From Microlunatus sagamiharensis (lineage in GTDB: Bacteria; Actinomycetota; Actinomycetes; Propionibacteriales; Propionibacteriaceae), in the NCBI RefSeq assembly GCF_900105785.1, contig NZ_LT629799.1, positions 2,976,001 through 3,040,000 of the forward strand: 64,000 nucleotides of DNA. Reading direction: 5' to 3'. The first letter of the stretch is position 1. Each line of letters starts with the position of its first letter. A program made the position numbers and the translations under genes. This document shows, piece by piece, positions 1-64,000 of this stretch. The notes beneath the pieces were generated by a model. That model did not search any database and was not told where the DNA came from. It saw nothing but the letters and a program-made list of their open reading frames with translations.

Positions 1-63
1 GGGATTCGAACCCGCACTCGGGCGGGTTTAAGCCGCCTGCCTCTGCCGTTGGGCTACGGGGGC
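1..63 (-). tRNA. tRNA-like gene, anticodon UAA, 3' end cut off by the window edge
   Basis: On the minus strand a cloverleaf can be drawn from position 63 down to 1. The acceptor 5' strand is GCCCCCG, the anticodon stem GGCGG/CCGCC encloses the 7-nt loop CTTAAAC (anticodon UAA), and the T-loop is TTCGAAT. The 3' acceptor strand lies outside the window. UAA would read the leucine codon UUA, but the variable region is only about 5 nt (CGAGT), whereas bacterial tRNA-Leu has a long variable arm. The D-stem pairs only with a bulged A. It may be a non-standard tRNA, a decayed copy or a tRNA-like element. That a tRNA-like structure exists is fairly secure; its amino-acid identity is not. Confidence 0.6.
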
Positions 64-99
64 TCGACGCGTACGCCGGCGGCGTGAGCCTAGACCGAT

Positions 100-127
100 G
101 ACGCTCCCTGAGCCTGTCGAAGGGCCT
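100..127 (+). repeat. Dispersed palindromic repeat, left copy flanking the IS30 element
   Basis: This copy carries the core CCCTGAGCCTGTCGAAGGG. The whole 28-bp stretch is exactly inverted at 1442-1469, so the IS30-like element lies between two facing copies. Confidence 0.85.
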
Positions 128-136
128 GGTGGGTTC

Positions 137-1373
137 TCGTGATCGTCGCAACGCTCTTCGAGGTGGAGGTCGTTGATGGTGTTTGCGGTGGGGGTTCGTC
201 AGCAGGTCTTCGCGTTGCTGGGTGCGGGGTGGTCGCAGAAGCAGACCGCGTTGGTGACGGGTGTGTCGGCGCGGGCGATCGGTCGATGGCGGGCCGAGGT
301 TGGCGGGGTGCAGTTCGAACCGTGCCAGGTCCAGCGCTACCTCAGCCGTGACGAGCGCTACGAGATCGCCCGGTTGCACGACAGCGGGCTCGGGGTGCGC
401 GAGATCGGGCGCCGGCTGGGCCGCTCGGGTTCGACGATCAGCCGCGAGCTACGCCGTCCCGAGCGTGATGCGGGGGTGCCGGGGCGTCCGAGCGGGCGCA
501 CGCCGGGCTACCAGCCCGAGGCCTGCCACCAGGCCGCGGTCCGGGCCCGGAACCGGCCACGGGCCTCGAGGTTGGCCAGCGACGCGCGGCTGCGGGTGTG
601 GGTCCAGGCCAGGCTGGACCTCGGCTTGTCTCCCGAGCAGATCAGCGGACGGCTGCGCGTGGAGTTCGAGGATGATGAGCAGATGCGGATCAGCCACGAG
701 GCGATCTACCGCGCGATCTACGTCCTGCCTCGAGGTGAGCTGCGTCGCGAGCTCCGCGCCCACCTGCGCACCGGCCGGTCTCAACGCAAGACCCGTCAGA
801 GCCGGACCCCGCGCAACCGGCCGGGCCAGATCGTGGGCGCGGTCTCGATCCACGAGCGGCCCGAGGAGGTCGAGGGCCGCCTCGTGCCCGGTCACCACGA
901 GGGCGACCTGGTCTGCGGCCCGGCCGGGACGACGGCGGCGATCGGCACGCTGGTCGAGCGGACCAGCGGGTTCTTGACCGCGTTCTTGCTGCCCGAACGT
1001 CACACCGCCGAGGCGACCCTGGCCGGGCTCAGCGAGGCTGTGAACCGGACCGGGTGGCCGATGGCCTCGCTGACCTGGGACCGCGGCTCGGAGATGGCCC
1101 GCCACGCCGAGTTCAGCACAGCGACCGGGATCCAGGTCTACTTCGCCGACCCGCACGCCCCCTTGGCAGCGCGGCTCGAACGAGAGCACGAACGGCTTGC
1201 TGCGCGAGTACGTCCCCAAAGGACGCGACATCGCCACCGTCACCGACAACGAACTCCAACACGCCGTCGAGCTGCTCAACAACCGGCCCCGCAAACGCCA
1301 CAGCTTCCTCACACCCACCGAAGTCCTCGCCGCCATACTCAAAGACCAAACCGGTGTTGCGACCACCCCATGA
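137..1373 (+). mobile_element. IS30-family insertion sequence, inactivated
   Basis: A single IS30-type transposase frame fills the element. Candidate terminal inverted repeats share GTCGCAAC on the left (145-152) and its complement GTTGCGAC on the right (1356-1363), with looser similarity beyond; the outer ends are approximate. No clear target duplication can be assigned by eye. Facing copies of the dispersed 28-bp repeat lie about 10 bp outside the left end and 70 bp outside the right end. Confidence 0.7.
176..1373 (+). pseudogene. IS30-family transposase with a one-base insertion
   Basis: Start ATG 176 follows a GGAGG at 164-168. The N-terminus has a helix-turn-helix region (SRDERYEIARLHDSGLGVRE), followed by the DDE catalytic core with HHEGDLVCG (first Asp) and TWDRGSEM (second Asp). 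Near 1163 the run CCCTTGG carries one extra T relative to the expected CCC-TGG-CAG. The reading then leaves frame before the third acidic residue. Restoring the frame gives QRGSNESTNGLLREY, which carries the catalytic Glu, and a stop at 1371-1373, for a protein of about 398 residues. As sequenced the transposase lacks the complete DDE triad and should be dead. IS30-family identity is secure from these motifs. Confidence 0.85.
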
Positions 1374-1441
1374 ATCTGGGCCCGGAACGGGTTGGCGTCC
1401 GTCGTGGAGCCGTAGGGGTGCCGAGGACGCCGACCTCTTCG

Positions 1442-1469
1442 AGGCCCTTCGACAGGCTCAGGGAGCGTC
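1442..1469 (-). repeat. Dispersed palindromic repeat, right copy flanking the IS30 element
   Basis: This is the exact reverse complement of 100-127, with the core CCCTTCGACAGGCTCAGGG. It sits 15 bp past the stop of the convergently oriented metallophosphoesterase gene. Confidence 0.85.
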
Positions 1470-1483
1470 TCGGCCCAGCTGGG

Positions 1484-3142
1484 TCAGCGCTGGCTCTCCT
1501 GCGGCGTCGGCGACGGGCTCGCCCCGGTCAGCCGTCGGCGGGTCTCCTCGGGCAGGCCCGCGAGGTCGCCGGTGTCGGTGCGCGGGTCGATGACCACCTC
1601 GCCGTCCGGCTCGAGGTGCACGGCCTGGACGCCGGTGACCAGCCCGGTCGCGTCGTCGCGGAAGTAGAAGTAGGAGTCGGCGCGCACCAGCGGCGGGCTG
1701 AACGGGGTGCTGAACGACGCCAGCGTCGGCTGCTTCACCCCGCCCGACGTGCCCTGCTGCATCCCGACGGTCCAGGTGCCGTCGGCGTGCGTGACCACGG
1801 TCGGCCCGACCTGGGCGTGCATGTGGCCCCAGAGCACCAGCCGGGCGGGCGGGTCGTCGGCCTCCATCACCTGCTGCGCGGCCGTCGGCTGGTGCAGCAG
1901 GATCGCGTCGACGGGGCGTGGGCGCGCGACGGAGACCATCCGCTGCCCGAGCTGGGCCTCGTCCTCCGGCCGGTCGAGCGTGCGCTCGACGCTGAAGGGC
2001 ACCTGGCGCTCGGGGTCGTCGTCACCCAGGACGTCCCAGCCGGCCGCCTCGACCGTCGTCCCGTCGAGCACCGTGGCCCCCGCCGCCCGCAGCTGGGCCT
2101 CGGTGACGTCGGAGTCGTGGTTGCCGGTCGCGACCACGAACGGCCGGCCGCCGGGGATGCCGACCTCGCGCCGGATGCAGCCGCGCTCGGCGGCCGTGCC
2201 GTTGACCGTGTCGTCGCCGGAGTCGAGGACCACCGCGGGTTCGCTGACGGCGACCAGGCGGGACATCAGCTCGGTCGTCGCCTGGTTGCAGTGCAGGTCG
2301 CTGAACCCGTACGCCATCGACTCCCCCGCGCGCGGCCGCGGGAGGGCCTCGAGCTGAGCGGACAGGCTCTTCGTCGCCTCGTCCTCCCACGCCCGGACCG
2401 CGGCCTGCTGCCGGGAGGACAGGATGCGGATGCCCGAGACGCCGCGACCGAGCAGGTCGGCGAGCAACGGGCTGTCGACGCTGATCGTCGGGCTGCGGTC
2501 GGGCAGCGGCAGGTCGATCGGGATCCGCGGCCCGTCGGGCCGGGCGGGCACGAGGATCCCGCCGACGAGGACCGACACCACACCGAGGTAGACCGCGAGC
2601 GTCCGCCGGCGCGTCACCCGCCGCACCACCCAGGGGGCGAGGAGCCGCGAGCGCAGGCTCCACAGCGCGAAGCCGACCAGCAGCACCGTCTCGGCCACCG
2701 CGGTCCGCTCGAGGGCGTCGCGCTGGAGCCGCTCGACGACGCCGCGGACCGCCTCCTCGGGGTCGGTGTAGAGGGCGGTGTAGGCCGACAGCGTCTCGCT
2801 GGAGAACAGCGACCCGAGCGTCGAGCCCGACTCCCCGACCCCTCCGACGGTCGCGCGGAGGCCGACGGGCGCGTACGGGCTGTCGAGGTACGCCCGCCCG
2901 AGCGGTCCCAGGTCGATCTCGATCTCGCCGCTGTAGTCCGCGGCCAGCGCGACCCGGTTGGGCCCCAGGTAGTCGTCGACGCGGGCGTGCCCGACGCCCC
3001 ACGCCGCGGCCAGCGGCAGCGCGAGCACGGCCGCCACGAGCGTCACGGCCAGGGCGCGACCGGTGCTGACCAGGAGCGTGCGTCGCGAGCGCACCCGCGC
3101 GGCGTGCCGCGCGAGCACGCTGCCGAGCCGCTGCGTACGCAC
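1484..3142 (-). CDS. Membrane-anchored metallophosphoesterase
   Basis: A 552-residue protein of the calcineurin-like metallophosphoesterase family. The metal-binding blocks appear in order: DLH (282-284), SGDD (308-311), GNHD (340-343), a histidine in LLHQP near 417 and GHMH (439-442). About 270 residues precede the catalytic domain. They contain an N-terminal hydrophobic segment (about 24-48) and two more (about 150-166 and 180-199), so the enzyme is probably membrane-tethered. The substrate cannot be deduced; such enzymes hydrolyse phosphomono- or diesters using two metal ions. It stands alone, with an IS element downstream and peptide deformylase ending 89 bp upstream on the same strand. 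Confidence 0.85.
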   Translation of the reverse strand: MRTQRLGSVLARHAARVRSRRTLLVSTGRALAVTLVAAVLALPLAAAWGVGHARVDDYLGPNRVALAADYSGEIEIDLGPLGRAYLDSPYAPVGLRATVGGVGESGSTLGSLFSSETLSAYTALYTDPEEAVRGVVERLQRDALERTAVAETVLLVGFALWSLRSRLLAPWVVRRVTRRRTLAVYLGVVSVLVGGILVPARPDGPRIPIDLPLPDRSPTISVDSPLLADLLGRGVSGIRILSSRQQAAVRAWEDEATKSLSAQLEALPRPRAGESMAYGFSDLHCNQATTELMSRLVAVSEPAVVLDSGDDTVNGTAAERGCIRREVGIPGGRPFVVATGNHDSDVTEAQLRAAGATVLDGTTVEAAGWDVLGDDDPERQVPFSVERTLDRPEDEAQLGQRMVSVARPRPVDAILLHQPTAAQQVMEADDPPARLVLWGHMHAQVGPTVVTHADGTWTVGMQQGTSGGVKQPTLASFSTPFSPPLVRADSYFYFRDDATGLVTGVQAVHLEPDGEVVIDPRTDTGDLAGLPEETRRRLTGASPSPTPQESQR

Positions 3143-3231
3143 GGCACCAGTCTGCGGAAGCCGCGTTGCGAGGGAGGGTCTTCCGTGAGACGGCCGTGTG
3201 CCCCTGCCCCCGGCGGGACGGTCGCCAGCGG

Positions 3232-3789
3232 TCAGGAGGCGGGGTCCGCCGGCGCGTCGAGGTAGACCTGGCGGGCGTGCAGGGCGTGCGCGCCGGCGAC
3301 GCGGTCGAGGAAGAGCAGGCCGGCGCAGTGGTCGATCTCGTGCTGCAGGGCGCGGGCCTCGAAGGCGTCGGTGACGAGGTCGACCTCCTCGCCGCTGACC
3401 GGGAGCTGGCCGCGGACCGTCACCCGCGTCGCCCGCTTCACGTCGCCGGTGAGGTCGGGCACCGACATGCAGCCCTCGCGGGCGCGTTCGTTGCGGCTGG
3501 ACTCGACCACGCGCGCGTTCACCAGCACGACCAGGCCGTGCCTCGTCCGCGTCTTGGGGTGGTCGGTCACGTCGACGCAGAAGGCCTGGGCCGAGACGCC
3601 GACCTGGGGCGCGGCGAGCCCCACGCAGCCGGGCGAGACCCGCATCGTCGCCACGAGGTCGGCGCAGAGCTGCACGACCTCGGGGTCGGTGGGGTCGACG
3701 TCCGGGCCGGCGGTCGCGAGGACGTGCGCGGGCGCGCGCACCACCTCACGCACCCGGCCCGGCGGCAGGGTGGACTCGTCGAAGCTCAC
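3232..3789 (-). CDS. def: Peptide deformylase
   Basis: A 185-residue enzyme that removes the formyl group from the initiator methionine of new proteins. The three family motifs are present: GCVGLAAPQ (54-62), EGCMS (105-109, metal-binding Cys) and HEIDH (150-154, two metal His and catalytic Glu). Start GTG 3789 is chosen because it overlaps the stop of the upstream ACT-repeat gene (GTGA), implying translational coupling. It is clearly a deformylase; many actinobacteria carry more than one, so it need not be the main housekeeping copy. Confidence 0.92.
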   Translation of the reverse strand: MSFDESTLPPGRVREVVRAPAHVLATAGPDVDPTDPEVVQLCADLVATMRVSPGCVGLAAPQVGVSAQAFCVDVTDHPKTRTRHGLVVLVNARVVESSRNERAREGCMSVPDLTGDVKRATRVTVRGQLPVSGEEVDLVTDAFEARALQHEIDHCAGLLFLDRVAGAHALHARQVYLDAPADPAS

Positions 3790-4310
3790 AGCTCGTCGTT
3801 CTCCACCGGACGCAGGGTCACCTCGACGCCGAGCTCGGCCGCGACCTGCTCGAGCCGGGTCCGCAGGCCGTCCGCGTCGGCGCCCGCGGGCAGCGCGGCC
3901 TCGGCCAGCAGCACGTAGAGCTCTCCGGAGAGCCGCGTCGTCAGGTCGGTGACGTTGCCGCCGGCCTCCGACACCACGCCGACGAGCCGGGCGACGATCC
4001 CGAGCCGGTCGGCGCCGTAGACGGTGACCAGGTGCGTCGCCGTGGCGGCGGGCACGTCGGGGTCGGGCACGACCTCGCGGACGGCGACGTCCAGCCCGGA
4101 CGCTTCGAGGGGTCCGAGCGCGGCGCGGACGGCCTCGACCGAGGCGTCGCCCGCGCAGACCAGCGTCATGGCGAAGTGGCCGCGCAGCAGGGTCATCGAG
4201 GAGTCCTCGAGGTTCATCCCGCAGGTGGCGAGGGCGTCGGCCGCCGCGGCGATGATGCCGGGGCGGTCGTGCCCGACGACGGTCACGGCCAGGGAGCTCA
4301 CGGGCGTCAT
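3786..4310 (-). CDS. Tandem ACT-domain protein (GcvR-like)
   Basis: About 174 residues forming two ACT domains. The first begins SSLAVTVVGHDRPGIIAAAA; the second begins around THLVTVYGADRLGIVARLVG. Both have the ligand-binding loop pattern GxDRxGI. Two-ACT proteins of this size resemble the glycine-cleavage repressor-type regulators and bind small ligands such as amino acids. There is no DNA-binding domain, so it would act through a partner. The start is taken at ATG 4310; an upstream start at 4337 would add nine low-complexity residues. It overlaps def by 4 bp and diverges from the deacetylase gene at 4379. Confidence 0.75.
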   Translation of the reverse strand: MTPVSSLAVTVVGHDRPGIIAAAADALATCGMNLEDSSMTLLRGHFAMTLVCAGDASVEAVRAALGPLEASGLDVAVREVVPDPDVPAATATHLVTVYGADRLGIVARLVGVVSEAGGNVTDLTTRLSGELYVLLAEAALPAGADADGLRTRLEQVAAELGVEVTLRPVENDEL

Positions 4311-4378
4311 CCTGCCAGCCCGGGCGCCCGCGCCCACCGGACCGACCGGCCCGCTGGGCGCGTCGGCATGATGGCCGG

Positions 4379-5263
4379 GTGCTGCCCACCCACGGCCGGT
4401 TCGGCCACTCCGCCATCACCGAGCGCCCGGACTTCGACTGGCCGGGCGGCGCGCGCCTGGCCGTCTACGTCGCGGTCAACTGCGAGCACTACGCCTACGA
4501 CGACGGCGAGACCGACCTCGGCTGGACGCCCGGGCTCGACCAGCCCGACTCGTACAACTACGGCTGGCGGGAGTACGGGAACCGCGTCGGCGCCTTCCGC
4601 GTCGCGCAGACCCTGGAGCGCGTCGGCATCCGCCCGACCGTGCTGGTCAACAGCGAGGTGTACGAGCACGCGCCCTCCGTCCCCGCGGCCTTCCGGGCGC
4701 TCGGGGCCGAGTTCGTCGCGCACGGTGCCACGAACTCGATGCAGCCCGACGAGCAGACCGAGGACGAGGAGCGCGCCACCATCGAGCGCGTCCGCCGCGT
4801 CGTCGCGGAGCACGAGGGGGCTGCGCCGCGGGGGTGGATGAGCCCGGGGGCCAACCCGAGCCGCGTCACCGAGGACCTGCTGGCCGAGGCCGGGTTCGCG
4901 TACACGCTCGACTGGCCGGTCGACGACCAGCCGCTGTGGATGACCACCCGGGGCGGGCCGCTGCTGTCGGTCCCCTACCCCCACGAGGTCAACGACCTGC
5001 CCGCCTTCGTGCACCACCACCAGACCGCGGAGACCTTCGCGTCGATGATCGTCGACTCGTTCGCCGAGCTGCGCGAGGACGCGGAGCGCCAGCCGCTGGT
5101 GCTCTCGGTCTCGCTGCACACGTTCCTGGCCGGGCAGCCCTACCGGCTGCGGCGGGTGCGCGAGGCGCTCCAGCACCTGCGCGAGAACGGCGACGGGGTG
5201 TGGTTCACCACGCCCGGCGCCATCGCCGAGCACTACGCCTCGGTGGTGCCGGCCCCGTCCTGA
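4379..5263 (+). CDS. Polysaccharide deacetylase-family protein, PuuE-type allantoinase-like
   Basis: A 294-residue NodB-fold protein. The N-terminal pattern (FDWPGGARLAVYVAVNCEHY), the internal AHGATNSMQPDEQTEDEE segment and the C-terminal SLHTFLAGQPYR and VWFTTPGAIAEHY resemble the cofactor-independent PuuE allantoinases more than peptidoglycan deacetylases. It could hydrolyse a cyclic amide such as allantoin, but family resemblance alone does not fix the substrate. The start is a GTG at 4379 with no strong Shine-Dalgarno; an overlapping ATG lies in another frame. It is transcribed away from the ACT/def pair and converges on ppx. A metal-type allantoinase is encoded separately at 39060, so this one may be redundant or have another substrate. 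Confidence 0.7.
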   Translation: MLPTHGRFGHSAITERPDFDWPGGARLAVYVAVNCEHYAYDDGETDLGWTPGLDQPDSYNYGWREYGNRVGAFRVAQTLERVGIRPTVLVNSEVYEHAPSVPAAFRALGAEFVAHGATNSMQPDEQTEDEERATIERVRRVVAEHEGAAPRGWMSPGANPSRVTEDLLAEAGFAYTLDWPVDDQPLWMTTRGGPLLSVPYPHEVNDLPAFVHHHQTAETFASMIVDSFAELREDAERQPLVLSVSLHTFLAGQPYRLRRVREALQHLRENGDGVWFTTPGAIAEHYASVVPAPS

Positions 5264-5281
5264 GCCCTCGGGCCCGGAGGG

Positions 5282-6220
5282 CTACCTGCCCTGCCGGAGC
5301 AGCTGGAGGGCGATGCCGTCGAGGATGTCGGACTCGCTGACGACGAGCTCGTCCACGCGCATCCGGGCGGCGACGCGCGAGGCGATCAGCGCGCCGGCGG
5401 TCACGACGTCGGCCCGGCCGGGGTGCATCGACGGCAGCGCCCTGATCTGCCCCACGTCCATCCGGCTGAGCAGGAAGGCCAGCTCGTCGAGCTTGGTCAG
5501 CGGGATCGTGGAGCCGTGCACCGCCGCCCGGTCGTACGCCTCGAGCTGCAGGTGGACGCCGGCCAGCGTCGTGGCCGTGCCGGCGACGCCGACCCAGGTC
5601 CTGACGGAGGCGAAGTCGACGCCCGAGGTGTCGAGGAGCCCGTCGACGTGCTCGCGGGCGACCTCGAGGGCCGCGGGGGTGGGCGGCCCGGCGCCGAGGA
5701 AGCGTTCCGTGAGGCGCACCGAGCCGATGTCGAGCGAGATCGCCGAGGAGACCTTCCCCTCGGCGTCGCCGACGATGAGCTCGGTCGAGCCGCCGCCGAT
5801 GTCCATGACGAGCACCGGGCCGCCGTCGGGGCGGATGCGGCTCAGGGCGCCGGCGAAGGAGAGGCGGGCCTCCTCGTCACCGCTGATGACGTCGGGCCGC
5901 ACGCCCAGGAGCTCCTCGATGCCGGCGAAGAACGCCTCGCGGTTGCGGGCGTCGCGGGAGGCGGAGGTGGCGACGAACCGCGTGCGCTCCGGCGGCACCC
6001 CGGCGGCCCGGACCCGCTCGGCGTAGCGGCGGGTCACGGCGAAGGTGCGCTCCAGCGCCTCGGGCGCGAACTCGCCGGTCGCGTCGACGCCCTGGCCCAG
6101 CCGCACGATCTCGGTCTGCCGGTCGAGGTCGGTCAGCGCGGAGCCGTCCGTGCCCGGGTCGGCCAGCAGCAGGCGGATCGAGTTCGTGCCGCAGTCGACG
6201 GCGGCGACCGTTCGGCTCAC
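5282..6220 (-). CDS. ppx: Exopolyphosphatase / Ppx-GppA family phosphatase
   Basis: 312 residues of the actin-like ATPase superfamily. The N-terminal phosphate-binding segment (TVAAVDCGTNSIRLLL) and the internal MDIGGGSTELIVG block are diagnostic. The family hydrolyses terminal phosphate from inorganic polyphosphate or pppGpp. At this length it is the short form without a C-terminal HD domain. Start GTG 6220 overlaps the stop of the DUF501 gene (GTGA), so the two are translationally coupled. The DUF501-ppx neighbourhood next to eno and ftsB is common in actinobacteria, although here it is interrupted by two other genes. Confidence 0.9.
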   Translation of the reverse strand: MSRTVAAVDCGTNSIRLLLADPGTDGSALTDLDRQTEIVRLGQGVDATGEFAPEALERTFAVTRRYAERVRAAGVPPERTRFVATSASRDARNREAFFAGIEELLGVRPDVISGDEEARLSFAGALSRIRPDGGPVLVMDIGGGSTELIVGDAEGKVSSAISLDIGSVRLTERFLGAGPPTPAALEVAREHVDGLLDTSGVDFASVRTWVGVAGTATTLAGVHLQLEAYDRAAVHGSTIPLTKLDELAFLLSRMDVGQIRALPSMHPGRADVVTAGALIASRVAARMRVDELVVSESDILDGIALQLLRQGR

Positions 6221-6774
6221 GCGTCCTCCTCGTCCCTCGTCGGTGCCGTCACGCGGTCCGGCAGGCAGGGGCGTGACCACCACTCCCCCACGCGCGCCAG
6301 CGTCTCATCCCCGAGCGGGTTGACCCCGGGACCGGCGGCGAGGGCGTGGCCGAGCAGCGCGTGCAGGCACTTCACCCGCTCGGGCATGCCGCCCGCGCTG
6401 ACGCCGTCGATCTCGGGCACGTCGCCGTCCCCGGTCTCCTCGCCCAGGGCACGGCGGTCGGCGAGGTAGGCCTCGTGGGCGCCGGCGTACGCGTCCGCGA
6501 GCGCCGGGTCCTCGCCCAGGCGGGCCTGCATCTCGGCCATCACGCCGTTCGACTCGAGCGTCGAGCAGGCCGAGGACGCCCGCGGGCACGTCAGGTAGTA
6601 GGTCGTCGGGAAGGGCGACCCGCCCGGCAGCCGGGGCCGGGTGGCGACGACGTCGGGCCGTCCGCAGGGGCAGCGGTGGGCAACGCGGACGGCGCCGCGG
6701 GTGGGGCGGCCCAGCTGGGCCTCCACGGTCGCGGCGTCCTCCTCGCTCAGCGAGGGCACCTGGTCCACGGCCAC
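6217..6774 (-). CDS. DUF501 domain protein
   Basis: A 185-residue protein of the DUF501 family, which is widespread in actinobacteria and of unknown function. The conserved pattern HRCPCGRPDVVATRPRLPGG, the cysteine in YLTCP and the C-terminal ERVKCLHALLGHALA are visible. The regularly placed Cys and His residues suggest a metal site, which is inference. It normally lies between ftsB/divIC and ppx, as it does here apart from the inserted MFS and ribokinase genes. It overlaps ppx by 4 bp and begins 4 bp after the MFS stop, so the three genes probably share a transcript. Confidence 0.85.
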   Translation of the reverse strand: MAVDQVPSLSEEDAATVEAQLGRPTRGAVRVAHRCPCGRPDVVATRPRLPGGSPFPTTYYLTCPRASSACSTLESNGVMAEMQARLGEDPALADAYAGAHEAYLADRRALGEETGDGDVPEIDGVSAGGMPERVKCLHALLGHALAAGPGVNPLGDETLARVGEWWSRPCLPDRVTAPTRDEEDA

Positions 6775-6777
6775 GGC

Positions 6778-8094
6778 TCAGGCCCGCCGTTCGGTGCCGG
6801 GGAGGGCGAGCGTACGGATCGCGGGCGAGACCCAGGTGATGACCACGGCCACCATGATGAAGCCGCCGCCGAACAGGAACGCGCTGGAGGCGCCCAGCAC
6901 CTGCGAGGTGATGCCGGTCAGGGAGAAGCTGACGGGGTCGCCGACGTAGCCGGCGAGCGCCGCGACGGCCATCACCCGGCCGAGCTGGCGCACCGGGGTC
7001 GAGATGACCAGCGAGGCGTTGATGAGGGTGCCGAAGAGCCCGGTGCCGACCCCGGCCAGCGCGCCGCAGACCCCCGCCAGCACCACCTCGTCACCGGGGG
7101 CGAGGCCGGCGAGGTCCACCAGGCCGAGCGCCAGCAGCCCGAGGCTCATCAGGGTGAGGCCAGTCGCCGCGACCACGCCGGCCCGGACCGTCGGTCGGCG
7201 CCAGGTCAGCAGGACCGCGGTGACGACGGCTCCCACGCCGAAGCCGCCCAGGACCCAGCCGATCCCCCCGGCCCCCCAGCCGCGCTCGGCCGCCAGCAGC
7301 GGCACGCCGGCGGTCATGGGACCGGCGAAGCCGAAGTCGAGGACGGCCAGCACGACCACGGTGACCAGCAGCCGGCGGTCCCGCGAGACGAGGCGCAGGC
7401 CGTCACGGATCTCGGCGACGACGCCCTGCGCGGACCCGGCCGACCCGCTCGGGTCGTCCTCCTCGGGCCTGGGCCTGGTCATCCGCGTGAGCGCCAGCGC
7501 GACGACGGACGCGGCGAACATGAAGGCCGCGACGCCGAAGGCCGCGACGGCCCCGTACGCGACCAGGAGCGCGCTGGCCAGCGGGGCGCCGACCATGGGC
7601 GCCCCGCGGTAGACCACGGTGCGCAGCGCCTGGAGCCGGGTCTGGGCCTCGAGCGTCGCCACGAAGGCGGGGGCGGCGCCGACCGCGGGCAGGAAGAAGC
7701 CGTCGACCACCCCGAACACCGCCGCGAGCGCGCCGATCAGCAGGGTGCCGTTGGCCCCGATCCCGGAGAGCACGGCCGCGGCCACCATGACCAGGGTCCG
7801 CAGGACGTCGGAGACGATGATGACCCGCTTGGGGCCGATCCGGTCGACGAAGACGCCGCCCGCCAGCAGCACGACGGCCCGCGGCAGGGAGCCGAGCACG
7901 AGCACGAGGCCGACCTCGGCCGGGGACATGATCGTCACCGCGACCCAGGTCAGCGCGACGTAGAAGATCTGGTCGCCGACGAGCGAGTGGGCGTAGCCGA
8001 ACAGCCACCAGCCGGAGTCGCGGGGACGCGGGAGCGCGCGGCGGGGAGCCGTCGGGCGACGCTCCGGCCGCACGGACCTCGTCGGGCTGCCCAC
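6778..8094 (-). CDS. MFS transporter
   Basis: About 438 residues with roughly twelve hydrophobic segments, starting WWLFGYAHSLVGDQIFYVAL. The MFS loop motif between helices 2 and 3 reads GGVFVDRIGPKRVII. The architecture resembles MFS_3/enterobactin exporter-like permeases, so an efflux role is plausible; the substrate is unknown. The start is uncertain: GTG 8094 or GTG 8073 both give a short basic N-terminus, while the open frame continues far upstream without sense. It ends 3 bp before the DUF501 start and diverges from the ribokinase gene across a gap of about 140 bp. Confidence 0.8.
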   Translation of the reverse strand: MGSPTRSVRPERRPTAPRRALPRPRDSGWWLFGYAHSLVGDQIFYVALTWVAVTIMSPAEVGLVLVLGSLPRAVVLLAGGVFVDRIGPKRVIIVSDVLRTLVMVAAAVLSGIGANGTLLIGALAAVFGVVDGFFLPAVGAAPAFVATLEAQTRLQALRTVVYRGAPMVGAPLASALLVAYGAVAAFGVAAFMFAASVVALALTRMTRPRPEEDDPSGSAGSAQGVVAEIRDGLRLVSRDRRLLVTVVVLAVLDFGFAGPMTAGVPLLAAERGWGAGGIGWVLGGFGVGAVVTAVLLTWRRPTVRAGVVAATGLTLMSLGLLALGLVDLAGLAPGDEVVLAGVCGALAGVGTGLFGTLINASLVISTPVRQLGRVMAVAALAGYVGDPVSFSLTGITSQVLGASSAFLFGGGFIMVAVVITWVSPAIRTLALPGTERRA

Positions 8095-8236
8095 GCTCCG
8101 GGTCTTCTCCGTCCTGCGCGCGACGAGGCGCGCGCCGTTGGTGCCCGGGCCCCACCGGGGCGACCCGGGGTCCCGCGTGGCCGCCGTCCGGCGACCGACG
8201 CCCACCGTAGCGGTGTCCGTCGCTACGCTGCGGGAC

Positions 8237-9196
8237 ATGGTGGCGACGGCGGCTTCTGCACGCGCGGGCTCGGGACCGGGCGCGGTCGTGGTGGTCGGCA
8301 GCATCAACATCGACCTCACCGTCGCGGCCTCGCCGCTCCCCCGGCCCGGGGAGACGCTGACGGGCAGCTCGTTCTCCACCGGTCTCGGCGGCAAGGGCGC
8401 CAACCAGGCGGTCGCCGCCGCCCGAGCCGGCGCCACGACCACGATGGTCGGCGCCGTGGGGACCGACGCCTTCGGCTCGCTCGCCCTGGACGCCCTGCGG
8501 GCGGACGGCGTCGACGTGGGGCGGGTCCAGCAGGTCGAGGGGGCGACCGGGATCGCGCACATCCGGGTCGACGCGAGGACCGGCGAGAACACCATCGTCA
8601 TCGTCCCCGAGGCCAACGGTGCGCTGACCGGTCCGCAGGTCGAGGAGGCGCTCCGGGCCCTCGCCCCGTCCTCCCCGGTCGTGCTGCTGCAGCTGGAGAC
8701 GCCCCTCGAGGTGACCCTGGCCACCGCGCGCGCCTGCGAGGAGCTGGGGCTGCGCCTCGTGCTCGACCCCGCGCCCGCCGCGCCCCTGCCCGACGAGGTC
8801 TGGGCCGGCGTGTGGCTGGCCTGCCCCAACGAGACCGAGGCCGAGCTCCTCACCGGCGTCAAGGTCACCGACGTGCGCTCGGCCGAGCGAGCGGCCCGCT
8901 GGTTCTCCGAGCGCGGCGTACGGCAGGTCGTCGTGACCCGTGGCGGGCGCGGGACGGTCGTCGTCGGTCCCGGCGGCACCAGCGACATCCCCGCCTTCGG
9001 CGTGACCCCGATCGACACCACCGCCGCGGGCGACTCCTTCGCCGGCGCGCTCGGTGCGGCCGTCGCCGCCGGGCTCGCCTGGCCGGTCGCGCTCCGCCGC
9101 GCCGCGGCTGCCGGTGCCCTGGCCACGACCAGGGTCGGCGCCAGCCCGAGCATCCCGACCGCCGCCGAGGTGGACACCTACCTCAGGGGACGCTGA
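8237..9196 (+). CDS. rbsK: Ribokinase-like PfkB-family sugar kinase
   Basis: 319 residues. The N-terminal PfkB signature GGKGANQAVAAARAG (from 51) and the C-terminal signature DTTAAGDSFAGALGAA (260-275, catalytic Asp266) are intact. The start GSINIDLTVAA is typical of ribokinases, which phosphorylate D-ribose to ribose 5-phosphate using ATP. No ribose transporter or LacI regulator accompanies it, so another pentose or nucleoside cannot be excluded. ATG 8237 was chosen because the conserved domain begins soon after it. The gene is on the opposite strand to all its neighbours and breaks the usual ftsB-DUF501 order. Confidence 0.85.
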   Translation: MVATAASARAGSGPGAVVVVGSINIDLTVAASPLPRPGETLTGSSFSTGLGGKGANQAVAAARAGATTTMVGAVGTDAFGSLALDALRADGVDVGRVQQVEGATGIAHIRVDARTGENTIVIVPEANGALTGPQVEEALRALAPSSPVVLLQLETPLEVTLATARACEELGLRLVLDPAPAAPLPDEVWAGVWLACPNETEAELLTGVKVTDVRSAERAARWFSERGVRQVVVTRGGRGTVVVGPGGTSDIPAFGVTPIDTTAAGDSFAGALGAAVAAGLAWPVALRRAAAAGALATTRVGASPSIPTAAEVDTYLRGR

Positions 9197-9256
9197 CGCG
9201 CCGCTCCGTCGCCGGGCGGGGGCGCCAGAACGGATCGAGGGCCGCCGGCGCTCGAC

Positions 9257-10039
9257 TCACCTCGGCTTGGAGTCCTCGGACACGGGGGCGCGCTTGCCGG
9301 GGTCGGCCTTCTTGGCGGCCGGCCGGTCGGCGGCCTTGACCGAGCCCCACATGCGGTCGTACCAGGTCGTCTGCTTCTGGCCGGGCTCGTCGGCCTCGGA
9401 CGAGTCGAGCGTCAGCCCGCCCCCGAGCGGCTTGCCGTCGGCCCCCACGACCGTGTAGCCCGTCTCCCCGGGCACGAGCCAGCCGAGGCGCTCACGGGCC
9501 TGGGCGGAGACGTAGGCGGGGTCGTCCCAGCGGGAGATCTGGCTCTGCAGGTCGGCGATCGTCGCCTGGCTGTCGGCGATCTGCGCCTTCGTGGAGGCGA
9601 TCTCGTGGGCCTGGGAGAAGTAGATGCGCAGCGAGGTCGCGTACGAGATGGTCAGGACGAGCACCACGACGACCAGGGCGAGCGCCCGGGCCGTGAGGTT
9701 GGCCCGGACCGCGCGCTGCAGCACCGCGGCACCGGCGCCGGCCCGGCCCGCCGCCTCAGCCGTACGCCGGCGGGTCGGGGCCGTCGAGCCGCTCCGGGCG
9801 GCGGAGGCACGGGTCCTGGCGGTGCCGCGCGACGAGGCACCGCCCGCCCGGCCGCTCCGGGATGCCTTGGCCGACGAGACCTCGGGCGGCGCCGTCGCCC
9901 CCGCGTCGAGGGCGATGGTGGGCTCGTCGGCCCCGTCCGCCGGGACGACCCGGTCGCGCGACGCCGGCCGCGGGCGCGGCTTGCCCCGGCCGGGACCTGC
10001 ACCCGGCCGGGCGGTCGGACGAGGTCCCGACGGCGGCAC
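9257..10039 (-). CDS. ftsB: Septum formation initiator (FtsB/DivIC family)
   Basis: A 260-residue bitopic protein. A long Pro/Arg/Ala-rich cytoplasmic region (1-115) is followed by one transmembrane helix (about 117-136), then a short coiled coil (EIASTKAQIADSQATIADLQ) and the family motif WDDPAYVSAQARERLGWLVPGETGY-like segment around 172-196. Family members bind FtsL/FtsQ in the divisome. The disordered N-terminus is much longer than in E. coli FtsB but is usual in actinobacteria. It starts 9 bp after the enolase stop, the standard eno-ftsB arrangement, so co-transcription is likely. Confidence 0.88.
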   Translation of the reverse strand: MPPSGPRPTARPGAGPGRGKPRPRPASRDRVVPADGADEPTIALDAGATAPPEVSSAKASRSGRAGGASSRGTARTRASAARSGSTAPTRRRTAEAAGRAGAGAAVLQRAVRANLTARALALVVVVLVLTISYATSLRIYFSQAHEIASTKAQIADSQATIADLQSQISRWDDPAYVSAQARERLGWLVPGETGYTVVGADGKPLGGGLTLDSSEADEPGQKQTTWYDRMWGSVKAADRPAAKKADPGKRAPVSEDSKPR

Positions 10040-10048
10040 TGCTGCGAC

Positions 10049-11359
<1,311 letters not shown>

Positions 11360-11450
11360 TCAACGACAGGGACGACCTGGTGTCGTCACCACCCTAACGG
11401 CGTCGGGGCGCGCGGCCCCGACGCCACCACGGTCAGCGCGTCAGCAGTCG

Positions 11451-12848
11451 TCAGCAGTCCTGGGGCACCGGCAGCCGCACGAAGGCGTCGAGGTCGTCCT
11501 CGTCGACGGGGAAGGGCGAGGCCAGCTGCTCGAACCGGTTGGCGGGGTCGACCTGCTCGGCGAAGGCGAGGACGACCGCCTCGCGCTGCGTCCACGCGAC
11601 CGTCGCGCTCGCGCGACCCGCGAGGGTCCGCTCCTGCAGCTGGTCGCTCTCGGGGTCGTCGCCCAGGTCGACATCGGGGTCCTCGAACAGCGCGGGGTCG
11701 AGGACGACCAGCCCGACGGCGACGTCGTTGGGGTTGGTGAGGTCGAGCGCCCGGCACACGGGCGTCACCTCGACGCAGCGGAGCACGGTGAAGGTGGTCT
11801 CCTCGAAGGGCTGCACGTTCTTGTTCGCGTACGCGCGGTAGGTGTAGGTGCCGGCCGGCAGGGGCACCGTCCGCGGCTTGCCCCGGGTCCACGAGCCCTG
11901 GGCGACGACGGTCCCGGTGGCGTCGACGACCCCGTACGACCGGTTCTTCAGGCTCTTCTGCGCGACCCAGTCGAAGGTGACGGGACCCGTGGCGGCGCCC
12001 GCCCCGCAGCCGACGAGGGCGTTGGTCTGCACGGCGTTCTGCGTCGGCGTGGCCACCTTGGCCTTGCAGGACTGGTCCACCTTGAGGGTGCCGCGACCCA
12101 GGTTCACCGGGGCCGGCCCGTCGAGCTCGTCCTCCTGCTCGGCGGGCGTGGCGTCGGGGTCCTCCGGCGTGACGGCCCACGCCGAGAAGAAGATCAACTT
12201 GTCGTCGACCCGCACGGTCCGGACCTCGCCGGGCGCGAGCGTCAGGTCGAACGACTGCTCGTCGTCGGCCCCGTACGAGAGATCGGCCGCCGGGTTGGAG
12301 GCCGGGTTGGTGAACCGCACGGCGTGGCAGCTCGTCTTCACCTGGAGGCACAGCCTGACCTCGAAGGTGTCGTCGGACACCGGCGCCGAGGCACCCCGCT
12401 CGGTCACGGCGATCCGGTAGCTGCCCAGGCGGAGGCTCGGCAGCTTGAGGGCGACGATCCCGTCGCGCTTGACCTTCGCCGAGCCGGTCTTCCGGTAGCC
12501 CGAGGTCGAGGTCAGGACCCAGTCGAAGGTCGCCTTGTGCGTGGAGAACACGACGCCGTCGGGCTTGGCCGACTTCTTCGCGCTCGGGGCGCAGGAGCCC
12601 AGCACGGAGACGAAGACCTCCTCGTCCGCCTCCTCGGCCGCACGAGCGAGGTTCGCCCGGTCCGTCGCGCGGTGGGCCTGCACCCGCCCGCCCTGCGCTC
12701 CGTCCACGAGCCGCGCCACCGGCGAGGGGGCCGACGCCTGCACGGGGGCCGCCTCCGCGCCGGCCAGCCCGGTGGCGGCGAAGGTCAGGGTGAGGAGCGC
12801 CCCGACGAGGGCCCTGCCCACCACTCGTCGTGTCCTGCCTGCGTGCAT
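11451..12848 (-). CDS. Secreted protein with two similar cysteine-containing modules, unknown function
   Basis: 465 residues. An N-terminal signal peptide (basic MHAGRTRRVVGR, hydrophobic core, likely cleavage after AGAEA) directs export. The mature part seems to contain an internal duplication. Each half has a FDWV strand, a GSYRIAV / GTYTYRAY strand, and then the block FEVRLCLQVKTSCHAVRFTN in the first half matched by FTVLRCVEVTPVCRALDLTN in the second. Each block has a C-x6-C pair that could form a disulfide. The modules look like beta-sandwich (Ig-like) domains, which is inference. No catalytic motif was seen. It is a stand-alone gene upstream of eno on the same strand. Confidence 0.7.
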   Translation of the reverse strand: MHAGRTRRVVGRALVGALLTLTFAATGLAGAEAAPVQASAPSPVARLVDGAQGGRVQAHRATDRANLARAAEEADEEVFVSVLGSCAPSAKKSAKPDGVVFSTHKATFDWVLTSTSGYRKTGSAKVKRDGIVALKLPSLRLGSYRIAVTERGASAPVSDDTFEVRLCLQVKTSCHAVRFTNPASNPAADLSYGADDEQSFDLTLAPGEVRTVRVDDKLIFFSAWAVTPEDPDATPAEQEDELDGPAPVNLGRGTLKVDQSCKAKVATPTQNAVQTNALVGCGAGAATGPVTFDWVAQKSLKNRSYGVVDATGTVVAQGSWTRGKPRTVPLPAGTYTYRAYANKNVQPFEETTFTVLRCVEVTPVCRALDLTNPNDVAVGLVVLDPALFEDPDVDLGDDPESDQLQERTLAGRASATVAWTQREAVVLAFAEQVDPANRFEQLASPFPVDEDDLDAFVRLPVPQDC

Positions 12849-12956
12849 GTCCGAACCCCGTCCCAGGTCCCGCGAACCCGACCATCGGGCAGGTGGAGCG
12901 TAGGGAGAGAAGGAGCCCGGCGTGCGGTCGTGGCCTGATCGTGACCTGGGCGCGGC

Positions 12957-13148
12957 TCAGCCAGCGCGGGGCGGGCCGGGAGGACGGCGGGCGCCGCCCT
13001 GCTGCTCCCAGTTCCGGTTGGTCTCGGCGATGCGGCGCGCGGTCCGGCGGCGGCGCTCGACCCGCGAGGCCACCCACCAGCCCAGCACGGCCAGGGCGAA
13101 GGTCGCCAGGATCGCCCCGAGGGCGAACGGCAGGAGCGGGACCTCCAC
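12957..13148 (-). CDS. Small single-pass membrane protein
   Basis: 63 residues, MEVPLLPFALGAILATFALA onward. One transmembrane helix (about 6-27) is followed by a very basic stretch (RVERRRRTARRIAETNR) and a proline/glycine-rich tail, giving an N-out/C-in prediction by the positive-inside rule. The composition is not that of a random frame. The function is unknown, and neighbours on both sides are transcribed independently. Confidence 0.5.
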   Translation of the reverse strand: MEVPLLPFALGAILATFALAVLGWWVASRVERRRRTARRIAETNRNWEQQGGARRPPGPPRAG

Positions 13149-13230
13149 GCGGACCTCCTCGTCGACGGCGTGCGCGGCACCGGGGTGCCCGGGGCCGAGT
13201 CTCCCACCCGCCCTGCGGGAGGGCGCTGGC

Positions 13231-13256
13231 GCTTCACGGGGTGGCGTACGGGTAAC
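13231..13256 (+). promoter_or_regulatory. Candidate SigB/SigF-type promoter before the SDR gene
   Basis: GCTT (13231-13234) is followed after 15 bp by GGGTAAC (13250-13256), resembling the GNNT/GTTT-N14-17-GGGTA pattern of actinobacterial stress sigma factors. The 13-mer GGCGTACGGGTAA recurs before the next gene. Confidence 0.4.
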
Positions 13257-13264
13257 GCAGACCC

Positions 13265-14131
13265 ATGAGCGACCAGCAGACCCCAGAGACCGTGCAGCCC
13301 GACGCCCGCCCCTTCGCCCTCGTCACCGGGGCCTCGAGCGGGATCGGCCTCGAGCTGGCGCGCCAGCTCGCCGGGCACGGCCACGACCTCCTCGTCACCG
13401 CCGAGGACGCCGCGATCGAGGGCGTGGCGGGCGAGCTGCGCGCGCTCGGGGCGGACGTGACGACCTTCGTCGCCGACCTGCGCACCGGTGAGGGCGTCGA
13501 GGCGCTCTACGCCGCCACGGTGGCGCGCGGCCGCACGCTCGCCGTCGCCGCGCTCAACGCCGGCATCGGACGCGGCGGCGCCTTCGTCGACAACAGCCTC
13601 GACGACGAGCTCGACGTCATCCGCCTGAACGTGCTCGGCACCGTCCACCTGGCCAAGCTCGTCCTCGACGACATGGTCCTGGCCAACGCCGGCCGCATCC
13701 TCGTGACCTCCTCGATCGCCTCGGAGATGCCGGGTCCCTTCCAGTCGACCTACAACGCGTCGAAGTCCTTCCTGCAGTCCTTCACCCAGGCGCTGCAGGC
13801 CGAGCTGGCCGAGACCGAGGTGACCCTGACCGCGCTCATGCCCGGCCCGACGGACACGCCCTTCTGGGAGCGGGCCGGCGTCGAGGACACCGCGCTCGGG
13901 CAGGGCCCGATGGACGACCCGGCCGAGGTCGCACGCCAGGGGTTCGACGCGCTGATGGCCGGCAAGGCCAAGGTCGCCGCCTCCTCCCCCATGACCAAGG
14001 CGACCGCGGCCGCGGCCGCGGTGATCCCGGACAAGGTCAAGGCCCTGCTGCACCGCGTGGCCGCCAAGCCGCGCGGCGAGGACGCCGACCAGGCGGGCGG
14101 CGCGACCGGGTCCGGCGGGGCCGTCGACTGA
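13265..14131 (+). CDS. Short-chain dehydrogenase/reductase
   Basis: 288 residues, classical SDR fold. The nucleotide-binding motif TGASSGIG (about 20-27), NAGIG near 97-101 and the catalytic Ser...Tyr-x3-Lys (TSSIASEMPGPFQSTYNASK) are all present. The substrate is unknown. The C-terminal 45 residues (AAAAAVIPDKVKALLHRVAA onward) form an extension beyond the catalytic domain, as in membrane-associated SDRs. It is followed 29 bp later by an aldo/keto reductase on the same strand. Each has its own GGGTAA-type promoter candidate, which would fit a general-stress role; that part is inference. Confidence 0.85.
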   Translation: MSDQQTPETVQPDARPFALVTGASSGIGLELARQLAGHGHDLLVTAEDAAIEGVAGELRALGADVTTFVADLRTGEGVEALYAATVARGRTLAVAALNAGIGRGGAFVDNSLDDELDVIRLNVLGTVHLAKLVLDDMVLANAGRILVTSSIASEMPGPFQSTYNASKSFLQSFTQALQAELAETEVTLTALMPGPTDTPFWERAGVEDTALGQGPMDDPAEVARQGFDALMAGKAKVAASSPMTKATAAAAAVIPDKVKALLHRVAAKPRGEDADQAGGATGSGGAVD

Positions 14132-14150
14132 CACCCGGGCGTACGGGTAA
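14126..14150 (+). promoter_or_regulatory. Candidate SigB/SigF-type promoter before the aldo/keto reductase
   Basis: GACT (14126-14129) is followed after 15 bp by GGGTAA (14145-14150). The surrounding 13-mer GGCGTACGGGTAA is identical to that before the SDR gene, and each lies shortly before its start codon. Confidence 0.4.
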
Positions 14151-14160
14151 GGATCAGGTC

Positions 14161-15186
14161 ATGGAATACCGCACTCTCGGGCGCAGCGGATGCGCCGTCT
14201 CCTCCCTGTGCCTCGGCACGATGACCTTCGGCAACGAGACCGACGAGGCCGGCTCGCACGAGCAGCTCGACACCTTCCTCGAGGCCGGCGGCACCTTCGT
14301 CGACACCGCGAACGTGTACACCCGCGGCGTCTCGGAGGAGATCATCGGGCGCTGGTTCGCGAACCGTCCGAGCGACGTGACCGACCGCGTCTTGCTGGCG
14401 ACCAAGGGCCGCTTCCCGATGGGCGACGGCCCCAACGCCTCCGGCCTCTCCCGCCGCCAGCTCACGCGGGCGCTCGACGCCTCGCTGACCCGGCTCGGGC
14501 TCGACCACGTCGACCTCTACCAGGTGCACGCCTTCGACGCGCTGACTCCCCTGGATGAGACCCTCCGGACGCTCGACGGCTTCGTGCGCGAGGGCAAGAT
14601 CGGCTACTACGGCCTGTCGAACTTCACCGGCTGGCAGCTGACCAAGGCCGTGCACACCGCCCGGGCGCTGGGGCTGAACGAGCCCGTCACGCTGCAGCCG
14701 CAGTACAGCCTCGTCGTGCGCGAGATCGAGTGGGAGATCGTGCCCGCCGCCCTCGACGTCGGCATGGGCCTGCTGCCGTGGAGCCCGCTCGGCGGCGGCT
14801 GGCTGTCGGGCAAGTACAAGCGCGACGAGCGCCCGACCGGCGACACCCGTCTCGGCGACAACATCAACCGCGGCATGGAGGCCTGGGACCGGCGCGGCAC
14901 CGAGCGCACCTGGAACACCATCGACGCCGTGCAGAAGATCGCCGAGGACCGCGGCATCTCCATGGCCGAGGTCGCGCTGTCGTGGGTGACCGACCGCCCG
15001 TCCGTCACGTCGACGATCCTCGGCGCCCGGACGACGCAGCAGCTCGAGACCAACCTCAAGGCCGCCGGGCTGCACCTCACGGCCGACGAGACCGCCGCGC
15101 TGGACGAGGCGAGCGATCTGAAGGCCGCCGACTACCCGTACGGCGAGCTCGGCGTCGGGCAGCGCAACCGCAACATCGACGGCTGA
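14161..15186 (+). CDS. Aldo/keto reductase
   Basis: 341 residues of the AKR superfamily TIM barrel, starting MEYRTLGRSGCAVSSLCLGT. The catalytic tetrad is visible as Asp/Tyr in DTANVY, Lys in LATKGRF and His in YQVHAFD. The NADPH-binding C-terminal segment (TSTILGARTTQQLETNLKAA) is typical. It is closest in style to the YghZ/Tas/Kvbeta-like oxidoreductases that act on aldehydes and methylglyoxal. The natural substrate cannot be assigned. It follows the SDR gene and carries its own promoter candidate. Confidence 0.88.
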   Translation: MEYRTLGRSGCAVSSLCLGTMTFGNETDEAGSHEQLDTFLEAGGTFVDTANVYTRGVSEEIIGRWFANRPSDVTDRVLLATKGRFPMGDGPNASGLSRRQLTRALDASLTRLGLDHVDLYQVHAFDALTPLDETLRTLDGFVREGKIGYYGLSNFTGWQLTKAVHTARALGLNEPVTLQPQYSLVVREIEWEIVPAALDVGMGLLPWSPLGGGWLSGKYKRDERPTGDTRLGDNINRGMEAWDRRGTERTWNTIDAVQKIAEDRGISMAEVALSWVTDRPSVTSTILGARTTQQLETNLKAAGLHLTADETAALDEASDLKAADYPYGELGVGQRNRNIDG

Positions 15187-15235
15187 CCCCGGCCCTCACC
15201 CTGCTCGGCCACGATCGCCGAGCCCGCGCCACGAT

Positions 15236-15275
15236 CCCTGAGCCTGTCGAAGGGCACTCCTCGACAGGCTCAGGG
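15236..15275. repeat. Dispersed repeat as a hairpin between convergent genes
   Basis: CCCTGAGCCTGTCGA (15236-15250) and TCGACAGGCTCAGGG (15261-15275) form a perfect 15-bp stem with a 10-nt loop. It lies between the convergent aldo/keto reductase and a small membrane protein gene and may terminate transcription in both directions. Confidence 0.85.
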
Positions 15276-15289
15276 CACGTCCGGGGCTC

Positions 15290-15649
15290 TCAGCGCCGGC
15301 GGCGGGCACCCCAGACGGCGGCGACGTTCACGCCGACGATGCCGGCCCAGGCGATCGCGAGACCGAGTCCGCCGGGCTCGACCTGCGTCGCCGCGATGCC
15401 GCTGATCGGGATGCCGCCGCCGATCGAGATGATGCCCAGCACGAAGCGCTGCGTACGGCTCGAGCGCTCGTCCTCGCGGTCGGCCCGACGTTCGGAGACC
15501 TCGCCCCGCTGGTCGGCGATCCGGACCGCGACGAGCTCGTCGATGCGGTCGGCGAGGCCGGCGGCGACCTGGTCGTCGTACTCCGGGCCGAGCTCCCGGC
15601 GCGCGGCGAGCGCCGCCTCGACGTCCCGACGCATCTGCGGATCGGCCAT
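15290..15649 (-). CDS. Small membrane protein, unknown
   Basis: 119 residues. The N-terminal half is charged and probably helical (MADPQMRRDVEAALAARREL), and the C-terminal half has two hydrophobic segments (about 67-84 and 92-111) ending in RRRR. No family was recognised; it resembles the many 2-TM cytoplasm-anchored actinobacterial proteins often labelled hypothetical. It sits 9 bp downstream of mazG on the same strand and could be co-transcribed with it. Confidence 0.6.
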   Translation of the reverse strand: MADPQMRRDVEAALAARRELGPEYDDQVAAGLADRIDELVAVRIADQRGEVSERRADREDERSSRTQRFVLGIISIGGGIPISGIAATQVEPGGLGLAIAWAGIVGVNVAAVWGARRRR

Positions 15650-15658
15650 GGGCCGAGC

Positions 15659-16279
15659 CTAACGAGCAGCGGCCTCCGCGTCGCGCACCTGAACCTCGAG
15701 ACGGCGTACGGCCGAGCGCGCGGACTGCTCGGCGTCCAGGCCGGACGCCTGCGCCCGGCGGACGAGCTGCACCAGGGCCTCGCCCAGCTCCTGCTCGTCG
15801 ATGGGTTCCACCGCCTCGGGCTCGGCCAGCGGGACCCGCCGCGAGCGGGCCCGCGAGAGGATCTTGGCCGCCCGCGCGAGGGCCGAGAGCCGCTCGGGGA
15901 TGCCGTCGAGCGCCGAGGCGCGGTTCTTCTCGACGGCCTTGCGCTGCTCCCAGGTGGCGTGCAGGTCCTCCGGGACGTCGGCCGTCTCGAAGACGTGCGG
16001 GTGCCTTGAGACGAGCTTGTCGGCGATCCCCGCGGCGACGTCGCCGAGGTCGAAGGCGCCCTCCTCGGACGCCAGCTCCGCGTGGAAGACCACCTGCAGC
16101 AGCAGGTCGCCGAGCTCCTCGCGCTGGTCGGCGGTGGTGCCGTCCTCCAGCGCCTCGACGACCTCGCAGGCCTCCTCGACGAGGTAGGGCACGAGGGACG
16201 CGTGCGTCTGCTCCGCGTCCCAGGGGCAGTCGGCGCGCAGCCGGTGCATCACCGCGACGAGGCGGTCGACCTCCCGCAC
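15659..16279 (-). CDS. mazG: MazG-family nucleoside triphosphate pyrophosphohydrolase
   Basis: About 206 residues. The MazG domain shows CPWDAEQTHASLVPYLVEEA and the downstream EELGDLLLQVVFHA, which together supply the ExxE...ExxD metal-binding acids. The second part (SRHPHVFETADVPEDLHATW onward) matches the extended MazG form. The family hydrolyses NTPs to NMP and pyrophosphate, limiting incorporation of aberrant nucleotides. The start is uncertain; GTG 16279 leaves a short leader before the conserved MHRLRADCPWD. It lies 32 bp after the SurA-like lipoprotein stop, and mazG near mfd is a common actinobacterial order. Confidence 0.88.
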   Translation of the reverse strand: MREVDRLVAVMHRLRADCPWDAEQTHASLVPYLVEEACEVVEALEDGTTADQREELGDLLLQVVFHAELASEEGAFDLGDVAAGIADKLVSRHPHVFETADVPEDLHATWEQRKAVEKNRASALDGIPERLSALARAAKILSRARSRRVPLAEPEAVEPIDEQELGEALVQLVRRAQASGLDAEQSARSAVRRLEVQVRDAEAAAR

Positions 16280-16311
16280 GCGGTCCCCCGCGTCCGGGGC
16301 GGACGAGCCGT

Positions 16312-16863
16312 TCAGGGCGTGGGCGTCGGGCTGGGGCTGGCCGGCCGGGCCAGCGAACCGGACTTCTCGCCGTCGATGAGCTTCTGCTGCTCGTCGAGCA
16401 CGCCGTAGCGGGGGTTGATCGTCACCTGCTGCTCGCCGATCTGCTGCAGGTACGGCTCCGAGCCCACCTTCTGCGCGACGATCTGCTGGTCGGCGATGTC
16501 GTACGCGACCTCCTTGGCGGCCGGGATCGGGAGCAGCGGCTCCAGGTTCGAGCCCTTGAGCACCGCGTCGCGGTCGGCGTCGGTCACCGTGATGCCGTTC
16601 TTCGCCGCGATGTCCTCGGCGATCGCCCCGTGGACCATGGCGTTGAGCACGGCCTGCGGGGAGACCTGCTGACCCTCCTGCACGGTCTGCTGCACCCCGG
16701 CGACGGCGGCGTCGAGCTGCGTCTGCGTGATGCGGGTCCCGTCGACGTACGCGGCGACGGCCGGGTTGGCGTTCGCGCAGCCGGCGAGGGCGCCGGCCCC
16801 GACCAGCATGGCCGCGGCGGCGGCGGTCCGGGAGCGGCGCGATGCGGTGGACCAGGGACGCAT
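16312..16863 (-). CDS. SurA N-terminal-like lipoprotein
   Basis: About 183 residues. The signal peptide ends in a lipobox, LAGC, so the mature protein would be lipid-anchored at the Cys in GCANANPAVAAYVDGTRITQ. The following AAYVDGTRITQTQLDAAV and the helical region match the SurA N-terminal chaperone-like domain; no PPIase domain follows. A Ser/Pro/Thr tail ends it. Start ATG 16863 gives a compact signal peptide; a longer open frame to 16902 adds a non-signal-like leader. A role in extracytoplasmic folding is inferred from the family. It lies between mfd and mazG, as in many actinobacteria. Confidence 0.78.
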   Translation of the reverse strand: MRPWSTASRRSRTAAAAAMLVGAGALAGCANANPAVAAYVDGTRITQTQLDAAVAGVQQTVQEGQQVSPQAVLNAMVHGAIAEDIAAKNGITVTDADRDAVLKGSNLEPLLPIPAAKEVAYDIADQQIVAQKVGSEPYLQQIGEQQVTINPRYGVLDEQQKLIDGEKSGSLARPASPSPTPTP

Positions 16864-17025
16864 GGGACCTTCCAGTCGTACGACGAGGTCCGGGCTCAGC
16901 ACCGAACCTCCGCGATCCTAGCCCGCGCCGAGGTCCGCCCCGCCGAACCCGTCGCGCCACGCCCGACCGTCCTCCGACCGTCCACCCGGTGACGCCGTCC
17001 GGTTACCTGGGCGGTCTCCACGAGT

Positions 17026-17121
17026 GGTCGGGAACCTGTGCGCGCTGAGGTTGCTGACACCGAGCCCAGGTTGCAACCTGCGCTCGGTGCACGGAACCTG
17101 TGCGCGCACAGGTTCCCGACC
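17026..17121. repeat. Nested long inverted repeat, family D copy 1
   Basis: This 96-bp element fills most of the 301-bp gap between the mfd stop and the lipoprotein start. The outer arms are a perfect 20-bp inverted pair, GGTCGGGAACCTGTGCGCGC at 17026-17045 and its complement at 17102-17121. Between them is a second near-perfect 32-bp palindrome (17058-17089, beginning CACCGAGC and centred on GGTTGCAACC). A related element is at 40630-40729. It is downstream of mfd, so a transcription terminator is one explanation. Nothing else was recognised in the gap. Confidence 0.85.
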
Positions 17122-17164
17122 GGCCGACCAGCGGACGGGCCAGCAGCCTGGGCAGCCGCGCGGG

Positions 17165-20778
<3,614 letters not shown>

Positions 20779-20894
20779 TGGTCAGACTGTACTGATCGGA
20801 GCCAACCGTCGCGCGGGCGGCGGACCCCTCGGTCGGTGGAGCCACCACCGAGAAATCCGCCACGCGGCCCGGTGCTCCGTGGAACGCTTCCGCC

Positions 20895-22406
20895 ATGGTC
20901 AGCGCGCACCCCGGGCTCGTCGTCGACGGGGTCCAGGTCGTCCACGTCCCCCTCGACGACGACGTCACCCACGTCCGGCTCTGCTTCGCGGTCGGCTCGA
21001 GGGACGAGACGCTCCGCGAGCAGGGCGTGCTCCACATGCTCGAGCACCTGGCCATGCACGCCGTGACGGGCGACAGCGTCATCGACGCGAACGCCTCGAC
21101 CGGACCGAGCCGCACCGAGTTCTCGGCCTCCGGTCCACCCCGGCTGGTGGCCGACCACCTGGAGCGGTTGTGCCGGGCACTCGCGCACCCGAAGGTGGCG
21201 CGGATGGCCGACGAGGCCCCCGTGGTGGCGGCGGAGATCGACGGCGACGACGGCCCCCACCACGCGTTGCTGGCCGCTCGCTACGGGTTCGTCGACCTGG
21301 GCAGCGGGAGCGTCGTCGGTCCAGGACCGGACGGGCTCACGCCCGAGCAGGTCCGCGCTGCAGCGGCCCGGTGGTTCGTCCGGCAGAACGCGGTGCTCCT
21401 GGTGGAGGGATCGATGCCGACCGACCTCCGGCTGCCCCTGGCCGACGGGCCGGTGCCGACCCACGTGCGCGTGGCCCCGCGTCGTCGCCCCGGACCGGCG
21501 GCCCTCCTGCTGGACGGTCCGGCCTGCCTCGTGAGCCTCCTGCTCCCCCCACCGGACCCGCAGCGGCTCGACGAGCTTGCCGTCGAGCTCGTGCGCCAGC
21601 GTCTGCTCGACGTCGTGCGTCACGAGAAGGGCCTGACCTACGCGCTGGACGACGAGCACTTCGTCGACGTGCCCCACGCGTCGGGAGGACGGGGCAGCGA
21701 CTTCATGATCGGGGCCGACCCGCTCGAGGCGCGCCTGGTGCCCGCCGTGCAGGCCTTCGTCCGCACCGTGCTCGCGCTCCTGGGGCACGGGCCCCGGCCG
21801 GAGGAGCTGCGCAGGGCTCGCGAACGGCTCGCGCTGTCGGCCGAGGGCCGGCGGGCTTCGCTCGAGCGGGACCTGGACCAGGCCCTCGACCGCGTGGCCG
21901 GGAGAGGCCTCGCGGTCGGCGACCGTCGTACGGTCGCGGACGAGGAGGGCACGGTCACGGCGTACCTCCGGCGCCTGACCGGGGACGCGCTGTTCGCGCT
22001 GCCCGACCACCCGGAGCTCGACCTGGCGGAGCTGGGGCTGCAGCCGGCCTCGGTAGAGCCGCTCGGCCCGGGTCCCCTTCCTCCGGGACGACGGTTCCGT
22101 CCTCCGCTCCTGGCCCGCGCGATCAGCTCGAGCGCCCGGAAGGCCGAGCTGTGCCTGACCGACGACGGCCTGCACGTGATGCTCGAGGGCGAGGTGCAGT
22201 CAGTTCGCTGGACCGACGTCGTCGGCGTGCTCGAGGAGGACGAGCACGGGCACGAGCTGGCCGTGTTCGGCGCTCAAGGGTCCACGGTGATGATCGGGAC
22301 CAAGGTCTGGCGTGGCGCCGAGGGCGTCACCACGGCACTCCGCGCGGCCGTCCCGGCCGACCTCTTCTACCGCCGCTCCAGGTTGCTCAGCGGACCTGAG
22401 GAGTGA
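20895..22406 (+). CDS. M16-like zinc metallopeptidase with C-terminal PH-like domain
   Basis: 503 residues with no signal peptide. The inverted zinc-binding motif HxxEH of M16 (pitrilysin/insulinase) peptidases is present as HMLEH (47-51), and a further glutamate, E114 in VVAAEIDGDD, is placed where the third zinc ligand is expected. A second M16-like half with the DVVRHEKGLTYALDDEHF region follows. After about residue 420 comes a separate module (AELCLTDDGLHVMLEGEVQS ... VKW-like strands, TKVWRGAEGVTTAL) with the look of a small PH-like domain. It probably cleaves peptides, or is a degenerate relative; substrate unknown. It diverges from mfd and ends 13 bp before pth on the opposite strand. 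Confidence 0.72.
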   Translation: MVSAHPGLVVDGVQVVHVPLDDDVTHVRLCFAVGSRDETLREQGVLHMLEHLAMHAVTGDSVIDANASTGPSRTEFSASGPPRLVADHLERLCRALAHPKVARMADEAPVVAAEIDGDDGPHHALLAARYGFVDLGSGSVVGPGPDGLTPEQVRAAAARWFVRQNAVLLVEGSMPTDLRLPLADGPVPTHVRVAPRRRPGPAALLLDGPACLVSLLLPPPDPQRLDELAVELVRQRLLDVVRHEKGLTYALDDEHFVDVPHASGGRGSDFMIGADPLEARLVPAVQAFVRTVLALLGHGPRPEELRRARERLALSAEGRRASLERDLDQALDRVAGRGLAVGDRRTVADEEGTVTAYLRRLTGDALFALPDHPELDLAELGLQPASVEPLGPGPLPPGRRFRPPLLARAISSSARKAELCLTDDGLHVMLEGEVQSVRWTDVVGVLEEDEHGHELAVFGAQGSTVMIGTKVWRGAEGVTTALRAAVPADLFYRRSRLLSGPEE

Positions 22407-22419
22407 GGGACGCCGACGA

Positions 22420-23001
22420 TCAGGAGTTGAACGCGCTCTGCGTGCGCTCAAGGCCCTGCTCCACGAGGGACTCGACCGCGTCAGCGGCGCGCTGGACCTC
22501 GATCTCGACGTCCGTCCGTGCCGAGGCGGCGAAGTTGCTCAGCAGGAAGTCGGCCGGGTCCTGCCGACCGGGAGGGCGGCCGACGCCGATCCGTACGCGG
22601 TAGTAGTCGCCGGTGCCGATCGAGCGGCGGATCGACTTGAGCCCGTTGTGCCCGTTGTCCCCGCCGCCGTGCTTGACCCGCAGCTGCGTCGGGTCGATGT
22701 CCAGCTCGTCGTGCACGACGACCAGGGCCGACGGCTCGATCTTGTAGTAGGACAGCAGGCCCGAGACGGGCCCGCCCGTCTCGTTCATGTAGGTGCGCGA
22801 CTTGGCCAGGACGAGCCGGTGCTGGTCGGGCCCGGGAGGGCCGACGCGCACGTCGGCCGTCTCGGCCCGGATGCCCTTCGCAGCGGCGAAGCGAGCGCCG
22901 CCACGGCGCGCCAGCTCGTCGACGACCATGAAGCCGACGTTGTGGCGGTGGCCGGCGTAGGTCGGGCCCGGGTTGCCGAGCCCGACCACCAGCCAGAGCA
23001 T
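22420..23001 (-). CDS. pth: Peptidyl-tRNA hydrolase
   Basis: 193 residues, standard length. It releases peptides from prematurely dissociated peptidyl-tRNA. Asn10 in GLGNPGPTYAGHRHNVGF, catalytic His20, the KSRTYMNETG loop and HDELDID with the catalytic-partner Asp are all visible, as is the GGDNGHNGLKSI block. It lies 19 bp after the rplY stop on the same strand; the rplY-pth pairing is common in actinobacteria. Confidence 0.96.
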   Translation of the reverse strand: MLWLVVGLGNPGPTYAGHRHNVGFMVVDELARRGGARFAAAKGIRAETADVRVGPPGPDQHRLVLAKSRTYMNETGGPVSGLLSYYKIEPSALVVVHDELDIDPTQLRVKHGGGDNGHNGLKSIRRSIGTGDYYRVRIGVGRPPGRQDPADFLLSNFAASARTDVEIEVQRAADAVESLVEQGLERTQSAFNS

Positions 23002-23020
23002 GCTGCCTCCGTCAGGCAGG

Positions 23021-23707
23021 TCAGGCGTTCGCGGAGCCCTCGGAGTCGCCGTCGGCGGACTCCGGCTGCTCCGGGGCGTCGCCCTCGGCCTCGGTGCCCT
23101 CGGCCAGCGTCGGCTCGATGCCGACCTCGGCCTCGGCCTCGGCCAGGTCGGCCTCGATGTCCGCCGCGGTCGGGGCCGCGGTGACGTTGACGATCAGCGA
23201 CTCGGGGTCGAGCCCGGACAGGGTCGAGCCCTCCGGCAGCTGCAGGTCGGCGGCGGTGATCTGGGTGCCGACCTCGGCGCCCTCGATCGACACGGCGATC
23301 TGCGTGGGGATGTGCGTGGCCTCGGCCTCGAGCGGCACCGAGTTGGCGACGAGGTCGACCAGGGCGCCCGGCGTGGCCTCGCCCTCGAGGACGACCGCGA
23401 CGTCGACGGTGACCTTCTCGCCGCGACGGACGAGCACCAGGTCGACGTGCTCGATGGTGCGCTTGATCGGGTCGCGCTGGACCTGCTTGGGCAGGGCGAG
23501 CTGCGAGCTGCCGTCGAGCGAGATGGAGAGAAGCGCGTTGGCCGTGCGCAGCGCCAGCAGGGTCTCGTGACCCGGCAGCGTGATGTGGACGGGATCGGTG
23601 CCGTGCCCGTACAGGACGGCGGGGATCTTGTCGGCACGACGGATCCGGCGGGCGGCACCCTTGCCGAACTCGGTGCGCGCCTCGGCGACGATCGTGACCT
23701 CGGGCAC
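23021..23707 (-). CDS. rplY: 50S ribosomal protein L25 / general stress protein Ctc
   Basis: 228 residues. The N-terminal L25 domain (PEVTIVAEARTEFGKGAARR ... HVDLVLV) binds 5S rRNA, the TL5/Ctc-type C-terminal beta domain follows (to about 190), and the protein ends in an acidic Glu-rich tail (LAEAEAEVGIEPTLAEGTEA). Start GTG 23707 is supported by AAGGAG nine bases upstream. It forms a transcription unit with pth. Confidence 0.95.
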   Translation of the reverse strand: MPEVTIVAEARTEFGKGAARRIRRADKIPAVLYGHGTDPVHITLPGHETLLALRTANALLSISLDGSSQLALPKQVQRDPIKRTIEHVDLVLVRRGEKVTVDVAVVLEGEATPGALVDLVANSVPLEAEATHIPTQIAVSIEGAEVGTQITAADLQLPEGSTLSGLDPESLIVNVTAAPTAADIEADLAEAEAEVGIEPTLAEGTEAEGDAPEQPESADGDSEGSANA

Positions 23708-23958
23708 TAGGACCTACTCCTTGCATATGCGACGAACGGTGGGATGGAGCTCGGGTGTCGCCACCGGCGTGGAGCAGCGTGCGACCGCAGACCGGCCCTT
23801 GGGAGAACCGGTGCCCTGTCGATCACGGTCAGCGACCCTCGCCGAGGCAACCGGGGAAGCCTAGCCGACGCCTGGGCGTACGCCCGAATCCGTCCGTCTG
23901 TCCACAGGAGACCGCGTCCCGGGCGGCACGGACCCGGGGTTCTCCTTACAACTCCGAC

Positions 23959-24732
23959 GTGGACCCGCGACTGCTCGACTCCTGCGCCCGGGCACGCTAC
24001 CGCGCCTCGGCCGACGCGGTCCTGACCGGCGTGACCGCCCTCCACCTGCTGGGGGTCGAGGTCGGCGACCCCCTGCCCGTACGGCTCGCGACCGCGGGTG
24101 CGGCGCAGACCCGGGACCGTACGGTCCGGCTGCACCGGCTCCGCGACCTCCCGAACTCTGCAGGCGGCGTCGCCCTGCCTGCTGACGCCTGGCTGGCCGC
24201 GGCGTCCGACCTCGACCTGCTGGACCTGGTGACGGCCGGCGACACGCTCGGCCGGCTCGGCCGCTCCACCCCGGCCGAGCTCCAAGGGCTCGCCAGCGCA
24301 CGACGAGGACGGTCCTGCCGTCATGCCCGGCGGGCGGCCGGGCTCGTCCGCGACCGGGTCGACTCCGTGCGCGAGACGTGGCTGAGGCTGTGCCTCGTGC
24401 TCGTCGGCCTCCCCGAACCCCGGACCAACGTGGTGCTCGGCCACGGTGAGCGCCTGATCGGCCGCGTGGACCTGCTCCTGGACGAGTTCGGCCTGGTGAT
24501 CGAGTACGACGGCGACCAGCACCGTGACCGGGGCCAGTGGAACACCGACCTCGACCGCGACGACGCCTTCGCCGAGGCGGGCTTCACCACGATCCGCGTC
24601 ACCCGCGACCGAGCCCGCCGGCCCCGCCGGCTGGTCGAGAAGGTGCACGCTCGCCTGGTCCAGCGGGGCTATGCCGGGCCGGCACCCACCTTCACGCCCG
24701 AGTGGGTCGAGCTCTTCGAGCGCCGAGTGTGA
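23959..24732 (+). CDS. DUF559 / PD-(D/E)XK nuclease-fold protein
   Basis: About 257 residues. The C-terminal third has a Vsr/DUF559-like nuclease core: Asp171 in GRVDLLLDEF, then Glu182 and Asp184 in LVIEYDGDQHRD, and a following basic helix. This fits the D...E-x-D/K pattern of restriction-endonuclease-like folds. The N-terminal part resembles the helical region of actinobacterial AbiEi/DUF559 proteins. Such genes are abundant single-copy accessories in this phylum and of unknown function; no toxin partner is adjacent. GTG 23959 was chosen because the frame upstream is Pro/Arg-rich and implausible. The stop overlaps the left arm of an inverted repeat. Confidence 0.65.
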   Translation: MDPRLLDSCARARYRASADAVLTGVTALHLLGVEVGDPLPVRLATAGAAQTRDRTVRLHRLRDLPNSAGGVALPADAWLAAASDLDLLDLVTAGDTLGRLGRSTPAELQGLASARRGRSCRHARRAAGLVRDRVDSVRETWLRLCLVLVGLPEPRTNVVLGHGERLIGRVDLLLDEFGLVIEYDGDQHRDRGQWNTDLDRDDAFAEAGFTTIRVTRDRARRPRRLVEKVHARLVQRGYAGPAPTFTPEWVELFERRV

Positions 24733-24794
24733 CGACACCCCGGACGAATCCGATTCTCGAGCCGGACATCACCGGCGTGTCGTCACACTCGGCG
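24721..24794. terminator. Long inverted repeat between convergent genes
   Basis: CGCCGAGTGTGACGACAC (24721-24738) is exactly inverted at 24777-24794, with a 38-bp spacer. The left arm includes the stop codon of the DUF559 gene, and prs ends at 24836 on the other strand. A bidirectional terminator is the simplest reading, although there is no U-tract. Confidence 0.6.
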
Positions 24795-24835
24795 CCCCTA
24801 CCGACGGATCCGCTTCGGTGCAGAGGGACGAGCGG

Positions 24836-25813
24836 TCAGCTCTGCCCGTCGAACAGGCTCGTCACCGAACCGTCCTCGAAGACCTCCCGGATCGCGCGGG
24901 CGACCAGCGGGGCGATCGAGAGGACGGTCAGCTTGTCGAGGCGGCGGTCCTCGGGGATGGGCAGCGTGTTGGTCACGATGACCTCCTCGAACGCCGAGCT
25001 GGTCAGCCGCTCCGTCGCCGGGCCGGACAGCACCGGGTGCGTCGCGGCGGCGATGACCTTCTTGGCCCCGCGGGCGACGAGCGCCTCGGCCGCCTGGCAG
25101 ATGGTGCCGGCGGTGTCGATCATGTCGTCGACGAGCAGGCAGACGCGGCCCTCGACCTCGCCGACCACCTCGTGCACGGCGACGGTGTTGGCGACGTCGG
25201 GGTCGCGGCGCTTGTGGATGATCGCCAGCGGCACGTTGAGCCGGTCGCTCCACATGTCGGCGAGGCGTACGCGACCGGCGTCGGGCGAGACGACGGTCAT
25301 CTCGGACTTGTCGTAGCGGCTCTCGACGTAGTCGGCGAGCACCGGCAGCGACCACAGGTGGTCGACGGGGCCGTCGAAGAAGCCCTGGATCTGCGCGGCG
25401 TGCAGGTCGACCGACATCAGGCGGTTGGCGCCGGCGGTCTTGAACAGGTCGGCGACCAGACGGGCCGAGATCGGCTCGCGGCCGCGGTGCTTCTTGTCCT
25501 GGCGCGCGTACGGGTAGAAGGGCGCGACGACGGTGATCCGCTTGGCCGAGGCGCGCTTGAGCGCGTCGACCATGATCAGCTGCTCCATCAGCCACTCGTT
25601 GACCGGGGCCGCGTGGCTCTGCAGGACGTAGGCGTCGCTGCCGCGCACCGACTCCTCGAAGCGGACGTAGATCTCGGAGTTGGCGTAGCTGATCGCCCGC
25701 GTGGGCACGATGTCGACGTCGAGGATCTGCGAGACCTCCTGCGCCAGCTCGGGGTAGGCACGCCCCGAGAACAGCATCAGGTGCTTGACGTTCGGCCGCT
25801 TGAAGCCGGTCAC
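24836..25813 (-). CDS. prs: Ribose-phosphate pyrophosphokinase (PRPP synthetase)
   Basis: 325 residues, full length. It makes 5-phosphoribosyl 1-diphosphate from ribose 5-phosphate and ATP. The segments LMLFSGRAYPELAQEV, FYPYARQDKKHRGREPISAR and DLHAAQIQGFF (divalent cation site), and the PRPP-binding loop VDDMIDTAGTI, are intact. Start GTG 25813 overlaps the glmU stop by 4 bp (GTGA). The glmU-prs order is conserved in many Gram-positives. Confidence 0.96.
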   Translation of the reverse strand: MTGFKRPNVKHLMLFSGRAYPELAQEVSQILDVDIVPTRAISYANSEIYVRFEESVRGSDAYVLQSHAAPVNEWLMEQLIMVDALKRASAKRITVVAPFYPYARQDKKHRGREPISARLVADLFKTAGANRLMSVDLHAAQIQGFFDGPVDHLWSLPVLADYVESRYDKSEMTVVSPDAGRVRLADMWSDRLNVPLAIIHKRRDPDVANTVAVHEVVGEVEGRVCLLVDDMIDTAGTICQAAEALVARGAKKVIAAATHPVLSGPATERLTSSAFEEVIVTNTLPIPEDRRLDKLTVLSIAPLVARAIREVFEDGSVTSLFDGQS

Positions 25814-27420
25814 GACTCCCTCTCGGTGTCAGGTTGGGGGTCTGCCGGGTGGCCGACGACCTCTTGGTCGCTCAGGGGTGCGTGGACGACGTGCTGCTCG
25901 ACCTCGGGCGGTTCGGAAGCGCCGTCGGGCTCGTCGTGGGCGGCGTCGCCGGCCCGGGCGGCCGTGGCCGCCTCGGCCGCCGCGGCGGTCTTGGTGCCGG
26001 CGCGCTTGCGGGCGACCCAGCCGGCGACGTTGCGCTGGCGGGCGCGGCTGACCGCGAGCTCGCCGGCGCCGACGTCGCCGGTCACGGTCGACCCGGCGCC
26101 GACGTAGGCGCCGTCGGCGACCGTCACCGGGGCGACGAGGGTCGAGTCGCTGCCGACGAAGCTGGCGCGCCCGACGCGGGTCCGCGACTTGGTGACGCCG
26201 TCGTAGTTGGCGAAGATCACGCCCGCGCCGATGTTGGCGTCCTCGCCGACCTCGACGTCGCCGGCGTAGGTCAGGTGCGGGACCTTGGCCCGGTCGCCGA
26301 TGCGCGCGTTCTTGGTCTCGACGAAGGTGCCGATCTTGCCGCGCTCCCCCAGCACGGTGCCGGGCCGGAGGTAGGCGTACGGGCCGACGCTGGCGCCGGC
26401 GCCGATCACCGCGAGCGAGCCGTGGGTGCGCACGACGGTGGCGCCCGGACCGACCTCGACGTCGACGAGCGTCGTCTCCGGCCCGATCGTCGCGCCCGCG
26501 GCGACGGAGGTGGCGCCCTCCAGGGAGGTGCCGGGCAGCAGCGTGACGTCCTCGCCGAGGTCGACCGAGGCGTGCACCCACGTCGACGCCGGGTCGACGA
26601 CCGTCACGCCAGCGCGCATCCAGCGCTCGAGCGCGCGACGGTTGACCTCGGCGTTCATCCGGGCGAGCTGCACGCGGTCGTTGACGCCCTCGGTCTGCCA
26701 GGCGTCGGTCGTCACGTGAGCCCCGACCAGCCGGCCGGACTCGCGGGCGGAGCCGACGACGTCGGTCAGGTAGAGCTCGCCCTGCGCGTTCGTCGGGCGC
26801 AGCGCTGCCAGCCCCTCGCGCAGGGTCTCGGCCTCGAAGACGTAGATGCCCGAGTTGATCTCGTCGATGCGCCGCTGCTCCTCGCTGGCGTCGCGGTGCT
26901 CGACGATCGCGAGGACCTCCTCGCCCGCGCCGCGCACGACCCGCCCGTAGCCGGTGGGGTCCTCGACCCGGGCGGTGAGGACCGAGACGGCGGTGCCGGC
27001 GGACCGGTGCTCCGTGACCAGGGCGGCGAGGGTGTCGGCGGTCAGCATGGGCACGTCGCCGTAGGTCACGAGGACGTCGCCGTGCAGCTCCGGCAGCGCG
27101 GCCAGCGCCACCTGCACCGCGTGGCCGGTGCCGCGCTGCTCGGTCTGGACCACGGTCGTGACGTGGGGGGCGATCTCGTCGAGGTGCGCCTCGACCTGCT
27201 CGCGGAGGTGGCCGACCACGACGACGACGTGCTCGGGCTCGAGCGCGGTCGCGGCGTCCACGGCGTAGCTGAGCATCGAGTGCCCGGCGATCTCGTGGAG
27301 GAGCTTGGAGCGCGAGGAGCGCATGCGCTTGCCCTCGCCCGCGGCCAGGATCACCACCGCGGAGACCGGCCCGCCCTCGAGGGCGGGGGTCTGCGGGCCC
27401 GTCGGCGCCGCGCTGCTCAC
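25810..27420 (-). CDS. glmU: Bifunctional GlmU (N-acetylglucosamine-1-P uridyltransferase / GlcN-1-P acetyltransferase)
   Basis: 536 residues. It makes UDP-GlcNAc for the cell wall. The pyrophosphorylase domain begins VVILAAGEGKRMRSS, with the TEQRGTGHAVQVAL and YGDVPML sites. The C-terminal left-handed beta-helix has hexapeptide repeats and the acetyltransferase signature KVPHLTYAGDVEVGEDANIG. A disordered tail of about 60 residues (GTKTAAAAEAATAA onward) extends past the usual end. Start GTG 27420 gives a short leader before the loop. tRNA-Gln lies immediately upstream on the same strand. Confidence 0.95.
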   Translation of the reverse strand: MSSAAPTGPQTPALEGGPVSAVVILAAGEGKRMRSSRSKLLHEIAGHSMLSYAVDAATALEPEHVVVVVGHLREQVEAHLDEIAPHVTTVVQTEQRGTGHAVQVALAALPELHGDVLVTYGDVPMLTADTLAALVTEHRSAGTAVSVLTARVEDPTGYGRVVRGAGEEVLAIVEHRDASEEQRRIDEINSGIYVFEAETLREGLAALRPTNAQGELYLTDVVGSARESGRLVGAHVTTDAWQTEGVNDRVQLARMNAEVNRRALERWMRAGVTVVDPASTWVHASVDLGEDVTLLPGTSLEGATSVAAGATIGPETTLVDVEVGPGATVVRTHGSLAVIGAGASVGPYAYLRPGTVLGERGKIGTFVETKNARIGDRAKVPHLTYAGDVEVGEDANIGAGVIFANYDGVTKSRTRVGRASFVGSDSTLVAPVTVADGAYVGAGSTVTGDVGAGELAVSRARQRNVAGWVARKRAGTKTAAAAEAATAARAGDAAHDEPDGASEPPEVEQHVVHAPLSDQEVVGHPADPQPDTERES

Positions 27421-27505
27421 ACGCTCGTCCTGTCTGTCGATCCGTCCGACGGTCGGTGCCGCTCCCGGACGTCGGCGCAGGACGGCGCCGCGAGGCACCG
27501 CGCTG

Positions 27506-27584
27506 CTCCCCGGGTAGGAGTCGAACCTACGTCGCTTGTCCTGATTCAAAGTCAGGCGGGCCCTGCCGGCAGACCAACCGGGGA
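27506..27584 (-). tRNA. tRNA-Gln (UUG)
   Basis: The minus-strand cloverleaf has acceptor TCCCCGG/CCGGGGA, anticodon stem CCTGA/TCAGG with loop CTTTGAA (anticodon UUG, glutamine) and T-arm GTAGG-TTCGACT-CCTAC. The 3' CCA is not encoded. The D-arm and variable region are a little longer than average, so the ends may be off by one or two bases. It is the only gene in 27421-27811; the remaining 227 bp hold no recognisable gene. Confidence 0.85.
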
Positions 27585-27811
27585 TCGCCTCGTGCTGAGT
27601 GCCCCCGTCGTCACCAGACCGACCGGGACCGGCCCGGCCCAGCGTACGCAGGACAGCGCCCCGCGTCATTCCGAGCGCCCGGGTGCGGACGCCCGGAGCC
27701 GCTCCCGCCGAGCCGGCGGACCTCCCTCGGACGGCCCCTCGAGGTCGCCGCCCGAGCCCGTCCGGAGGCGTCCTCCGCCGCCGCCGGGACCAGTCCCCTT
27801 AGCCTGACCGC

Positions 27812-28324
27812 ATGGGTGACGGGGCGGACGAGGTCGACGACCTCGTCGCGGCCTGGCGCCGGGAGCGGCCCGACGTCGACACCTCACCGATGGAGGTCCT
27901 CTCGCGCGTGGACCGGCTGGCCCGCCACGTGGACCGTGCCCGGGCCGCCGCCTTCAGCCGCCACGACCTCGAGGGCTGGGAGTTCGACGTGCTGGCGGTC
28001 CTGCGCCGCTCGGGCGAGCCCTACCGCGCCTCGGCCGGCGCCCTGGTCCGCGCCACGGGCGTGACCTCGGGGACCATGACGAACCGCGTGGACCGCCTCG
28101 TCTCGCGCGGCCTGGTGCGCCGCGGGAGCGACCCGGACGACCGGCGCTCGGTGCTCGTCGAGCTGACCCCCGAGGGCCGCACGGCCGTCGACGGCGCCCT
28201 GGTCGACCTCCTCGAGGCCGAGCGCGAGCTGCTCGCCGCCCTCGACGAGCCGGGCCGGCGCACGCTCGCCGCCGCCCTGCGCGGCCTGCTCGCGTCGTAC
28301 GCCGCCCCGGCCTCAGCCGGCTGA
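27812..28324 (+). CDS. MarR-family transcriptional regulator
   Basis: 170 residues. The winged-helix core is clear: GALVRATGVTSGTMTNRVDR is the recognition helix region, and GLVRRGSDPDDRRSVLVELT is the DxR(S/R) wing typical of MarR proteins. It lacks the cysteines used for redox sensing, so an organic ligand is more likely. It is convergent with ltrA, and the last 12 bp of the two genes overlap on opposite strands. Its targets cannot be read from the context. Confidence 0.88.
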   Translation: MGDGADEVDDLVAAWRRERPDVDTSPMEVLSRVDRLARHVDRARAAAFSRHDLEGWEFDVLAVLRRSGEPYRASAGALVRATGVTSGTMTNRVDRLVSRGLVRRGSDPDDRRSVLVELTPEGRTAVDGALVDLLEAERELLAALDEPGRRTLAAALRGLLASYAAPASAG

Positions 28325-29539
28325 GGCCCTCCGCGCCGCCAGGCGGGTCTCCACCACGACGAGGGCCGCCAGCACCGCCCCCGTGACGAGCTCGGAGACC
28401 GGCAGCGGGGTGCTGGCCAGCACGAGCGCGGCGGCGCCGACGAAGGGCACCGCGGTCCGCCAGGAGCGGTCGTGCAGGCGCAGGTGGACCACCCACATCG
28501 CGAGCAGCAGCACGGCGACCGGCACCGTCACGGCCGCGGAGGTGACGAGGTCGAGGTGGCGCCCCTCGGGGTGCGCGACCGCCTCGGTCCGCGCCGCCAG
28601 CCCCGCGCCGACGCCGGCCGCGGCGGCGTAGATGACGTAGTGGCCGAAGCCGAACAGGTACTGCGCGTGGGTGCCGTCGCGCCGCGCGCGCTCGAGGACC
28701 TCCGCCGCCTCGCGGGAGAAGTAGAGCCACCACAGGCTGAAGACGACGAGGACCCCGCCGAGCGTGACGCCGGCGACGGCGACCCGGTGCTCGGTCTCGC
28801 CGGTGAACGCCTCCTGCACGGCCAGCGTCGCCGACAGGATCGTCTCCCCGAGCACGATGATGAAGAAGAGGCCGTAGCGCTCGGCGATGTGGTGCGGGTG
28901 CCAGCTCGTCTCCCCCGTCCGCTCGGCCCACGCGGGCACGAGCAGCTCGCAGGCGACGAGCGCCGCGAACAGCGGCACCACGAGGCCCGGGACGTGGCTG
29001 GCCAGGTAGAACGCCACCCACCCCAGCTGCACGACGACGATCCCCAGGGCGTAGCGCAGGCAGGTCCGCCGCCGGGCCGGGTCGTTGCGGGCGGCCCGCA
29101 GCCACTGCAGCACGAGCCCGACACGCATGACCACGTAGCCGACGACGACCAGCCCGAAGTGCCCCTCGCGCTCCTCGACGCCCTCGGCCAGCGTCATGAT
29201 CCCGGCCGCCAGGGTGAGCACGCCGACGATCTGCAGGATGGTGAGCAGGCGGTAGCCGACGTCGTCGTTGTCGTAGGCGGAGGAGAACCAGCTGAAGTTC
29301 AGCCAGGCCCACCAGATGGCGAAGAAGGCCATGGCGTAGCCGAGCACCGCCGGTCCGACGAGCCCGGCGACCAGTCCGTGGTGCAGGGCCGCGGCCGCCT
29401 GGGCGACCGCGACGACGAAGCACAGGTCGGTGAGGAGCTCGAGCTCGGAGGCGACGCGCCCCTGCTCGTCGGGGTCGCGGGGCCGCAGGGGCCGGACGAG
29501 GCGGGCGGTGACGGCGGGCGCGCTCACGCCTGGGAACAC
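28313..29539 (-). CDS. Low temperature requirement protein A (LtrA) family membrane protein
   Basis: 408 residues with about 10-12 hydrophobic helices. The LtrA-family block HHIAERYGLFFIIVLGETIL and the N-terminal ELELLTDLCFVVAVAQ and FFAIWWAWLNFSWF segments are diagnostic. LtrA was named from Listeria growth at low temperature; the molecular function is unknown. It overlaps the convergent MarR gene and follows ispE on the same strand with a 24-bp gap on its 5' side. Confidence 0.85.
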   Translation of the reverse strand: MFPGVSAPAVTARLVRPLRPRDPDEQGRVASELELLTDLCFVVAVAQAAAALHHGLVAGLVGPAVLGYAMAFFAIWWAWLNFSWFSSAYDNDDVGYRLLTILQIVGVLTLAAGIMTLAEGVEEREGHFGLVVVGYVVMRVGLVLQWLRAARNDPARRRTCLRYALGIVVVQLGWVAFYLASHVPGLVVPLFAALVACELLVPAWAERTGETSWHPHHIAERYGLFFIIVLGETILSATLAVQEAFTGETEHRVAVAGVTLGGVLVVFSLWWLYFSREAAEVLERARRDGTHAQYLFGFGHYVIYAAAAGVGAGLAARTEAVAHPEGRHLDLVTSAAVTVPVAVLLLAMWVVHLRLHDRSWRTAVPFVGAAALVLASTPLPVSELVTGAVLAALVVVETRLAARRASAG

Positions 29540-29563
29540 TAGGCCGTCGTCGGCGCGGCCGCC

Positions 29564-30493
29564 TCAGCCGACGACGCGCGCCCCGACGACCGGCCCGCCG
29601 GCCCGCATCACCTTGCGCGCCACGCCCTCCGCGCTGAGCGCGATGCTGAGGTCGACGGCGTCCTCCTCGTCCTCGACGAGGAAGGCGCAGGTCGGCCCGG
29701 AGCCCGAGACCACGGCACCGACGGCCCCCAGGTCGAGGCCGGCGTCGAGGACGCGGCGCAGCTGTGGGCGCAGCGTGAGCGCGGCCGGCTGCAGGTCGTT
29801 GACCAGGGCGGCGCCGAGCTCGTACGGGTCGCCGCCGCGCAGGGCGTTCATCAGGTCGGCCGGGACCTCGGGCGGCTCGGGCGAGGGGTTCAGCTCGTCG
29901 AAGCGGCGGTAGACCGCCGGCGTCGAGAGCCCCTCCTGCCCGAAGGCCAGCACCCAGTGGTAGCTGCCGCGGGCGAGCGCCGGGGCCACGTCCTCCCCCC
30001 GACCGCTGCCGACGGCGGTGCCGCCCATCAGCGAGAAGGGGACGTCGCTGCCCAGCTCGGCGCCCAGGTGGCGCAGCACCTCCGGGGCCAGGTCGATGTC
30101 CCAGAGCGTCGCGCAGGCGAGCAGCGCCGCGGCCCCGTCCGCGGAGCCGCCGGCGAGCCCGCCCGCGACCGGGATGTTCTTGCGGATCGTCAGGTGCACG
30201 CCGAGCCGGTCGCCACCACCGTGGGTCCGGGCGAGCAGCCGGGCGGCGCGCAGGGCCAGGTTGCTGTCGTCGAGGGGCACCTGCTCGACGCCCTCCCCGC
30301 TGGCCTCGAGCTCGAACTCGTCGGGCTCGGCCCACTCCGCGTGGACGTCGTCGTAGAGGGAGACCGCGTGGTAGACCGTCGCGAGCGGGTGGTAGCCGTC
30401 GGGACGCGGCGCGCCGACCTTGAGGGCGAGGTTGATCTTGGCGGGCGCCCGGACGTGCACGCCGACCGGGGCGGGCGGCAGGGGCGAGGCCAT
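29564..30493 (-). CDS. ispE: 4-diphosphocytidyl-2-C-methyl-D-erythritol kinase
   Basis: 309 residues, GHMP kinase fold. It phosphorylates CDP-methylerythritol in the non-mevalonate isoprenoid pathway. The active-site segment PAKINLALKVGAPRPDGYHP, the ATP-loop PVAGGLAGGSADGAAALLA and the C-terminal SGSGPTCAFLV motif are present. It starts 10 bp after the rsmA stop and belongs to the rpfB-rsmA-ispE cluster conserved in actinobacteria (Rv1009-Rv1011 in M. tuberculosis). Confidence 0.95.
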   Translation of the reverse strand: MASPLPPAPVGVHVRAPAKINLALKVGAPRPDGYHPLATVYHAVSLYDDVHAEWAEPDEFELEASGEGVEQVPLDDSNLALRAARLLARTHGGGDRLGVHLTIRKNIPVAGGLAGGSADGAAALLACATLWDIDLAPEVLRHLGAELGSDVPFSLMGGTAVGSGRGEDVAPALARGSYHWVLAFGQEGLSTPAVYRRFDELNPSPEPPEVPADLMNALRGGDPYELGAALVNDLQPAALTLRPQLRRVLDAGLDLGAVGAVVSGSGPTCAFLVEDEEDAVDLSIALSAEGVARKVMRAGGPVVGARVVG

Positions 30494-30503
30494 TCCCGGA
30501 ACC

Positions 30504-31352
30504 CTACGCAGCCGGTCCGGGGAGCCGTTCGGCGACCCGGGCGAAGGCGGCCACGTCGAGCACCTCGCCGCGTGCCTGGGGGTCGACCCCGGCGGCCACG
30601 AGCGCCTCCGACGCCGCGGCCGACGAGCCCGCCATGCCGGAGAGCGACGAGCGCAGCATCTTGCGCCGCTGCCCGAACGCGGCGTCGACCACCGCGAAGA
30701 CCCGCTCGCGGGTCGCCCCGGTGGCCGGGGGCTCGCGGCGCCGCAGCGCCACCAGGCCGGAGTCGACGTTGGGCACGGGCCAGAAGACGCTCGGCGACAC
30801 CGAGCCGGCCCGCCAGGACTCCGCGTACCAGGCCGTCTTCACCGAGGGCACGCCGTAGACCTTGCTGCCGGGCGGGGCGGCGATGCGGTCGGCCACCTCG
30901 GCCTGGACCATGACGAGCCCGCGCTGCCACTCCGGGAAGGTGGCGAGCAGGTGCAGCAGCACGGGCACGGCGACGTTGTACGGCAGGTTGGCCACGACGG
31001 CGGTCGGCGTCGCGGGGAGCTCGGTGACCCGCATCGCGTCGGCCGTGACCACGTCCAGGCGGTCCGCCCGCTCGGGCAGCCGCTCGGCCACGGTGCGGGG
31101 CAGCTCGCCGGCCAGCAGCTCGTCGATCTCGACCGCCACCACGCGGTCGGCGACCTCGAGCAGGCCCAGCGTCAGCGAACCCAGCCCCGGACCGACCTCC
31201 AGCACCACGTCGTCGGCCCCGACGCCCGAGGCGGCGACGATGCGCCGGACGGTGTTGGCGTCGACGACGAAGTTCTGCCCGCGCTGCTTGGTCGGCCGCA
31301 GGTCGAGCCGGGCGGCGATCTCACGGATCGAGCGGGGGTCCAGCAGGCTCAC
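30504..31352 (-). CDS. rsmA: 16S rRNA (A1518/A1519) dimethyltransferase RsmA/KsgA
   Basis: About 282 residues. It dimethylates two adjacent adenines in helix 45 of 16S rRNA. The opening [13 protein letters not shown], the SAM-binding [12 protein letters not shown] and the catalytic NLPYNVAVP are typical. The start is taken as GTG 31352 ([20 protein letters not shown]), and the open frame beyond it is not family-like. It lies 25 bp after the rpfB stop and 10 bp before ispE. Confidence 0.95.
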
Positions 31353-31377
31353 CGGGCACCCCGCCCGTCGTGGTGCG

Positions 31378-32502
31378 TCAGGCGCAGGACCAGGCGCTGA
31401 GGCCCGAAGCCTTGCGGACACGCTCGGCCACGGCGATCTGCGCGGCCTTGCTCTGCTGGTCGGGGCGACCCGTGCCGCCGTAGGCACGCCAGGTCTGCAG
31501 GTTGAACTGCAGCCCGCCGTAGTAGCCGTTGCCGGTGTTGATCGACCAGTTGCCGCCGGACTCGCACGCAGCGATCTTGTCCCACAGACCGACGTTCGCC
31601 ACACCGGCGCTGGAGGTCGAGACCTTCTTGGGCGCCGGCGCCTTGGTGCCGACGACGACCACGCGGGTCACGGGCTTGCGGTTCACGACGGTCTTGGTCG
31701 CCTTGCGGCTGACCTCCTTGCCGTCGTGGGAGACGACCCGGTAGGTCGTGGTCTTGGAGCCGACCTTGCCGGCGGTCTCGGTGCGCGTCTTGCCGCGTTC
31801 GAGCTTCGACGACTTCTTCGACACCGTCGCGTACCCCACGTCGCTGCGCTTGGTCTTCGACGCGACGTCGACGCGGACGAAGGTGACCTTGGTGCCGTCG
31901 GTGAGCTTGGCGCCGACCGGCTTGCTCAGCTCGTCGTCGGAGTCGGGCTTGACCCCGGCCGCCTCCAGCGCGTCGCCGACGGTGGCACCGGTCGTCGTGA
32001 GGGTCTTCTTCTTGCCCGCGACCGTGACGGTCACCTTCTTGGGCATGGCCAGCGAGACGGTGAGGCCCTCGCGGCCCACGGGCGTGCTGCGGCTGGTCGA
32101 GAGGTCGGCACCGCTGGTGTCGAGCCCCAGGGCGGTGATCGCGCTGCCGACGTCGGTGGCCGTGGTCCACAGGGTCTGCGGGGCGCCGTCGACGTCCACG
32201 GTGACCTGGCGCCCGAAGCGCACCGACACCTGGGTGCCGTCGTGCAGCTCGGTGGCCGCGGAGGGCGCGACCACGTCGTGCGGGCCGACGACGATGTCCT
32301 GGGCGGTCAGCAGGTCGCCGACGGTCTGGGCGCTGGTGGTGACCTGGCTCGAGTGGCCGTCGACGGCGAGGTCGACGTCGGACCGCAGGCCGGCGTAGGC
32401 GAGGGAGCTGCCGCCGACGGCGAGGACGGCCGCTCCGGCGATCACGGGGACGATGGCGCGCACGATGCTCCTGGCTGGCCGGGGCAGGCCGGTCGGGGTC
32501 AA
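31378..32502 (-). CDS. rpfB: RpfB-like resuscitation-promoting factor
   Basis: 374 residues. An N-terminal basic region and hydrophobic helix ([20 protein letters not shown]) provide export or anchoring. Ubiquitin-like DUF348 repeats (from about 42, 97 and 155) are followed by a G5 domain (about 215-290) and a C-terminal transglycosylase-like Rpf domain with the catalytic Glu in [14 protein letters not shown] and the [12 protein letters not shown] segment. The family cleaves peptidoglycan and promotes regrowth of dormant cells. The start is a TTG at 32502 with GGAG upstream; a GTG at 32463 is a weaker choice because it trims the signal region. Confidence 0.93.
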
Positions 32503-32614
32503 GCGGCCGCTCCGGCCGCAAAGGTCACGGAACCATAACGAGCACCTGAGAGGTCGTCAAAATCGCAACGGTCCGGCCACGGGCGCGAGCAGGTCTGCCA
32601 CCGCCTCGAGCGGC

Positions 32615-33286
32615 TCACCAGCGACCGCGGTGCACGACCTCCGCGGCGGGCTTGCGCGGTCGTCGTGCGGGCGACCCGCGGCTGCCGCGCTCCCCCGTCG
32701 CCGGCGCGTGGCCGAGGCTCACGACGCCCACGCCGAGCTGGTCGGCGGGCACCCCGAAGGCCGCGTGGACGGCGTCCGCCCGCTCGGGCGGGACGCCGAA
32801 GAAGCAGGCCCCGAGCCCGAGGTCGACGGCCCGCAGCAGCATGGCCATCGCGGCCATCCCGGCGTCGACGAACCAGTACGGCGCCGACCACCGCCCCTCG
32901 TCGCGGTCGGTCCAGCCCTTGTCAGGCTCCGCGTAGCGGTCGAGGTAGGCCTCCCGGTCGGTCAGCACGAGCACGAGCACCGGCGCGGTCCGCATGCCGT
33001 CGAGCCAGCGGTTCGACGCGCCCGGCCGGGTTTCCGGAGCGCCAGCGACGGGAACTCCTTGCGGGGGGTGTGGGGGGTCGTCCCCCCTCAGGACGGTGGC
33101 GGACCAGAACCGTCGCACGTCCTGGGGTGCGTCGAGCACGAGGAGCGAGACCCCCTGGGTGAAGCCGGCCGACGGCGCCCGGAGGGCCGCGGCGACGACC
33201 GCCTCGACCGCGTCCGCGGGCACCGGGGCGTCGGGGTCGTAGCGCCGGACCATGCGGCGTCGGGCGAGGGCGTCGGCGAGCTCCAC
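32615..33286 (-). CDS. Nitroreductase-family flavoprotein
   Basis: 223 residues. The N-terminal RRRMVRRYDPDAPVP and LRAPSAGFTQGVSLLVLD segments and the middle FVDAGMAAMAMLLRAVDLGLGACFFGVP-type region (read around 140-170) fit the FMN-binding nitroreductase fold. The substrate is unknown. Residues about 66-90 (LRGDDPPHPPQGVPVAGAPE) look like a low-complexity insertion encoded by a G-run/C-run palindrome at 33072-33092. Start GTG 33286 lies 1 bp from the tatD stop, so the genes are probably co-transcribed. Confidence 0.8.
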   Translation of the reverse strand: MELADALARRRMVRRYDPDAPVPADAVEAVVAAALRAPSAGFTQGVSLLVLDAPQDVRRFWSATVLRGDDPPHPPQGVPVAGAPETRPGASNRWLDGMRTAPVLVLVLTDREAYLDRYAEPDKGWTDRDEGRWSAPYWFVDAGMAAMAMLLRAVDLGLGACFFGVPPERADAVHAAFGVPADQLGVGVVSLGHAPATGERGSRGSPARRPRKPAAEVVHRGRW

Positions 33287-33287
33287 G

Positions 33288-34169
33288 TCAGGCGTCGGCG
33301 TCCGCGTACGCGGGCCAGCTCCCGCCGAGCGCGACGTCGGCGTTCGCGTCGAGCACGCGGCAGAGCTCCTCGAGCGGGAGCTGGCGGACCTCGGCCATGA
33401 CCCGCGCGGTGTGCGGGACGAGGTAGGAGGCGTTCGGGCGTCCGCGCACCGGCATCGGCGTGAGGAAGGGCGCGTCGGTCTCGACCAGCACCCGGTCGAG
33501 CGGGGCGACGGCGAGGGCCCGGCGCAGGTGCACGTTCGCCTTGAACGTCACCGTCCCCGCGAAGGACAGGTGCGCCCCGCGGTCCAGGCACGCCCGCGCG
33601 AAGGCCTCGTCGCCGCTGAAGCAGTGCATGACCACGCGGTCGGGCACCCCCTCCGCGTCGAGGACGTCGAGCACCGCGTCGTGGGCGTCGCGGTCGTGGA
33701 TCATCAGCGTGCGGTCGTACGCCTTGGCGAACGCGATGTGCGCGGCGAAGGACTCGCGCTGCAGCGCCTGGCCCTCGGCGCTGGGCGTGCGAAAGAAGTC
33801 GAGCCCGGTCTCCCCCACGACCCGGACCTCCGTGTCGCCCGCGAGCGACTCGACGACGGCGAGCCCGTCGGCCAGCGCCGTCCGCGACTCGGCGCCGAGC
33901 CGGGCGGCGTCGTTCGGGTGCAGGGCGACCCCGGCGACGACCGACGGGTGCCGCCGCGCGAAGTCCACGGCCCAGCGCGACTGCTCCACGTCGCACCCGA
34001 TCTGCGCGAGGCGGGTGATCCCCACCGCCGCCGCCCGGGCCAGCGCGTCGTCCGGGTCGAGCCCCGACAGCTCCGCGGTGATGTCCAGGTGGCAGTGCGT
34101 GTCGACCACCGGCCCCGGCAGCCCCTCGGGCGCCGGCGGCAGGTCGGTCCAGTCGGTCCGTGAGCTCAC
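33288..34169 (-). CDS. tatD: TatD-family metal-dependent DNase
   Basis: 293 residues, amidohydrolase-fold TIM barrel. The metal ligands are visible: VDTHCHLD (H-x-H), GETGLDFF (Glu), IHDRDAHDAV (His), MHCFSG (His) and LVETDAPFLTP (Asp). Family members are 3'-5' exonucleases or deoxyribonucleases with DNA-repair or quality-control roles. It precedes the nitroreductase on the same strand. Its upstream region carries three copies of the dispersed repeat. Confidence 0.92.
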   Translation of the reverse strand: MSSRTDWTDLPPAPEGLPGPVVDTHCHLDITAELSGLDPDDALARAAAVGITRLAQIGCDVEQSRWAVDFARRHPSVVAGVALHPNDAARLGAESRTALADGLAVVESLAGDTEVRVVGETGLDFFRTPSAEGQALQRESFAAHIAFAKAYDRTLMIHDRDAHDAVLDVLDAEGVPDRVVMHCFSGDEAFARACLDRGAHLSFAGTVTFKANVHLRRALAVAPLDRVLVETDAPFLTPMPVRGRPNASYLVPHTARVMAEVRQLPLEELCRVLDANADVALGGSWPAYADADA

Positions 34170-34208
34170 GCTCCCGATCCTTCCTCAGCGAGCCGCAGCC
34201 ACCCCTTC

Positions 34209-34290
34209 GGGCCCTTCGACAGGCTCAGGGAGCGTCCTCGAGACGGGCGCCCGGAGACGGAAGACGCTCCCTGAGCTTGTCGAAGGGCCT
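34209..34290. repeat. Two facing copies of the dispersed repeat forming a long stem
   Basis: The copy at 34209-34236 (core CCCTTCGACAGGCTCAGGG) faces an inverted copy at 34263-34290 (core variant CCCTGAGCTTGTCGAAGGG). The 28-bp arms have one mismatch and are separated by 26 bp. It lies between the tatD start and the rsmI stop. Confidence 0.85.
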
Positions 34291-34334
34291 CGAAGAGGTC
34301 GGCGTCCTCCGCTCCTGGAGAGATGGATGTGAAC

Positions 34335-34353
34335 CCCTTCGACAGGCTCAGGG
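34335..34353 (-). repeat. Dispersed repeat supplying the rsmI stop codon
   Basis: A further copy of CCCTTCGACAGGCTCAGGG. Read on the rsmI strand it begins CCC-TGA, and that TGA (34348-34350) is the stop codon of rsmI. Confidence 0.85.
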
Positions 34354-35253
34354 AGCGGTCTTGCGCTGCCTCGTCAGCTCGAGGGCAGCCGCGTACAGGG
34401 CGTTGCGGGGGACCCCGGAACGTTCGGCGACCTCGGCGACGGCGGGCTTGAGGCGCGCGCCGGCGGCGACGAGCGTCGCGACCTCGGCCGCCGCGCCCTC
34501 GAGGTCGGCGACCTGCTCGGCGGCGCCGGAGACCACGAGGGTGACCTCGCCGCGGACCTCCTCGGCGGCCCAGGCGGCCAGCTCGGACAGCGGCCCGCGC
34601 ACGACCTGCTCGTAGGTCTTGGTCAGCTCGCGGCAGACCGCGCCCGCCCGCTGCGGCCCGAACGCCTCGACCATCGCGGCCAGCGTCTCGGCCGTGCGGT
34701 GCGGGGCCTCGAAGAAGACCATCGTGCGGGGCTCACCGGCCAGGCGGGCGAGCTGGCGCGAACGCTCCCCCGCCTTGCGCGAGAGGAAGCCCTCGAAGCA
34801 GAAGCGGTCGACCGGCAGGGCCGACAGCGCCAGCGCGGTGAGGACCGCGGACGGGCCGGGCGCGCTCGTCACGGTGACGCCGGCCGCGACCGCAGCGGCC
34901 ACGAGGCGGTAGCCCGGGTCCGACACCGAGGGCATCCCGGCGTCGGTCGCCACGACGACACGCGCCCCGTCGAGCAGCGTCGCCACCAGCTCCTCGGTCC
35001 GCGCCGCCTCGTTGCCCTCGAAGTAGGAGACGACGCGGGCCGAAGTCGTCACGCCCATCCGCTGCAGCAGCGCCCGCAGCCGGCGGGTGTCCTCGGCGGC
35101 GATCACGTCGGCGCCGGCGAGCTCGGCACGCAGCCGCGGCGAGGCGTCCTCGGCGTGCCCGATGGGCGTCCCGGCGAGCACGAGCACGCCCGCGCCGTCC
35201 GCTGCGGCTTGCTCTGGGGGCTGGTGCACCTGGTCAGGATGGCACCTCGTCAC
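34348..35253 (-). CDS. rsmI: 16S rRNA 2'-O-ribose C1402 methyltransferase RsmI
   Basis: Up to 301 residues of the tetrapyrrole-methylase fold. LVLAGTPIGHAEDASPRLRA, the SAM-site region DAGMPSVSDPGYRLV and PGPSAVLTALALSALPVDRF identify RsmI. The 5' end is uncertain: GTG 35253 leaves only 26 bp to the divergent pmt start, and in-frame GTG 35229 or 35187 would leave more promoter space and begin nearer the conserved domain. Its last codons and stop lie in a dispersed repeat, so the C-terminus may have been set by repeat insertion. rsmI divergent from pmt is a conserved actinobacterial arrangement. Confidence 0.92.
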   Translation of the reverse strand: MTRCHPDQVHQPPEQAAADGAGVLVLAGTPIGHAEDASPRLRAELAGADVIAAEDTRRLRALLQRMGVTTSARVVSYFEGNEAARTEELVATLLDGARVVVATDAGMPSVSDPGYRLVAAAVAAGVTVTSAPGPSAVLTALALSALPVDRFCFEGFLSRKAGERSRQLARLAGEPRTMVFFEAPHRTAETLAAMVEAFGPQRAGAVCRELTKTYEQVVRGPLSELAAWAAEEVRGEVTLVVSGAAEQVADLEGAAAEVATLVAAGARLKPAVAEVAERSGVPRNALYAAALELTRQRKTAP

Positions 35254-35279
35254 AGGTTGGCCTGGTTACTCTTCTTCGC

Positions 35280-36920
35280 GTGACGCGGCCGGTGCTCGAG
35301 CGCGGGCCGGCGTTCGACGCGGAGCCCGAGGACGAGCGCCCGGCACGCGCCGTCGCCGCCACGCCCGCGCTGCGCACGCCCGTCGACCGCCTGCGCGACC
35401 CGATGCCGGCCGACCGCCTGCGCGGCTGGGTCGTCACCCTCGTCATCAGTGCGATCGCCTTCGTGCTGCGGCTGCCCGGGCTCGCATACCCGAACAAGCT
35501 CGTCTTCGACGAGACGTACTACGCCAAGGACGCGTACTCGCTTCTGACGTTCGGCTACGAGCGCAACTGGCCGGAGAACGCCAACGAGCAGATCACCAGC
35601 GGCAACGTCGACGTCATGCAGCGCACGGCGGAGTTCGTCGTGCACCCCCCGGTCGGCAAGTGGCTGATCGCCTTCGGCGAGCACCTCTTCGGGATGAACT
35701 CGTTCGGCTGGCGCTTCGCCCCGCTGGTCTTCGGCGTGCTGCTCGTGCTCGTGACGATCCGCCTGGTCCGCCGCGTCTCGCGCTCGACGCTGGTCGGCGG
35801 GCTCGCGGGGCTGCTGCTCGCGGTCGACGGGCTGGCCTTCGTGATGTCCCGGACGGCACTGCTGGACGTCTTCGTCGCCTTCTTCACCGTGGCCGCCGTC
35901 GCCTGCCTGGCCGCCGACCGGGACTGGTTCCGGAACCGGCTGGCCGACCACGTCGTACGCCTGGGTCGGCTCGACCTGGACCGCGCCTTCGGCCCGGCGC
36001 TGGCCCTGCGGCCGTGGCGGATCGCCTCCGGCGTCTGCTGGGGCCTGGCCCTGGGCACCAAGTGGAACGCCCTCTACGTGCTCGCGGCGTTCGCGCTGCT
36101 GAGCGTGGCCTGGGACGTCGGCGCCCGCCGGCTGGCCGGGGCCGGGCGCCGAGCCAACCTCGCGCTGCTGCGCGACGGGATCCCCGCCTTCGTCTCCCTC
36201 GTCGTCGTCGCCCTCGGCGTCTACGTCGCGACGTGGGCCGGCTGGTTCGCGACCTCGGGCGGCTACGACCGCGACTGGGGCACCAAGCACCCCGAGGCGA
36301 CCACGACCAAGGTCTTCGGCGAGACGCTCGCGTCGTGGTTCCAGTACCAGCGCGACATCTGGAACTTCCACACCGGCGACTTCATCAACCACGCCGAGCA
36401 CGCCTACCGCGCCGACCCGTGGGGCTGGCTGCTGGTCGCGCGCCCGATCGGGATCGACGCGGTCAACAACATCGCGCCGGGCACCGACGGCTGCGCCGGC
36501 CCGGACAACTGCATCCGCGTCATCAGCGGCATCGGCACCCCCATCCTGTGGTGGGTCGCGATCCCCTGCCTCGTCGTGGCGCTGCTGCTGTGGGTCGGGG
36601 GCCGGGACTGGCGGTTCGGGATCCCGGTCGTCGGGGTCGCGGCCGGGTGGCTGCCGTGGTTCCAGTACGACTCGCGGCCTCTGTTCTTCTTCTACGCGAT
36701 CATGATCATCCCGTTCTCGGTGATGGCCGTGTCGCTCGTCGCCGGGCGCCTGCTGGGCGACGCGAGATCGGGTGACCGACGCCTGCTTGCGGGGATCGTC
36801 GTCGGCGTCTTCGTCGCGGTGGTGATCGCGAACTTCGCCTACCTCTACCCGATCCTCACCGACACCCTGCTGCCCTACCCGAGCTGGCTGACCCGGATGT
36901 GGTTCCGCAGCTGGATCTAG
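35280..36920 (+). CDS. pmt: Dolichyl/polyprenyl-phosphate-mannose:protein mannosyltransferase
   Basis: 546 residues, GT39 family, about 11 transmembrane helices. The first extracytoplasmic loop carries the catalytic acids in FDETYYAKDAYSLL, and VHPPVGKWLIAFGEHLFG is the family signature. It transfers mannose to Ser/Thr of exported proteins. Start GTG 35280 (TRPVLERGPAFDAEPED) has no Shine-Dalgarno; a TACTCT box about 8 bp upstream suggests a leaderless transcript. The Pmt homologue in M. tuberculosis (Rv1002c) is likewise next to rsmI. The stop is followed by a long inverted repeat. Confidence 0.93.
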   Translation: MTRPVLERGPAFDAEPEDERPARAVAATPALRTPVDRLRDPMPADRLRGWVVTLVISAIAFVLRLPGLAYPNKLVFDETYYAKDAYSLLTFGYERNWPENANEQITSGNVDVMQRTAEFVVHPPVGKWLIAFGEHLFGMNSFGWRFAPLVFGVLLVLVTIRLVRRVSRSTLVGGLAGLLLAVDGLAFVMSRTALLDVFVAFFTVAAVACLAADRDWFRNRLADHVVRLGRLDLDRAFGPALALRPWRIASGVCWGLALGTKWNALYVLAAFALLSVAWDVGARRLAGAGRRANLALLRDGIPAFVSLVVVALGVYVATWAGWFATSGGYDRDWGTKHPEATTTKVFGETLASWFQYQRDIWNFHTGDFINHAEHAYRADPWGWLLVARPIGIDAVNNIAPGTDGCAGPDNCIRVISGIGTPILWWVAIPCLVVALLLWVGGRDWRFGIPVVGVAAGWLPWFQYDSRPLFFFYAIMIIPFSVMAVSLVAGRLLGDARSGDRRLLAGIVVGVFVAVVIANFAYLYPILTDTLLPYPSWLTRMWFRSWI

Positions 36921-36924
36921 CCCG

Positions 36925-37013
36925 ACTGCATTTTCTAGCGCCAGTCGAGCGGCGGGTCGGCCGCCCACGCTCGTGCGGCTCCAGGCAGCGCGACTAGCGC
37001 TAGAAAGTGCAGT
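36925..37013. terminator. Long inverted repeat between convergent pmt and iclR
   Basis: The 23-bp arms at 36925-36947 (starting ACTGCATTTTCTAGCG) and 36991-37013 match with two mismatches and are separated by 43 bp. It lies exactly between the two convergent stop codons and probably terminates both genes. Confidence 0.65.
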
Positions 37014-37016
37014 GCG

Positions 37017-37802
37017 TCAGCCGACGAGCTCGACGCCGTTCGCCCGGGCGGCGGCGAACTGCTCGCCCACCTCGCGCGCGATCTCGACGAGCTCCGGCGC
37101 GATGTGCGGCACGTCCTCGGTGCGCACGCGGCTGCTCGGGCCGGAGACGGAGATCGCGGCCCGGAACGGCAGCCCCTTCAGGGGCACGGAGACGCAGCGG
37201 ACGCCGAGCTCCTGCTCCCCGTCGTCGAGCACGTAGCCGTCACGCCTGCCGAGCGCGAGCCGCTCGAGCATCGCCGGCACCGTGGTGATCGTGCGCTCGG
37301 TGCGCGCCGGCATCCCGGTCCGCTCGAGCATCGCCGTGACCTCCTCGTCGTCGAGCTCGGAGAGGATCGCCTTGCCGACACCGGTGGAGTGCAGCATCAC
37401 CACGCGCCCGACCTCGGTGAACATCCGCACCGACCGCGGCGACGGCACCTGGGCGACGTAGACGCAGGCGTCGCCCTCGAGCAGGGCCAGGTTCGCGGTC
37501 TCGCCGAAGAGGTCGACGAGCCGCGCGAGGTACGGCGTGATCCAGGGGCCCAGCCCCCGGCTCGCGCTCTGGCCCAGCCGGATCATCCGCAGGCCGAGGG
37601 CGTAGCGCTTGGCGCGGTCCTGGCGGGCGTAGCCCTGGCTGGTCAGGAAGCGCAGCAGCCGGTGGACCGTCGGCATCGGCAGCGAGGTCGCCTCCGCCAG
37701 CTGCGACAGCGTCATCGGGCCGTCGGCCAGCTGCTCGAGCAGGCTGAAGGTGCGGTCCAGCGACTGCACCCGCTCCGGGCTCCGGGCCCCTGCTTCCGCC
37801 AT
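37017..37802 (-). CDS. IclR-family regulator, probable allantoin/glyoxylate regulator
   Basis: 261 residues. The N-terminal winged helix (SLDRTFSLLEQLADGPMTLS ... SLPMPTVHRLLRFLTSQGYA) is followed by the IclR effector domain with LHSTGVGKAILSEL and the C-terminal YVLDDGEQELGVRCVSVPL. Family members such as AllR and IclR sense glyoxylate or allantoin-derived ligands. It is divergent from glxK-allB across 91 bp. A perfect palindrome TTCCGC-CAT-GCGGAA overlaps its own ATG, implying autorepression, and similar sites precede the other purine transcription units. The identification as the regulon's repressor is inferred from position and sites. Confidence 0.85.
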   Translation of the reverse strand: MAEAGARSPERVQSLDRTFSLLEQLADGPMTLSQLAEATSLPMPTVHRLLRFLTSQGYARQDRAKRYALGLRMIRLGQSASRGLGPWITPYLARLVDLFGETANLALLEGDACVYVAQVPSPRSVRMFTEVGRVVMLHSTGVGKAILSELDDEEVTAMLERTGMPARTERTITTVPAMLERLALGRRDGYVLDDGEQELGVRCVSVPLKGLPFRAAISVSGPSSRVRTEDVPHIAPELVEIAREVGEQFAAARANGVELVG

Positions 37803-37808
37803 GCGGAA
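37794..37808. promoter_or_regulatory. Perfect IclR-type operator over the regulator's start codon
   Basis: TTCCGCCATGCGGAA is a 6-3-6 perfect palindrome. It covers the iclR start codon and faces the glxK promoter region. Confidence 0.65.
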
Positions 37809-37893
37809 AACCTACCCCGCAGGGCAGGGGCGAGCGGCGGCCGAGCACCGGGCTCCGGTGCGTCCGTGGCGACGGGTCTGCTGGACTGGTCGC

Positions 37894-39063
37894 GTGGAGC
37901 CGGTGCGGGTGGTGGTCGCCCCCGACAAGTTCAAGGGCTGCTTGCCCGCGGCCGGGGTCGCCGAGGCGCTGGCCGACGGGATCCGCTCCGTCCGCCCGGA
38001 CGTGGAGCTCCTGCTGCTGCCCGTCGCGGACGGCGGCGACGGAACCGTCACCGCGGCGCTCGCCGCCGGCTTCCGCGAGGTCGTGGTCACCATCGAGGGC
38101 CCGACGGGCGAGCCGGTGCGCGCGCCGTACGGGGTCCGCGGCGACCGGGCCGTGATCGAGCTGGCCGCGGCCTGCGGGCTCGACCTGCTGCCCGGCGGCC
38201 GGCCCGCGCCGCTGTCCGCCTCGACGTACGGGCTGGGCCAGGTGCTCCGGCACGCGCTCGAGCACGGCGTACACCACGTCGTCCTCGGCCTCGGCGGCAG
38301 CGCCTCGACCGACGGTGGCGCCGGGATGGTCCAGGCGCTGGGTGCTCGACTCCTCGACGGCGCCGGTCTCGAGCTCGGCCGGGGCGGCGCCGCACTCACC
38401 GACCTCGCGACCCTCGACCTCGACGACCTCGTGGCCCTCGAGGGCGTACGGGTCGTGGTCGCGAGCGACGTCGACCACCCGCTGCTCGGGACGTACGGGG
38501 CCGCAGCGGTCTTCGGGCCGCAGAAGGGCGCCGGACCCGACGAGGTGCGGCTCCTCGACGACGCGCTCACCCGCTGGGCCGACGTCGTCGCGGCGGCTAC
38601 CGGGCAGGACCGGCGCGACCTCCCCGGAGCCGGGGCCGCGGGCGGGACCGGGTTCGCCGCGCTCGCGCTGCTCGGGGCCTCCCTCCGCCCGGGGATCGAC
38701 CTGGTGCTCGAGCTCGTGGGGTTCGACGCCGCGGTGCGCGGTGCGTCGCTCGTCGTGACGGGTGAGGGTTCGGTGGACGCGCAGTCGCTGGCCGGCAAGG
38801 CGCCCGTCGGCGTCGCCGCGGCCGCCGCACGGGCCGGCGTCCCGACCGTCGCCGTCGCCGGCCGGAGCCTCCTCGCGCCCGGGCTCGCCGAGGCCGCGGG
38901 GATCGGCGCGGTCCACCCGCTCTCCGACCTGGAGGCCGACCCAGCACGCAGCATCGCGGACGCCGTCCCCCTGCTGCGCCGCGTGGGCGCGAGGATCGCC
39001 ACCCAGCACCTGGGCCCGAGGGCACCTGGACCGGAGCAGGCCATGAGCAAGGAGGAACGGTGA
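37894..39063 (+). CDS. glxK: Glycerate kinase
   Basis: 389 residues, GlxK/GarK family. VVVAPDKFKGCLPAAGVAEA, the PVADGGDGTVTAAL block, GGSASTDGGAGMVQALGARL and VVTGEGSVDAQSLAGKAPVG are diagnostic. It phosphorylates glycerate, giving 2-phosphoglycerate in the glyoxylate-salvage route that follows allantoin breakdown. Start GTG 37894 opens directly into the conserved N-terminus. The 3' end overlaps allB (GTGA), and the spacer to iclR holds the operator at 37794. The enzymes that would make glycerate from glyoxylate (Gcl, GlxR) are not in the window. Confidence 0.93.
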   Translation: MEPVRVVVAPDKFKGCLPAAGVAEALADGIRSVRPDVELLLLPVADGGDGTVTAALAAGFREVVVTIEGPTGEPVRAPYGVRGDRAVIELAAACGLDLLPGGRPAPLSASTYGLGQVLRHALEHGVHHVVLGLGGSASTDGGAGMVQALGARLLDGAGLELGRGGAALTDLATLDLDDLVALEGVRVVVASDVDHPLLGTYGAAAVFGPQKGAGPDEVRLLDDALTRWADVVAAATGQDRRDLPGAGAAGGTGFAALALLGASLRPGIDLVLELVGFDAAVRGASLVVTGEGSVDAQSLAGKAPVGVAAAAARAGVPTVAVAGRSLLAPGLAEAAGIGAVHPLSDLEADPARSIADAVPLLRRVGARIATQHLGPRAPGPEQAMSKEER

Positions 39064-40583
39064 CGGACGAGGACGGCCAGCAGGAGCCGGGAGCGGACGT
39101 CGACGACAGCCGTACCGTCGCCGACCGCGTCAACGACCCCGAGCGCATCCGCGGCCTGATCGCCGCGTACCGGCAGGAGCACGGCGTGCCGGACGACCGC
39201 GTTGCGGTGACCCGGCCCGCCCGCTCGCAGGGCTCGCCGGGCGGGCCCGAGCTGGACCTCGTGCTCCGCGGCCGGCGGGTGCTCACCACCGCGGGCGTCG
39301 TCGCCCGCGAGGTCGGGGTGCGCGACGGGACCGTCGTGGCCCTCGAGCCGCTCGGCGCGGGTCTCCAGGCCCGCCAGGTCGTGGAGCTGGCCGACGACGA
39401 GGTGCTGCTGCCCGGCCTCGTCGACACCCACGTCCACGTCAACGAGCCCGGGCGGACGAGCTGGGAGGGGTTCGCGTCGGCGACGCGCGCGGCCGCAGCG
39501 GGGGGCGTGACGACGCTGCTCGACATGCCGCTGAACTCGGTCCCGGCCACGGTCAACGCCCCCGCGCTGGAGTACAAGCGACTCTTCGCCGACGGGCAGG
39601 TGTTCGTCGACGTCGGCTTCTGGGGCGGAGCCGTGCCGGGCAACGCCCCGCACCTGCGCGCGCTGCACGACGACGGCGTCTTCGGCTTCAAGTGCTTCCT
39701 GCTGCACTCCGGCGTCGACGAGTTCCCGCACCTCGAGGCCGACGAGCTCGAGGCCGACCTCGCGGTGCTCAGGACCTTCGACTCGCTGATGATCGTGCAC
39801 GCCGAGGACTCGCGGGCGATCGACCGCGCGCCGCGCCCGGACGGTGCGGCGTACGCGTCGTTCCTCGCCTCACGCCCCCGCGGTGCGGAGAACCTCGCCA
39901 TCGCCGAGGTCATCGAGCGAGCCCGCTGGACCGGCGCCCGGGCGCACCTGCTGCACCTGTCGTCCTCCGACGCGCTGCCCATGATCGCCTCGGCCAAGCG
40001 TGACGGCGTCGACCTCACGGTGGAGACGTGCCCGCACTACCTGACGCTGCTCGCGGAGGAGATCCCCGACGGGGCCACGGCCTTCAAGTGCTGCCCGCCG
40101 GTGCGCGAGGCGAGCAACCGCGAGGCGCTGTGGGAGGGCCTGGTCGACGGGACGATCGACTTCATCGTGTCCGACCACTCCCCCTCGACCCTCGACCTCA
40201 AGGACCTCGAGAACGGTGACTTCGGCGTCGCCTGGGGCGGCATCTCCTCGCTCCAGCTCGGGCTGTCGCTGATCTGGACCGAGGCCCGCCGCCGCGGCAT
40301 CGGCCTCGAGCGCGTGGTCGAGTGGATGGCCACGCGACCCGCGCAGCGCGTCGGGCTCCGGTCCAAGGGGGCCCTCGCCCTCGGCTTCGACGCCGACCTG
40401 GCCGTCTTCGCCCCCGACGACGCCTTCGTCGTCGACGCCGGGCGCCTCCACCACCGCAACCCGATCACGCCCTACCAGGGCCGCGCGCTGTCGGGCCGCG
40501 TCCGCCGTACCTACCTCCGCGGCGAGCCCGTCGACCTCGAGGGCACGCCCACGGGCCGGCTCCTGCGCCGCGGCGAGGCCTGA
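39060..40583 (+). CDS. allB: Allantoinase
   Basis: 507 residues, cyclic amidohydrolase. It hydrolyses allantoin to allantoate. Zinc ligands appear in DTHVHVNEPG (His 124 and 126), the carbamylated lysine K211 in FKCFLLHSG, His in VHAEDS, HLLHLSS, and Asp in IVSDHSPSTL. About 65 residues (TDEDGQQEPGADVDDSRTVA ... VTRPARS) precede the usual start of the enzyme (DLVLRGRRVL). The GTG start at 39060 is supported by AGGAGG and the 4-bp overlap with glxK, so the extension is probably real. It is the second gene of the glxK-allB unit and ends before the family D repeat. Confidence 0.93.
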   Translation: MTDEDGQQEPGADVDDSRTVADRVNDPERIRGLIAAYRQEHGVPDDRVAVTRPARSQGSPGGPELDLVLRGRRVLTTAGVVAREVGVRDGTVVALEPLGAGLQARQVVELADDEVLLPGLVDTHVHVNEPGRTSWEGFASATRAAAAGGVTTLLDMPLNSVPATVNAPALEYKRLFADGQVFVDVGFWGGAVPGNAPHLRALHDDGVFGFKCFLLHSGVDEFPHLEADELEADLAVLRTFDSLMIVHAEDSRAIDRAPRPDGAAYASFLASRPRGAENLAIAEVIERARWTGARAHLLHLSSSDALPMIASAKRDGVDLTVETCPHYLTLLAEEIPDGATAFKCCPPVREASNREALWEGLVDGTIDFIVSDHSPSTLDLKDLENGDFGVAWGGISSLQLGLSLIWTEARRRGIGLERVVEWMATRPAQRVGLRSKGALALGFDADLAVFAPDDAFVVDAGRLHHRNPITPYQGRALSGRVRRTYLRGEPVDLEGTPTGRLLRRGEA

Positions 40584-40629
40584 ACCTCGACTGCGCGCAC
40601 TCCCCCGGCCCCCCGGTGCTCGGTTCCGT

Positions 40630-40729
40630 GGTGTCGGCAACCTGTGCGCGCATAGCTTCCGCTCACCGAGCCCACGCTGCATCCTGGGCTCGGTGTCGGG
40701 AACGTATGCGCGCACAGGTTCCCGACACC
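40630..40729. repeat. Nested long inverted repeat, family D copy 2
   Basis: The 22-bp outer arms (40630-40651, GGTGTCGGCAACCTGTGCGC...; and 40708-40729) differ at one position. They enclose an inner palindrome (40664-40695) with an 11-bp perfect stem, CACCGAGCCCA/TGGGCTCGGTG. It shares both outer and inner arms with the element at 17026-17121. It lies between convergent allB and the permease gene and could terminate both. The rest of 40584-40797 holds nothing recognisable. Confidence 0.85.
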
Positions 40730-40797
40730 GGGCTCCCCACCGCCTCGTCCGGCCGCGACCCGACCGTGGAGCAGGGGCCGACCGCAGCGCCGCGAGC

Positions 40798-42735
40798 TCA
40801 GGCGTCGGCGAGACCCCGCGTACGGGCGGTGTAGATCGGGTTCGCGTCGGCGACGAGGTCGTCGAAGCGGTGCCCGGCGATGTTCGCGATCTCGATCAGG
40901 GCGAGCGCGTGCTCCTGGGTCGGGGAGTTGTCCAGGCGGTGGCGGCCGTGCTCGAGGATCTGCTCGAACGAGGACCGGTCGCGCACGGAGATGATCAGCG
41001 GGAAGCCGAACCGCTCCTCGTACGCGTCGGCCAGCGCGGCGAGCTCTCCGTGCGCCTCGTCGTCGAGCCGGGTGAGCCCGAGCGCCGACTGGTCGCCGAA
41101 CGAGCCCGCGCCGGCCTCGCCGGAGGCGACCGCGTCCGAGCCCAGCTCGGGGTAGGCCGCGAAGAGCTCGCGCTGCTCGTCCTTGCTCGCCACCAGCAGC
41201 GCGTCCTGGAACGCCCGCCGCAGCTCACGGGTGTCGGCGTACGGGCGCTCGTCGTACGCGCGCTCGACCACCCAGCGCGGGCCCTGGAAGAGCCCGCCGA
41301 ACGTCTCGACGAACTCCTCGCGGCTCATCTGGTTCACGTCGTTGAGCCCGACCAGGCTGCGCCCCGGCACGCCGGCCACGGCGGCACCGCGGCTGCGGCC
41401 GACGTGGTGGAAGAGCAGGTTGAGCCCGATGGCCACGATGCTGCCGAGCGTGATGCCCGAGCCGAAGATGATCTGCGCCCACGACGGCACGGCCTTGGCC
41501 ACGTCGGGCTGCACGGTGACGAACACCGCCAGCCCGATCGCGGTGGAGACGATGACGACGTTGCGGTGGTCGTGGAAGTCGACCCGCGACAGCGTCTGGA
41601 TGCCGACGACGGCGACGGTCGCGAACATCGCCAGCGCGGCCCCGCCGAGCACCGGGTGCGGGATGCCGGCGACCAGCGCGCCGGCCTTGGGGATCAGGCC
41701 GAGCACGATCATGATCGCGCCGGCGGTGGCGACGACGTATCGGCTCTTGACCCGGGTCAGGCGCACGAGGCCGACGTTCTCGGCGAAGCAGGTGTAGGGG
41801 AACGAGTTGAAGACGCCGCCGATCGTCGTGGCGAGGCCGTCGGCCCGGAGCGCACGGGCGATGTCGTCGCGCTTGATCCGCTTCTCGACGATCTCGCCGG
41901 TGGCGAAGACGTCACCGGTCGTCTCGACGGCGGTGATCAGCATGACGACGATCATCGAGATGATCGCGGCGACCGAGAACTTCGGCCAGCCGAAGTAGAA
42001 CGGCGTGGTCAGCCCGACCCAGCTCGAGTCGGCGACGCCGCTGAAGCTCGCGTCGCCCAGCAGCCAGGCGACGAGCGTGCCCACGACCAGGCCGACCAAC
42101 ACAGCGACCGTAGCGAGGAAGCCGCGGAAGATGCGCTGGATCGCCACGATCAGCGCGAGGGTGCCGAGCGCGTACGCGAGGTACTTGGGGTTGGTCGGGT
42201 CCGACGTCGGCCCGGCCCCGCCGGTCGCGTCCCCTGCGGCGACGGGCAGCAGGGCGATGCCGATGATCAGGATCACCGAGCCGGTGACGACGGGCGGGAA
42301 GAACCTGATCAGGCGGCTGAAGTACGGCGCCATCAGGAAGGTGAAGATCCCGGCGACGATCACCGCGCCGTAGATCACCAGCAGGCCCTGGGTGCCGCCG
42401 CCGGCGGCGAGCGCGATGGCGATCATCGGCGACACGGCGGTGAAGGTCACGCCCTGGAGCAACGGCAGCCGGACCCCGACCTTCCAGAATCCGATCGACT
42501 GGACGATCGAGGCGATGCCGCAGGTGAACAGGTCGGCGTTGATCAGGTGGATCAGCTCGCGCTCCGACAGCCCGATGGCGCTGGCCAGGAGGATCGGGAC
42601 GACGACCGCGCCGGCGTAGAAGGCGAGGACGTGCTGGAAGCCGTAGACCGCCAGCTTGCCGGCGGGCAGCACCTCGTCGACGGGGTGCTTCGCGCGGCGC
42701 GCGGGTCGCTCGGGGAGAGCGGCAGTGGTGGCCAT
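40798..42735 (-). CDS. NCS2 xanthine/urate permease fused to an OHCU decarboxylase-like domain
   Basis: 645 residues. Residues 1 to about 450 are a nucleobase:cation symporter-2 permease with about 14 helices, the QHVLAFYAGAVVVPILLA helix-1 motif and VETTGDVFATGE in the late helices. From about 459 (RSLVGLNDVNQMSREEFVET) the soluble domain matches 2-oxo-4-hydroxy-4-carboxy-5-ureidoimidazoline decarboxylase, which converts OHCU to S-allantoin. The usual catalytic His of the HPxL motif is Tyr528 here (AAYPELG), and the usual Glu before Gln is Asp548 (GDQ); the distal Arg (AGHRFDDL) is kept. The decarboxylase may be altered or inactive. Start ATG 42735 has GGAAGGGG upstream. A perfect operator lies 29 bp further upstream. 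Confidence 0.88.
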   Translation of the reverse strand: MATTAALPERPARRAKHPVDEVLPAGKLAVYGFQHVLAFYAGAVVVPILLASAIGLSERELIHLINADLFTCGIASIVQSIGFWKVGVRLPLLQGVTFTAVSPMIAIALAAGGGTQGLLVIYGAVIVAGIFTFLMAPYFSRLIRFFPPVVTGSVILIIGIALLPVAAGDATGGAGPTSDPTNPKYLAYALGTLALIVAIQRIFRGFLATVAVLVGLVVGTLVAWLLGDASFSGVADSSWVGLTTPFYFGWPKFSVAAIISMIVVMLITAVETTGDVFATGEIVEKRIKRDDIARALRADGLATTIGGVFNSFPYTCFAENVGLVRLTRVKSRYVVATAGAIMIVLGLIPKAGALVAGIPHPVLGGAALAMFATVAVVGIQTLSRVDFHDHRNVVIVSTAIGLAVFVTVQPDVAKAVPSWAQIIFGSGITLGSIVAIGLNLLFHHVGRSRGAAVAGVPGRSLVGLNDVNQMSREEFVETFGGLFQGPRWVVERAYDERPYADTRELRRAFQDALLVASKDEQRELFAAYPELGSDAVASGEAGAGSFGDQSALGLTRLDDEAHGELAALADAYEERFGFPLIISVRDRSSFEQILEHGRHRLDNSPTQEHALALIEIANIAGHRFDDLVADANPIYTARTRGLADA

Positions 42736-42763
42736 CGGGTGCCCCTTCCGCCGGGCTCTCGCC

Positions 42764-42778
42764 TTCCGTCGCACGGAA
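42764..42778. promoter_or_regulatory. IclR-type operator before the permease gene
   Basis: TTCCGTCGCACGGAA is a perfect 6-3-6 palindrome, extended to 17 bp by flanking C and G. A weaker relative, TACCGGTCGCCGGAC, begins exactly 21 bp away at 42785. Confidence 0.6.
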
Positions 42779-42862
42779 GCGCCGTACCGGTCGCCGGACG
42801 AGGCTAGGACCGCACCACACACGCGTCAAGGACTGCGCGCCGGGACGTGTGAGGTCGTCTGG

Positions 42863-42898
42863 TTTCGCTGGGTGGAACCCTGCTTCCGTCCAGTGGCA
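42863..42898. promoter_or_regulatory. Tandem IclR-type operators before the xdh operon
   Basis: TTTCGCTGGGTGGAA (42863-42877) and TTCCGTCCAGTGGCA (42884-42898) both fit TTCCGY-N3-GYGGAA with one to three deviations. Their starts are 21 bp apart, two helical turns, so they would sit on the same DNA face. Confidence 0.5.
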
Positions 42899-43060
42899 GC
42901 GTCAGCGCAGGTTCCAGTTACGCTACGAGGCACGGCCCGCTGTCGTTGCGCATGGATAACCGGCGTCGGACCAGCCAGAATCGACACCAACCATGCGACG
43001 ACGCCGACGCCCGGAGCCGGGCGGACGCGTCGTCGCAGCACGGGACGGAGCTGGCTGACC

Positions 43061-44587
43061 ATGGCGGTGCCCACTGTCGACGCCCCCGCGGGCGTGCCCG
43101 ACGACGCGGCGTCCGAGGTGACCGTTGCGCCCTCGATCGTCGTGAACGGTCGCGAACGGCGCCTCGGCGAGGTGGGCGGGCACGTGACCCTGCTCGACTG
43201 GCTGCGCACCGAGGGGCTGACCGGCTCCAAGGAGGGCTGCGCCGAGGGCGAGTGCGGCGCCTGCGCCGTCATGGTGCTGCGGCCGGACTCCTCGATCGAC
43301 GGCGCCACCGGCCCGGGCGCGAGCACCTGGGTCTCGATCAACGCCTGTCTCGCCCCGGCCGCCGCGCTCGACGGCCAGGAGGTCCGGACCGCGGAGGGCC
43401 TCGGCCGGCCCGACGCCCTGCACCCCGTGCAGCGGGAGATGGCCGACCGGGGCGGCTCGCAGTGCGGCTACTGCACGCCCGGCTTCGTCTGCTCCATGGC
43501 CGCCGAGTACTACCGGGCCGGCCGCTCCCCCGTCGTCGACGGGCAGGAACCGGCGCACGAGCACGGCCCGAACGGTTTCGACCTCCACGCGCTCAGCGGC
43601 AACCTGTGCCGCTGCACGGGCTACCGCCCGATCCGCGACGCCGCGTACGCGCTCGGCGCCCCGGACGACGACGACGCGCTGCTGGCGCGCACCCGGACCG
43701 CGGCTCCCGCACCTCGTCCGACCCGGACCTCCAGCCCGCTGGGCTCGTTCGTCCGGCCGGCGTCGCTGGACGAGGCGCTGGCGCTGCTGGCCGCGGAGCC
43801 CGACGCGCGGCTGCTCGCCGGCTCGACGGACTGGGGCGTCGAGCTCAACCTGCGGCACAGCCGGACGCGCCTCACCGTCGCGCTCGACCGGCTGCCGGAG
43901 CTGCGGACGCTCGCCGAGACCGACGAGGCCTTCGAGATCGGGGCCTCGCTCACGCTGAGCGAGGTCGAGCGCGGGCTCGACGGACGAGTGCCGCTGCTGG
44001 CGGAGCTCTTCCCCCAGTTCGCGTCGCGGCTGATCCGCAACGCGGCCACGTTCGGCGGCAACCTCGGCACCGCGAGCCCGATCGGCGACAGCATGCCCGT
44101 GCTGCTCGCGCTCGACGCCCGGCTCGTGCTGGCCTCCGCCGCCGGCGAGCGCACCGTCGGCCTGGCCGACTACTTCACCGGCTACCGCGCTTCGGTCCGC
44201 CGACCCGACGAGCTCATCCGGACCGTCGTCGTGCCCAAGCCGCTTGCCCCGCTGGTCGGGTTCCACAAGATCGCCAAGCGACGGTTCGACGACATCTCGA
44301 GCGTGTCCGTGGCGTTCGCGCTGACGCTCGACGGCCCTTCGACAGGCTCAGGGAGCGTGGTCGCCCAGGCGCGCATCGGTCTCGGCGGCGTGGCCGCGAC
44401 GCCGGTCCGGGCGCTGATGGCCGAGCAGGCGCTCGTCGGGCGGCCGTTCACGGCCGAGGGCGTGGCCGAGGCGGCCGAGGCGCTCGGGAGTGAGGGCACG
44501 CCCCTCGACGACCACCGGGCGTCAGCCCGCTACCGGAGGGCGATGCTGCGCCAGAGCCTGCTCAAGCTGGTGGAGGAGTCCCGATGA
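43061..44587 (+). CDS. xdhA: Xanthine dehydrogenase small subunit (2Fe-2S and FAD domains)
   Basis: 508 residues. The N-terminal plant-type ferredoxin domain has GCAEGECGACAVMV. The second 2Fe-2S domain has SQCGYCTPGFVCSM and LSGNLCRCTGYRPI. An FAD-binding domain follows with LLAGSTDWGVELNLRH and RNAATFGGNLGTASPIGDSM. Electrons pass from the molybdenum site through these centres to FAD. ATG 43061 follows GGAG by about ten bases and overlaps no other gene. A dispersed repeat is inserted in frame at 44335-44353 as the peptide PSTGSG in the FAD domain's C-terminal part. It overlaps xdhB by 4 bp (ATGA). Confidence 0.95.
   Translation: MAVPTVDAPAGVPDDAASEVTVAPSIVVNGRERRLGEVGGHVTLLDWLRTEGLTGSKEGCAEGECGACAVMVLRPDSSIDGATGPGASTWVSINACLAPAAALDGQEVRTAEGLGRPDALHPVQREMADRGGSQCGYCTPGFVCSMAAEYYRAGRSPVVDGQEPAHEHGPNGFDLHALSGNLCRCTGYRPIRDAAYALGAPDDDDALLARTRTAAPAPRPTRTSSPLGSFVRPASLDEALALLAAEPDARLLAGSTDWGVELNLRHSRTRLTVALDRLPELRTLAETDEAFEIGASLTLSEVERGLDGRVPLLAELFPQFASRLIRNAATFGGNLGTASPIGDSMPVLLALDARLVLASAAGERTVGLADYFTGYRASVRRPDELIRTVVVPKPLAPLVGFHKIAKRRFDDISSVSVAFALTLDGPSTGSGSVVAQARIGLGGVAATPVRALMAEQALVGRPFTAEGVAEAAEALGSEGTPLDDHRASARYRRAMLRQSLLKLVEESR
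44335..44353 (+). repeat. Dispersed repeat inside xdhA
   Basis: CCCTTCGACAGGCTCAGGG is read in frame as PSTGSG between LTLDG and SVVAQARIG, the same reading frame used by the copy in mfd. Confidence 0.88.
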
Positions 44588-47043
44588 GCACCCTCGCCGA
44601 ACGTCCCGTCAACCCCAAGGTCGGGCTCGAGGTCTCGCACGAGAGCGCGCCGCTGCACGTCACCGGGGCCGCTCTCTACACCGACGACCTCGCCGTGCGG
44701 ATGAGCGGCGTCCTCACCGCGTGGCCGGTGCAGGCCCCGCACGCCCACGCGAGGATCACCCGCCTCGACGTCGAACCGGCGTACGCGGTCCCCGGCGTCG
44801 TGCGGGTGCTCACCGCCGCCGACGTCCCCGGGGTGAACGACGCCGGCGTCAAGCACGACGAGCCGCTCTTCGGTGACGAGGTCATGTTCTACGGCCACGC
44901 GGTCTGCTACGTCCTCGGCGAGTCCGACGAGGCGGCCCGGCGGGGTGCCGAGGCGGTCGTGGTCGCGTACGAGCCGCTGCCCTCCATCCTCACGCTGCAC
45001 GAGGCGATCGAGGCCGAGAGCTTCCAGGGCCACCAGCGCACCCTGTCGCGCGGCGACGCCGAGGCCGGGCTGGCGGGCGCCGCGCACCGCTTCTCCGGCG
45101 AGCTCGAGCTCGGCGGGCAGGAGCACTTCTACCTGGAGACGCACGCCGCGCTCGCGCACGTCGACGAGGGCGGGCAGGTCTTCGTGCAGTCGAGCACGCA
45201 GCACCCGAGCGAGACGCAGGAGATCGTCGCGCACGTGCTCGGCCTGGCCAGCCACGCGGTCACGGTCCAGTGCCTGCGGATGGGCGGCGGGTTCGGCGGC
45301 AAGGAGATGCAGCCGCACGGCTTCGCGGCGGTCGCCGCGCTCGGCGCGGTCCTCACCGGACGCCCGGTCCGCCTCCGCCTGAACCGCACCCAGGACCTGA
45401 CGATGTCGGGCAAGCGGCACCCCTTCCACGCGAGCTGGGAGGTCGGCTTCGACGCGGAGAACCGCCTGTGCGGGCTGCGCGCCACGCTGACCAGCGACGG
45501 CGGCTGGAGCCTCGACCTCTCCGAGCCGGTGCTCGCGCGGGCGCTGTGCCACGTCGACAACGCCTACTGGGTCCCCGACATCGAGGTCCTCGGGCGCGTC
45601 GCGAAGACGAACAAGACGTCGCAGACCGCGTTCCGCGGGTTCGGCGGGCCGCAGGGCATGATCGTCGTCGAGGACATCCTCGGGCGCTGCGCTCCCCTGC
45701 TCGGCGTCAGCGCCGAGGAGCTGCGTCGGACGAACCTCTACCTGCCCGGCCAGGCCACCCCGTACGGGCAGCCGGTCCGGCACGCCGAGCGGCTCCGGGA
45801 CATCTGGCAGATCCTGCTGGAGCGCTCGGACTTCGCTACACGGACGGCCGAGGTCGAGGCGTTCAACGCGGCGCACCTCCACACCAAGCGCGGGCTCGCG
45901 ATCACGCCGGTGAAGTTCGGGATCTCGTTCAACCTCACCGCCTTCAACCAGGCCGGCGCGCTCGTGCACGTCTACAAGGACGGCTCGGTGCTGATCAACC
46001 ACGGCGGCACCGAGATGGGCCAGGGCCTGCACACGAAGATGATCCAGGTCGCGGCGACCGCGCTCGGCGTCCCGCTGAGCCACGTCCGCCTCGCCCCGAC
46101 GCGCACGGACAAGGTCCCGAACACCTCCGCCACCGCGGCCAGCTCCGGCGCCGACCTCAACGGCGGCGCGATCCGCAACGCCTGCGAGCAGATCCGCGAG
46201 CGCCTGGCCGACGTGGCCGCGCGCCACCTGAACATCCACCCCAACGACGTGCGGTTCGTCGACGGCGTCGTCACCGGCATCGGCTTCCACGACCGCGAGA
46301 TCGCCTGGTCCGAGCTGACCCAGGCGGCCTACTTCCAGCGGGTGTCGCTGTGGGCCGCCGGCTTCTACCGGACCGAGGGCCTGCACTGGGACGCCGAGCG
46401 CATGCAGGGCGAGCCGTTCAAGTACTTCGCGTACGGGGCGTCGGTCAGCGAGGTCGAGGTCGACGGGTTCACCGGGACCTACCGGACGCGGCGCGTCGAC
46501 ATCGTCCACGACGTCGGCGACAGCCTGTCGCCGCTGATCGACGTCGGGCAGATCGAGGGCGGGTTCGTCCAGGGCGCCGGCTGGCTGACGCTGGAGGAGC
46601 TGCGCTGGGACACGACCGACGGCCCGCACCGCGGGCGGCTCTCGACGCAGTCGGCGAGCACGTACAAGCTGCCGAGCTTCTCCGAGATGCCCGAGGACTT
46701 CCGCGTGCACCTCTTCGAGCGCGCGACGGAGTCGGGCGTCGTCTACGGCTCCAAGGCCGTCGGCGAGCCGCCGCTGATGCTCGCCTTCTCCGTCCGCGAG
46801 GCGCTGCGCCAGGCGGCGGCCGCCTTCGGGCCCGGGGGCATGGAGGTCGACCTGGGGAGCCCGGCGACGCCCGAGGCCGTCTACTGGGCGGTCGAGGCGG
46901 CGCGGTCCGGCCGGGCCGAACCTGCCCTGGCGACCTCGGCCGCGAGCGAGGCGTACGCGGCCGGCGAGCACTCCGGCGCCGTCGCGACCGAGCACGCGGT
47001 CAGCGAGTCCGCCTCGACCTCTCCGTCCCTGGCGCAGGCATGA
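44584..47043 (+). CDS. xdhB: Xanthine dehydrogenase molybdopterin-binding subunit
   Basis: 819 residues. The molybdenum-cofactor domain carries MGGGFGGKEMQPHG, QTAFRGFGGPQGM, NHGGTEMGQGLHTKM and the active-site glutamate in KAVGEPPLMLAFSV. It oxidises hypoxanthine and xanthine to urate with water as oxygen donor. The length and domain order are those of bacterial XdhB. It is the second gene of xdhA-xdhB-xdhC-guaD, with 4-bp ATGA overlaps at both ends. Confidence 0.96.
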   Translation: MSTLAERPVNPKVGLEVSHESAPLHVTGAALYTDDLAVRMSGVLTAWPVQAPHAHARITRLDVEPAYAVPGVVRVLTAADVPGVNDAGVKHDEPLFGDEVMFYGHAVCYVLGESDEAARRGAEAVVVAYEPLPSILTLHEAIEAESFQGHQRTLSRGDAEAGLAGAAHRFSGELELGGQEHFYLETHAALAHVDEGGQVFVQSSTQHPSETQEIVAHVLGLASHAVTVQCLRMGGGFGGKEMQPHGFAAVAALGAVLTGRPVRLRLNRTQDLTMSGKRHPFHASWEVGFDAENRLCGLRATLTSDGGWSLDLSEPVLARALCHVDNAYWVPDIEVLGRVAKTNKTSQTAFRGFGGPQGMIVVEDILGRCAPLLGVSAEELRRTNLYLPGQATPYGQPVRHAERLRDIWQILLERSDFATRTAEVEAFNAAHLHTKRGLAITPVKFGISFNLTAFNQAGALVHVYKDGSVLINHGGTEMGQGLHTKMIQVAATALGVPLSHVRLAPTRTDKVPNTSATAASSGADLNGGAIRNACEQIRERLADVAARHLNIHPNDVRFVDGVVTGIGFHDREIAWSELTQAAYFQRVSLWAAGFYRTEGLHWDAERMQGEPFKYFAYGASVSEVEVDGFTGTYRTRRVDIVHDVGDSLSPLIDVGQIEGGFVQGAGWLTLEELRWDTTDGPHRGRLSTQSASTYKLPSFSEMPEDFRVHLFERATESGVVYGSKAVGEPPLMLAFSVREALRQAAAAFGPGGMEVDLGSPATPEAVYWAVEAARSGRAEPALATSAASEAYAAGEHSGAVATEHAVSESASTSPSLAQA

Positions 47044-48041
47044 CCATGGCTTGTCCGGAGGTTCCAGGGGGTCGTCCCCCTGAGGCAGCGGGTGGGGACT
47101 GGCTGGGCGCGGTCCAGCAGCTGCGGGCTGACGGTGAGGCCGGCGTCCTCGTCACCGTGACCGCCGTGCGCGGGCACGCCCCGCGCGACGCCGGCGCCAA
47201 GATGGTCGTCAGCGCGGTGCGGACCTGGGGCAGCGTCGGCGGCGGCAACCTCGAGCAGACCGCGGTCGACCGGGCGCGGGCGCTCCTCGTCACCGGCGCG
47301 ACGACCCCCGAGTCGCTCGAGCTGCGCCTGAACGACCACGCCCGCACCGAGCACGGCCGGCAGTGCTGCGGCGGCGAGGTCGCCCTGCTCCTCGAACCCC
47401 TCCCCGTACGCCCCACCGTCGCGATCTTCGGCGTCGGGCACGTCGGCTACGAGCTCGCGCGCATCCTGTCGCGGCTCGAGGTCTCGCTGCACCTCGTCGA
47501 CTCCCGCGCCGCCGAGCTCGACCCGCTGCGTCTCGCCGACGTGACCGAGGGCGTCGCGGACGTGACCGTGCACCGGAGGCTCGTCGGCGAGACCGTCCTC
47601 GAACGCCTACCCCGCGGCGCGCACGTGCTCGTGATGACCCACGACCACGCGGAGGACTTCGCGCTCTGCGACGCTGCGCTCCGGCTGCTCGAGGAGAAGG
47701 ACAGCCTGGGCAGCGTCGGCCTGATCGGCTCGAGCGCGAAGTGGTCGAGGTTCCGTCAGAACCTCCGCGCCGAGGGTCACGACGACGCGACCCTCGACCG
47801 CATCACCTCCCCGATCGGCCTGCCCACGATCACCGGCAAGGACCCCGCCGTCATCGCCGTCAGCGTCGCCGCCGCCCTCCTCGAGACCCTGATCGCACGG
47901 CCGCTGACCCAGCCACGATCCCTGAGCCTGTCGAAGGGCTCCGAAGGAACGGGAAGCGAAGCACGCAGGCAGACCGGATCACGATCCCTGAGCCTTTCGA
48001 AGGGCACGGAAGGCGCCCAGGCCGACCAGGTCGACGCATGA
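47040..48041 (+). CDS. xdhC: Xanthine dehydrogenase accessory protein XdhC
   Basis: 333 residues. The N-terminal part (LVTVTAVRGHAPRDAGAKMV ... TWGSVGGGNLEQ) is the XdhC/CoxI domain that handles the molybdenum cofactor. The C-terminal Rossmann part has VAIFGVGHVGYELARIL and IGSSAKWSRFRQNL. It inserts sulfurated cofactor into the dehydrogenase. The final 40 residues are not family-like: two copies of the dispersed repeat encode SLSLSKG twice. Near the start, a G-run/C-run palindrome encodes PGGRPPEAAGG. It overlaps xdhB and guaD by 4 bp each. Confidence 0.93.
   Translation: MTMACPEVPGGRPPEAAGGDWLGAVQQLRADGEAGVLVTVTAVRGHAPRDAGAKMVVSAVRTWGSVGGGNLEQTAVDRARALLVTGATTPESLELRLNDHARTEHGRQCCGGEVALLLEPLPVRPTVAIFGVGHVGYELARILSRLEVSLHLVDSRAAELDPLRLADVTEGVADVTVHRRLVGETVLERLPRGAHVLVMTHDHAEDFALCDAALRLLEEKDSLGSVGLIGSSAKWSRFRQNLRAEGHDDATLDRITSPIGLPTITGKDPAVIAVSVAAALLETLIARPLTQPRSLSLSKGSEGTGSEARRQTGSRSLSLSKGTEGAQADQVDA
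47067..47085. repeat. G-run/C-run palindrome at the start of xdhC
   Basis: GGGGGTCGTCCCCCTGAGG. A close relative (six-base runs) lies in the nitroreductase gene at 33072-33092, so a second small repeat family may tolerate insertion in coding DNA. Confidence 0.5.
47920..48004 (+). repeat. Two direct dispersed-repeat copies in the 3' end of xdhC
   Basis: CCCTGAGCCTGTCGAAGGG at 47920-47938 and the variant CCCTGAGCCTTTCGAAGGG at 47986-48004, both read in frame as SLSLSKG. Confidence 0.88.
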
Positions 48042-49378
48042 CCCTCTACCGCGCTCTCGTCGTCGACGTCGCAGCGAACCCCTTCACGACCGACCCCACC
48101 GCTGCGCTCCGCGCCGACGACGACTGCGGCCTGCTGGTCCGCGACGGCCGCGTCGTGGCGCGCGCCCCGTACGCCGACCTCGTCCGCGACCACCCTGACG
48201 AGGAGACGGTCGACCTCCGCGAGGGCGTGCTGCTGCCCGGGTTCGTCGACACGCACGTGCACTACCCGCAGGTCCGCGCGATCGGCGGGCTGGGGATGCC
48301 GCTGCTCGACTGGCTGCGCGACTGCGCGCTGCCCGAGGAGGCCCGGCTCGCCGACCACGCGTACGCGGCCGTGGTCGCCGAGGAGTTCCTCGACGGGCTG
48401 GTCGCGGCCGGGACGACGACCGCCCTCGTCTTCGGGTCGCACTTCGCCGACGCGGTCGACACGCTCTTCACCGCGGCCGAGCACCGGGGCCTGCGCATCA
48501 CCGCGGGCCAGGTCGTGAGCGACCGCATCCTGCGCGGCGAGCTGCTGACCGCGCCCGAGGTCGCCTTGTCGGAGGGGCGCAAGCTGATCGAGCGCTGGCA
48601 CGGTGCCGGGTCGGGCCGGCTGCGCTACGCGGTGACGCCGCGCTTCTCGCTCTCGGCGTCCGAGCCGATGCTCGACGTCTGCGCCGAGCTGCTCGGCCTG
48701 ACCGACGGCGCCTGGCTGACCTCGCACGTCAACGAGAACGGCGTGGAGGTCGAGGAGGTCCGCGCGCTCTTCCCCGACCGTCGCGACTACCTCGACACGT
48801 ACGCCCACCACGGCCTCGTCGGACCGCGGACCGTCCTCGCGCACAACGTGCACCCGACCGACCACGAGCTCGACGTCCTGGCCGACGCCCGCGCCTGGGT
48901 CGCGCACTGCCCCACCAGCAACGCGGCGCTCGGCAGCGGGCTCTTCCCCCTGCGCCGTCACCTCGAGCGCGGCGTCGGTGTGGCGTTGGGCAGCGACGTC
49001 GGAGCAGGGACCGGCTTCTCGCTGGTCAAGGAGGGGCTGCAGGCCTACTTCGTGCAGCAGCTGCTCGGTCCCGCGGGCGTCCCGCTGTCGCCGGTGCACC
49101 TGCTGCACCTGGCCACGCGGGCCGGCGCCGAGGCGCTCGGCCTGTCCGACCGCGTGGGCGACCTGGCCGCGGGGAAGGACTTCGACGCCGTCTGGCTCCG
49201 GCCGGCAGCGGGCAGCACCCTGGCGGTCAACGTGGCCCACGCCAAGGACGCGAGCGACCTCCTGGCCCGGGTCTTCGCCCTGGCCACCCCGGCCGATGTG
49301 GCGGGCGTCTGGGCCGCAGATCGCCCGTTGCGTGCGTCGACCAGCCTCGCGTCCGGCTCCTCCGGCGGACCGTACTGA
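48038..49378 (+). CDS. guaD: Guanine deaminase
   Basis: 446 residues, amidohydrolase family. It converts guanine to xanthine, the substrate of the dehydrogenase encoded upstream. LPGFVDTHVHYPQVRAIGG, TSHVNENGVEVEEV, LAHNVHPTD, AHCPTSNAALGSGLFPL and ALGSDVGAGTGFSLVKEGLQ mark the guanine deaminase subfamily and its zinc ligands. The start ATG 48038 overlaps the xdhC stop (ATGA). It is the last gene of the operon; the 134 bp after it hold no clear hairpin. Confidence 0.95.
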   Translation: MTLYRALVVDVAANPFTTDPTAALRADDDCGLLVRDGRVVARAPYADLVRDHPDEETVDLREGVLLPGFVDTHVHYPQVRAIGGLGMPLLDWLRDCALPEEARLADHAYAAVVAEEFLDGLVAAGTTTALVFGSHFADAVDTLFTAAEHRGLRITAGQVVSDRILRGELLTAPEVALSEGRKLIERWHGAGSGRLRYAVTPRFSLSASEPMLDVCAELLGLTDGAWLTSHVNENGVEVEEVRALFPDRRDYLDTYAHHGLVGPRTVLAHNVHPTDHELDVLADARAWVAHCPTSNAALGSGLFPLRRHLERGVGVALGSDVGAGTGFSLVKEGLQAYFVQQLLGPAGVPLSPVHLLHLATRAGAEALGLSDRVGDLAAGKDFDAVWLRPAAGSTLAVNVAHAKDASDLLARVFALATPADVAGVWAADRPLRASTSLASGSSGGPY

Positions 49379-49512
49379 TCGTCCGGCCCTCGAGTCATCC
49401 GTCCCCGGACGCAGCGCGGCGCTCCCCGATCGTGGCCGCACCGGTCCCTCCTCCGTCCTCCGGCCCTTCGTGCGTGCCCTCCGACAGGACGCCCTGAGCC
49501 GGTGGACCGGGC

Positions 49513-50148
49513 TCAGCTGTTCTGGGCCTCCCAGGTGAAGCCGACGGCGGCGGTGCCGCCCTGGGTGTCGTTCGTGGTCTCGGTGCGGACGCTGTAGGTC
49601 AGCTGGTAGGTGCGGGTCTCGGGGTTGGCGACCGTGCCGGCGCCGGTGGTGTTCCAGGCGCCGAGGCCGTTGGAGAAGTTCGTGGCGGCGGAGGAGAAGC
49701 CGGCGAGCGTGCCGCTGTAGACCGCGGAGTTCTTGGGGAGCGGGGTGTAGCCGGTGCAGTCGCCGAACGAGCCGCCGGTGCCCTGGGTGATGGTGAGGTT
49801 GATGTCGCTGGCGAGGGCCTTGGTGGTGGCCGCGCCGGTGCCGTAGAGCTTGACCGCCGAGGGCAGCGAGCCGGTGGAGGACACCACGATGCAGCGGCTG
49901 CCGGTGGAGCCGGGCTTGAGGTTGGAGGCCGTGAAGGCGGCGGTGTTGTTGTCGTCGTCGCTGAGGGCGACGGTGCCGGTGGCCCAGTTGCTCGTCGGGT
50001 TGGCGGTGGTGGCGGAGTAGGCCGAGTAGGAGGACTGGGCCACGACGAGGCCGGAGGCGGCGAGGGCGACCGGGACGGCGATGAGGCTGACGATCGTGGC
50101 GACCTTGCGCGACGGGCGGCGGGCGGAGGTGGCGGAGGTGGTGTTCAT
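49513..50148 (-). CDS. Exported TasA/camelysin-like protein
   Basis: 211 residues. An N-terminal signal peptide (SRKVATIVSLIAVPVALAAS) is followed by SYSAYSATTANPTSNWATGT, a beta-rich Ser/Thr/Asn-rich domain with VALSDDDNNTAAFTASNLKP, and two cysteines (in GSRCIVVS and GDCTGYTP). This resembles the TasA/CalY (M73) family of secreted filament-forming proteins, a call based on pattern only. Start ATG 50148 follows GGAG. No SipW-type peptidase or TapA partner is adjacent. It interrupts the purine island together with lysR and an MFS gene. Confidence 0.6.
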   Translation of the reverse strand: MNTTSATSARRPSRKVATIVSLIAVPVALAASGLVVAQSSYSAYSATTANPTSNWATGTVALSDDDNNTAAFTASNLKPGSTGSRCIVVSSTGSLPSAVKLYGTGAATTKALASDINLTITQGTGGSFGDCTGYTPLPKNSAVYSGTLAGFSSAATNFSNGLGAWNTTGAGTVANPETRTYQLTYSVRTETTNDTQGGTAAVGFTWEAQNS

Positions 50149-50310
50149 GGCGGGGGTCTCCTGACGAGGTCTTGGTGTCCTTCGAGCCAGCCCCCGCTTG
50201 CTCCCCGGCCCCTCCGGGCTGGTGAGAAGAACTCTGCCGCCCGGACCTCTACGCTCCCTCTGCCCGACTGACATCGTTTCCTCAGGAGCGTCGAAGGATT
50301 GAGCCATCAA

Positions 50311-50330
50311 CCGTTCTGGCTCAAGAACGG
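50311..50330. terminator. Short hairpin downstream of lysR
   Basis: CCGTTCT and AGAACGG flank a 6-nt loop, about 80 bp after the lysR stop and upstream of the TasA-like gene on the same strand. It is a possible terminator; nothing else was recognised in 50149-50410. Confidence 0.4.
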
Positions 50331-50410
50331 CTCAGGAGGGGCTCGGCGCACCTCAGGGACAGGCCCTCGGGTGCGACGTGAGCTGCGTCGCGACCGTGAG
50401 CGCCGGGGTC

Positions 50411-51343
50411 TCAACGCGGCGGGACCCCGGACGCCTGGTGAGGCCCGAGCGGCAGGTTGACGATCGCCCGGCTGAGCGCCTCGATGGGTTCGCGCGCGGC
50501 GAGCGGGTTGTCGACCAGCGCCATCTCGACGTCGGGCAGAGCGGGGAGATCGAAGCGGCCGGAGAGGATGCGCAGGTCGCCGGGCACGCGGCTCTGGGCG
50601 AGCACGCAGATGCCGATGCCGGCCCGTGTCGCGGCGAGGACGCCGTTGATCTCGCGGGTGTTGCAGGTGATCCGCCAGGTGCGGCCGGCCTGGTCGAGCG
50701 AGTCGATCGCGGCCGAGCGGCTGAGGCTCGGCGCGTGGTACGTGATCACCGGGACCGGTTGGTCGGCCGCCAGCTGCAGCCGCTCGGTCCCCACCCAGAC
50801 GAGCCGGTCGCGGCGCACGAGGGTCCCGCGGCCGAGGTCGGCCTCCTGGTTGATGAAGATCAGGTCGAGGTGGTTGGCCGACAGGCGGCGGTAGAGGGTG
50901 CCGCTCTGGGTGACCGTCAGCTCCAGGTTGATCCGCGGGTAGAGCTCCCGGAACTGGCGCAGGATCGTCGGCAGCTCGCTCAGCGCGAGCTCGTCCGCCG
51001 CCCCGAACCGCAGCCGCCCGCTCATGGCCGAGCCCGTGAAGTACGCGACCGCCTCGTCGTTGGCCGCGAGGATCGTCCGCGCGAAGCCGGCCATCGCCTG
51101 ACCGTTGTCGGTGAGCGACACCGAGCGGGTGTCCCGGCGGACGAGCTGGCGCTTGGCCGCCTCCTCGAGGCGCCGGACGTGCTGGGAGACGGTGGGCTGG
51201 CTGAGCCCGAGCTGCTCGGCCGCGCGGGTGAAGCTCAGCCCCGTCGCCACCGCGAGGAAGGTGCGCAGCAGCACCGGGTCGAAGCTGACCTCCTGCGCCA
51301 CGGCCTGCCCCTTCGTCGTCGCCGGCGAGCGACGAAGAGCCAC
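50411..51343 (-). CDS. LysR-family transcriptional regulator
   Basis: 310 residues. The helix-turn-helix (LLRTFLAVATGLSFTRAAEQ ... GLSQPTVSQHVRRLEEA) is followed by a type 2 periplasmic-binding effector domain (GRLRFGAADELALSELPTIL onward). It is divergent from the MFS transporter gene across 142 bp, with a T-N11-A palindrome 2 bp upstream of its start, the classic layout for a LysR regulator of its divergent neighbour. The effector is unknown. Confidence 0.9.
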   Translation of the reverse strand: MALRRSPATTKGQAVAQEVSFDPVLLRTFLAVATGLSFTRAAEQLGLSQPTVSQHVRRLEEAAKRQLVRRDTRSVSLTDNGQAMAGFARTILAANDEAVAYFTGSAMSGRLRFGAADELALSELPTILRQFRELYPRINLELTVTQSGTLYRRLSANHLDLIFINQEADLGRGTLVRRDRLVWVGTERLQLAADQPVPVITYHAPSLSRSAAIDSLDQAGRTWRITCNTREINGVLAATRAGIGICVLAQSRVPGDLRILSGRFDLPALPDVEMALVDNPLAAREPIEALSRAIVNLPLGPHQASGVPPR

Positions 51344-51345
51344 TC

Positions 51346-51360
51346 ATTGCGAAACACAAT
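51346..51360. promoter_or_regulatory. LysR-type box between lysR and the MFS gene
   Basis: ATTGCGAAACACAAT fits the ATTG/T-N11-A palindrome of LysR sites. It lies in a locally AT-rich stretch of the divergent intergenic region. Confidence 0.5.
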
Positions 51361-51485
51361 AGTAGAAATCGCGTGTATTCCTTCGCTCAATCGGGCTCGA
51401 TCGTTTTAGTTTGGTCCGGTCGGTTCACCGCTGAGCCGAGCCCCGTGAGCCTCACGCTCCGCTCCGCCACGCTCTTCGAATTTGG

Positions 51486-52886
51486 GTGAACCCTGTGTCC
51501 GCGGCTCCCGCCGAACACGCCCTGACGACCTCCGCACCGTCAGCCGCTCCGCCTCCCGACCTTCCCGTCGACCTTCATGTCGACCCCGCCGCCGATCTCG
51601 GCGCCACCCGCGTACGCCGCTGGCCGCGCGCCTTCGCCGCCCTCGAGGTGCGCGACTACCGGCTCTTCCTGACCTCGCAGGTCGTCGCCACGACCGGGCT
51701 GTGGATGCAGCGCATCGCCCAGGACTGGCTGGTGCTGGAGCTGACGGGCAGCGTCACGGCGGTCGGCATCGCCGTCGCCCTGCAGTTCCTGCCCGTGCTG
51801 CTCCTCGGCCTCTTCGGCGGGGTGGTCACCGACCGCTTCCCCAAGCGGCGCATCCTCGTCGTCACCCAGTCGACTGCGGCGCTCGTCGCGGCCACGCTGG
51901 GAACCTTGGCCCTGACCGGCACCGTCCAGGCGTGGCACGTCTTCGTGCTCGCCACCGTCCTCGGGCTGGTCACCGTCGTCGACAACCCGACGCGGCAGGT
52001 CTTCGTCTCCGAGCTGGTCGGCCCGGCCCACATCCGCAACGCGGTCAGCCTGAACTCCTCGGTCTTCCAGCTCGGCGCGCTGGTCGGCCCGGCGCTGTCC
52101 GGCGTGCTCATCCACGCCGTCGGGCAGGGCTGGTCGTTCCTGCTCAACGCGGCCTCGTGCCTGGTCGTCGTGTCGATGGTGCTGGTGATCCGGCCGAAGG
52201 CCGCGCTCGTGCCGGAGCGCTCGCGCGGCGGCTCGGGCGAGCTGCGGGCGGCGCTGCGCTACATCGGGCGTACGTCGGAGGTGGCCTGGTCGATTGCCCT
52301 CGCCGCGACCATCGGCCTCTTCGGGCTCAACATGCCGGTGATCCTCGCTGCCTTCGCCGACCACGTCTTCACCGCCGGCGTCAGCGGCTACAGCCTCTTC
52401 AACTCGTTGAGCGCCGTCGGTGCCCTGACCGGGGCGATCGTCTCGGCCCGCCGCCAGGCGGCGCCCCGGGTGCGGACGCTGACCGCCACCCTCGTCGCGC
52501 TCGGCCTGACGCTGATGATCGCCGCGCTCGCGCCGTCGGCCTGGACCTTCGGCATCGCGCTGGTCGCGATCGGCTTCTGCACGCTGCAGTTCCTCACCGG
52601 GGCCAACTCGCTGGTGCAGACGACGGCGACGCCCGCGCTGCGCGGCCGGGTCATCGGCGTCTACCTGCTCGTCCTGCTCGGGGGCCAGGCCATCGGCGGA
52701 CCGGCGGTCGGCTGGCTCATCGACCACGTCGGCGCGCGTCCGAGCATGCTCGGCTGCGGCGCCCTGGTGGCGCTCGTGTCGACCGGCGTCGGGCTCCTCA
52801 TCGCCCGCCGCTCGCACCTCACGCTCGAGCTCGAGCTGCACGGCCGCTCGCGCCTGCCGCTGCACATCGTGCCCGCGCACCGCTGA
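51486..52886 (+). CDS. MFS transporter (MFS_3 / EntS-like)
   Basis: 466 residues with 12 predicted helices after a 45-residue Ala/Pro-rich N-terminus. FAALEVRDYRLFLTSQVVAT opens the domain; GGVVTDRFPKRRILVVTQST is the loop 2-3 motif; DNPTRQVFVSELVGPAHIRN is characteristic of the MFS_3 exporter group. It is probably an efflux pump under the adjacent LysR regulator; the substrate is unknown. The start is GTG 51486. It is convergent with the uricase operon, with a 22-bp-arm inverted repeat between them. Confidence 0.88.
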   Translation: MNPVSAAPAEHALTTSAPSAAPPPDLPVDLHVDPAADLGATRVRRWPRAFAALEVRDYRLFLTSQVVATTGLWMQRIAQDWLVLELTGSVTAVGIAVALQFLPVLLLGLFGGVVTDRFPKRRILVVTQSTAALVAATLGTLALTGTVQAWHVFVLATVLGLVTVVDNPTRQVFVSELVGPAHIRNAVSLNSSVFQLGALVGPALSGVLIHAVGQGWSFLLNAASCLVVVSMVLVIRPKAALVPERSRGGSGELRAALRYIGRTSEVAWSIALAATIGLFGLNMPVILAAFADHVFTAGVSGYSLFNSLSAVGALTGAIVSARRQAAPRVRTLTATLVALGLTLMIAALAPSAWTFGIALVAIGFCTLQFLTGANSLVQTTATPALRGRVIGVYLLVLLGGQAIGGPAVGWLIDHVGARPSMLGCGALVALVSTGVGLLIARRSHLTLELELHGRSRLPLHIVPAHR

Positions 52887-52944
52887 GGGCCTGGGCGAGC
52901 TCCGGCCCGCACCTCTACGAACCTCCCCCACCGCCCCACGACCC

Positions 52945-53007
52945 CGCCGAGCGGTAGGTTGCCGCGTTCGAATCGCCTGATCGGGCGCGGCAACCTACCG
53001 CTCGGCG
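52945..53007. terminator. Long inverted repeat, family C copy 1
   Basis: Perfect 22-bp arms at 52945-52966 and 52986-53007 (containing GAGCGGTAGGTTGCCGCG), with a 19-nt spacer. It lies between the convergent MFS gene and uricase and probably ends the whole aceB-uricase operon. A related element is at 61978-62037. Confidence 0.75.
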
Positions 53008-53032
53008 GTCTTGAGGAGAGCGGGACCGGGGC

Positions 53033-53923
53033 TCAGCAGAAGCCGGCGATCCCCACCCAGGCCGCGTCCTTGGTGGGGGTGCCCTCGCGCTGGAAGGTCG
53101 CCTCGATGAGGCCGTACGGGCGGTCGGCGGCGTAGAAGACGACGCCGGGGTTGTCGAGCCCGAAGGGCGAGAGGTCGCTCAGGAAGTGGTGCTTGTTCGG
53201 GCACGAGAACTTGATCTCGTCGACCACGTCGTGCGCCTCGATCACGGCGGCGGCCATGTCGTGCAGGGTCTGCTGCAGCGCCTTCGAGTAGCCCTTGGTG
53301 AAGGTCTCCATGATCGTCGCCTTGATGCTGTCGTACGTCGCGTCGAAGTCGAGGCCCTCGACCGCGTCGGCGGCGTAGCGCCAGCGGGTGGAGACGTCGG
53401 TGGCGAGGATGCGGTCCTCGGTCTCGGGCAGCGTCGTGTAGCGGTCGCGGGGGTAGCCGACGAACCCCGACTGCGTCGTCTTCATGACCGTGAGGCCGTG
53501 GAACCCGGAGATCAGCGTCGTCGCGTCCCCGTCGCGCACCACCACGGCGGTCCGTGTCTCCGGCGCGCTGCGGTAGAAGGAGTGGTCGTGGTCGCCGATG
53601 CGCGACCAGCCGTACTCCTCCGCCGCCCAGCGCCCGCCGCTCACCCACGCGAACTCGGACGTGAAGTGGTCGGCCAGCGAGACCAGGAACTCCTCCGGCG
53701 AGCCGATGGGCTCACGCGCGAAGGCGAAGATCGTGTTCTTCTGCGTGTCCGTCGCGACGACGTGGGCGTTGTCGCCCTCGAGGAACGCCGCGTCGAAGTC
53801 GCCGCGCAGCTGCGAGGTGACGTTCAGGTCGACGAGGTCGTGCCGGTCGGTGTCCCGGGTGACGCGGACGACGCGGTTCTCGGCCTTGCCGTACTGGTTC
53901 GCAGCCAGCCTGATCGGGGTCAT
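53033..53923 (-). CDS. Factor-independent urate oxidase (uricase)
   Basis: 296 residues, tandem T-fold enzyme. It oxidises urate to 5-hydroxyisourate. QYGKAENRVVRVTRD (catalytic Lys), VVATDTQKNTIFAFAR (catalytic Thr and signature), the Phe/Arg urate-binding region DYRYTTLPETEDRILAT-like segment near 160, and NKHHFLSDLSPFGLDN (catalytic His) are present. The protein ends GIAGFC without a peroxisomal signal, as expected for bacteria. It is the last gene of the six-gene minus-strand operon, 61 bp after HIU hydrolase. Confidence 0.95.
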   Translation of the reverse strand: MTPIRLAANQYGKAENRVVRVTRDTDRHDLVDLNVTSQLRGDFDAAFLEGDNAHVVATDTQKNTIFAFAREPIGSPEEFLVSLADHFTSEFAWVSGGRWAAEEYGWSRIGDHDHSFYRSAPETRTAVVVRDGDATTLISGFHGLTVMKTTQSGFVGYPRDRYTTLPETEDRILATDVSTRWRYAADAVEGLDFDATYDSIKATIMETFTKGYSKALQQTLHDMAAAVIEAHDVVDEIKFSCPNKHHFLSDLSPFGLDNPGVVFYAADRPYGLIEATFQREGTPTKDAAWVGIAGFC

Positions 53924-53984
53924 GACGGGTTCCTCCCTGTGGTCGTGCCGTGCGTAGGAGTCTGGACGAGCAGCGGCGCGGCGC

Positions 53985-54311
53985 TCAGCTGCCGCGGTAC
54001 GTGGTGTACGCGAACGGGCTGAGCAGCAGCGGCACGTGGTAGTGCGCCTGGCCGGCGACCACGCTGAAGACGACCGGAACGTACGGGTGGAAGCACGCGA
54101 CGCCCTGCGCGGCGAAGTGCTCGCCGGAGGCGAACCGCACCTCGTACGTCCCCGGCTCGAGCGTGTCCGGCCCGAGGTCGGGCACGCGGCCGTCGTCGTC
54201 CGTCACGGCCTCGGCGAGCACGGTGCCGGACGCGTCGGACAGCGTCACGCCGACCCCGGCCGCCGGCCGGCCGGCGCTCGCGTCGAGCACGTGCGCGGTG
54301 ACGAAGCTCAT
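53985..54311 (-). CDS. 5-hydroxyisourate hydrolase
   Basis: 108 residues of the transthyretin fold. It converts HIU to OHCU. The N-terminal His in TAHVLDASAG, the Arg in TYEVRFASGEHF, the His in AHYHVPLLLSPF and the invariant C-terminal YRGS are all present, as in enzymes rather than transthyretin. ATG 54311 follows AGGAGGGGGAGC. It lies 34 bp after the permease stop and before uricase, the step that makes its substrate. Confidence 0.95.
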   Translation of the reverse strand: MSFVTAHVLDASAGRPAAGVGVTLSDASGTVLAEAVTDDDGRVPDLGPDTLEPGTYEVRFASGEHFAAQGVACFHPYVPVVFSVVAGQAHYHVPLLLSPFAYTTYRGS

Positions 54312-54345
54312 CGCTCCCCCTCCTCTGGTCGGACGAGCACGCGGA

Positions 54346-55806
54346 TCACGGGTTGCCCGCCTGCTGCTTGCCGCGCGCCGTCGGACCCTCCGGGTCAAGC
54401 CTGGCCTCGTCCTCCCGGGAGATCGCAGCGGGGGCCGGCCCCTCGGCGAAGAGCGGCCCCTCGCTCGGCGCGGGATCGCGGCCGAGGATGTTGAAGACGA
54501 CGTTGAGGACCACGGCGGTCAGCGCGGCCGCGGTGATGCCCGAGTCGAAGATGACGGTGAACCACGACGGGAACTCGTCGTAGAAGGTCGGCACCGCGAT
54601 CGGGATGAGACCCATCCCGATCGAGAAGGCGACGATGACGATGTTCGCGTTGCCGGAGAAGTCGACGCGCGACAGCGTGCGGATGCCGCTCGCGGCGACC
54701 GTCCCGAACAGCGCCAGCCCGGCCCCGCCCAGCACCGGCAGCGGGACGAGCGCGACCAGGGCCCCGAGCACCGGGAAGAGGCCGAGGAAGACCAGGATCG
54801 CGCCGCTCACCGCGACGACGAAGCGGCTCTTGATGCCGGTGATGGCCACGAGCCCGACGTTCTGGGCGAAGGCGCTGAGCGAGAAGCCGTTGAAGACGCT
54901 GGCGAGCGCGGTCGCGCCCATGTCGGCGCGCAGCCCGTTCGTCACCGTCCGCCGGTCGGCGGGCTTGTCGACGACCTGGCCGATGGCCAGGATGTCGGCC
55001 GTCGTCTCGGTCATGATCACCAGCATCACGACGAGCATCGAGATCGTCGCGCCGACCGCGAAGATCGGCGTGCCGAAGTGGAAGGGCGTCGGCAGCTGGA
55101 AGATCCCGGCGTCGCCGATGCGGGAGAAGTCCGTCAGGCCGAACGGGACGGCGACGACCGTACCGAGGACGAGTCCCAGCAGGATCGCCACGCGACTGAA
55201 GAAGGGCGGCGCCAGGCGGTAGATCAGCACGATGATCACCACGGTCAGGAACGCGACCAGGATGTTCACCGGCGCCCCGAACGTCGGCGTCACCCCCGGC
55301 GTGCCGCCGCCGGCCCAGCGGATGGCCACGGGCAGCAGCGAGATGCCGATCACCGTGATGACGACCCCGGTGACGACCTCGGGGAAGAAGTGCAACAGCT
55401 GGGTGAACACGGGCGCGAGGAGGAAGGCGATCACCCCGGCGAGCAGCAGCGCACCGAAGATCGCCCGCAGCCCGTCGGTGCCGCCGCCCTGGGCCAGCCC
55501 GACCGCGAGCATCGTGGACACCGCGGCGAACGACGTGCCCTGGACGATCGGCTGCCGAGCGCCGATCTTCCACAGCCCGAGGGTCTGCAGGAGTGTCGCG
55601 ACGCCCGACATGAAGAGCCCCGCCGACACCAGGAAGGTGATGTCGGTCGGCGACAGCTTCAGCGCGGTGCCGACGATCAACGGCACGGCGACGACGCCGG
55701 CGTACATGCTCAGCACGTGCTGCAGCCCGTAGAGGAGCATCTGCGGCGCCGGCAGCACCGCGTCGACCGGGTGCCGTTCAGGAGCGGTCTGGGTCATGCT
55801 CGCCAT
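54346..55806 (-). CDS. NCS2 urate/xanthine permease
   Basis: About 486 residues, nucleobase:cation symporter-2 family with 14 predicted helices. QMLLYGLQHVLSMYAGVVAV is the helix-1 QH motif, and MTETTADILAIGQVVDKPAD lies in the late helices. It probably imports urate or xanthine by proton symport. Unlike the copy at 40798 it lacks a decarboxylase domain; its tail is short and charged (GREPAPSEGPLFAEGPAPAA-like). Start ATG 55806 has GAGAGG upstream; ATG 55797 is an alternative. It lies between the ureidoglycine aminohydrolase and HIU hydrolase genes of the operon. Confidence 0.92.
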   Translation of the reverse strand: MASMTQTAPERHPVDAVLPAPQMLLYGLQHVLSMYAGVVAVPLIVGTALKLSPTDITFLVSAGLFMSGVATLLQTLGLWKIGARQPIVQGTSFAAVSTMLAVGLAQGGGTDGLRAIFGALLLAGVIAFLLAPVFTQLLHFFPEVVTGVVITVIGISLLPVAIRWAGGGTPGVTPTFGAPVNILVAFLTVVIIVLIYRLAPPFFSRVAILLGLVLGTVVAVPFGLTDFSRIGDAGIFQLPTPFHFGTPIFAVGATISMLVVMLVIMTETTADILAIGQVVDKPADRRTVTNGLRADMGATALASVFNGFSLSAFAQNVGLVAITGIKSRFVVAVSGAILVFLGLFPVLGALVALVPLPVLGGAGLALFGTVAASGIRTLSRVDFSGNANIVIVAFSIGMGLIPIAVPTFYDEFPSWFTVIFDSGITAAALTAVVLNVVFNILGRDPAPSEGPLFAEGPAPAAISREDEARLDPEGPTARGKQQAGNP

Positions 55807-55880
55807 CGTGCTGACCTCTCGTGACAGGCGGGTGTCGGTGCTGTCGCGGTCCGTGGGCGCCACCTCTCGGGCGCCCGGCC

Positions 55881-56798
55881 TCAGAGGAACGTGCGCGAGA
55901 GCCGCGCGTGGCGGTTCACGTCCTTGTAGAGCAGGTAGCGGAACCGTCCCGGTCCGCCGGCGTAGCAGGCCTGCGGGCAGAAGGCGCGCAGCCACATGAA
56001 GTCGCCGGCCTCGACCTCGACCCAGTCGGTGTTGAGCCGGTAGACCGCCTTGCCCTCGAGGACGTAGAGGCCGTGCTCCATGACGTGGGTCTCGGCGAAG
56101 GGGATCACGGCGCCCGGCTCGAAGGTGACGACGTTGACGTGCATGTCGTGGCGCAGGTCGCCCGGGTCGACGAACCGCGTCGTCGCCCAACGCCCGTCGG
56201 TGCCCGGCATCGGCGTCGGGGCCACCTCGCGGTCGCTGCTGACGAACGCCTCGGGCGCGTCCAGCCCCTCGACGCGCTCGTAGGCCTTGCGGATCCAGTG
56301 GAACCCGAGGGTCTCCGGCCCGTCGTTGTGCAGCGTCCAGCGCTGGCCGGGCGGCAGGTAGACGAAGGTGCCCGCCTCGAGACGGTGCTCGGCCCGGTCC
56401 TCCTCGGGGCCCAGCGTCAGGCGGCCCTCCCCGCCGACGACGAACAGCACGCCCTCGGCCGCGGCATCCGGCTCCGGGTGGTCGCTGCCGCCGCCGGGAG
56501 CGACGTCCATGACGTACTGCGAGAACGTCTCGGCGAACCCCGACAGCGGCCGCGCGAGCACCCAGGCCCGGGTTCCCTCCCAGAAGGGGAGGTAGCTGGC
56601 CGTGATGTCACGGATCACGCCGCTGGGGATCACCGCGTACGCCTCGGTGAACATGGCGCGGTCGGTGAGCAGCGCAGTCTGCGGGGGCAGCCCGCCCGGG
56701 GGCACGTGGTAGCTGGTGCTGGGCAGCGGACCGCCCGCTGGCCGCAGCGCGGCGGGGTCGGCGCTGACGGTGTCGTGCGTCGTTCCGTCGCTGGTCAC
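55881..56798 (-). CDS. (S)-ureidoglycine aminohydrolase, bicupin
   Basis: 305 residues with two cupin domains. The first covers WVLARPLSGFAETFSQYVMD to HWIRKAYERVEG. The second has DMHVNVVTFEPGAVIPFAET, HVMEHGLYVLEGKAVYRLNT and DFMWLRAFCPQACYAGG. These carry the metal-binding His/Glu and the Lys/Gln features of the AllE/UGlyAH group. It converts (S)-ureidoglycine to (S)-ureidoglycolate and ammonia. Start GTG 56798 overlaps the DUF6986 stop by 4 bp. No allantoate amidohydrolase, which would supply the substrate, is present in the window. Confidence 0.9.
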   Translation of the reverse strand: MTSDGTTHDTVSADPAALRPAGGPLPSTSYHVPPGGLPPQTALLTDRAMFTEAYAVIPSGVIRDITASYLPFWEGTRAWVLARPLSGFAETFSQYVMDVAPGGGSDHPEPDAAAEGVLFVVGGEGRLTLGPEEDRAEHRLEAGTFVYLPPGQRWTLHNDGPETLGFHWIRKAYERVEGLDAPEAFVSSDREVAPTPMPGTDGRWATTRFVDPGDLRHDMHVNVVTFEPGAVIPFAETHVMEHGLYVLEGKAVYRLNTDWVEVEAGDFMWLRAFCPQACYAGGPGRFRYLLYKDVNRHARLSRTFL

Positions 56799-58093
56799 GC
56801 GTGCTCCTCCTCGGCGCGGGCGGGCGCCCGCAGGCTCTCGGTGTCGGACTTGGGCTGCGCCAGTCGAGCGAGCGTGGCGTGGTCGAGGCCCGTCGCCTCG
56901 CGCAGGGTCTCCTCGCCGACCGCGCCGCAGGAGACCCCGCGGTCGACGAAGCGCGCCAGCGCGCGGGCGGTCGCCGGCTCGTCGAGGACGCCGCCCTCGT
57001 CGCGCCGCAGGTACGCCCGCAGCCGGCCCGCGGCACGGTCGAACCCGCCGGCGAAGAAGGCGAAGGTCGCGAGGTAGCGCGTCGGCAGCTGGCCGGGGTG
57101 CAGGTCCCAGCCCTGGTAGTAGGCGCGCTCCAGGCTGCGGCGCACCAGGTCGTGGTGCAGCCGCCAGGCGTGGCGGACGGCGTCCGCGTCGCCGACGGGC
57201 AGGACGTTCGTCGAGCCGTCGGAGAGCTGCACACCGGTCTCGGCCGCCGCGGCCTGCATGACCAGCTTGGCGAAGTCCGCGCCCGGGTGGGCCATCGACT
57301 GCTGCTCGGCGGCGACCTCGAGCGAGGCGCTGTAGTCGTACGTGCCGTAGTGCAGGCCGGTGACGCGCCCCGCGCCGACGTGCAGCGCGGCGGCGACCTC
57401 GTGGCGGCCGTCGGCGCCGAGGACCAGCGGCGGCGTCTCGACCTGGACCTCGAAGCCGAGCCGACCCTCGGGCAGCCCCGCGGCCTGCTCGATCGCCGCG
57501 CACGCGCCGACCATGACCTCGACCTGGCTCGCGGTGCTGACCTTGGGCAGCGTGAGCCGCAGGCCCTCGGGCAGCCCGCCGTGCTCGAGCAGCGTGGACA
57601 GGAAGAGGTCGAGCGTCCGCAGGCCGCGGCGCCGGGTGGGCGCCTCGAAGCACTTGAAGCGGATGCCGACGAAGGCGGGCGCACGGCCCTCCGCCATCGC
57701 CGAGGCCAGCGCGGACGCGGCCCGGACGACGTCGGCGTCCTCCTGCGCGTCGCCGGGGCGGCCGTAGCCGTCCTCGAAGTCGATCCGCAGGTCCTCGACG
57801 GGTTCGCGGCCGAGCTTGGCCACGACCCGCGGCGCGACGGACCCGGCCACCCCGTCGGGCAGCCCGACCAGCGCGCACAGCGCATCGATTCCCCCGTGCG
57901 CCTCGAGCAGCGCGGTCGCCTCGGTGCCCCAGCGCTCCGTCAGGTCGGGCGTGTAGCGCTGCCCCGGGACGTACACGGTGTGCACGGGCTGCCGCAGCCC
58001 GCGCCCGCCCGGGTAGGCCCGGGCCAGGTGGGCGTCGGTCTCGGCCAGCCGCGCGTCGGCCTCGTCGAGGAAGCCGGCGCCGAGCAGGGTCAC
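56795..58093 (-). CDS. DUF6986 / HpcH-HpaI aldolase-like enzyme of unknown reaction
   Basis: 432 residues. The central part looks like the HpcH/HpaI-CitE TIM barrel: DLRIDFEDGYG, RFKCFEAPTRRRGLRTLDLF, LRLTLPKVSTASQVEVM and GFEVQVETPPLVLG supply the acidic metal-binding residues expected of that fold. The C-terminal segment WDLHPGQLPTRYLATFAFFA is conserved in style. It is translationally coupled on both sides, to malate synthase and to ureidoglycine aminohydrolase, so it very likely acts on an allantoin- or glyoxylate-derived compound. The reaction is unknown; ureidoglycolate cleavage or a glyoxylate-condensing aldolase are possibilities, both inference. Confidence 0.8.
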   Translation of the reverse strand: MTLLGAGFLDEADARLAETDAHLARAYPGGRGLRQPVHTVYVPGQRYTPDLTERWGTEATALLEAHGGIDALCALVGLPDGVAGSVAPRVVAKLGREPVEDLRIDFEDGYGRPGDAQEDADVVRAASALASAMAEGRAPAFVGIRFKCFEAPTRRRGLRTLDLFLSTLLEHGGLPEGLRLTLPKVSTASQVEVMVGACAAIEQAAGLPEGRLGFEVQVETPPLVLGADGRHEVAAALHVGAGRVTGLHYGTYDYSASLEVAAEQQSMAHPGADFAKLVMQAAAAETGVQLSDGSTNVLPVGDADAVRHAWRLHHDLVRRSLERAYYQGWDLHPGQLPTRYLATFAFFAGGFDRAAGRLRAYLRRDEGGVLDEPATARALARFVDRGVSCGAVGEETLREATGLDHATLARLAQPKSDTESLRAPARAEEEHA

Positions 58094-59688
58094 GCGATCC
58101 GCTCGTACGCCGGCAGCGTCAGGAAGTCGACGAACTCCTCCGAGAGGCACAGGTCGGCGACGAGCGCGTGCGCCGGGCGGTAGTGGGCCTCGAAGGCCTC
58201 CTCCCCCACCTGGCCGCGCAGCCGCTCCGACTCCTCGTCGAGGACGCGGGACACGAGCTCGCGGGTCACGGGCTCCCCGGTGTCGGCCAGCACGGTCGCG
58301 TTGCGGATCAGCTGCCAGACCTGCGCACGGCTGATCTCCGCGGTCGCCGCGTCCTCCATGAGGTTGTGGATGGCCACCGCGCCGTTGCCCGACAGCCACA
58401 CGGCGGTGTAGGCCAGGGCGACGTAGAGGTTGTTCCGCAGGCCGGTGAGGGTGTTCGATCCCGAGGCCGACCGCACGTCGAGCAGCTGCTCCGCGCTCAC
58501 CTCGACGTCGTCACGTCGCCGGTCGACCTGGTTGGGCCTGTCGCCGAGCCGGGCGTCGAAGACCTCCTGGCAGACGGGCACGAGGTCGGGGTGGGCGACC
58601 CAGGAGCCGTCGAAGCCGTCGCCGGCCTCGCGCTCCTTGTCGGCCCGCACCTTGGCGAAGGCGGCCGCGTTGACCTCGGGGTCCTTGCGGCTCGGGATCA
58701 CCGCGGCCATGCCGCCCATCGCGAAGGCGCCGCGGGCGTGGCAGGTCTTCACGAGCAGCTCGGTGTAGGCGCGCATGAAGGGCGCGGTCATGGTGATGTC
58801 GGCGCGGTCGACGAGCACGAAGTCCGGCCCGGCGTCACGGAAGAACTTGATGATGCTGAACAGGTAGTCCCAGCGACCGGCGTTGAGCCCGGACGCGTGG
58901 TCGCGGAGCTCGTAGAGCAGCTCCTCCATCTCGAAGGCCGCGGGGATCGTCTCGACCAGCATCGTCGCGCGGATGGTCCCGTACGCGACCCCGAGCTCGG
59001 CCTGGGCGAAGGTGAAGACGTCGTTCCACAGCCGCGCCTCGAGGTGCGACTCCATCTTGGGCAGGTAGTAGTACGGCCCGTGGCCGTTGTCGAGCAGCAG
59101 CCGGGCCAGGTGGAAGAAGTGCAGGCCGAAGTCGACCAGCGCGCCGACGCCGCGGCGGCCGTCGCGCAGCAGGTGGGCCTCGTCGAGGTGCCAGCCGCGG
59201 GGACGCATGACGACGACGGCGAGCGGGGCGTCGGTGCGCAGCGCGTACTCCCGGCCGTTCTCGGCGGTGAAGGAGAGCGTGCCGCGGGCGGCGTCGCGCA
59301 GGTTCAGGACCGAGCCGACGACGTTGGCCCAGGTCGGGCTGCTGGCGTCCTCCATGTCGGCGAGCCAGACCTTGGCGCCGGAGTTGAGCGCGTTGATCGC
59401 CATCTTGGCCGGGGTCGCCGGGCCGGTCATCTCCACGCGGCGGTCCTGCAGCGCCGGCGGGGCGGGCGCGACCTGCCAGTCCGACTCCCGCACCTCGCGC
59501 GTCGCGGGCAGGAAGTCGAGCCGCCCGGTGCGGGCCGCCTCCTCGCGCCGGGCACCGCGCGCGGCCAGCAGCTCGTCACGCCGGTCGGCGAAGCGCTCGT
59601 GCAACGCCTCGACGAAGGCCAGCGCCTCCGGCGTGAGGATCTCCTCGGCCCGCTCGATCGGGTGCGGGTCGGTCAGCTCGAGCGTCAT
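58090..59688 (-). CDS. aceB: Malate synthase A
   Basis: 532 residues, AceB form. It condenses glyoxylate with acetyl-CoA to malate. PATPAKMAINALNSGAKVWL, LADMEDASSPTWANV, the signature LRDHASGLNAGRWDYLFSII and PSRKDPEVNA are present. The start is ATG 59688. It is the first gene of the uricase operon, showing that glyoxylate from purines is the intended substrate; no isocitrate lyase is adjacent. Tandem IclR-type sites lie 130-165 bp upstream. Confidence 0.95.
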   Translation of the reverse strand: MTLELTDPHPIERAEEILTPEALAFVEALHERFADRRDELLAARGARREEAARTGRLDFLPATREVRESDWQVAPAPPALQDRRVEMTGPATPAKMAINALNSGAKVWLADMEDASSPTWANVVGSVLNLRDAARGTLSFTAENGREYALRTDAPLAVVVMRPRGWHLDEAHLLRDGRRGVGALVDFGLHFFHLARLLLDNGHGPYYYLPKMESHLEARLWNDVFTFAQAELGVAYGTIRATMLVETIPAAFEMEELLYELRDHASGLNAGRWDYLFSIIKFFRDAGPDFVLVDRADITMTAPFMRAYTELLVKTCHARGAFAMGGMAAVIPSRKDPEVNAAAFAKVRADKEREAGDGFDGSWVAHPDLVPVCQEVFDARLGDRPNQVDRRRDDVEVSAEQLLDVRSASGSNTLTGLRNNLYVALAYTAVWLSGNGAVAIHNLMEDAATAEISRAQVWQLIRNATVLADTGEPVTRELVSRVLDEESERLRGQVGEEAFEAHYRPAHALVADLCLSEEFVDFLTLPAYERIA

Positions 59689-59817
59689 GCGGGGCGCCTC
59701 TCGGTGGTGGAGCGGACGGGCGTCGGTCGGGCTGGGGTCGCGGTGACGAGGTCATCGTGGCAGGTCCGTCAGACAGGACGTGGCACCGGCCCTCGAGGTG
59801 TGCCCCAAGGGCTACGC

Positions 59818-59853
59818 TTCCGCAGAGTGGACTCTAGATTCTGCCACTTGGAA
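59818..59853. promoter_or_regulatory. Tandem IclR-type operator candidates before aceB
   Basis: TTCCGCAGAGTGGAC (59818-59832) and TTCTGCCACTTGGAA (59839-59853) match TTCCGC-N3-GCGGAA at 10 and 9 of 12 arm positions. Their starts are 21 bp apart, the spacing also seen before xdhA. Confidence 0.5.
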
Positions 59854-59955
59854 GAGCAAGGTCTGGCCCGGCCTCCTCACGCTCCAGACCTCGTCGCCCT
59901 GCCGCCTCGCACGACGCACCGGCACCGAGCCGCCGCAGCGGCTGCCCCACTCCCC

Positions 59956-60059
59956 TGACCAGTGGTCACCAGTGGCGCCGACACGCCGGGCCCACCGCCC
60001 CTAAATGACCACTGGTCACCACACCGCCGAGCCGACCACCCGGACGTGACCAGTGGTCA
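59956..60059. repeat. Three copies of a 13-bp palindrome
   Basis: TGACCAGTGGTCA at 59956-59968, TGACCACTGGTCA at 60006-60018 and TGACCAGTGGTCA at 60047-60059. They lie between the GH15 stop and the aceB promoter. They may be an operator cluster or part of a terminator-like repeat. Confidence 0.6.
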
Positions 60060-60074
60060 ACCCGGGTGCACCGG

Positions 60075-61904
60075 TCAGCCGAGCTCGCGGTCCAGGTTGT
60101 GGGCCGCGCTGATGAGGGCGAGGTGGGTGAAAGCCTGCGGGAAGTTGCCGAGCTGCTCGCCGTTGAGGCCGATCTGCTCGGCGAAGAGGCCGAGGTGGTT
60201 GGCGTACGTCATCATCTTCTCCAGCGCCAGCCGCGCCTCGGCGATGCGGCCGACCCGTGTGAGCGCCTCGACGTACCAGAACGAGCAGAGCGAGAAGGTG
60301 CCCTCGCCGCCCGAGACCCCGTCCGAGACGGCCTCGACGTCGTAGCGGAACACCAGGGTGTCGGTGACCAGGCGCTCCTCGATGACCTTGAGCGTGGAGA
60401 GGAAGCGCGGGTCCTGCGGCGCCACGAACTTGACCTGCGGCATCAGCAGCAGTCCCGCGTCGACGGTGTCGGAGCCGGTGGCCTGCACGAAGCTCTGCAG
60501 GTCGTCGTCCCAGCACTCCTCCATGACGTTGGCGTAGATCTCGTCGCGGACGCGCGACCACTTCGTGATGTCGCCGGGCAGCCCGCGCTGGCGCGCCACC
60601 CGCACCGCACGTTCGAGGGCCACCCACTCCATGAGCCGCGAGGTCGTGTGCTGGCGGGGCTCGTCGCGCGACTCCCACATGCCCGCGTCCTTCGCGTCCC
60701 AGTGGTCGAGCAGCCAGTCGACGAGGCGGCGCAGGTCCTTCCAGGCGTCGTAGCTGATGCCCGGGCCGTACTTGTTGTAGAGGTAGATCGAGTCGATCAG
60801 GTCGCCGTAGATGTCGAGCTGCAGCTGCCCCGCGGCGGCGTTGCCCACCCGGACCGGCTTGGACCCGGCGTAGCCCGACAGGTGGTCGAGCTCCTCCTCG
60901 TGGCTCGGGATGTTGCCGTCGAGGTCGTAGAGCACGCGCAGCGGGCCGAGCTCCTCGGTGCTGTCCTGGTCCTGCTGGCCGAGGCGCTCGGAGAGCCACC
61001 GGATGAACGCGGCGGCCTCCTCCAGGAAGCCGAGGCGCAGCAGCGCGTAGAGGCTGAAGCCGGCGTCGCGGATCCAGACGTAGCGGTAGTCCCAGTTGCG
61101 GCCCCCGCCGATCTCCTCGGGCAGGCTCGTCGTCACCGACGCGACGATCCCGCCGCTGGGCTCGTGGCAGAGCATCTTGAGGGTCAACGCCGAGCGGTTC
61201 ACGGTCTCGCGCCAGCGGCCCGTGTACGACGACTGACCGATCCAGGCCTGCCAGAAGCGGTTCGTCGCGTCGAAGAGCTCGTCGGCGTCGGTCCCGGTCT
61301 CGGGCTCGAACGCGTCCTCGGCGTCGAGGACCTCGAGCACGAGCAGGACACGGTCGCCCTCGGACAGGTGCAGGTCGGCCATGACGTCGTCCCCGTCGAC
61401 GTGGACCTCGACGGTCGTGCTGAACCCCAGCCGCAGCGAGCTGCTCTCGATGAGCACCCCACCTTCGACCTCGGTCAGCCGCGGACGCTCGCGCGCGTAG
61501 TCGGGCCGGGCGGCCAGACGCATCTGCAGGCGGATGTCGCCGCGCACGCACTGCACGCGGCGTACGAGCCGCTGCCGGTGGTCCTCGTCGCCCGACTTGA
61601 GCAGCGGCATGAAGTCGTGGACCTCGACCATGCCCTCGTCGGTGAGGAAGCGGGTGTTGAGGATGTTGGAGTCGGGGAAGTAGAACTGGTGCGCCCGCAC
61701 GTCGCCGTCCACGGGGCGCAGGTCCCACGACCCGCCCTCGTCGGTGTCGAGGATCCGCGCGAAGACGCTGGGCGCGTCGAACCGACCCGGGCAGAACCAG
61801 TCGATGCTGCCGTCGGTCGCGACGAGCGCCGCCGTCCGGAGGTCGCCGATCATGCCGTGGTCGGAGATCGTGGGCGGGGGCGGCTGGTCGTCCTGACGGG
61901 TCAC
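60075..61904 (-). CDS. Glycoside hydrolase family 15 protein (glucoamylase/trehalase-like)
   Basis: About 609 residues. The GH15 N-terminal domain (SDHGMIGDLRTAALVATDGS, IDWFCPGRFDAPSVFARILD) is followed by the alpha/alpha-toroid catalytic domain with NWDYRYVWIRDAGFSLYALL, GNAAAGQLQLDIYGD and GGEGTFSLCSFWYVEAL, which carry the acid/base glutamates. Actinobacterial members of this type include trehalases and glucan hydrolases; which applies is not clear. There is no signal peptide, so it is cytoplasmic. GTG 61904 begins just before the conserved domain; GTG 61964 would add 20 residues but lies only 13 bp from an inverted repeat. Confidence 0.88.
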   Translation of the reverse strand: MTRQDDQPPPPTISDHGMIGDLRTAALVATDGSIDWFCPGRFDAPSVFARILDTDEGGSWDLRPVDGDVRAHQFYFPDSNILNTRFLTDEGMVEVHDFMPLLKSGDEDHRQRLVRRVQCVRGDIRLQMRLAARPDYARERPRLTEVEGGVLIESSSLRLGFSTTVEVHVDGDDVMADLHLSEGDRVLLVLEVLDAEDAFEPETGTDADELFDATNRFWQAWIGQSSYTGRWRETVNRSALTLKMLCHEPSGGIVASVTTSLPEEIGGGRNWDYRYVWIRDAGFSLYALLRLGFLEEAAAFIRWLSERLGQQDQDSTEELGPLRVLYDLDGNIPSHEEELDHLSGYAGSKPVRVGNAAAGQLQLDIYGDLIDSIYLYNKYGPGISYDAWKDLRRLVDWLLDHWDAKDAGMWESRDEPRQHTTSRLMEWVALERAVRVARQRGLPGDITKWSRVRDEIYANVMEECWDDDLQSFVQATGSDTVDAGLLLMPQVKFVAPQDPRFLSTLKVIEERLVTDTLVFRYDVEAVSDGVSGGEGTFSLCSFWYVEALTRVGRIAEARLALEKMMTYANHLGLFAEQIGLNGEQLGNFPQAFTHLALISAAHNLDRELG

Positions 61905-61977
61905 CCCGCAAGCCTGCCAGGGCAACCCGTACGCCGACGCGTGGTGGTCAGCCAACGGGCTCACCCGTGATCTCGGT

Positions 61978-62037
61978 CGAGCGGTAGGTTGCGGCGCCTC
62001 TCGGCGAGGAAAAGGCGCGGCAACCTACCGCTCGGCG
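61978..62037. terminator. Long inverted repeat, family C copy 2
   Basis: Arms containing GAGCGGTAGGTTGCGGCG (from 61980) and CGCGGCAACCTACCGCTC (to 62033) match with one or two mismatches and a spacer of about 12 bp. It shares its arm sequence with 52945-53007. It lies downstream of tRNA-Ala and upstream of GH15, both on the minus strand. Confidence 0.7.
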
Positions 62038-62124
62038 AGGAGAGCTGGGCGCACCGGATCATGCAGAGGCAGAGGGTGCTGGAGAACGCAGAACGCCCGT
62101 GACATGGTCACGGGCGCTGGAGGG

Positions 62125-62197
62125 TGGAGCCTAGGGGATTCGAACCCCTGACCTTCTCATTGCGAACGAGACGCGCTACCAACTGCGCCAAGGCCCC
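62125..62197 (-). tRNA. tRNA-Ala (CGC)
   Basis: 73-nt cloverleaf. Acceptor GGGGCCT/AGGCTCC contains the G3-U70 pair that identifies alanine tRNAs. The anticodon loop is TTCGCAA (anticodon CGC), and the T-arm is AGGGG-TTCGAAT-CCCCT. CCA is not encoded. Confidence 0.93.
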
Positions 62198-62269
62198 TCG
62201 TGGTCGTTCCCGACCGGTGGTGAACATTACCACCGTCGGGAGGCGATCGCCTCCCGACGAGACCCGGGG

Positions 62270-63055
62270 TCAGGCCGAGGCGGCCTTGGCCCCGCCGTCC
62301 TGCTCGTCGATCCCGGTGGTCTCGACGTCCTCGACGACGACCTCCGGGGCGTCGGCGGTGACCGGGACGCTCCGGCGGCCCGAGGAGGTGACGTCGGGGG
62401 CGGACAGGTCGATGGTGCGGACCGTGCGCGGGGCCAGCGGCTTGGACACGTACGTCGGCACGGTGATCGGCAGCGGGTCCCACAGGCCCGGCTTGCTGTC
62501 GGTCTCGGCGTCCTTCTTGGCGGCCTTGCGGGTCTTGCGGTCGCGGGACTCGACGTCCTTGCGGCTGATGAGGACCGTCTTCTCGTCACTGCCGCGGCTG
62601 ATGGCGACGTAGCGCGCGTCGAGGTCGCGACGCATCGCGCGGACGCTGACGCGGGAGACGACCACGAAGAGGAGCACCAGACCGCCGGGGACGGCGACGC
62701 TCCACCAGGGCAGCCAGCCGACGGAGGCGACGCTGATCACGCCGCACAGGACGGCGAACAGCGCCGACAGCACGCGGCGGCGACGAGAGGCCGCGACCCG
62801 CTCGAGACGGCGCAGGTCGGCGACGGCCGCGCGGCGCGTGACGGGGGTCGACACCTCGAACTCACGCAGCTCGGTCAGGTCCTGGTCGAGCAGCGGCGCG
62901 GTGCCGTGCCGCAGGATGCGGACGGAGTCGGAGAAGGGGTCGACGTGCTCGCCCTCGACGTCCGGCTCGCCCTCCCGACGGCGCACGAAGTGCGGCACCA
63001 GGTAGGCCAGCCAGGCGATCGCGATGGCCGCAAAGATCAGTCCCGTCGTCCCCAC
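62270..63055 (-). CDS. GlpR-like membrane protein
   Basis: 261 residues. An N-terminal transmembrane helix (GLIFAAIAIAWLAYLVPHFV) is followed by RRREGEP, a cytoplasmic stretch, and then two further helices (about 99-140). The tail is long, charged and probably disordered (DVESRDRKTRKAAKKDAETD onward). Its place directly after rimJ and mogA, and its helix pattern, match the actinobacterial protein described in Corynebacterium as GlpR, a membrane receptor for a gephyrin-like molybdotransferase linked to cell division (Rv0996 position in M. tuberculosis). The assignment rests on synteny and topology. It starts 99 bp after rimJ. Confidence 0.65.
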   Translation of the reverse strand: MGTTGLIFAAIAIAWLAYLVPHFVRRREGEPDVEGEHVDPFSDSVRILRHGTAPLLDQDLTELREFEVSTPVTRRAAVADLRRLERVAASRRRRVLSALFAVLCGVISVASVGWLPWWSVAVPGGLVLLFVVVSRVSVRAMRRDLDARYVAISRGSDEKTVLISRKDVESRDRKTRKAAKKDAETDSKPGLWDPLPITVPTYVSKPLAPRTVRTIDLSAPDVTSSGRRSVPVTADAPEVVVEDVETTGIDEQDGGAKAASA

Positions 63056-63154
63056 GAGCGAACGCTATGGGGTGGGCCGGTGCGGGCAGCCGACCTGCGG
63101 GGGTGTGTCGCGTGATCGTCGCGTGACCTCGCCGTCGAGGAGGTCACAGTTCAG

Positions 63155-63805
63155 TCAGGCGGGCGCCGTCGGGCCCCGCAGGGACTCGTAGCGGCGCACC
63201 ATGCCCTCGCCCACCTCCTCGGCGTTCAGCGCGAAGACGAGGTGGTCGCGCCAGTCGCCGTCGATGTGGAGGTAGCGCGGACGCAGCCCCTCGGTGCGGA
63301 AGCCGAGCTTCTCCACCACGCGCAGGCTCGCCGCGTTCTCGGGGCGGATCGCGATCTCGATGCGGTGCAGCCGCATGACCGAGAAGCAGTAGTCGACGGC
63401 CAGCGCCACCGCGGTCGGGATGATGCCGCGCCCGGCGAGACGCTGGTCGACCCAGTAGCCGATCTGGCCCCACGACGCCGACCCGCCGACGATGCCGCTC
63501 ACCGTGAGCTGGCCGGCGAGCGAGGCCGGTCCCCCGGGCTGCTCGTCGTAGAAGACGAGCCAGGGCAGCATCCGGTCGTCGCGGGCCTGGCGGGTCAGCG
63601 AGCGCACCAGCGCGGAGTACGAGGTGGGTCCGGCCGACGACCCCGGCGGCAGGGTCGCCTCCCACGGCTTGAGCCAGGCGGCGTTGCGGCGGCGCACACG
63701 CTCCCACGGCAGCTGGTCGCGGCGCCGCATCGGCGAGAGCACGACGCGGTCGTGCCGCAGGCTGACCGGCCAGTGGTGCGTGCCGTAGCTGTACCCGGAG
63801 CTCAC
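63155..63805 (-). CDS. rimJ: GNAT-family N-acetyltransferase, RimJ-like
   Basis: About 216 residues. The GNAT core shows VSGIVGGSASWGQIGYWVDQ, the acetyl-CoA-binding segment RLAGRGIIPTAVALAVDYCF and RPENAASLRVVEKLGFRTEG, with the C-terminal HIDGDWRDHLVFALNAEE typical of RimJ/RimL-type protein N-terminal acetyltransferases. The start is GTG 63805; further upstream the frame is Cys/Arg-rich and implausible. It is the middle gene of mogA-rimJ-glpR, and the stop of mogA is 10 bp upstream. Confidence 0.88.
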   Translation of the reverse strand: MSSGYSYGTHHWPVSLRHDRVVLSPMRRRDQLPWERVRRRNAAWLKPWEATLPPGSSAGPTSYSALVRSLTRQARDDRMLPWLVFYDEQPGGPASLAGQLTVSGIVGGSASWGQIGYWVDQRLAGRGIIPTAVALAVDYCFSVMRLHRIEIAIRPENAASLRVVEKLGFRTEGLRPRYLHIDGDWRDHLVFALNAEEVGEGMVRRYESLRGPTAPA

Positions 63806-63815
63806 CGGACGGGCC

Positions 63816-64000
63816 TCAGTGGTCCCCGCCGCGGAGCTGGGCCACCGCGTGCTGCAGCACCGGCGCCAGCACCGACATCGCGTCGCGGGCGCCGCCCCGG
63901 GAGCCGGGCACGTTGACGACGAGCGTCCCGCCCACCGTCCCGGCGACACCACGGCTCAGCACCGCGGTGGGCACCCCGTGCGCGACCCCGTACGCCGCGA
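63816..64000 (-). CDS. MogA/MoaB-type molybdenum cofactor protein, C-terminal part only
   Basis: Only the last 61 codons are in the window: AYGVAHGVPTAVLSRGVAGT, then GGTLVVNVPGSRGGARDAMS and VLAPVLQHAVAQLRGGDH. The LSRG and NVPGSRGG blocks are typical of the MoaB/MogA family, which adenylylates molybdopterin. The cofactor would be needed by the xanthine dehydrogenase of this window. The 5' end lies beyond position 64000. Confidence 0.85.
   Translation of the reverse strand, partial: AAYGVAHGVPTAVLSRGVAGTVGGTLVVNVPGSRGGARDAMSVLAPVLQHAVAQLRGGDH

Follow-up and report, generated by a model that had tools for sequence, protein, structure and literature searches.

We propose that the C-terminal tail of a fused permease encoded by Microlunatus sagamiharensis is probably a pseudoenzyme accessory domain, one that modulates an SLC23/NCS2 nucleobase:cation symporter and does not decarboxylate OHCU. 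The domain is best explained as a descendant of a UHCUDC-type OHCU decarboxylase, and we infer for it a regulatory role in which a ligand is bound and the transporter modulated. The gene lies in the window (the whole stretch of DNA that was analysed, 64,000 nucleotides of contig NZ_LT629799.1) and is a single open frame with an ATG start, read on the minus strand from 42735 to 40798. Its parts are as follows.

40798 to 42735, minus strand: fused gene, NCS2 (SLC23) permease with a C-terminal OHCU-decarboxylase-like domain, 645 aa
41503 to 42657, minus strand: Xan_ur_permease domain, residues 27-411, UraA/UapA fold in the model
40864 to 41334, minus strand: OHCU_decarbox-fold domain, residues 468-624, predicted pseudoenzyme, from Pfam and AlphaFold
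40834 to 40854, minus strand: VADANPI tail motif, from aligned fused proteins

In Pfam, the permease part scored 357.1 bits (Xan_ur_permease, residues 27-411) and the tail 137.8 bits against a cut-off of 24 (OHCU_decarbox, PF09349, residues 468-624), and among the NCBIfam models the permease reached 521.8 bits with pbuX (TIGR03173; cut-off 414.15), also passing PF00860, and the tail 108.3 bits with UHCUDC (TIGR03164; cut-off 96.25). The permease profile and the UraA fold make the protein a member of NCS2/SLC23, and scores above the curated cut-offs make its tail a member of the PF09349/TIGR03164 sequence family. The full-length AlphaFold model (mean pLDDT 81.2, pTM 0.65, 29 aligned sequences) falls below a pLDDT of 50 at residues 446-450 and 456-459, which link permease and tail; its membrane part matched UraA and UapA and its tail zebrafish OHCU decarboxylase. 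Modeled in isolation (pLDDT 82.6, pTM 0.79), the domain had the zebrafish structure 2o70 as its best PDB match, with TM 0.85/0.91 and an rmsd of 1.4. The fusion and its coordinates, as originally predicted, were thus confirmed by the open frame, Pfam, NCBIfam, and AlphaFold. The pbuX match was taken as a subfamily label from which no substrate of the fused permease is read. A substrate prediction from the TM10 motif gave nothing firm; in a pattern search of fused frames, the residue before N.G....T was E in 87/105 and Q in 13/105.

Three codons mark the catalytic positions.

41152 to 41154, minus strand: Tyr528 codon, at the position of the catalytic His (zebrafish His67), from phmmer alignments
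41092 to 41094, minus strand: Asp548 codon, at the position of the catalytic Glu (zebrafish Glu87), from phmmer alignments
40867 to 40869, minus strand: Arg623 codon, distal Arg kept (zebrafish Arg161), from the alignment

The three zebrafish sites, numbered H67, E87, and R161 in the 2o70 chain, are those that we take to be the catalytic residues of OHCU decarboxylase. In phmmer alignments with the solved enzymes from zebrafish (2o70) and Agrobacterium (2o8i), Tyr528 falls opposite the HPDL His and Asp548 opposite the Glu of the EQ pair, so that the substitution of Tyr for His and Asp for Glu, and the retention of the Arg, all hold as they had been read by eye. Of the features expected of the enzyme, the window protein therefore has neither the catalytic His of HPxL nor the catalytic Glu before Gln, and keeps the distal Arg as Arg623. 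An alignment slip masking an intact His/Glu pair was considered and rejected, as phmmer and family alignments agree and the fold match spans the domain; alignment with stand-alone and fused relatives likewise produced no shift to an intact pair.

These changes had been read as a peculiarity of one protein, a reading that did not stand, as the whole sampled fused clade shares them. Among 105 distinct permease-fused domains, which, being related to one another, do not represent 105 independent events, the His position holds 75 Tyr, 30 Phe, and no His, and the Glu position 89 Asp, 15 Glu, and one Ala (an acid in 104/105), with Arg in 105/105. Glu-Gln is retained in only two of the 105, and Glu is kept only alongside Tyr or Phe at the His position, while HP/EQ/R occurs in 153 of 163 non-permease domains. 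The fused sample covers Actinomycetes plus two families of other classes (codes f58 and f60), and the proteins fetched from those two families also have Tyr at the His position. The VADANPI tail is found in most aligned Actinomycetes fused proteins (L004 and L105 excepted) and is absent in the aligned f58 and f60 ones. No fused homologue of proven activity was found.

Searches with PF09349 matched 11 of 20 genomes in the genus, 31 of 197 in the family, and 188 of 394 in the class; these were unbiased for fusion, and as loci were taken from part of the matches, at most 30 per search and in the class search from an abridged match list, a permease fusion with an intact His could still exist elsewhere. 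Across the phylum (396 genomes), a profile of the fused domains matched 58, many of these being stand-alones. The larger share of the fused domains (72/105) was obtained from named loci, the 80 best among 196 relatives, belonging to Microlunatus flavus, Pedococcus, Phycicoccus, Kribbella, Nocardioides, Geodermatophilus, Pseudonocardia, Flexivirga, Williamsia, Gordonia, Rhodococcus, Mycolicibacterium, and others. These loci were found by fused-type peptide patterns (RFD[DAK]LVADA and a stretch whose last residues are G[FLM]PL) that lie outside the His/Glu motif and therefore did not select for Tyr or Phe. Twenty further regions from the class search (two overlapping; mostly chosen for long open frames) held no permease-fused domain. 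The domain set leaves out lengths below 120 or above 230 residues and duplicate sequences.

In a tree of 138 rows (68/105 fused and 70/163 others; a quick search without bootstrap) built without the four motif columns, a single branch splits the fused domains from all others (SH-aLRT 95; none of 500 shuffles gave as low a value), and five changes in all account for the residues found at the His position; the tree omits nine divergent non-permease rows, and a long-branch warning applies to L180 and L230. The ten exceptions among the 163 non-permease domains indicate that UraD-like proteins lost these residues on other occasions too; they include motif-less paralogues from group f20 and one f5 protein with Tyr-Pro/Glu-Gln, and one of them, L195, looks like a frame artefact. 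Four stand-alone UraD paralogues in f20 (L189, L191, L192, and L193), which lack the HP...EQ segment or have other sequence in its place, are possibly pseudoenzymes too, and two non-fused UraD-like proteins in f5 (L180 and L190) have YP/EQ or a deleted segment. Within the genus of the window, short UraD-like genes at L012 and L013 (genomes G004 and G012) have HS/HA for HP and have lost the Glu region.

The genome holds two PF09349 matches, the fused domain and a stand-alone protein at C1:3899145-3899591, 0.88 Mb from the fused gene and outside the window. The latter is a UraD of 189 aa (165.9 bits with NCBIfam UraD_2; cut-off 139.4) with an intact HPRIG...SRAEQ and with His, Glu, and Arg all kept. 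The original prediction had noted that the island contains no other decarboxylase, which is correct within the window, and had offered a true decarboxylase elsewhere as one solution, which the genome search supports through this second, intact copy. To judge by its conserved motifs, the stand-alone UraD is the best candidate for OHCU decarboxylation in this organism. Around the fused gene, the window encodes a purine island with the following members, as well as guanine deaminase and ureidoglycine aminohydrolase.

39060 to 40583, plus strand: allantoinase, convergent neighbour (TIGR03178, 551.5 bits; cut-off 357.85)
44584 to 47043, plus strand: xanthine dehydrogenase molybdopterin subunit (TIGR02965, 958.2 bits; cut-off 849.5)
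53033 to 53923, minus strand: urate oxidase
53985 to 54314, minus strand: 5-hydroxyisourate hydrolase
54346 to 55830, minus strand: second PbuX-type NCS2 permease, without the extra domain

PbuX-type permeases occur twice in this purine island, and of the two just the fused one bears the extra domain; the other is 49% identical to it over the matched part. Of 296 genomes sampled in the class, 47 matched at E<=1e-60; among the 30 loci read, the five fetched permeases with the domain were 64-100% identical to the window protein, and the nearest fetched ones without it were 58-60% identical and had short tails. We also observed a repeat, CCTGAGCCTGTCGAAGG, with 11 copies in the window on both strands at up to 2 mismatches (0.04 expected), at 107, 1446, 15237, 15258, 19632, 34213, 34270, 34336, 44336, 47921, and 47987; the copy at 44336 falls within the frame upstream of xdhB.

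In 53 of the 80 named loci, the fused gene is followed immediately, and on its own strand, by an intact UraD gene that ends within 1.1 kb of it; in 33, uricase and HIU hydrolase also follow within 3.5 kb. Anywhere on the fetched DNA, an intact UraD is present in 62 of the 80; the remaining 18 have none on the fetched stretch, which is the part of those genomes that was covered. As a separate observation, L231 (4951-6906) and L232 (4921-6864) each hold, adjoining a fused permease, an open frame some 650 aa long in which a long N-terminal part without a permease match precedes an intact UraD domain (HPELA...REQ).

The fused protein also persists where the pathway is not detected. It occurs in 17 of 197 genomes of the window's family, and 13 of these (G030, G040, G061, G068, G077, G083, G088, G091, G096, G099, G130, G137, and G187) gave no other PF09349 match in the profile search, no uricase (PF01014), HIU hydrolase (PF00576), or PuuD (PF06181), and no relative of the island XdhB at E<=1e-20. 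Twelve of the 13 are 99-100% complete and G137 is 73% complete; the absence calls cover PF01014-type uricase, flavin-dependent urate oxidases lying outside the scope of the search. As controls, uricase and HIU hydrolase were found in G000, G005, and G014, and XdhB in G000 and G005; the XdhB query proves little because G014 has no XdhB match although it has uricase, and in the PF06181 search only the control genome, Caulobacter, matched. Eight neighbourhoods of 19-20 kb from the 13 genomes contained no relatives of uricase, HIU hydrolase, allantoinase, or XdhB, and five of them, inspected by eye with a simple gene call, showed no recognisable purine genes.

G014, from the same genus, encodes uricase and HIU hydrolase, and its sole PF09349 match is the fused protein, which is closer to those of f60 than to those of its own genus; the assembly is 90% complete in 610 contigs. 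Residual decarboxylase activity of the fused protein in this genome may exist. OHCU also decays spontaneously, with a half-life of 9.6 min according to PMC4562309. G179, the remaining fused genome, encodes a stand-alone UraD as well as HIU hydrolase but gave no uricase match. G182 has a PF09349 match and is not counted as a fused genome, since that match, in L158, is not fused to a permease. The L158 protein (L158:2795-4615) is a 607-aa frame with an OHCU-decarboxylase-like end (FN/EE) that is not a permease, and a stand-alone UraD lies on the same contig.

The domain is under purifying selection. Its dN/dS (Nei-Gojobori) was 0.03-0.27 in eight of ten pairs, and constraint is weaker in genus g27, where two pairs gave 0.52; across all ten pairs these values were 0.7 to 2 times those of the permease part (0.02-0.33). 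Six of the pairs came from genomes without the pathway, with 0.09-0.27 in four and 0.52 in two. Nine domain positions are invariant across the 105 fused sequences. Among them R506 is kept in 105/105, the commonest residue there in stand-alone proteins being Leu (69/163), F475 and F479 are likewise invariant in the fused set only, and L524 and P579 are nearly so. Fused-specific invariants such as R506 suggest a new constraint. The old motif has drifted in the fused set, with entropies of 1.26 bits at Pro529, 2.28 at Ser545, and 1.78 at Gln549. Loss of the catalytic residues with conservation of the fold under selection is the pattern of a pseudoenzyme domain.

OHCU decarboxylation is unlikely to be the job of the fused domain because the His is absent from every member collected, Phe stands at that position in 30/105, an intact enzyme exists beside it or elsewhere, and the domain persists without a detected supply of substrate. 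An active enzyme with a modified mechanism, in which Tyr and Asp replace His and Glu and OHCU is still decarboxylated, had been one option of the original prediction, and it would be in keeping with the acid in 104/105, the Arg in 105/105, and the genome G014, where uricase and HIU hydrolase occur with no other PF09349 match. The Phe variants, however, together with an authentic UraD encoded by the same genome or operon and the persistence of the domain where urate oxidation is undetected (13 genomes without detected uricase, HIU hydrolase, or other UraD), disfavour that option and leave it improbable. A different reaction, catalysed by the domain on the transported nucleobase or a derivative, could use the conserved acid and Arg of a pocket under purifying selection, yet Pro529, Ser545, and Gln549 have drifted across the fused domains and the neighbourhoods inspected have no pathway common to all, so we rate its chances as similarly slim. 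Still harder to credit is a functionless, degenerating remnant of fusion: the catalytic residues are lost and dN/dS reaches 0.52 in two g27 pairs, but the other 8/10 pairs lie at 0.03-0.27, nine positions are invariant in 105 fused sequences, and the frames are intact.

A fourth alternative, likelier than these three but still one that we consider unlikely, is a metabolon tether: the pseudo-UraD domain would serve as a dock for the genuine UraD and anchor the urate-degrading enzymes to the permease, allowing purine to be processed at the membrane as it enters. Such docking would fit the loci with UraD directly downstream (53/80) and those with uricase and HIU hydrolase within 3.5 kb (33), and the OHCU decarboxylase domain is reported to associate as a dimer in the crystal, although the authors of that work (PMC2834698) doubt such pairing within the full plant fusion protein. 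In the window genome, however, UraD is 0.88 Mb distant, and the domain is retained in 13 genomes where no other UraD, uricase, or HIU hydrolase was detected; the tether model accounts for the operons and not for these 13 genomes.

The kept acid, Arg, and fold, together with the new invariants, therefore favour a non-catalytic ligand-binding or dimer-coupling module. By analogy, such a module would most likely regulate the transporter, by sensing purines or ureides or by coupling dimers, from a position like that of STAS in SLC26; the earlier suggestion that the domain senses or channels intermediates is compatible with this and is the direction we prefer. From the known topology of SLC23 proteins, the tail presumably lies in the cytoplasm. 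The retained pocket, with its acid, its Arg, and an aromatic residue in place of His, would bind a purine or ureide without turnover, and ligand-dependent contacts or pairing of the cytoplasmic domains could tune the elevator movement, comparable to the influence of the C-terminal STAS domain on SLC26, which has the same membrane fold. OHCU decarboxylase has been crystallised with (S)-allantoin present (2q37 title), and PMC2834698 reports crystal dimers of the plant domain whose interface lies apart from the allantoin site. The kept acid and Arg would also suit weakened or different catalysis, and adjacency to UraD, HIUase, and Uox fits a docking role as well. More tentatively, and with less than even confidence, we envisage a large Actinomycetota subfamily of SLC23/NCS2 elevator transporters allosterically gated by a C-terminal pseudoenzyme, its purine/ureide sensor having been made from what was the substrate pocket of a urate-pathway enzyme; this would provide direct metabolite feedback on nucleobase uptake and would have been reused in lineages without purine oxidation.

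No account of a permease-OHCU fusion was found in the open-licence PMC literature, outside which subscription papers mostly fall, and the fusion is not described in the available sections of PMC4562309, PMC3646786, PMC2834698, PMC6497670, PMC4016543, and PMC4991794. In Rubrobacter xylanophilus, a 'uracil/xanthine permease' gene stands directly before the OHCU decarboxylase gene, with no comment on a fused domain in that passage of PMC4016543. The component families and the domain architecture are known and computable from public profiles; the clade-wide disarming and the survival without the pathway appear to be undescribed in the open-licence PMC literature. A widespread, conserved, and disarmed enzyme domain on SLC23 transporters makes directly testable the question of whether a cytoplasmic ligand-binding domain can gate nucleobase uptake. 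There is also an annotation hazard: since the fused protein passes the UHCUDC cut-off, automated pipelines can assign an OHCU decarboxylase to genomes in which it is absent, including the 13 without a detected urate oxidation pathway.

Compared to known systems, the domain resembles OHCU decarboxylase (UraD) in fold, sequence family, and the kept acid and Arg, and differs in having Tyr or Phe for His and mostly Asp for Glu, in being fused to a transporter, and in being kept in genomes without the detected pathway. With the NCS2/SLC23 permeases PbuX, UraA, and UapA the protein shares TIGR03173, PF00860, and the model fold, to which it adds a conserved C-terminal soluble domain; SLC23 proteins are without carboxy-terminal domains according to PMC6497670. 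The same paper describes SLC26 as an SLC23-like architecture plus a regulatory STAS domain that is not a prerequisite for dimerisation. The 7+7 TM architecture with a C-terminal cytoplasmic domain is thus common to SLC26/SulP and the fused protein, whereas the domain here is all-helical in the model and of enzyme-family descent, so that the likeness is one of analogy, not homology; if our reading is true, the fused permeases would be the SLC23 counterpart of SLC26-STAS. Other fusions and long frames containing UraD, with uricase, HIU hydrolase, or other partners, use the same domain, and those fetched keep HP/EQ, the stand-alone exceptions noted above aside, which the permease fusions never do.
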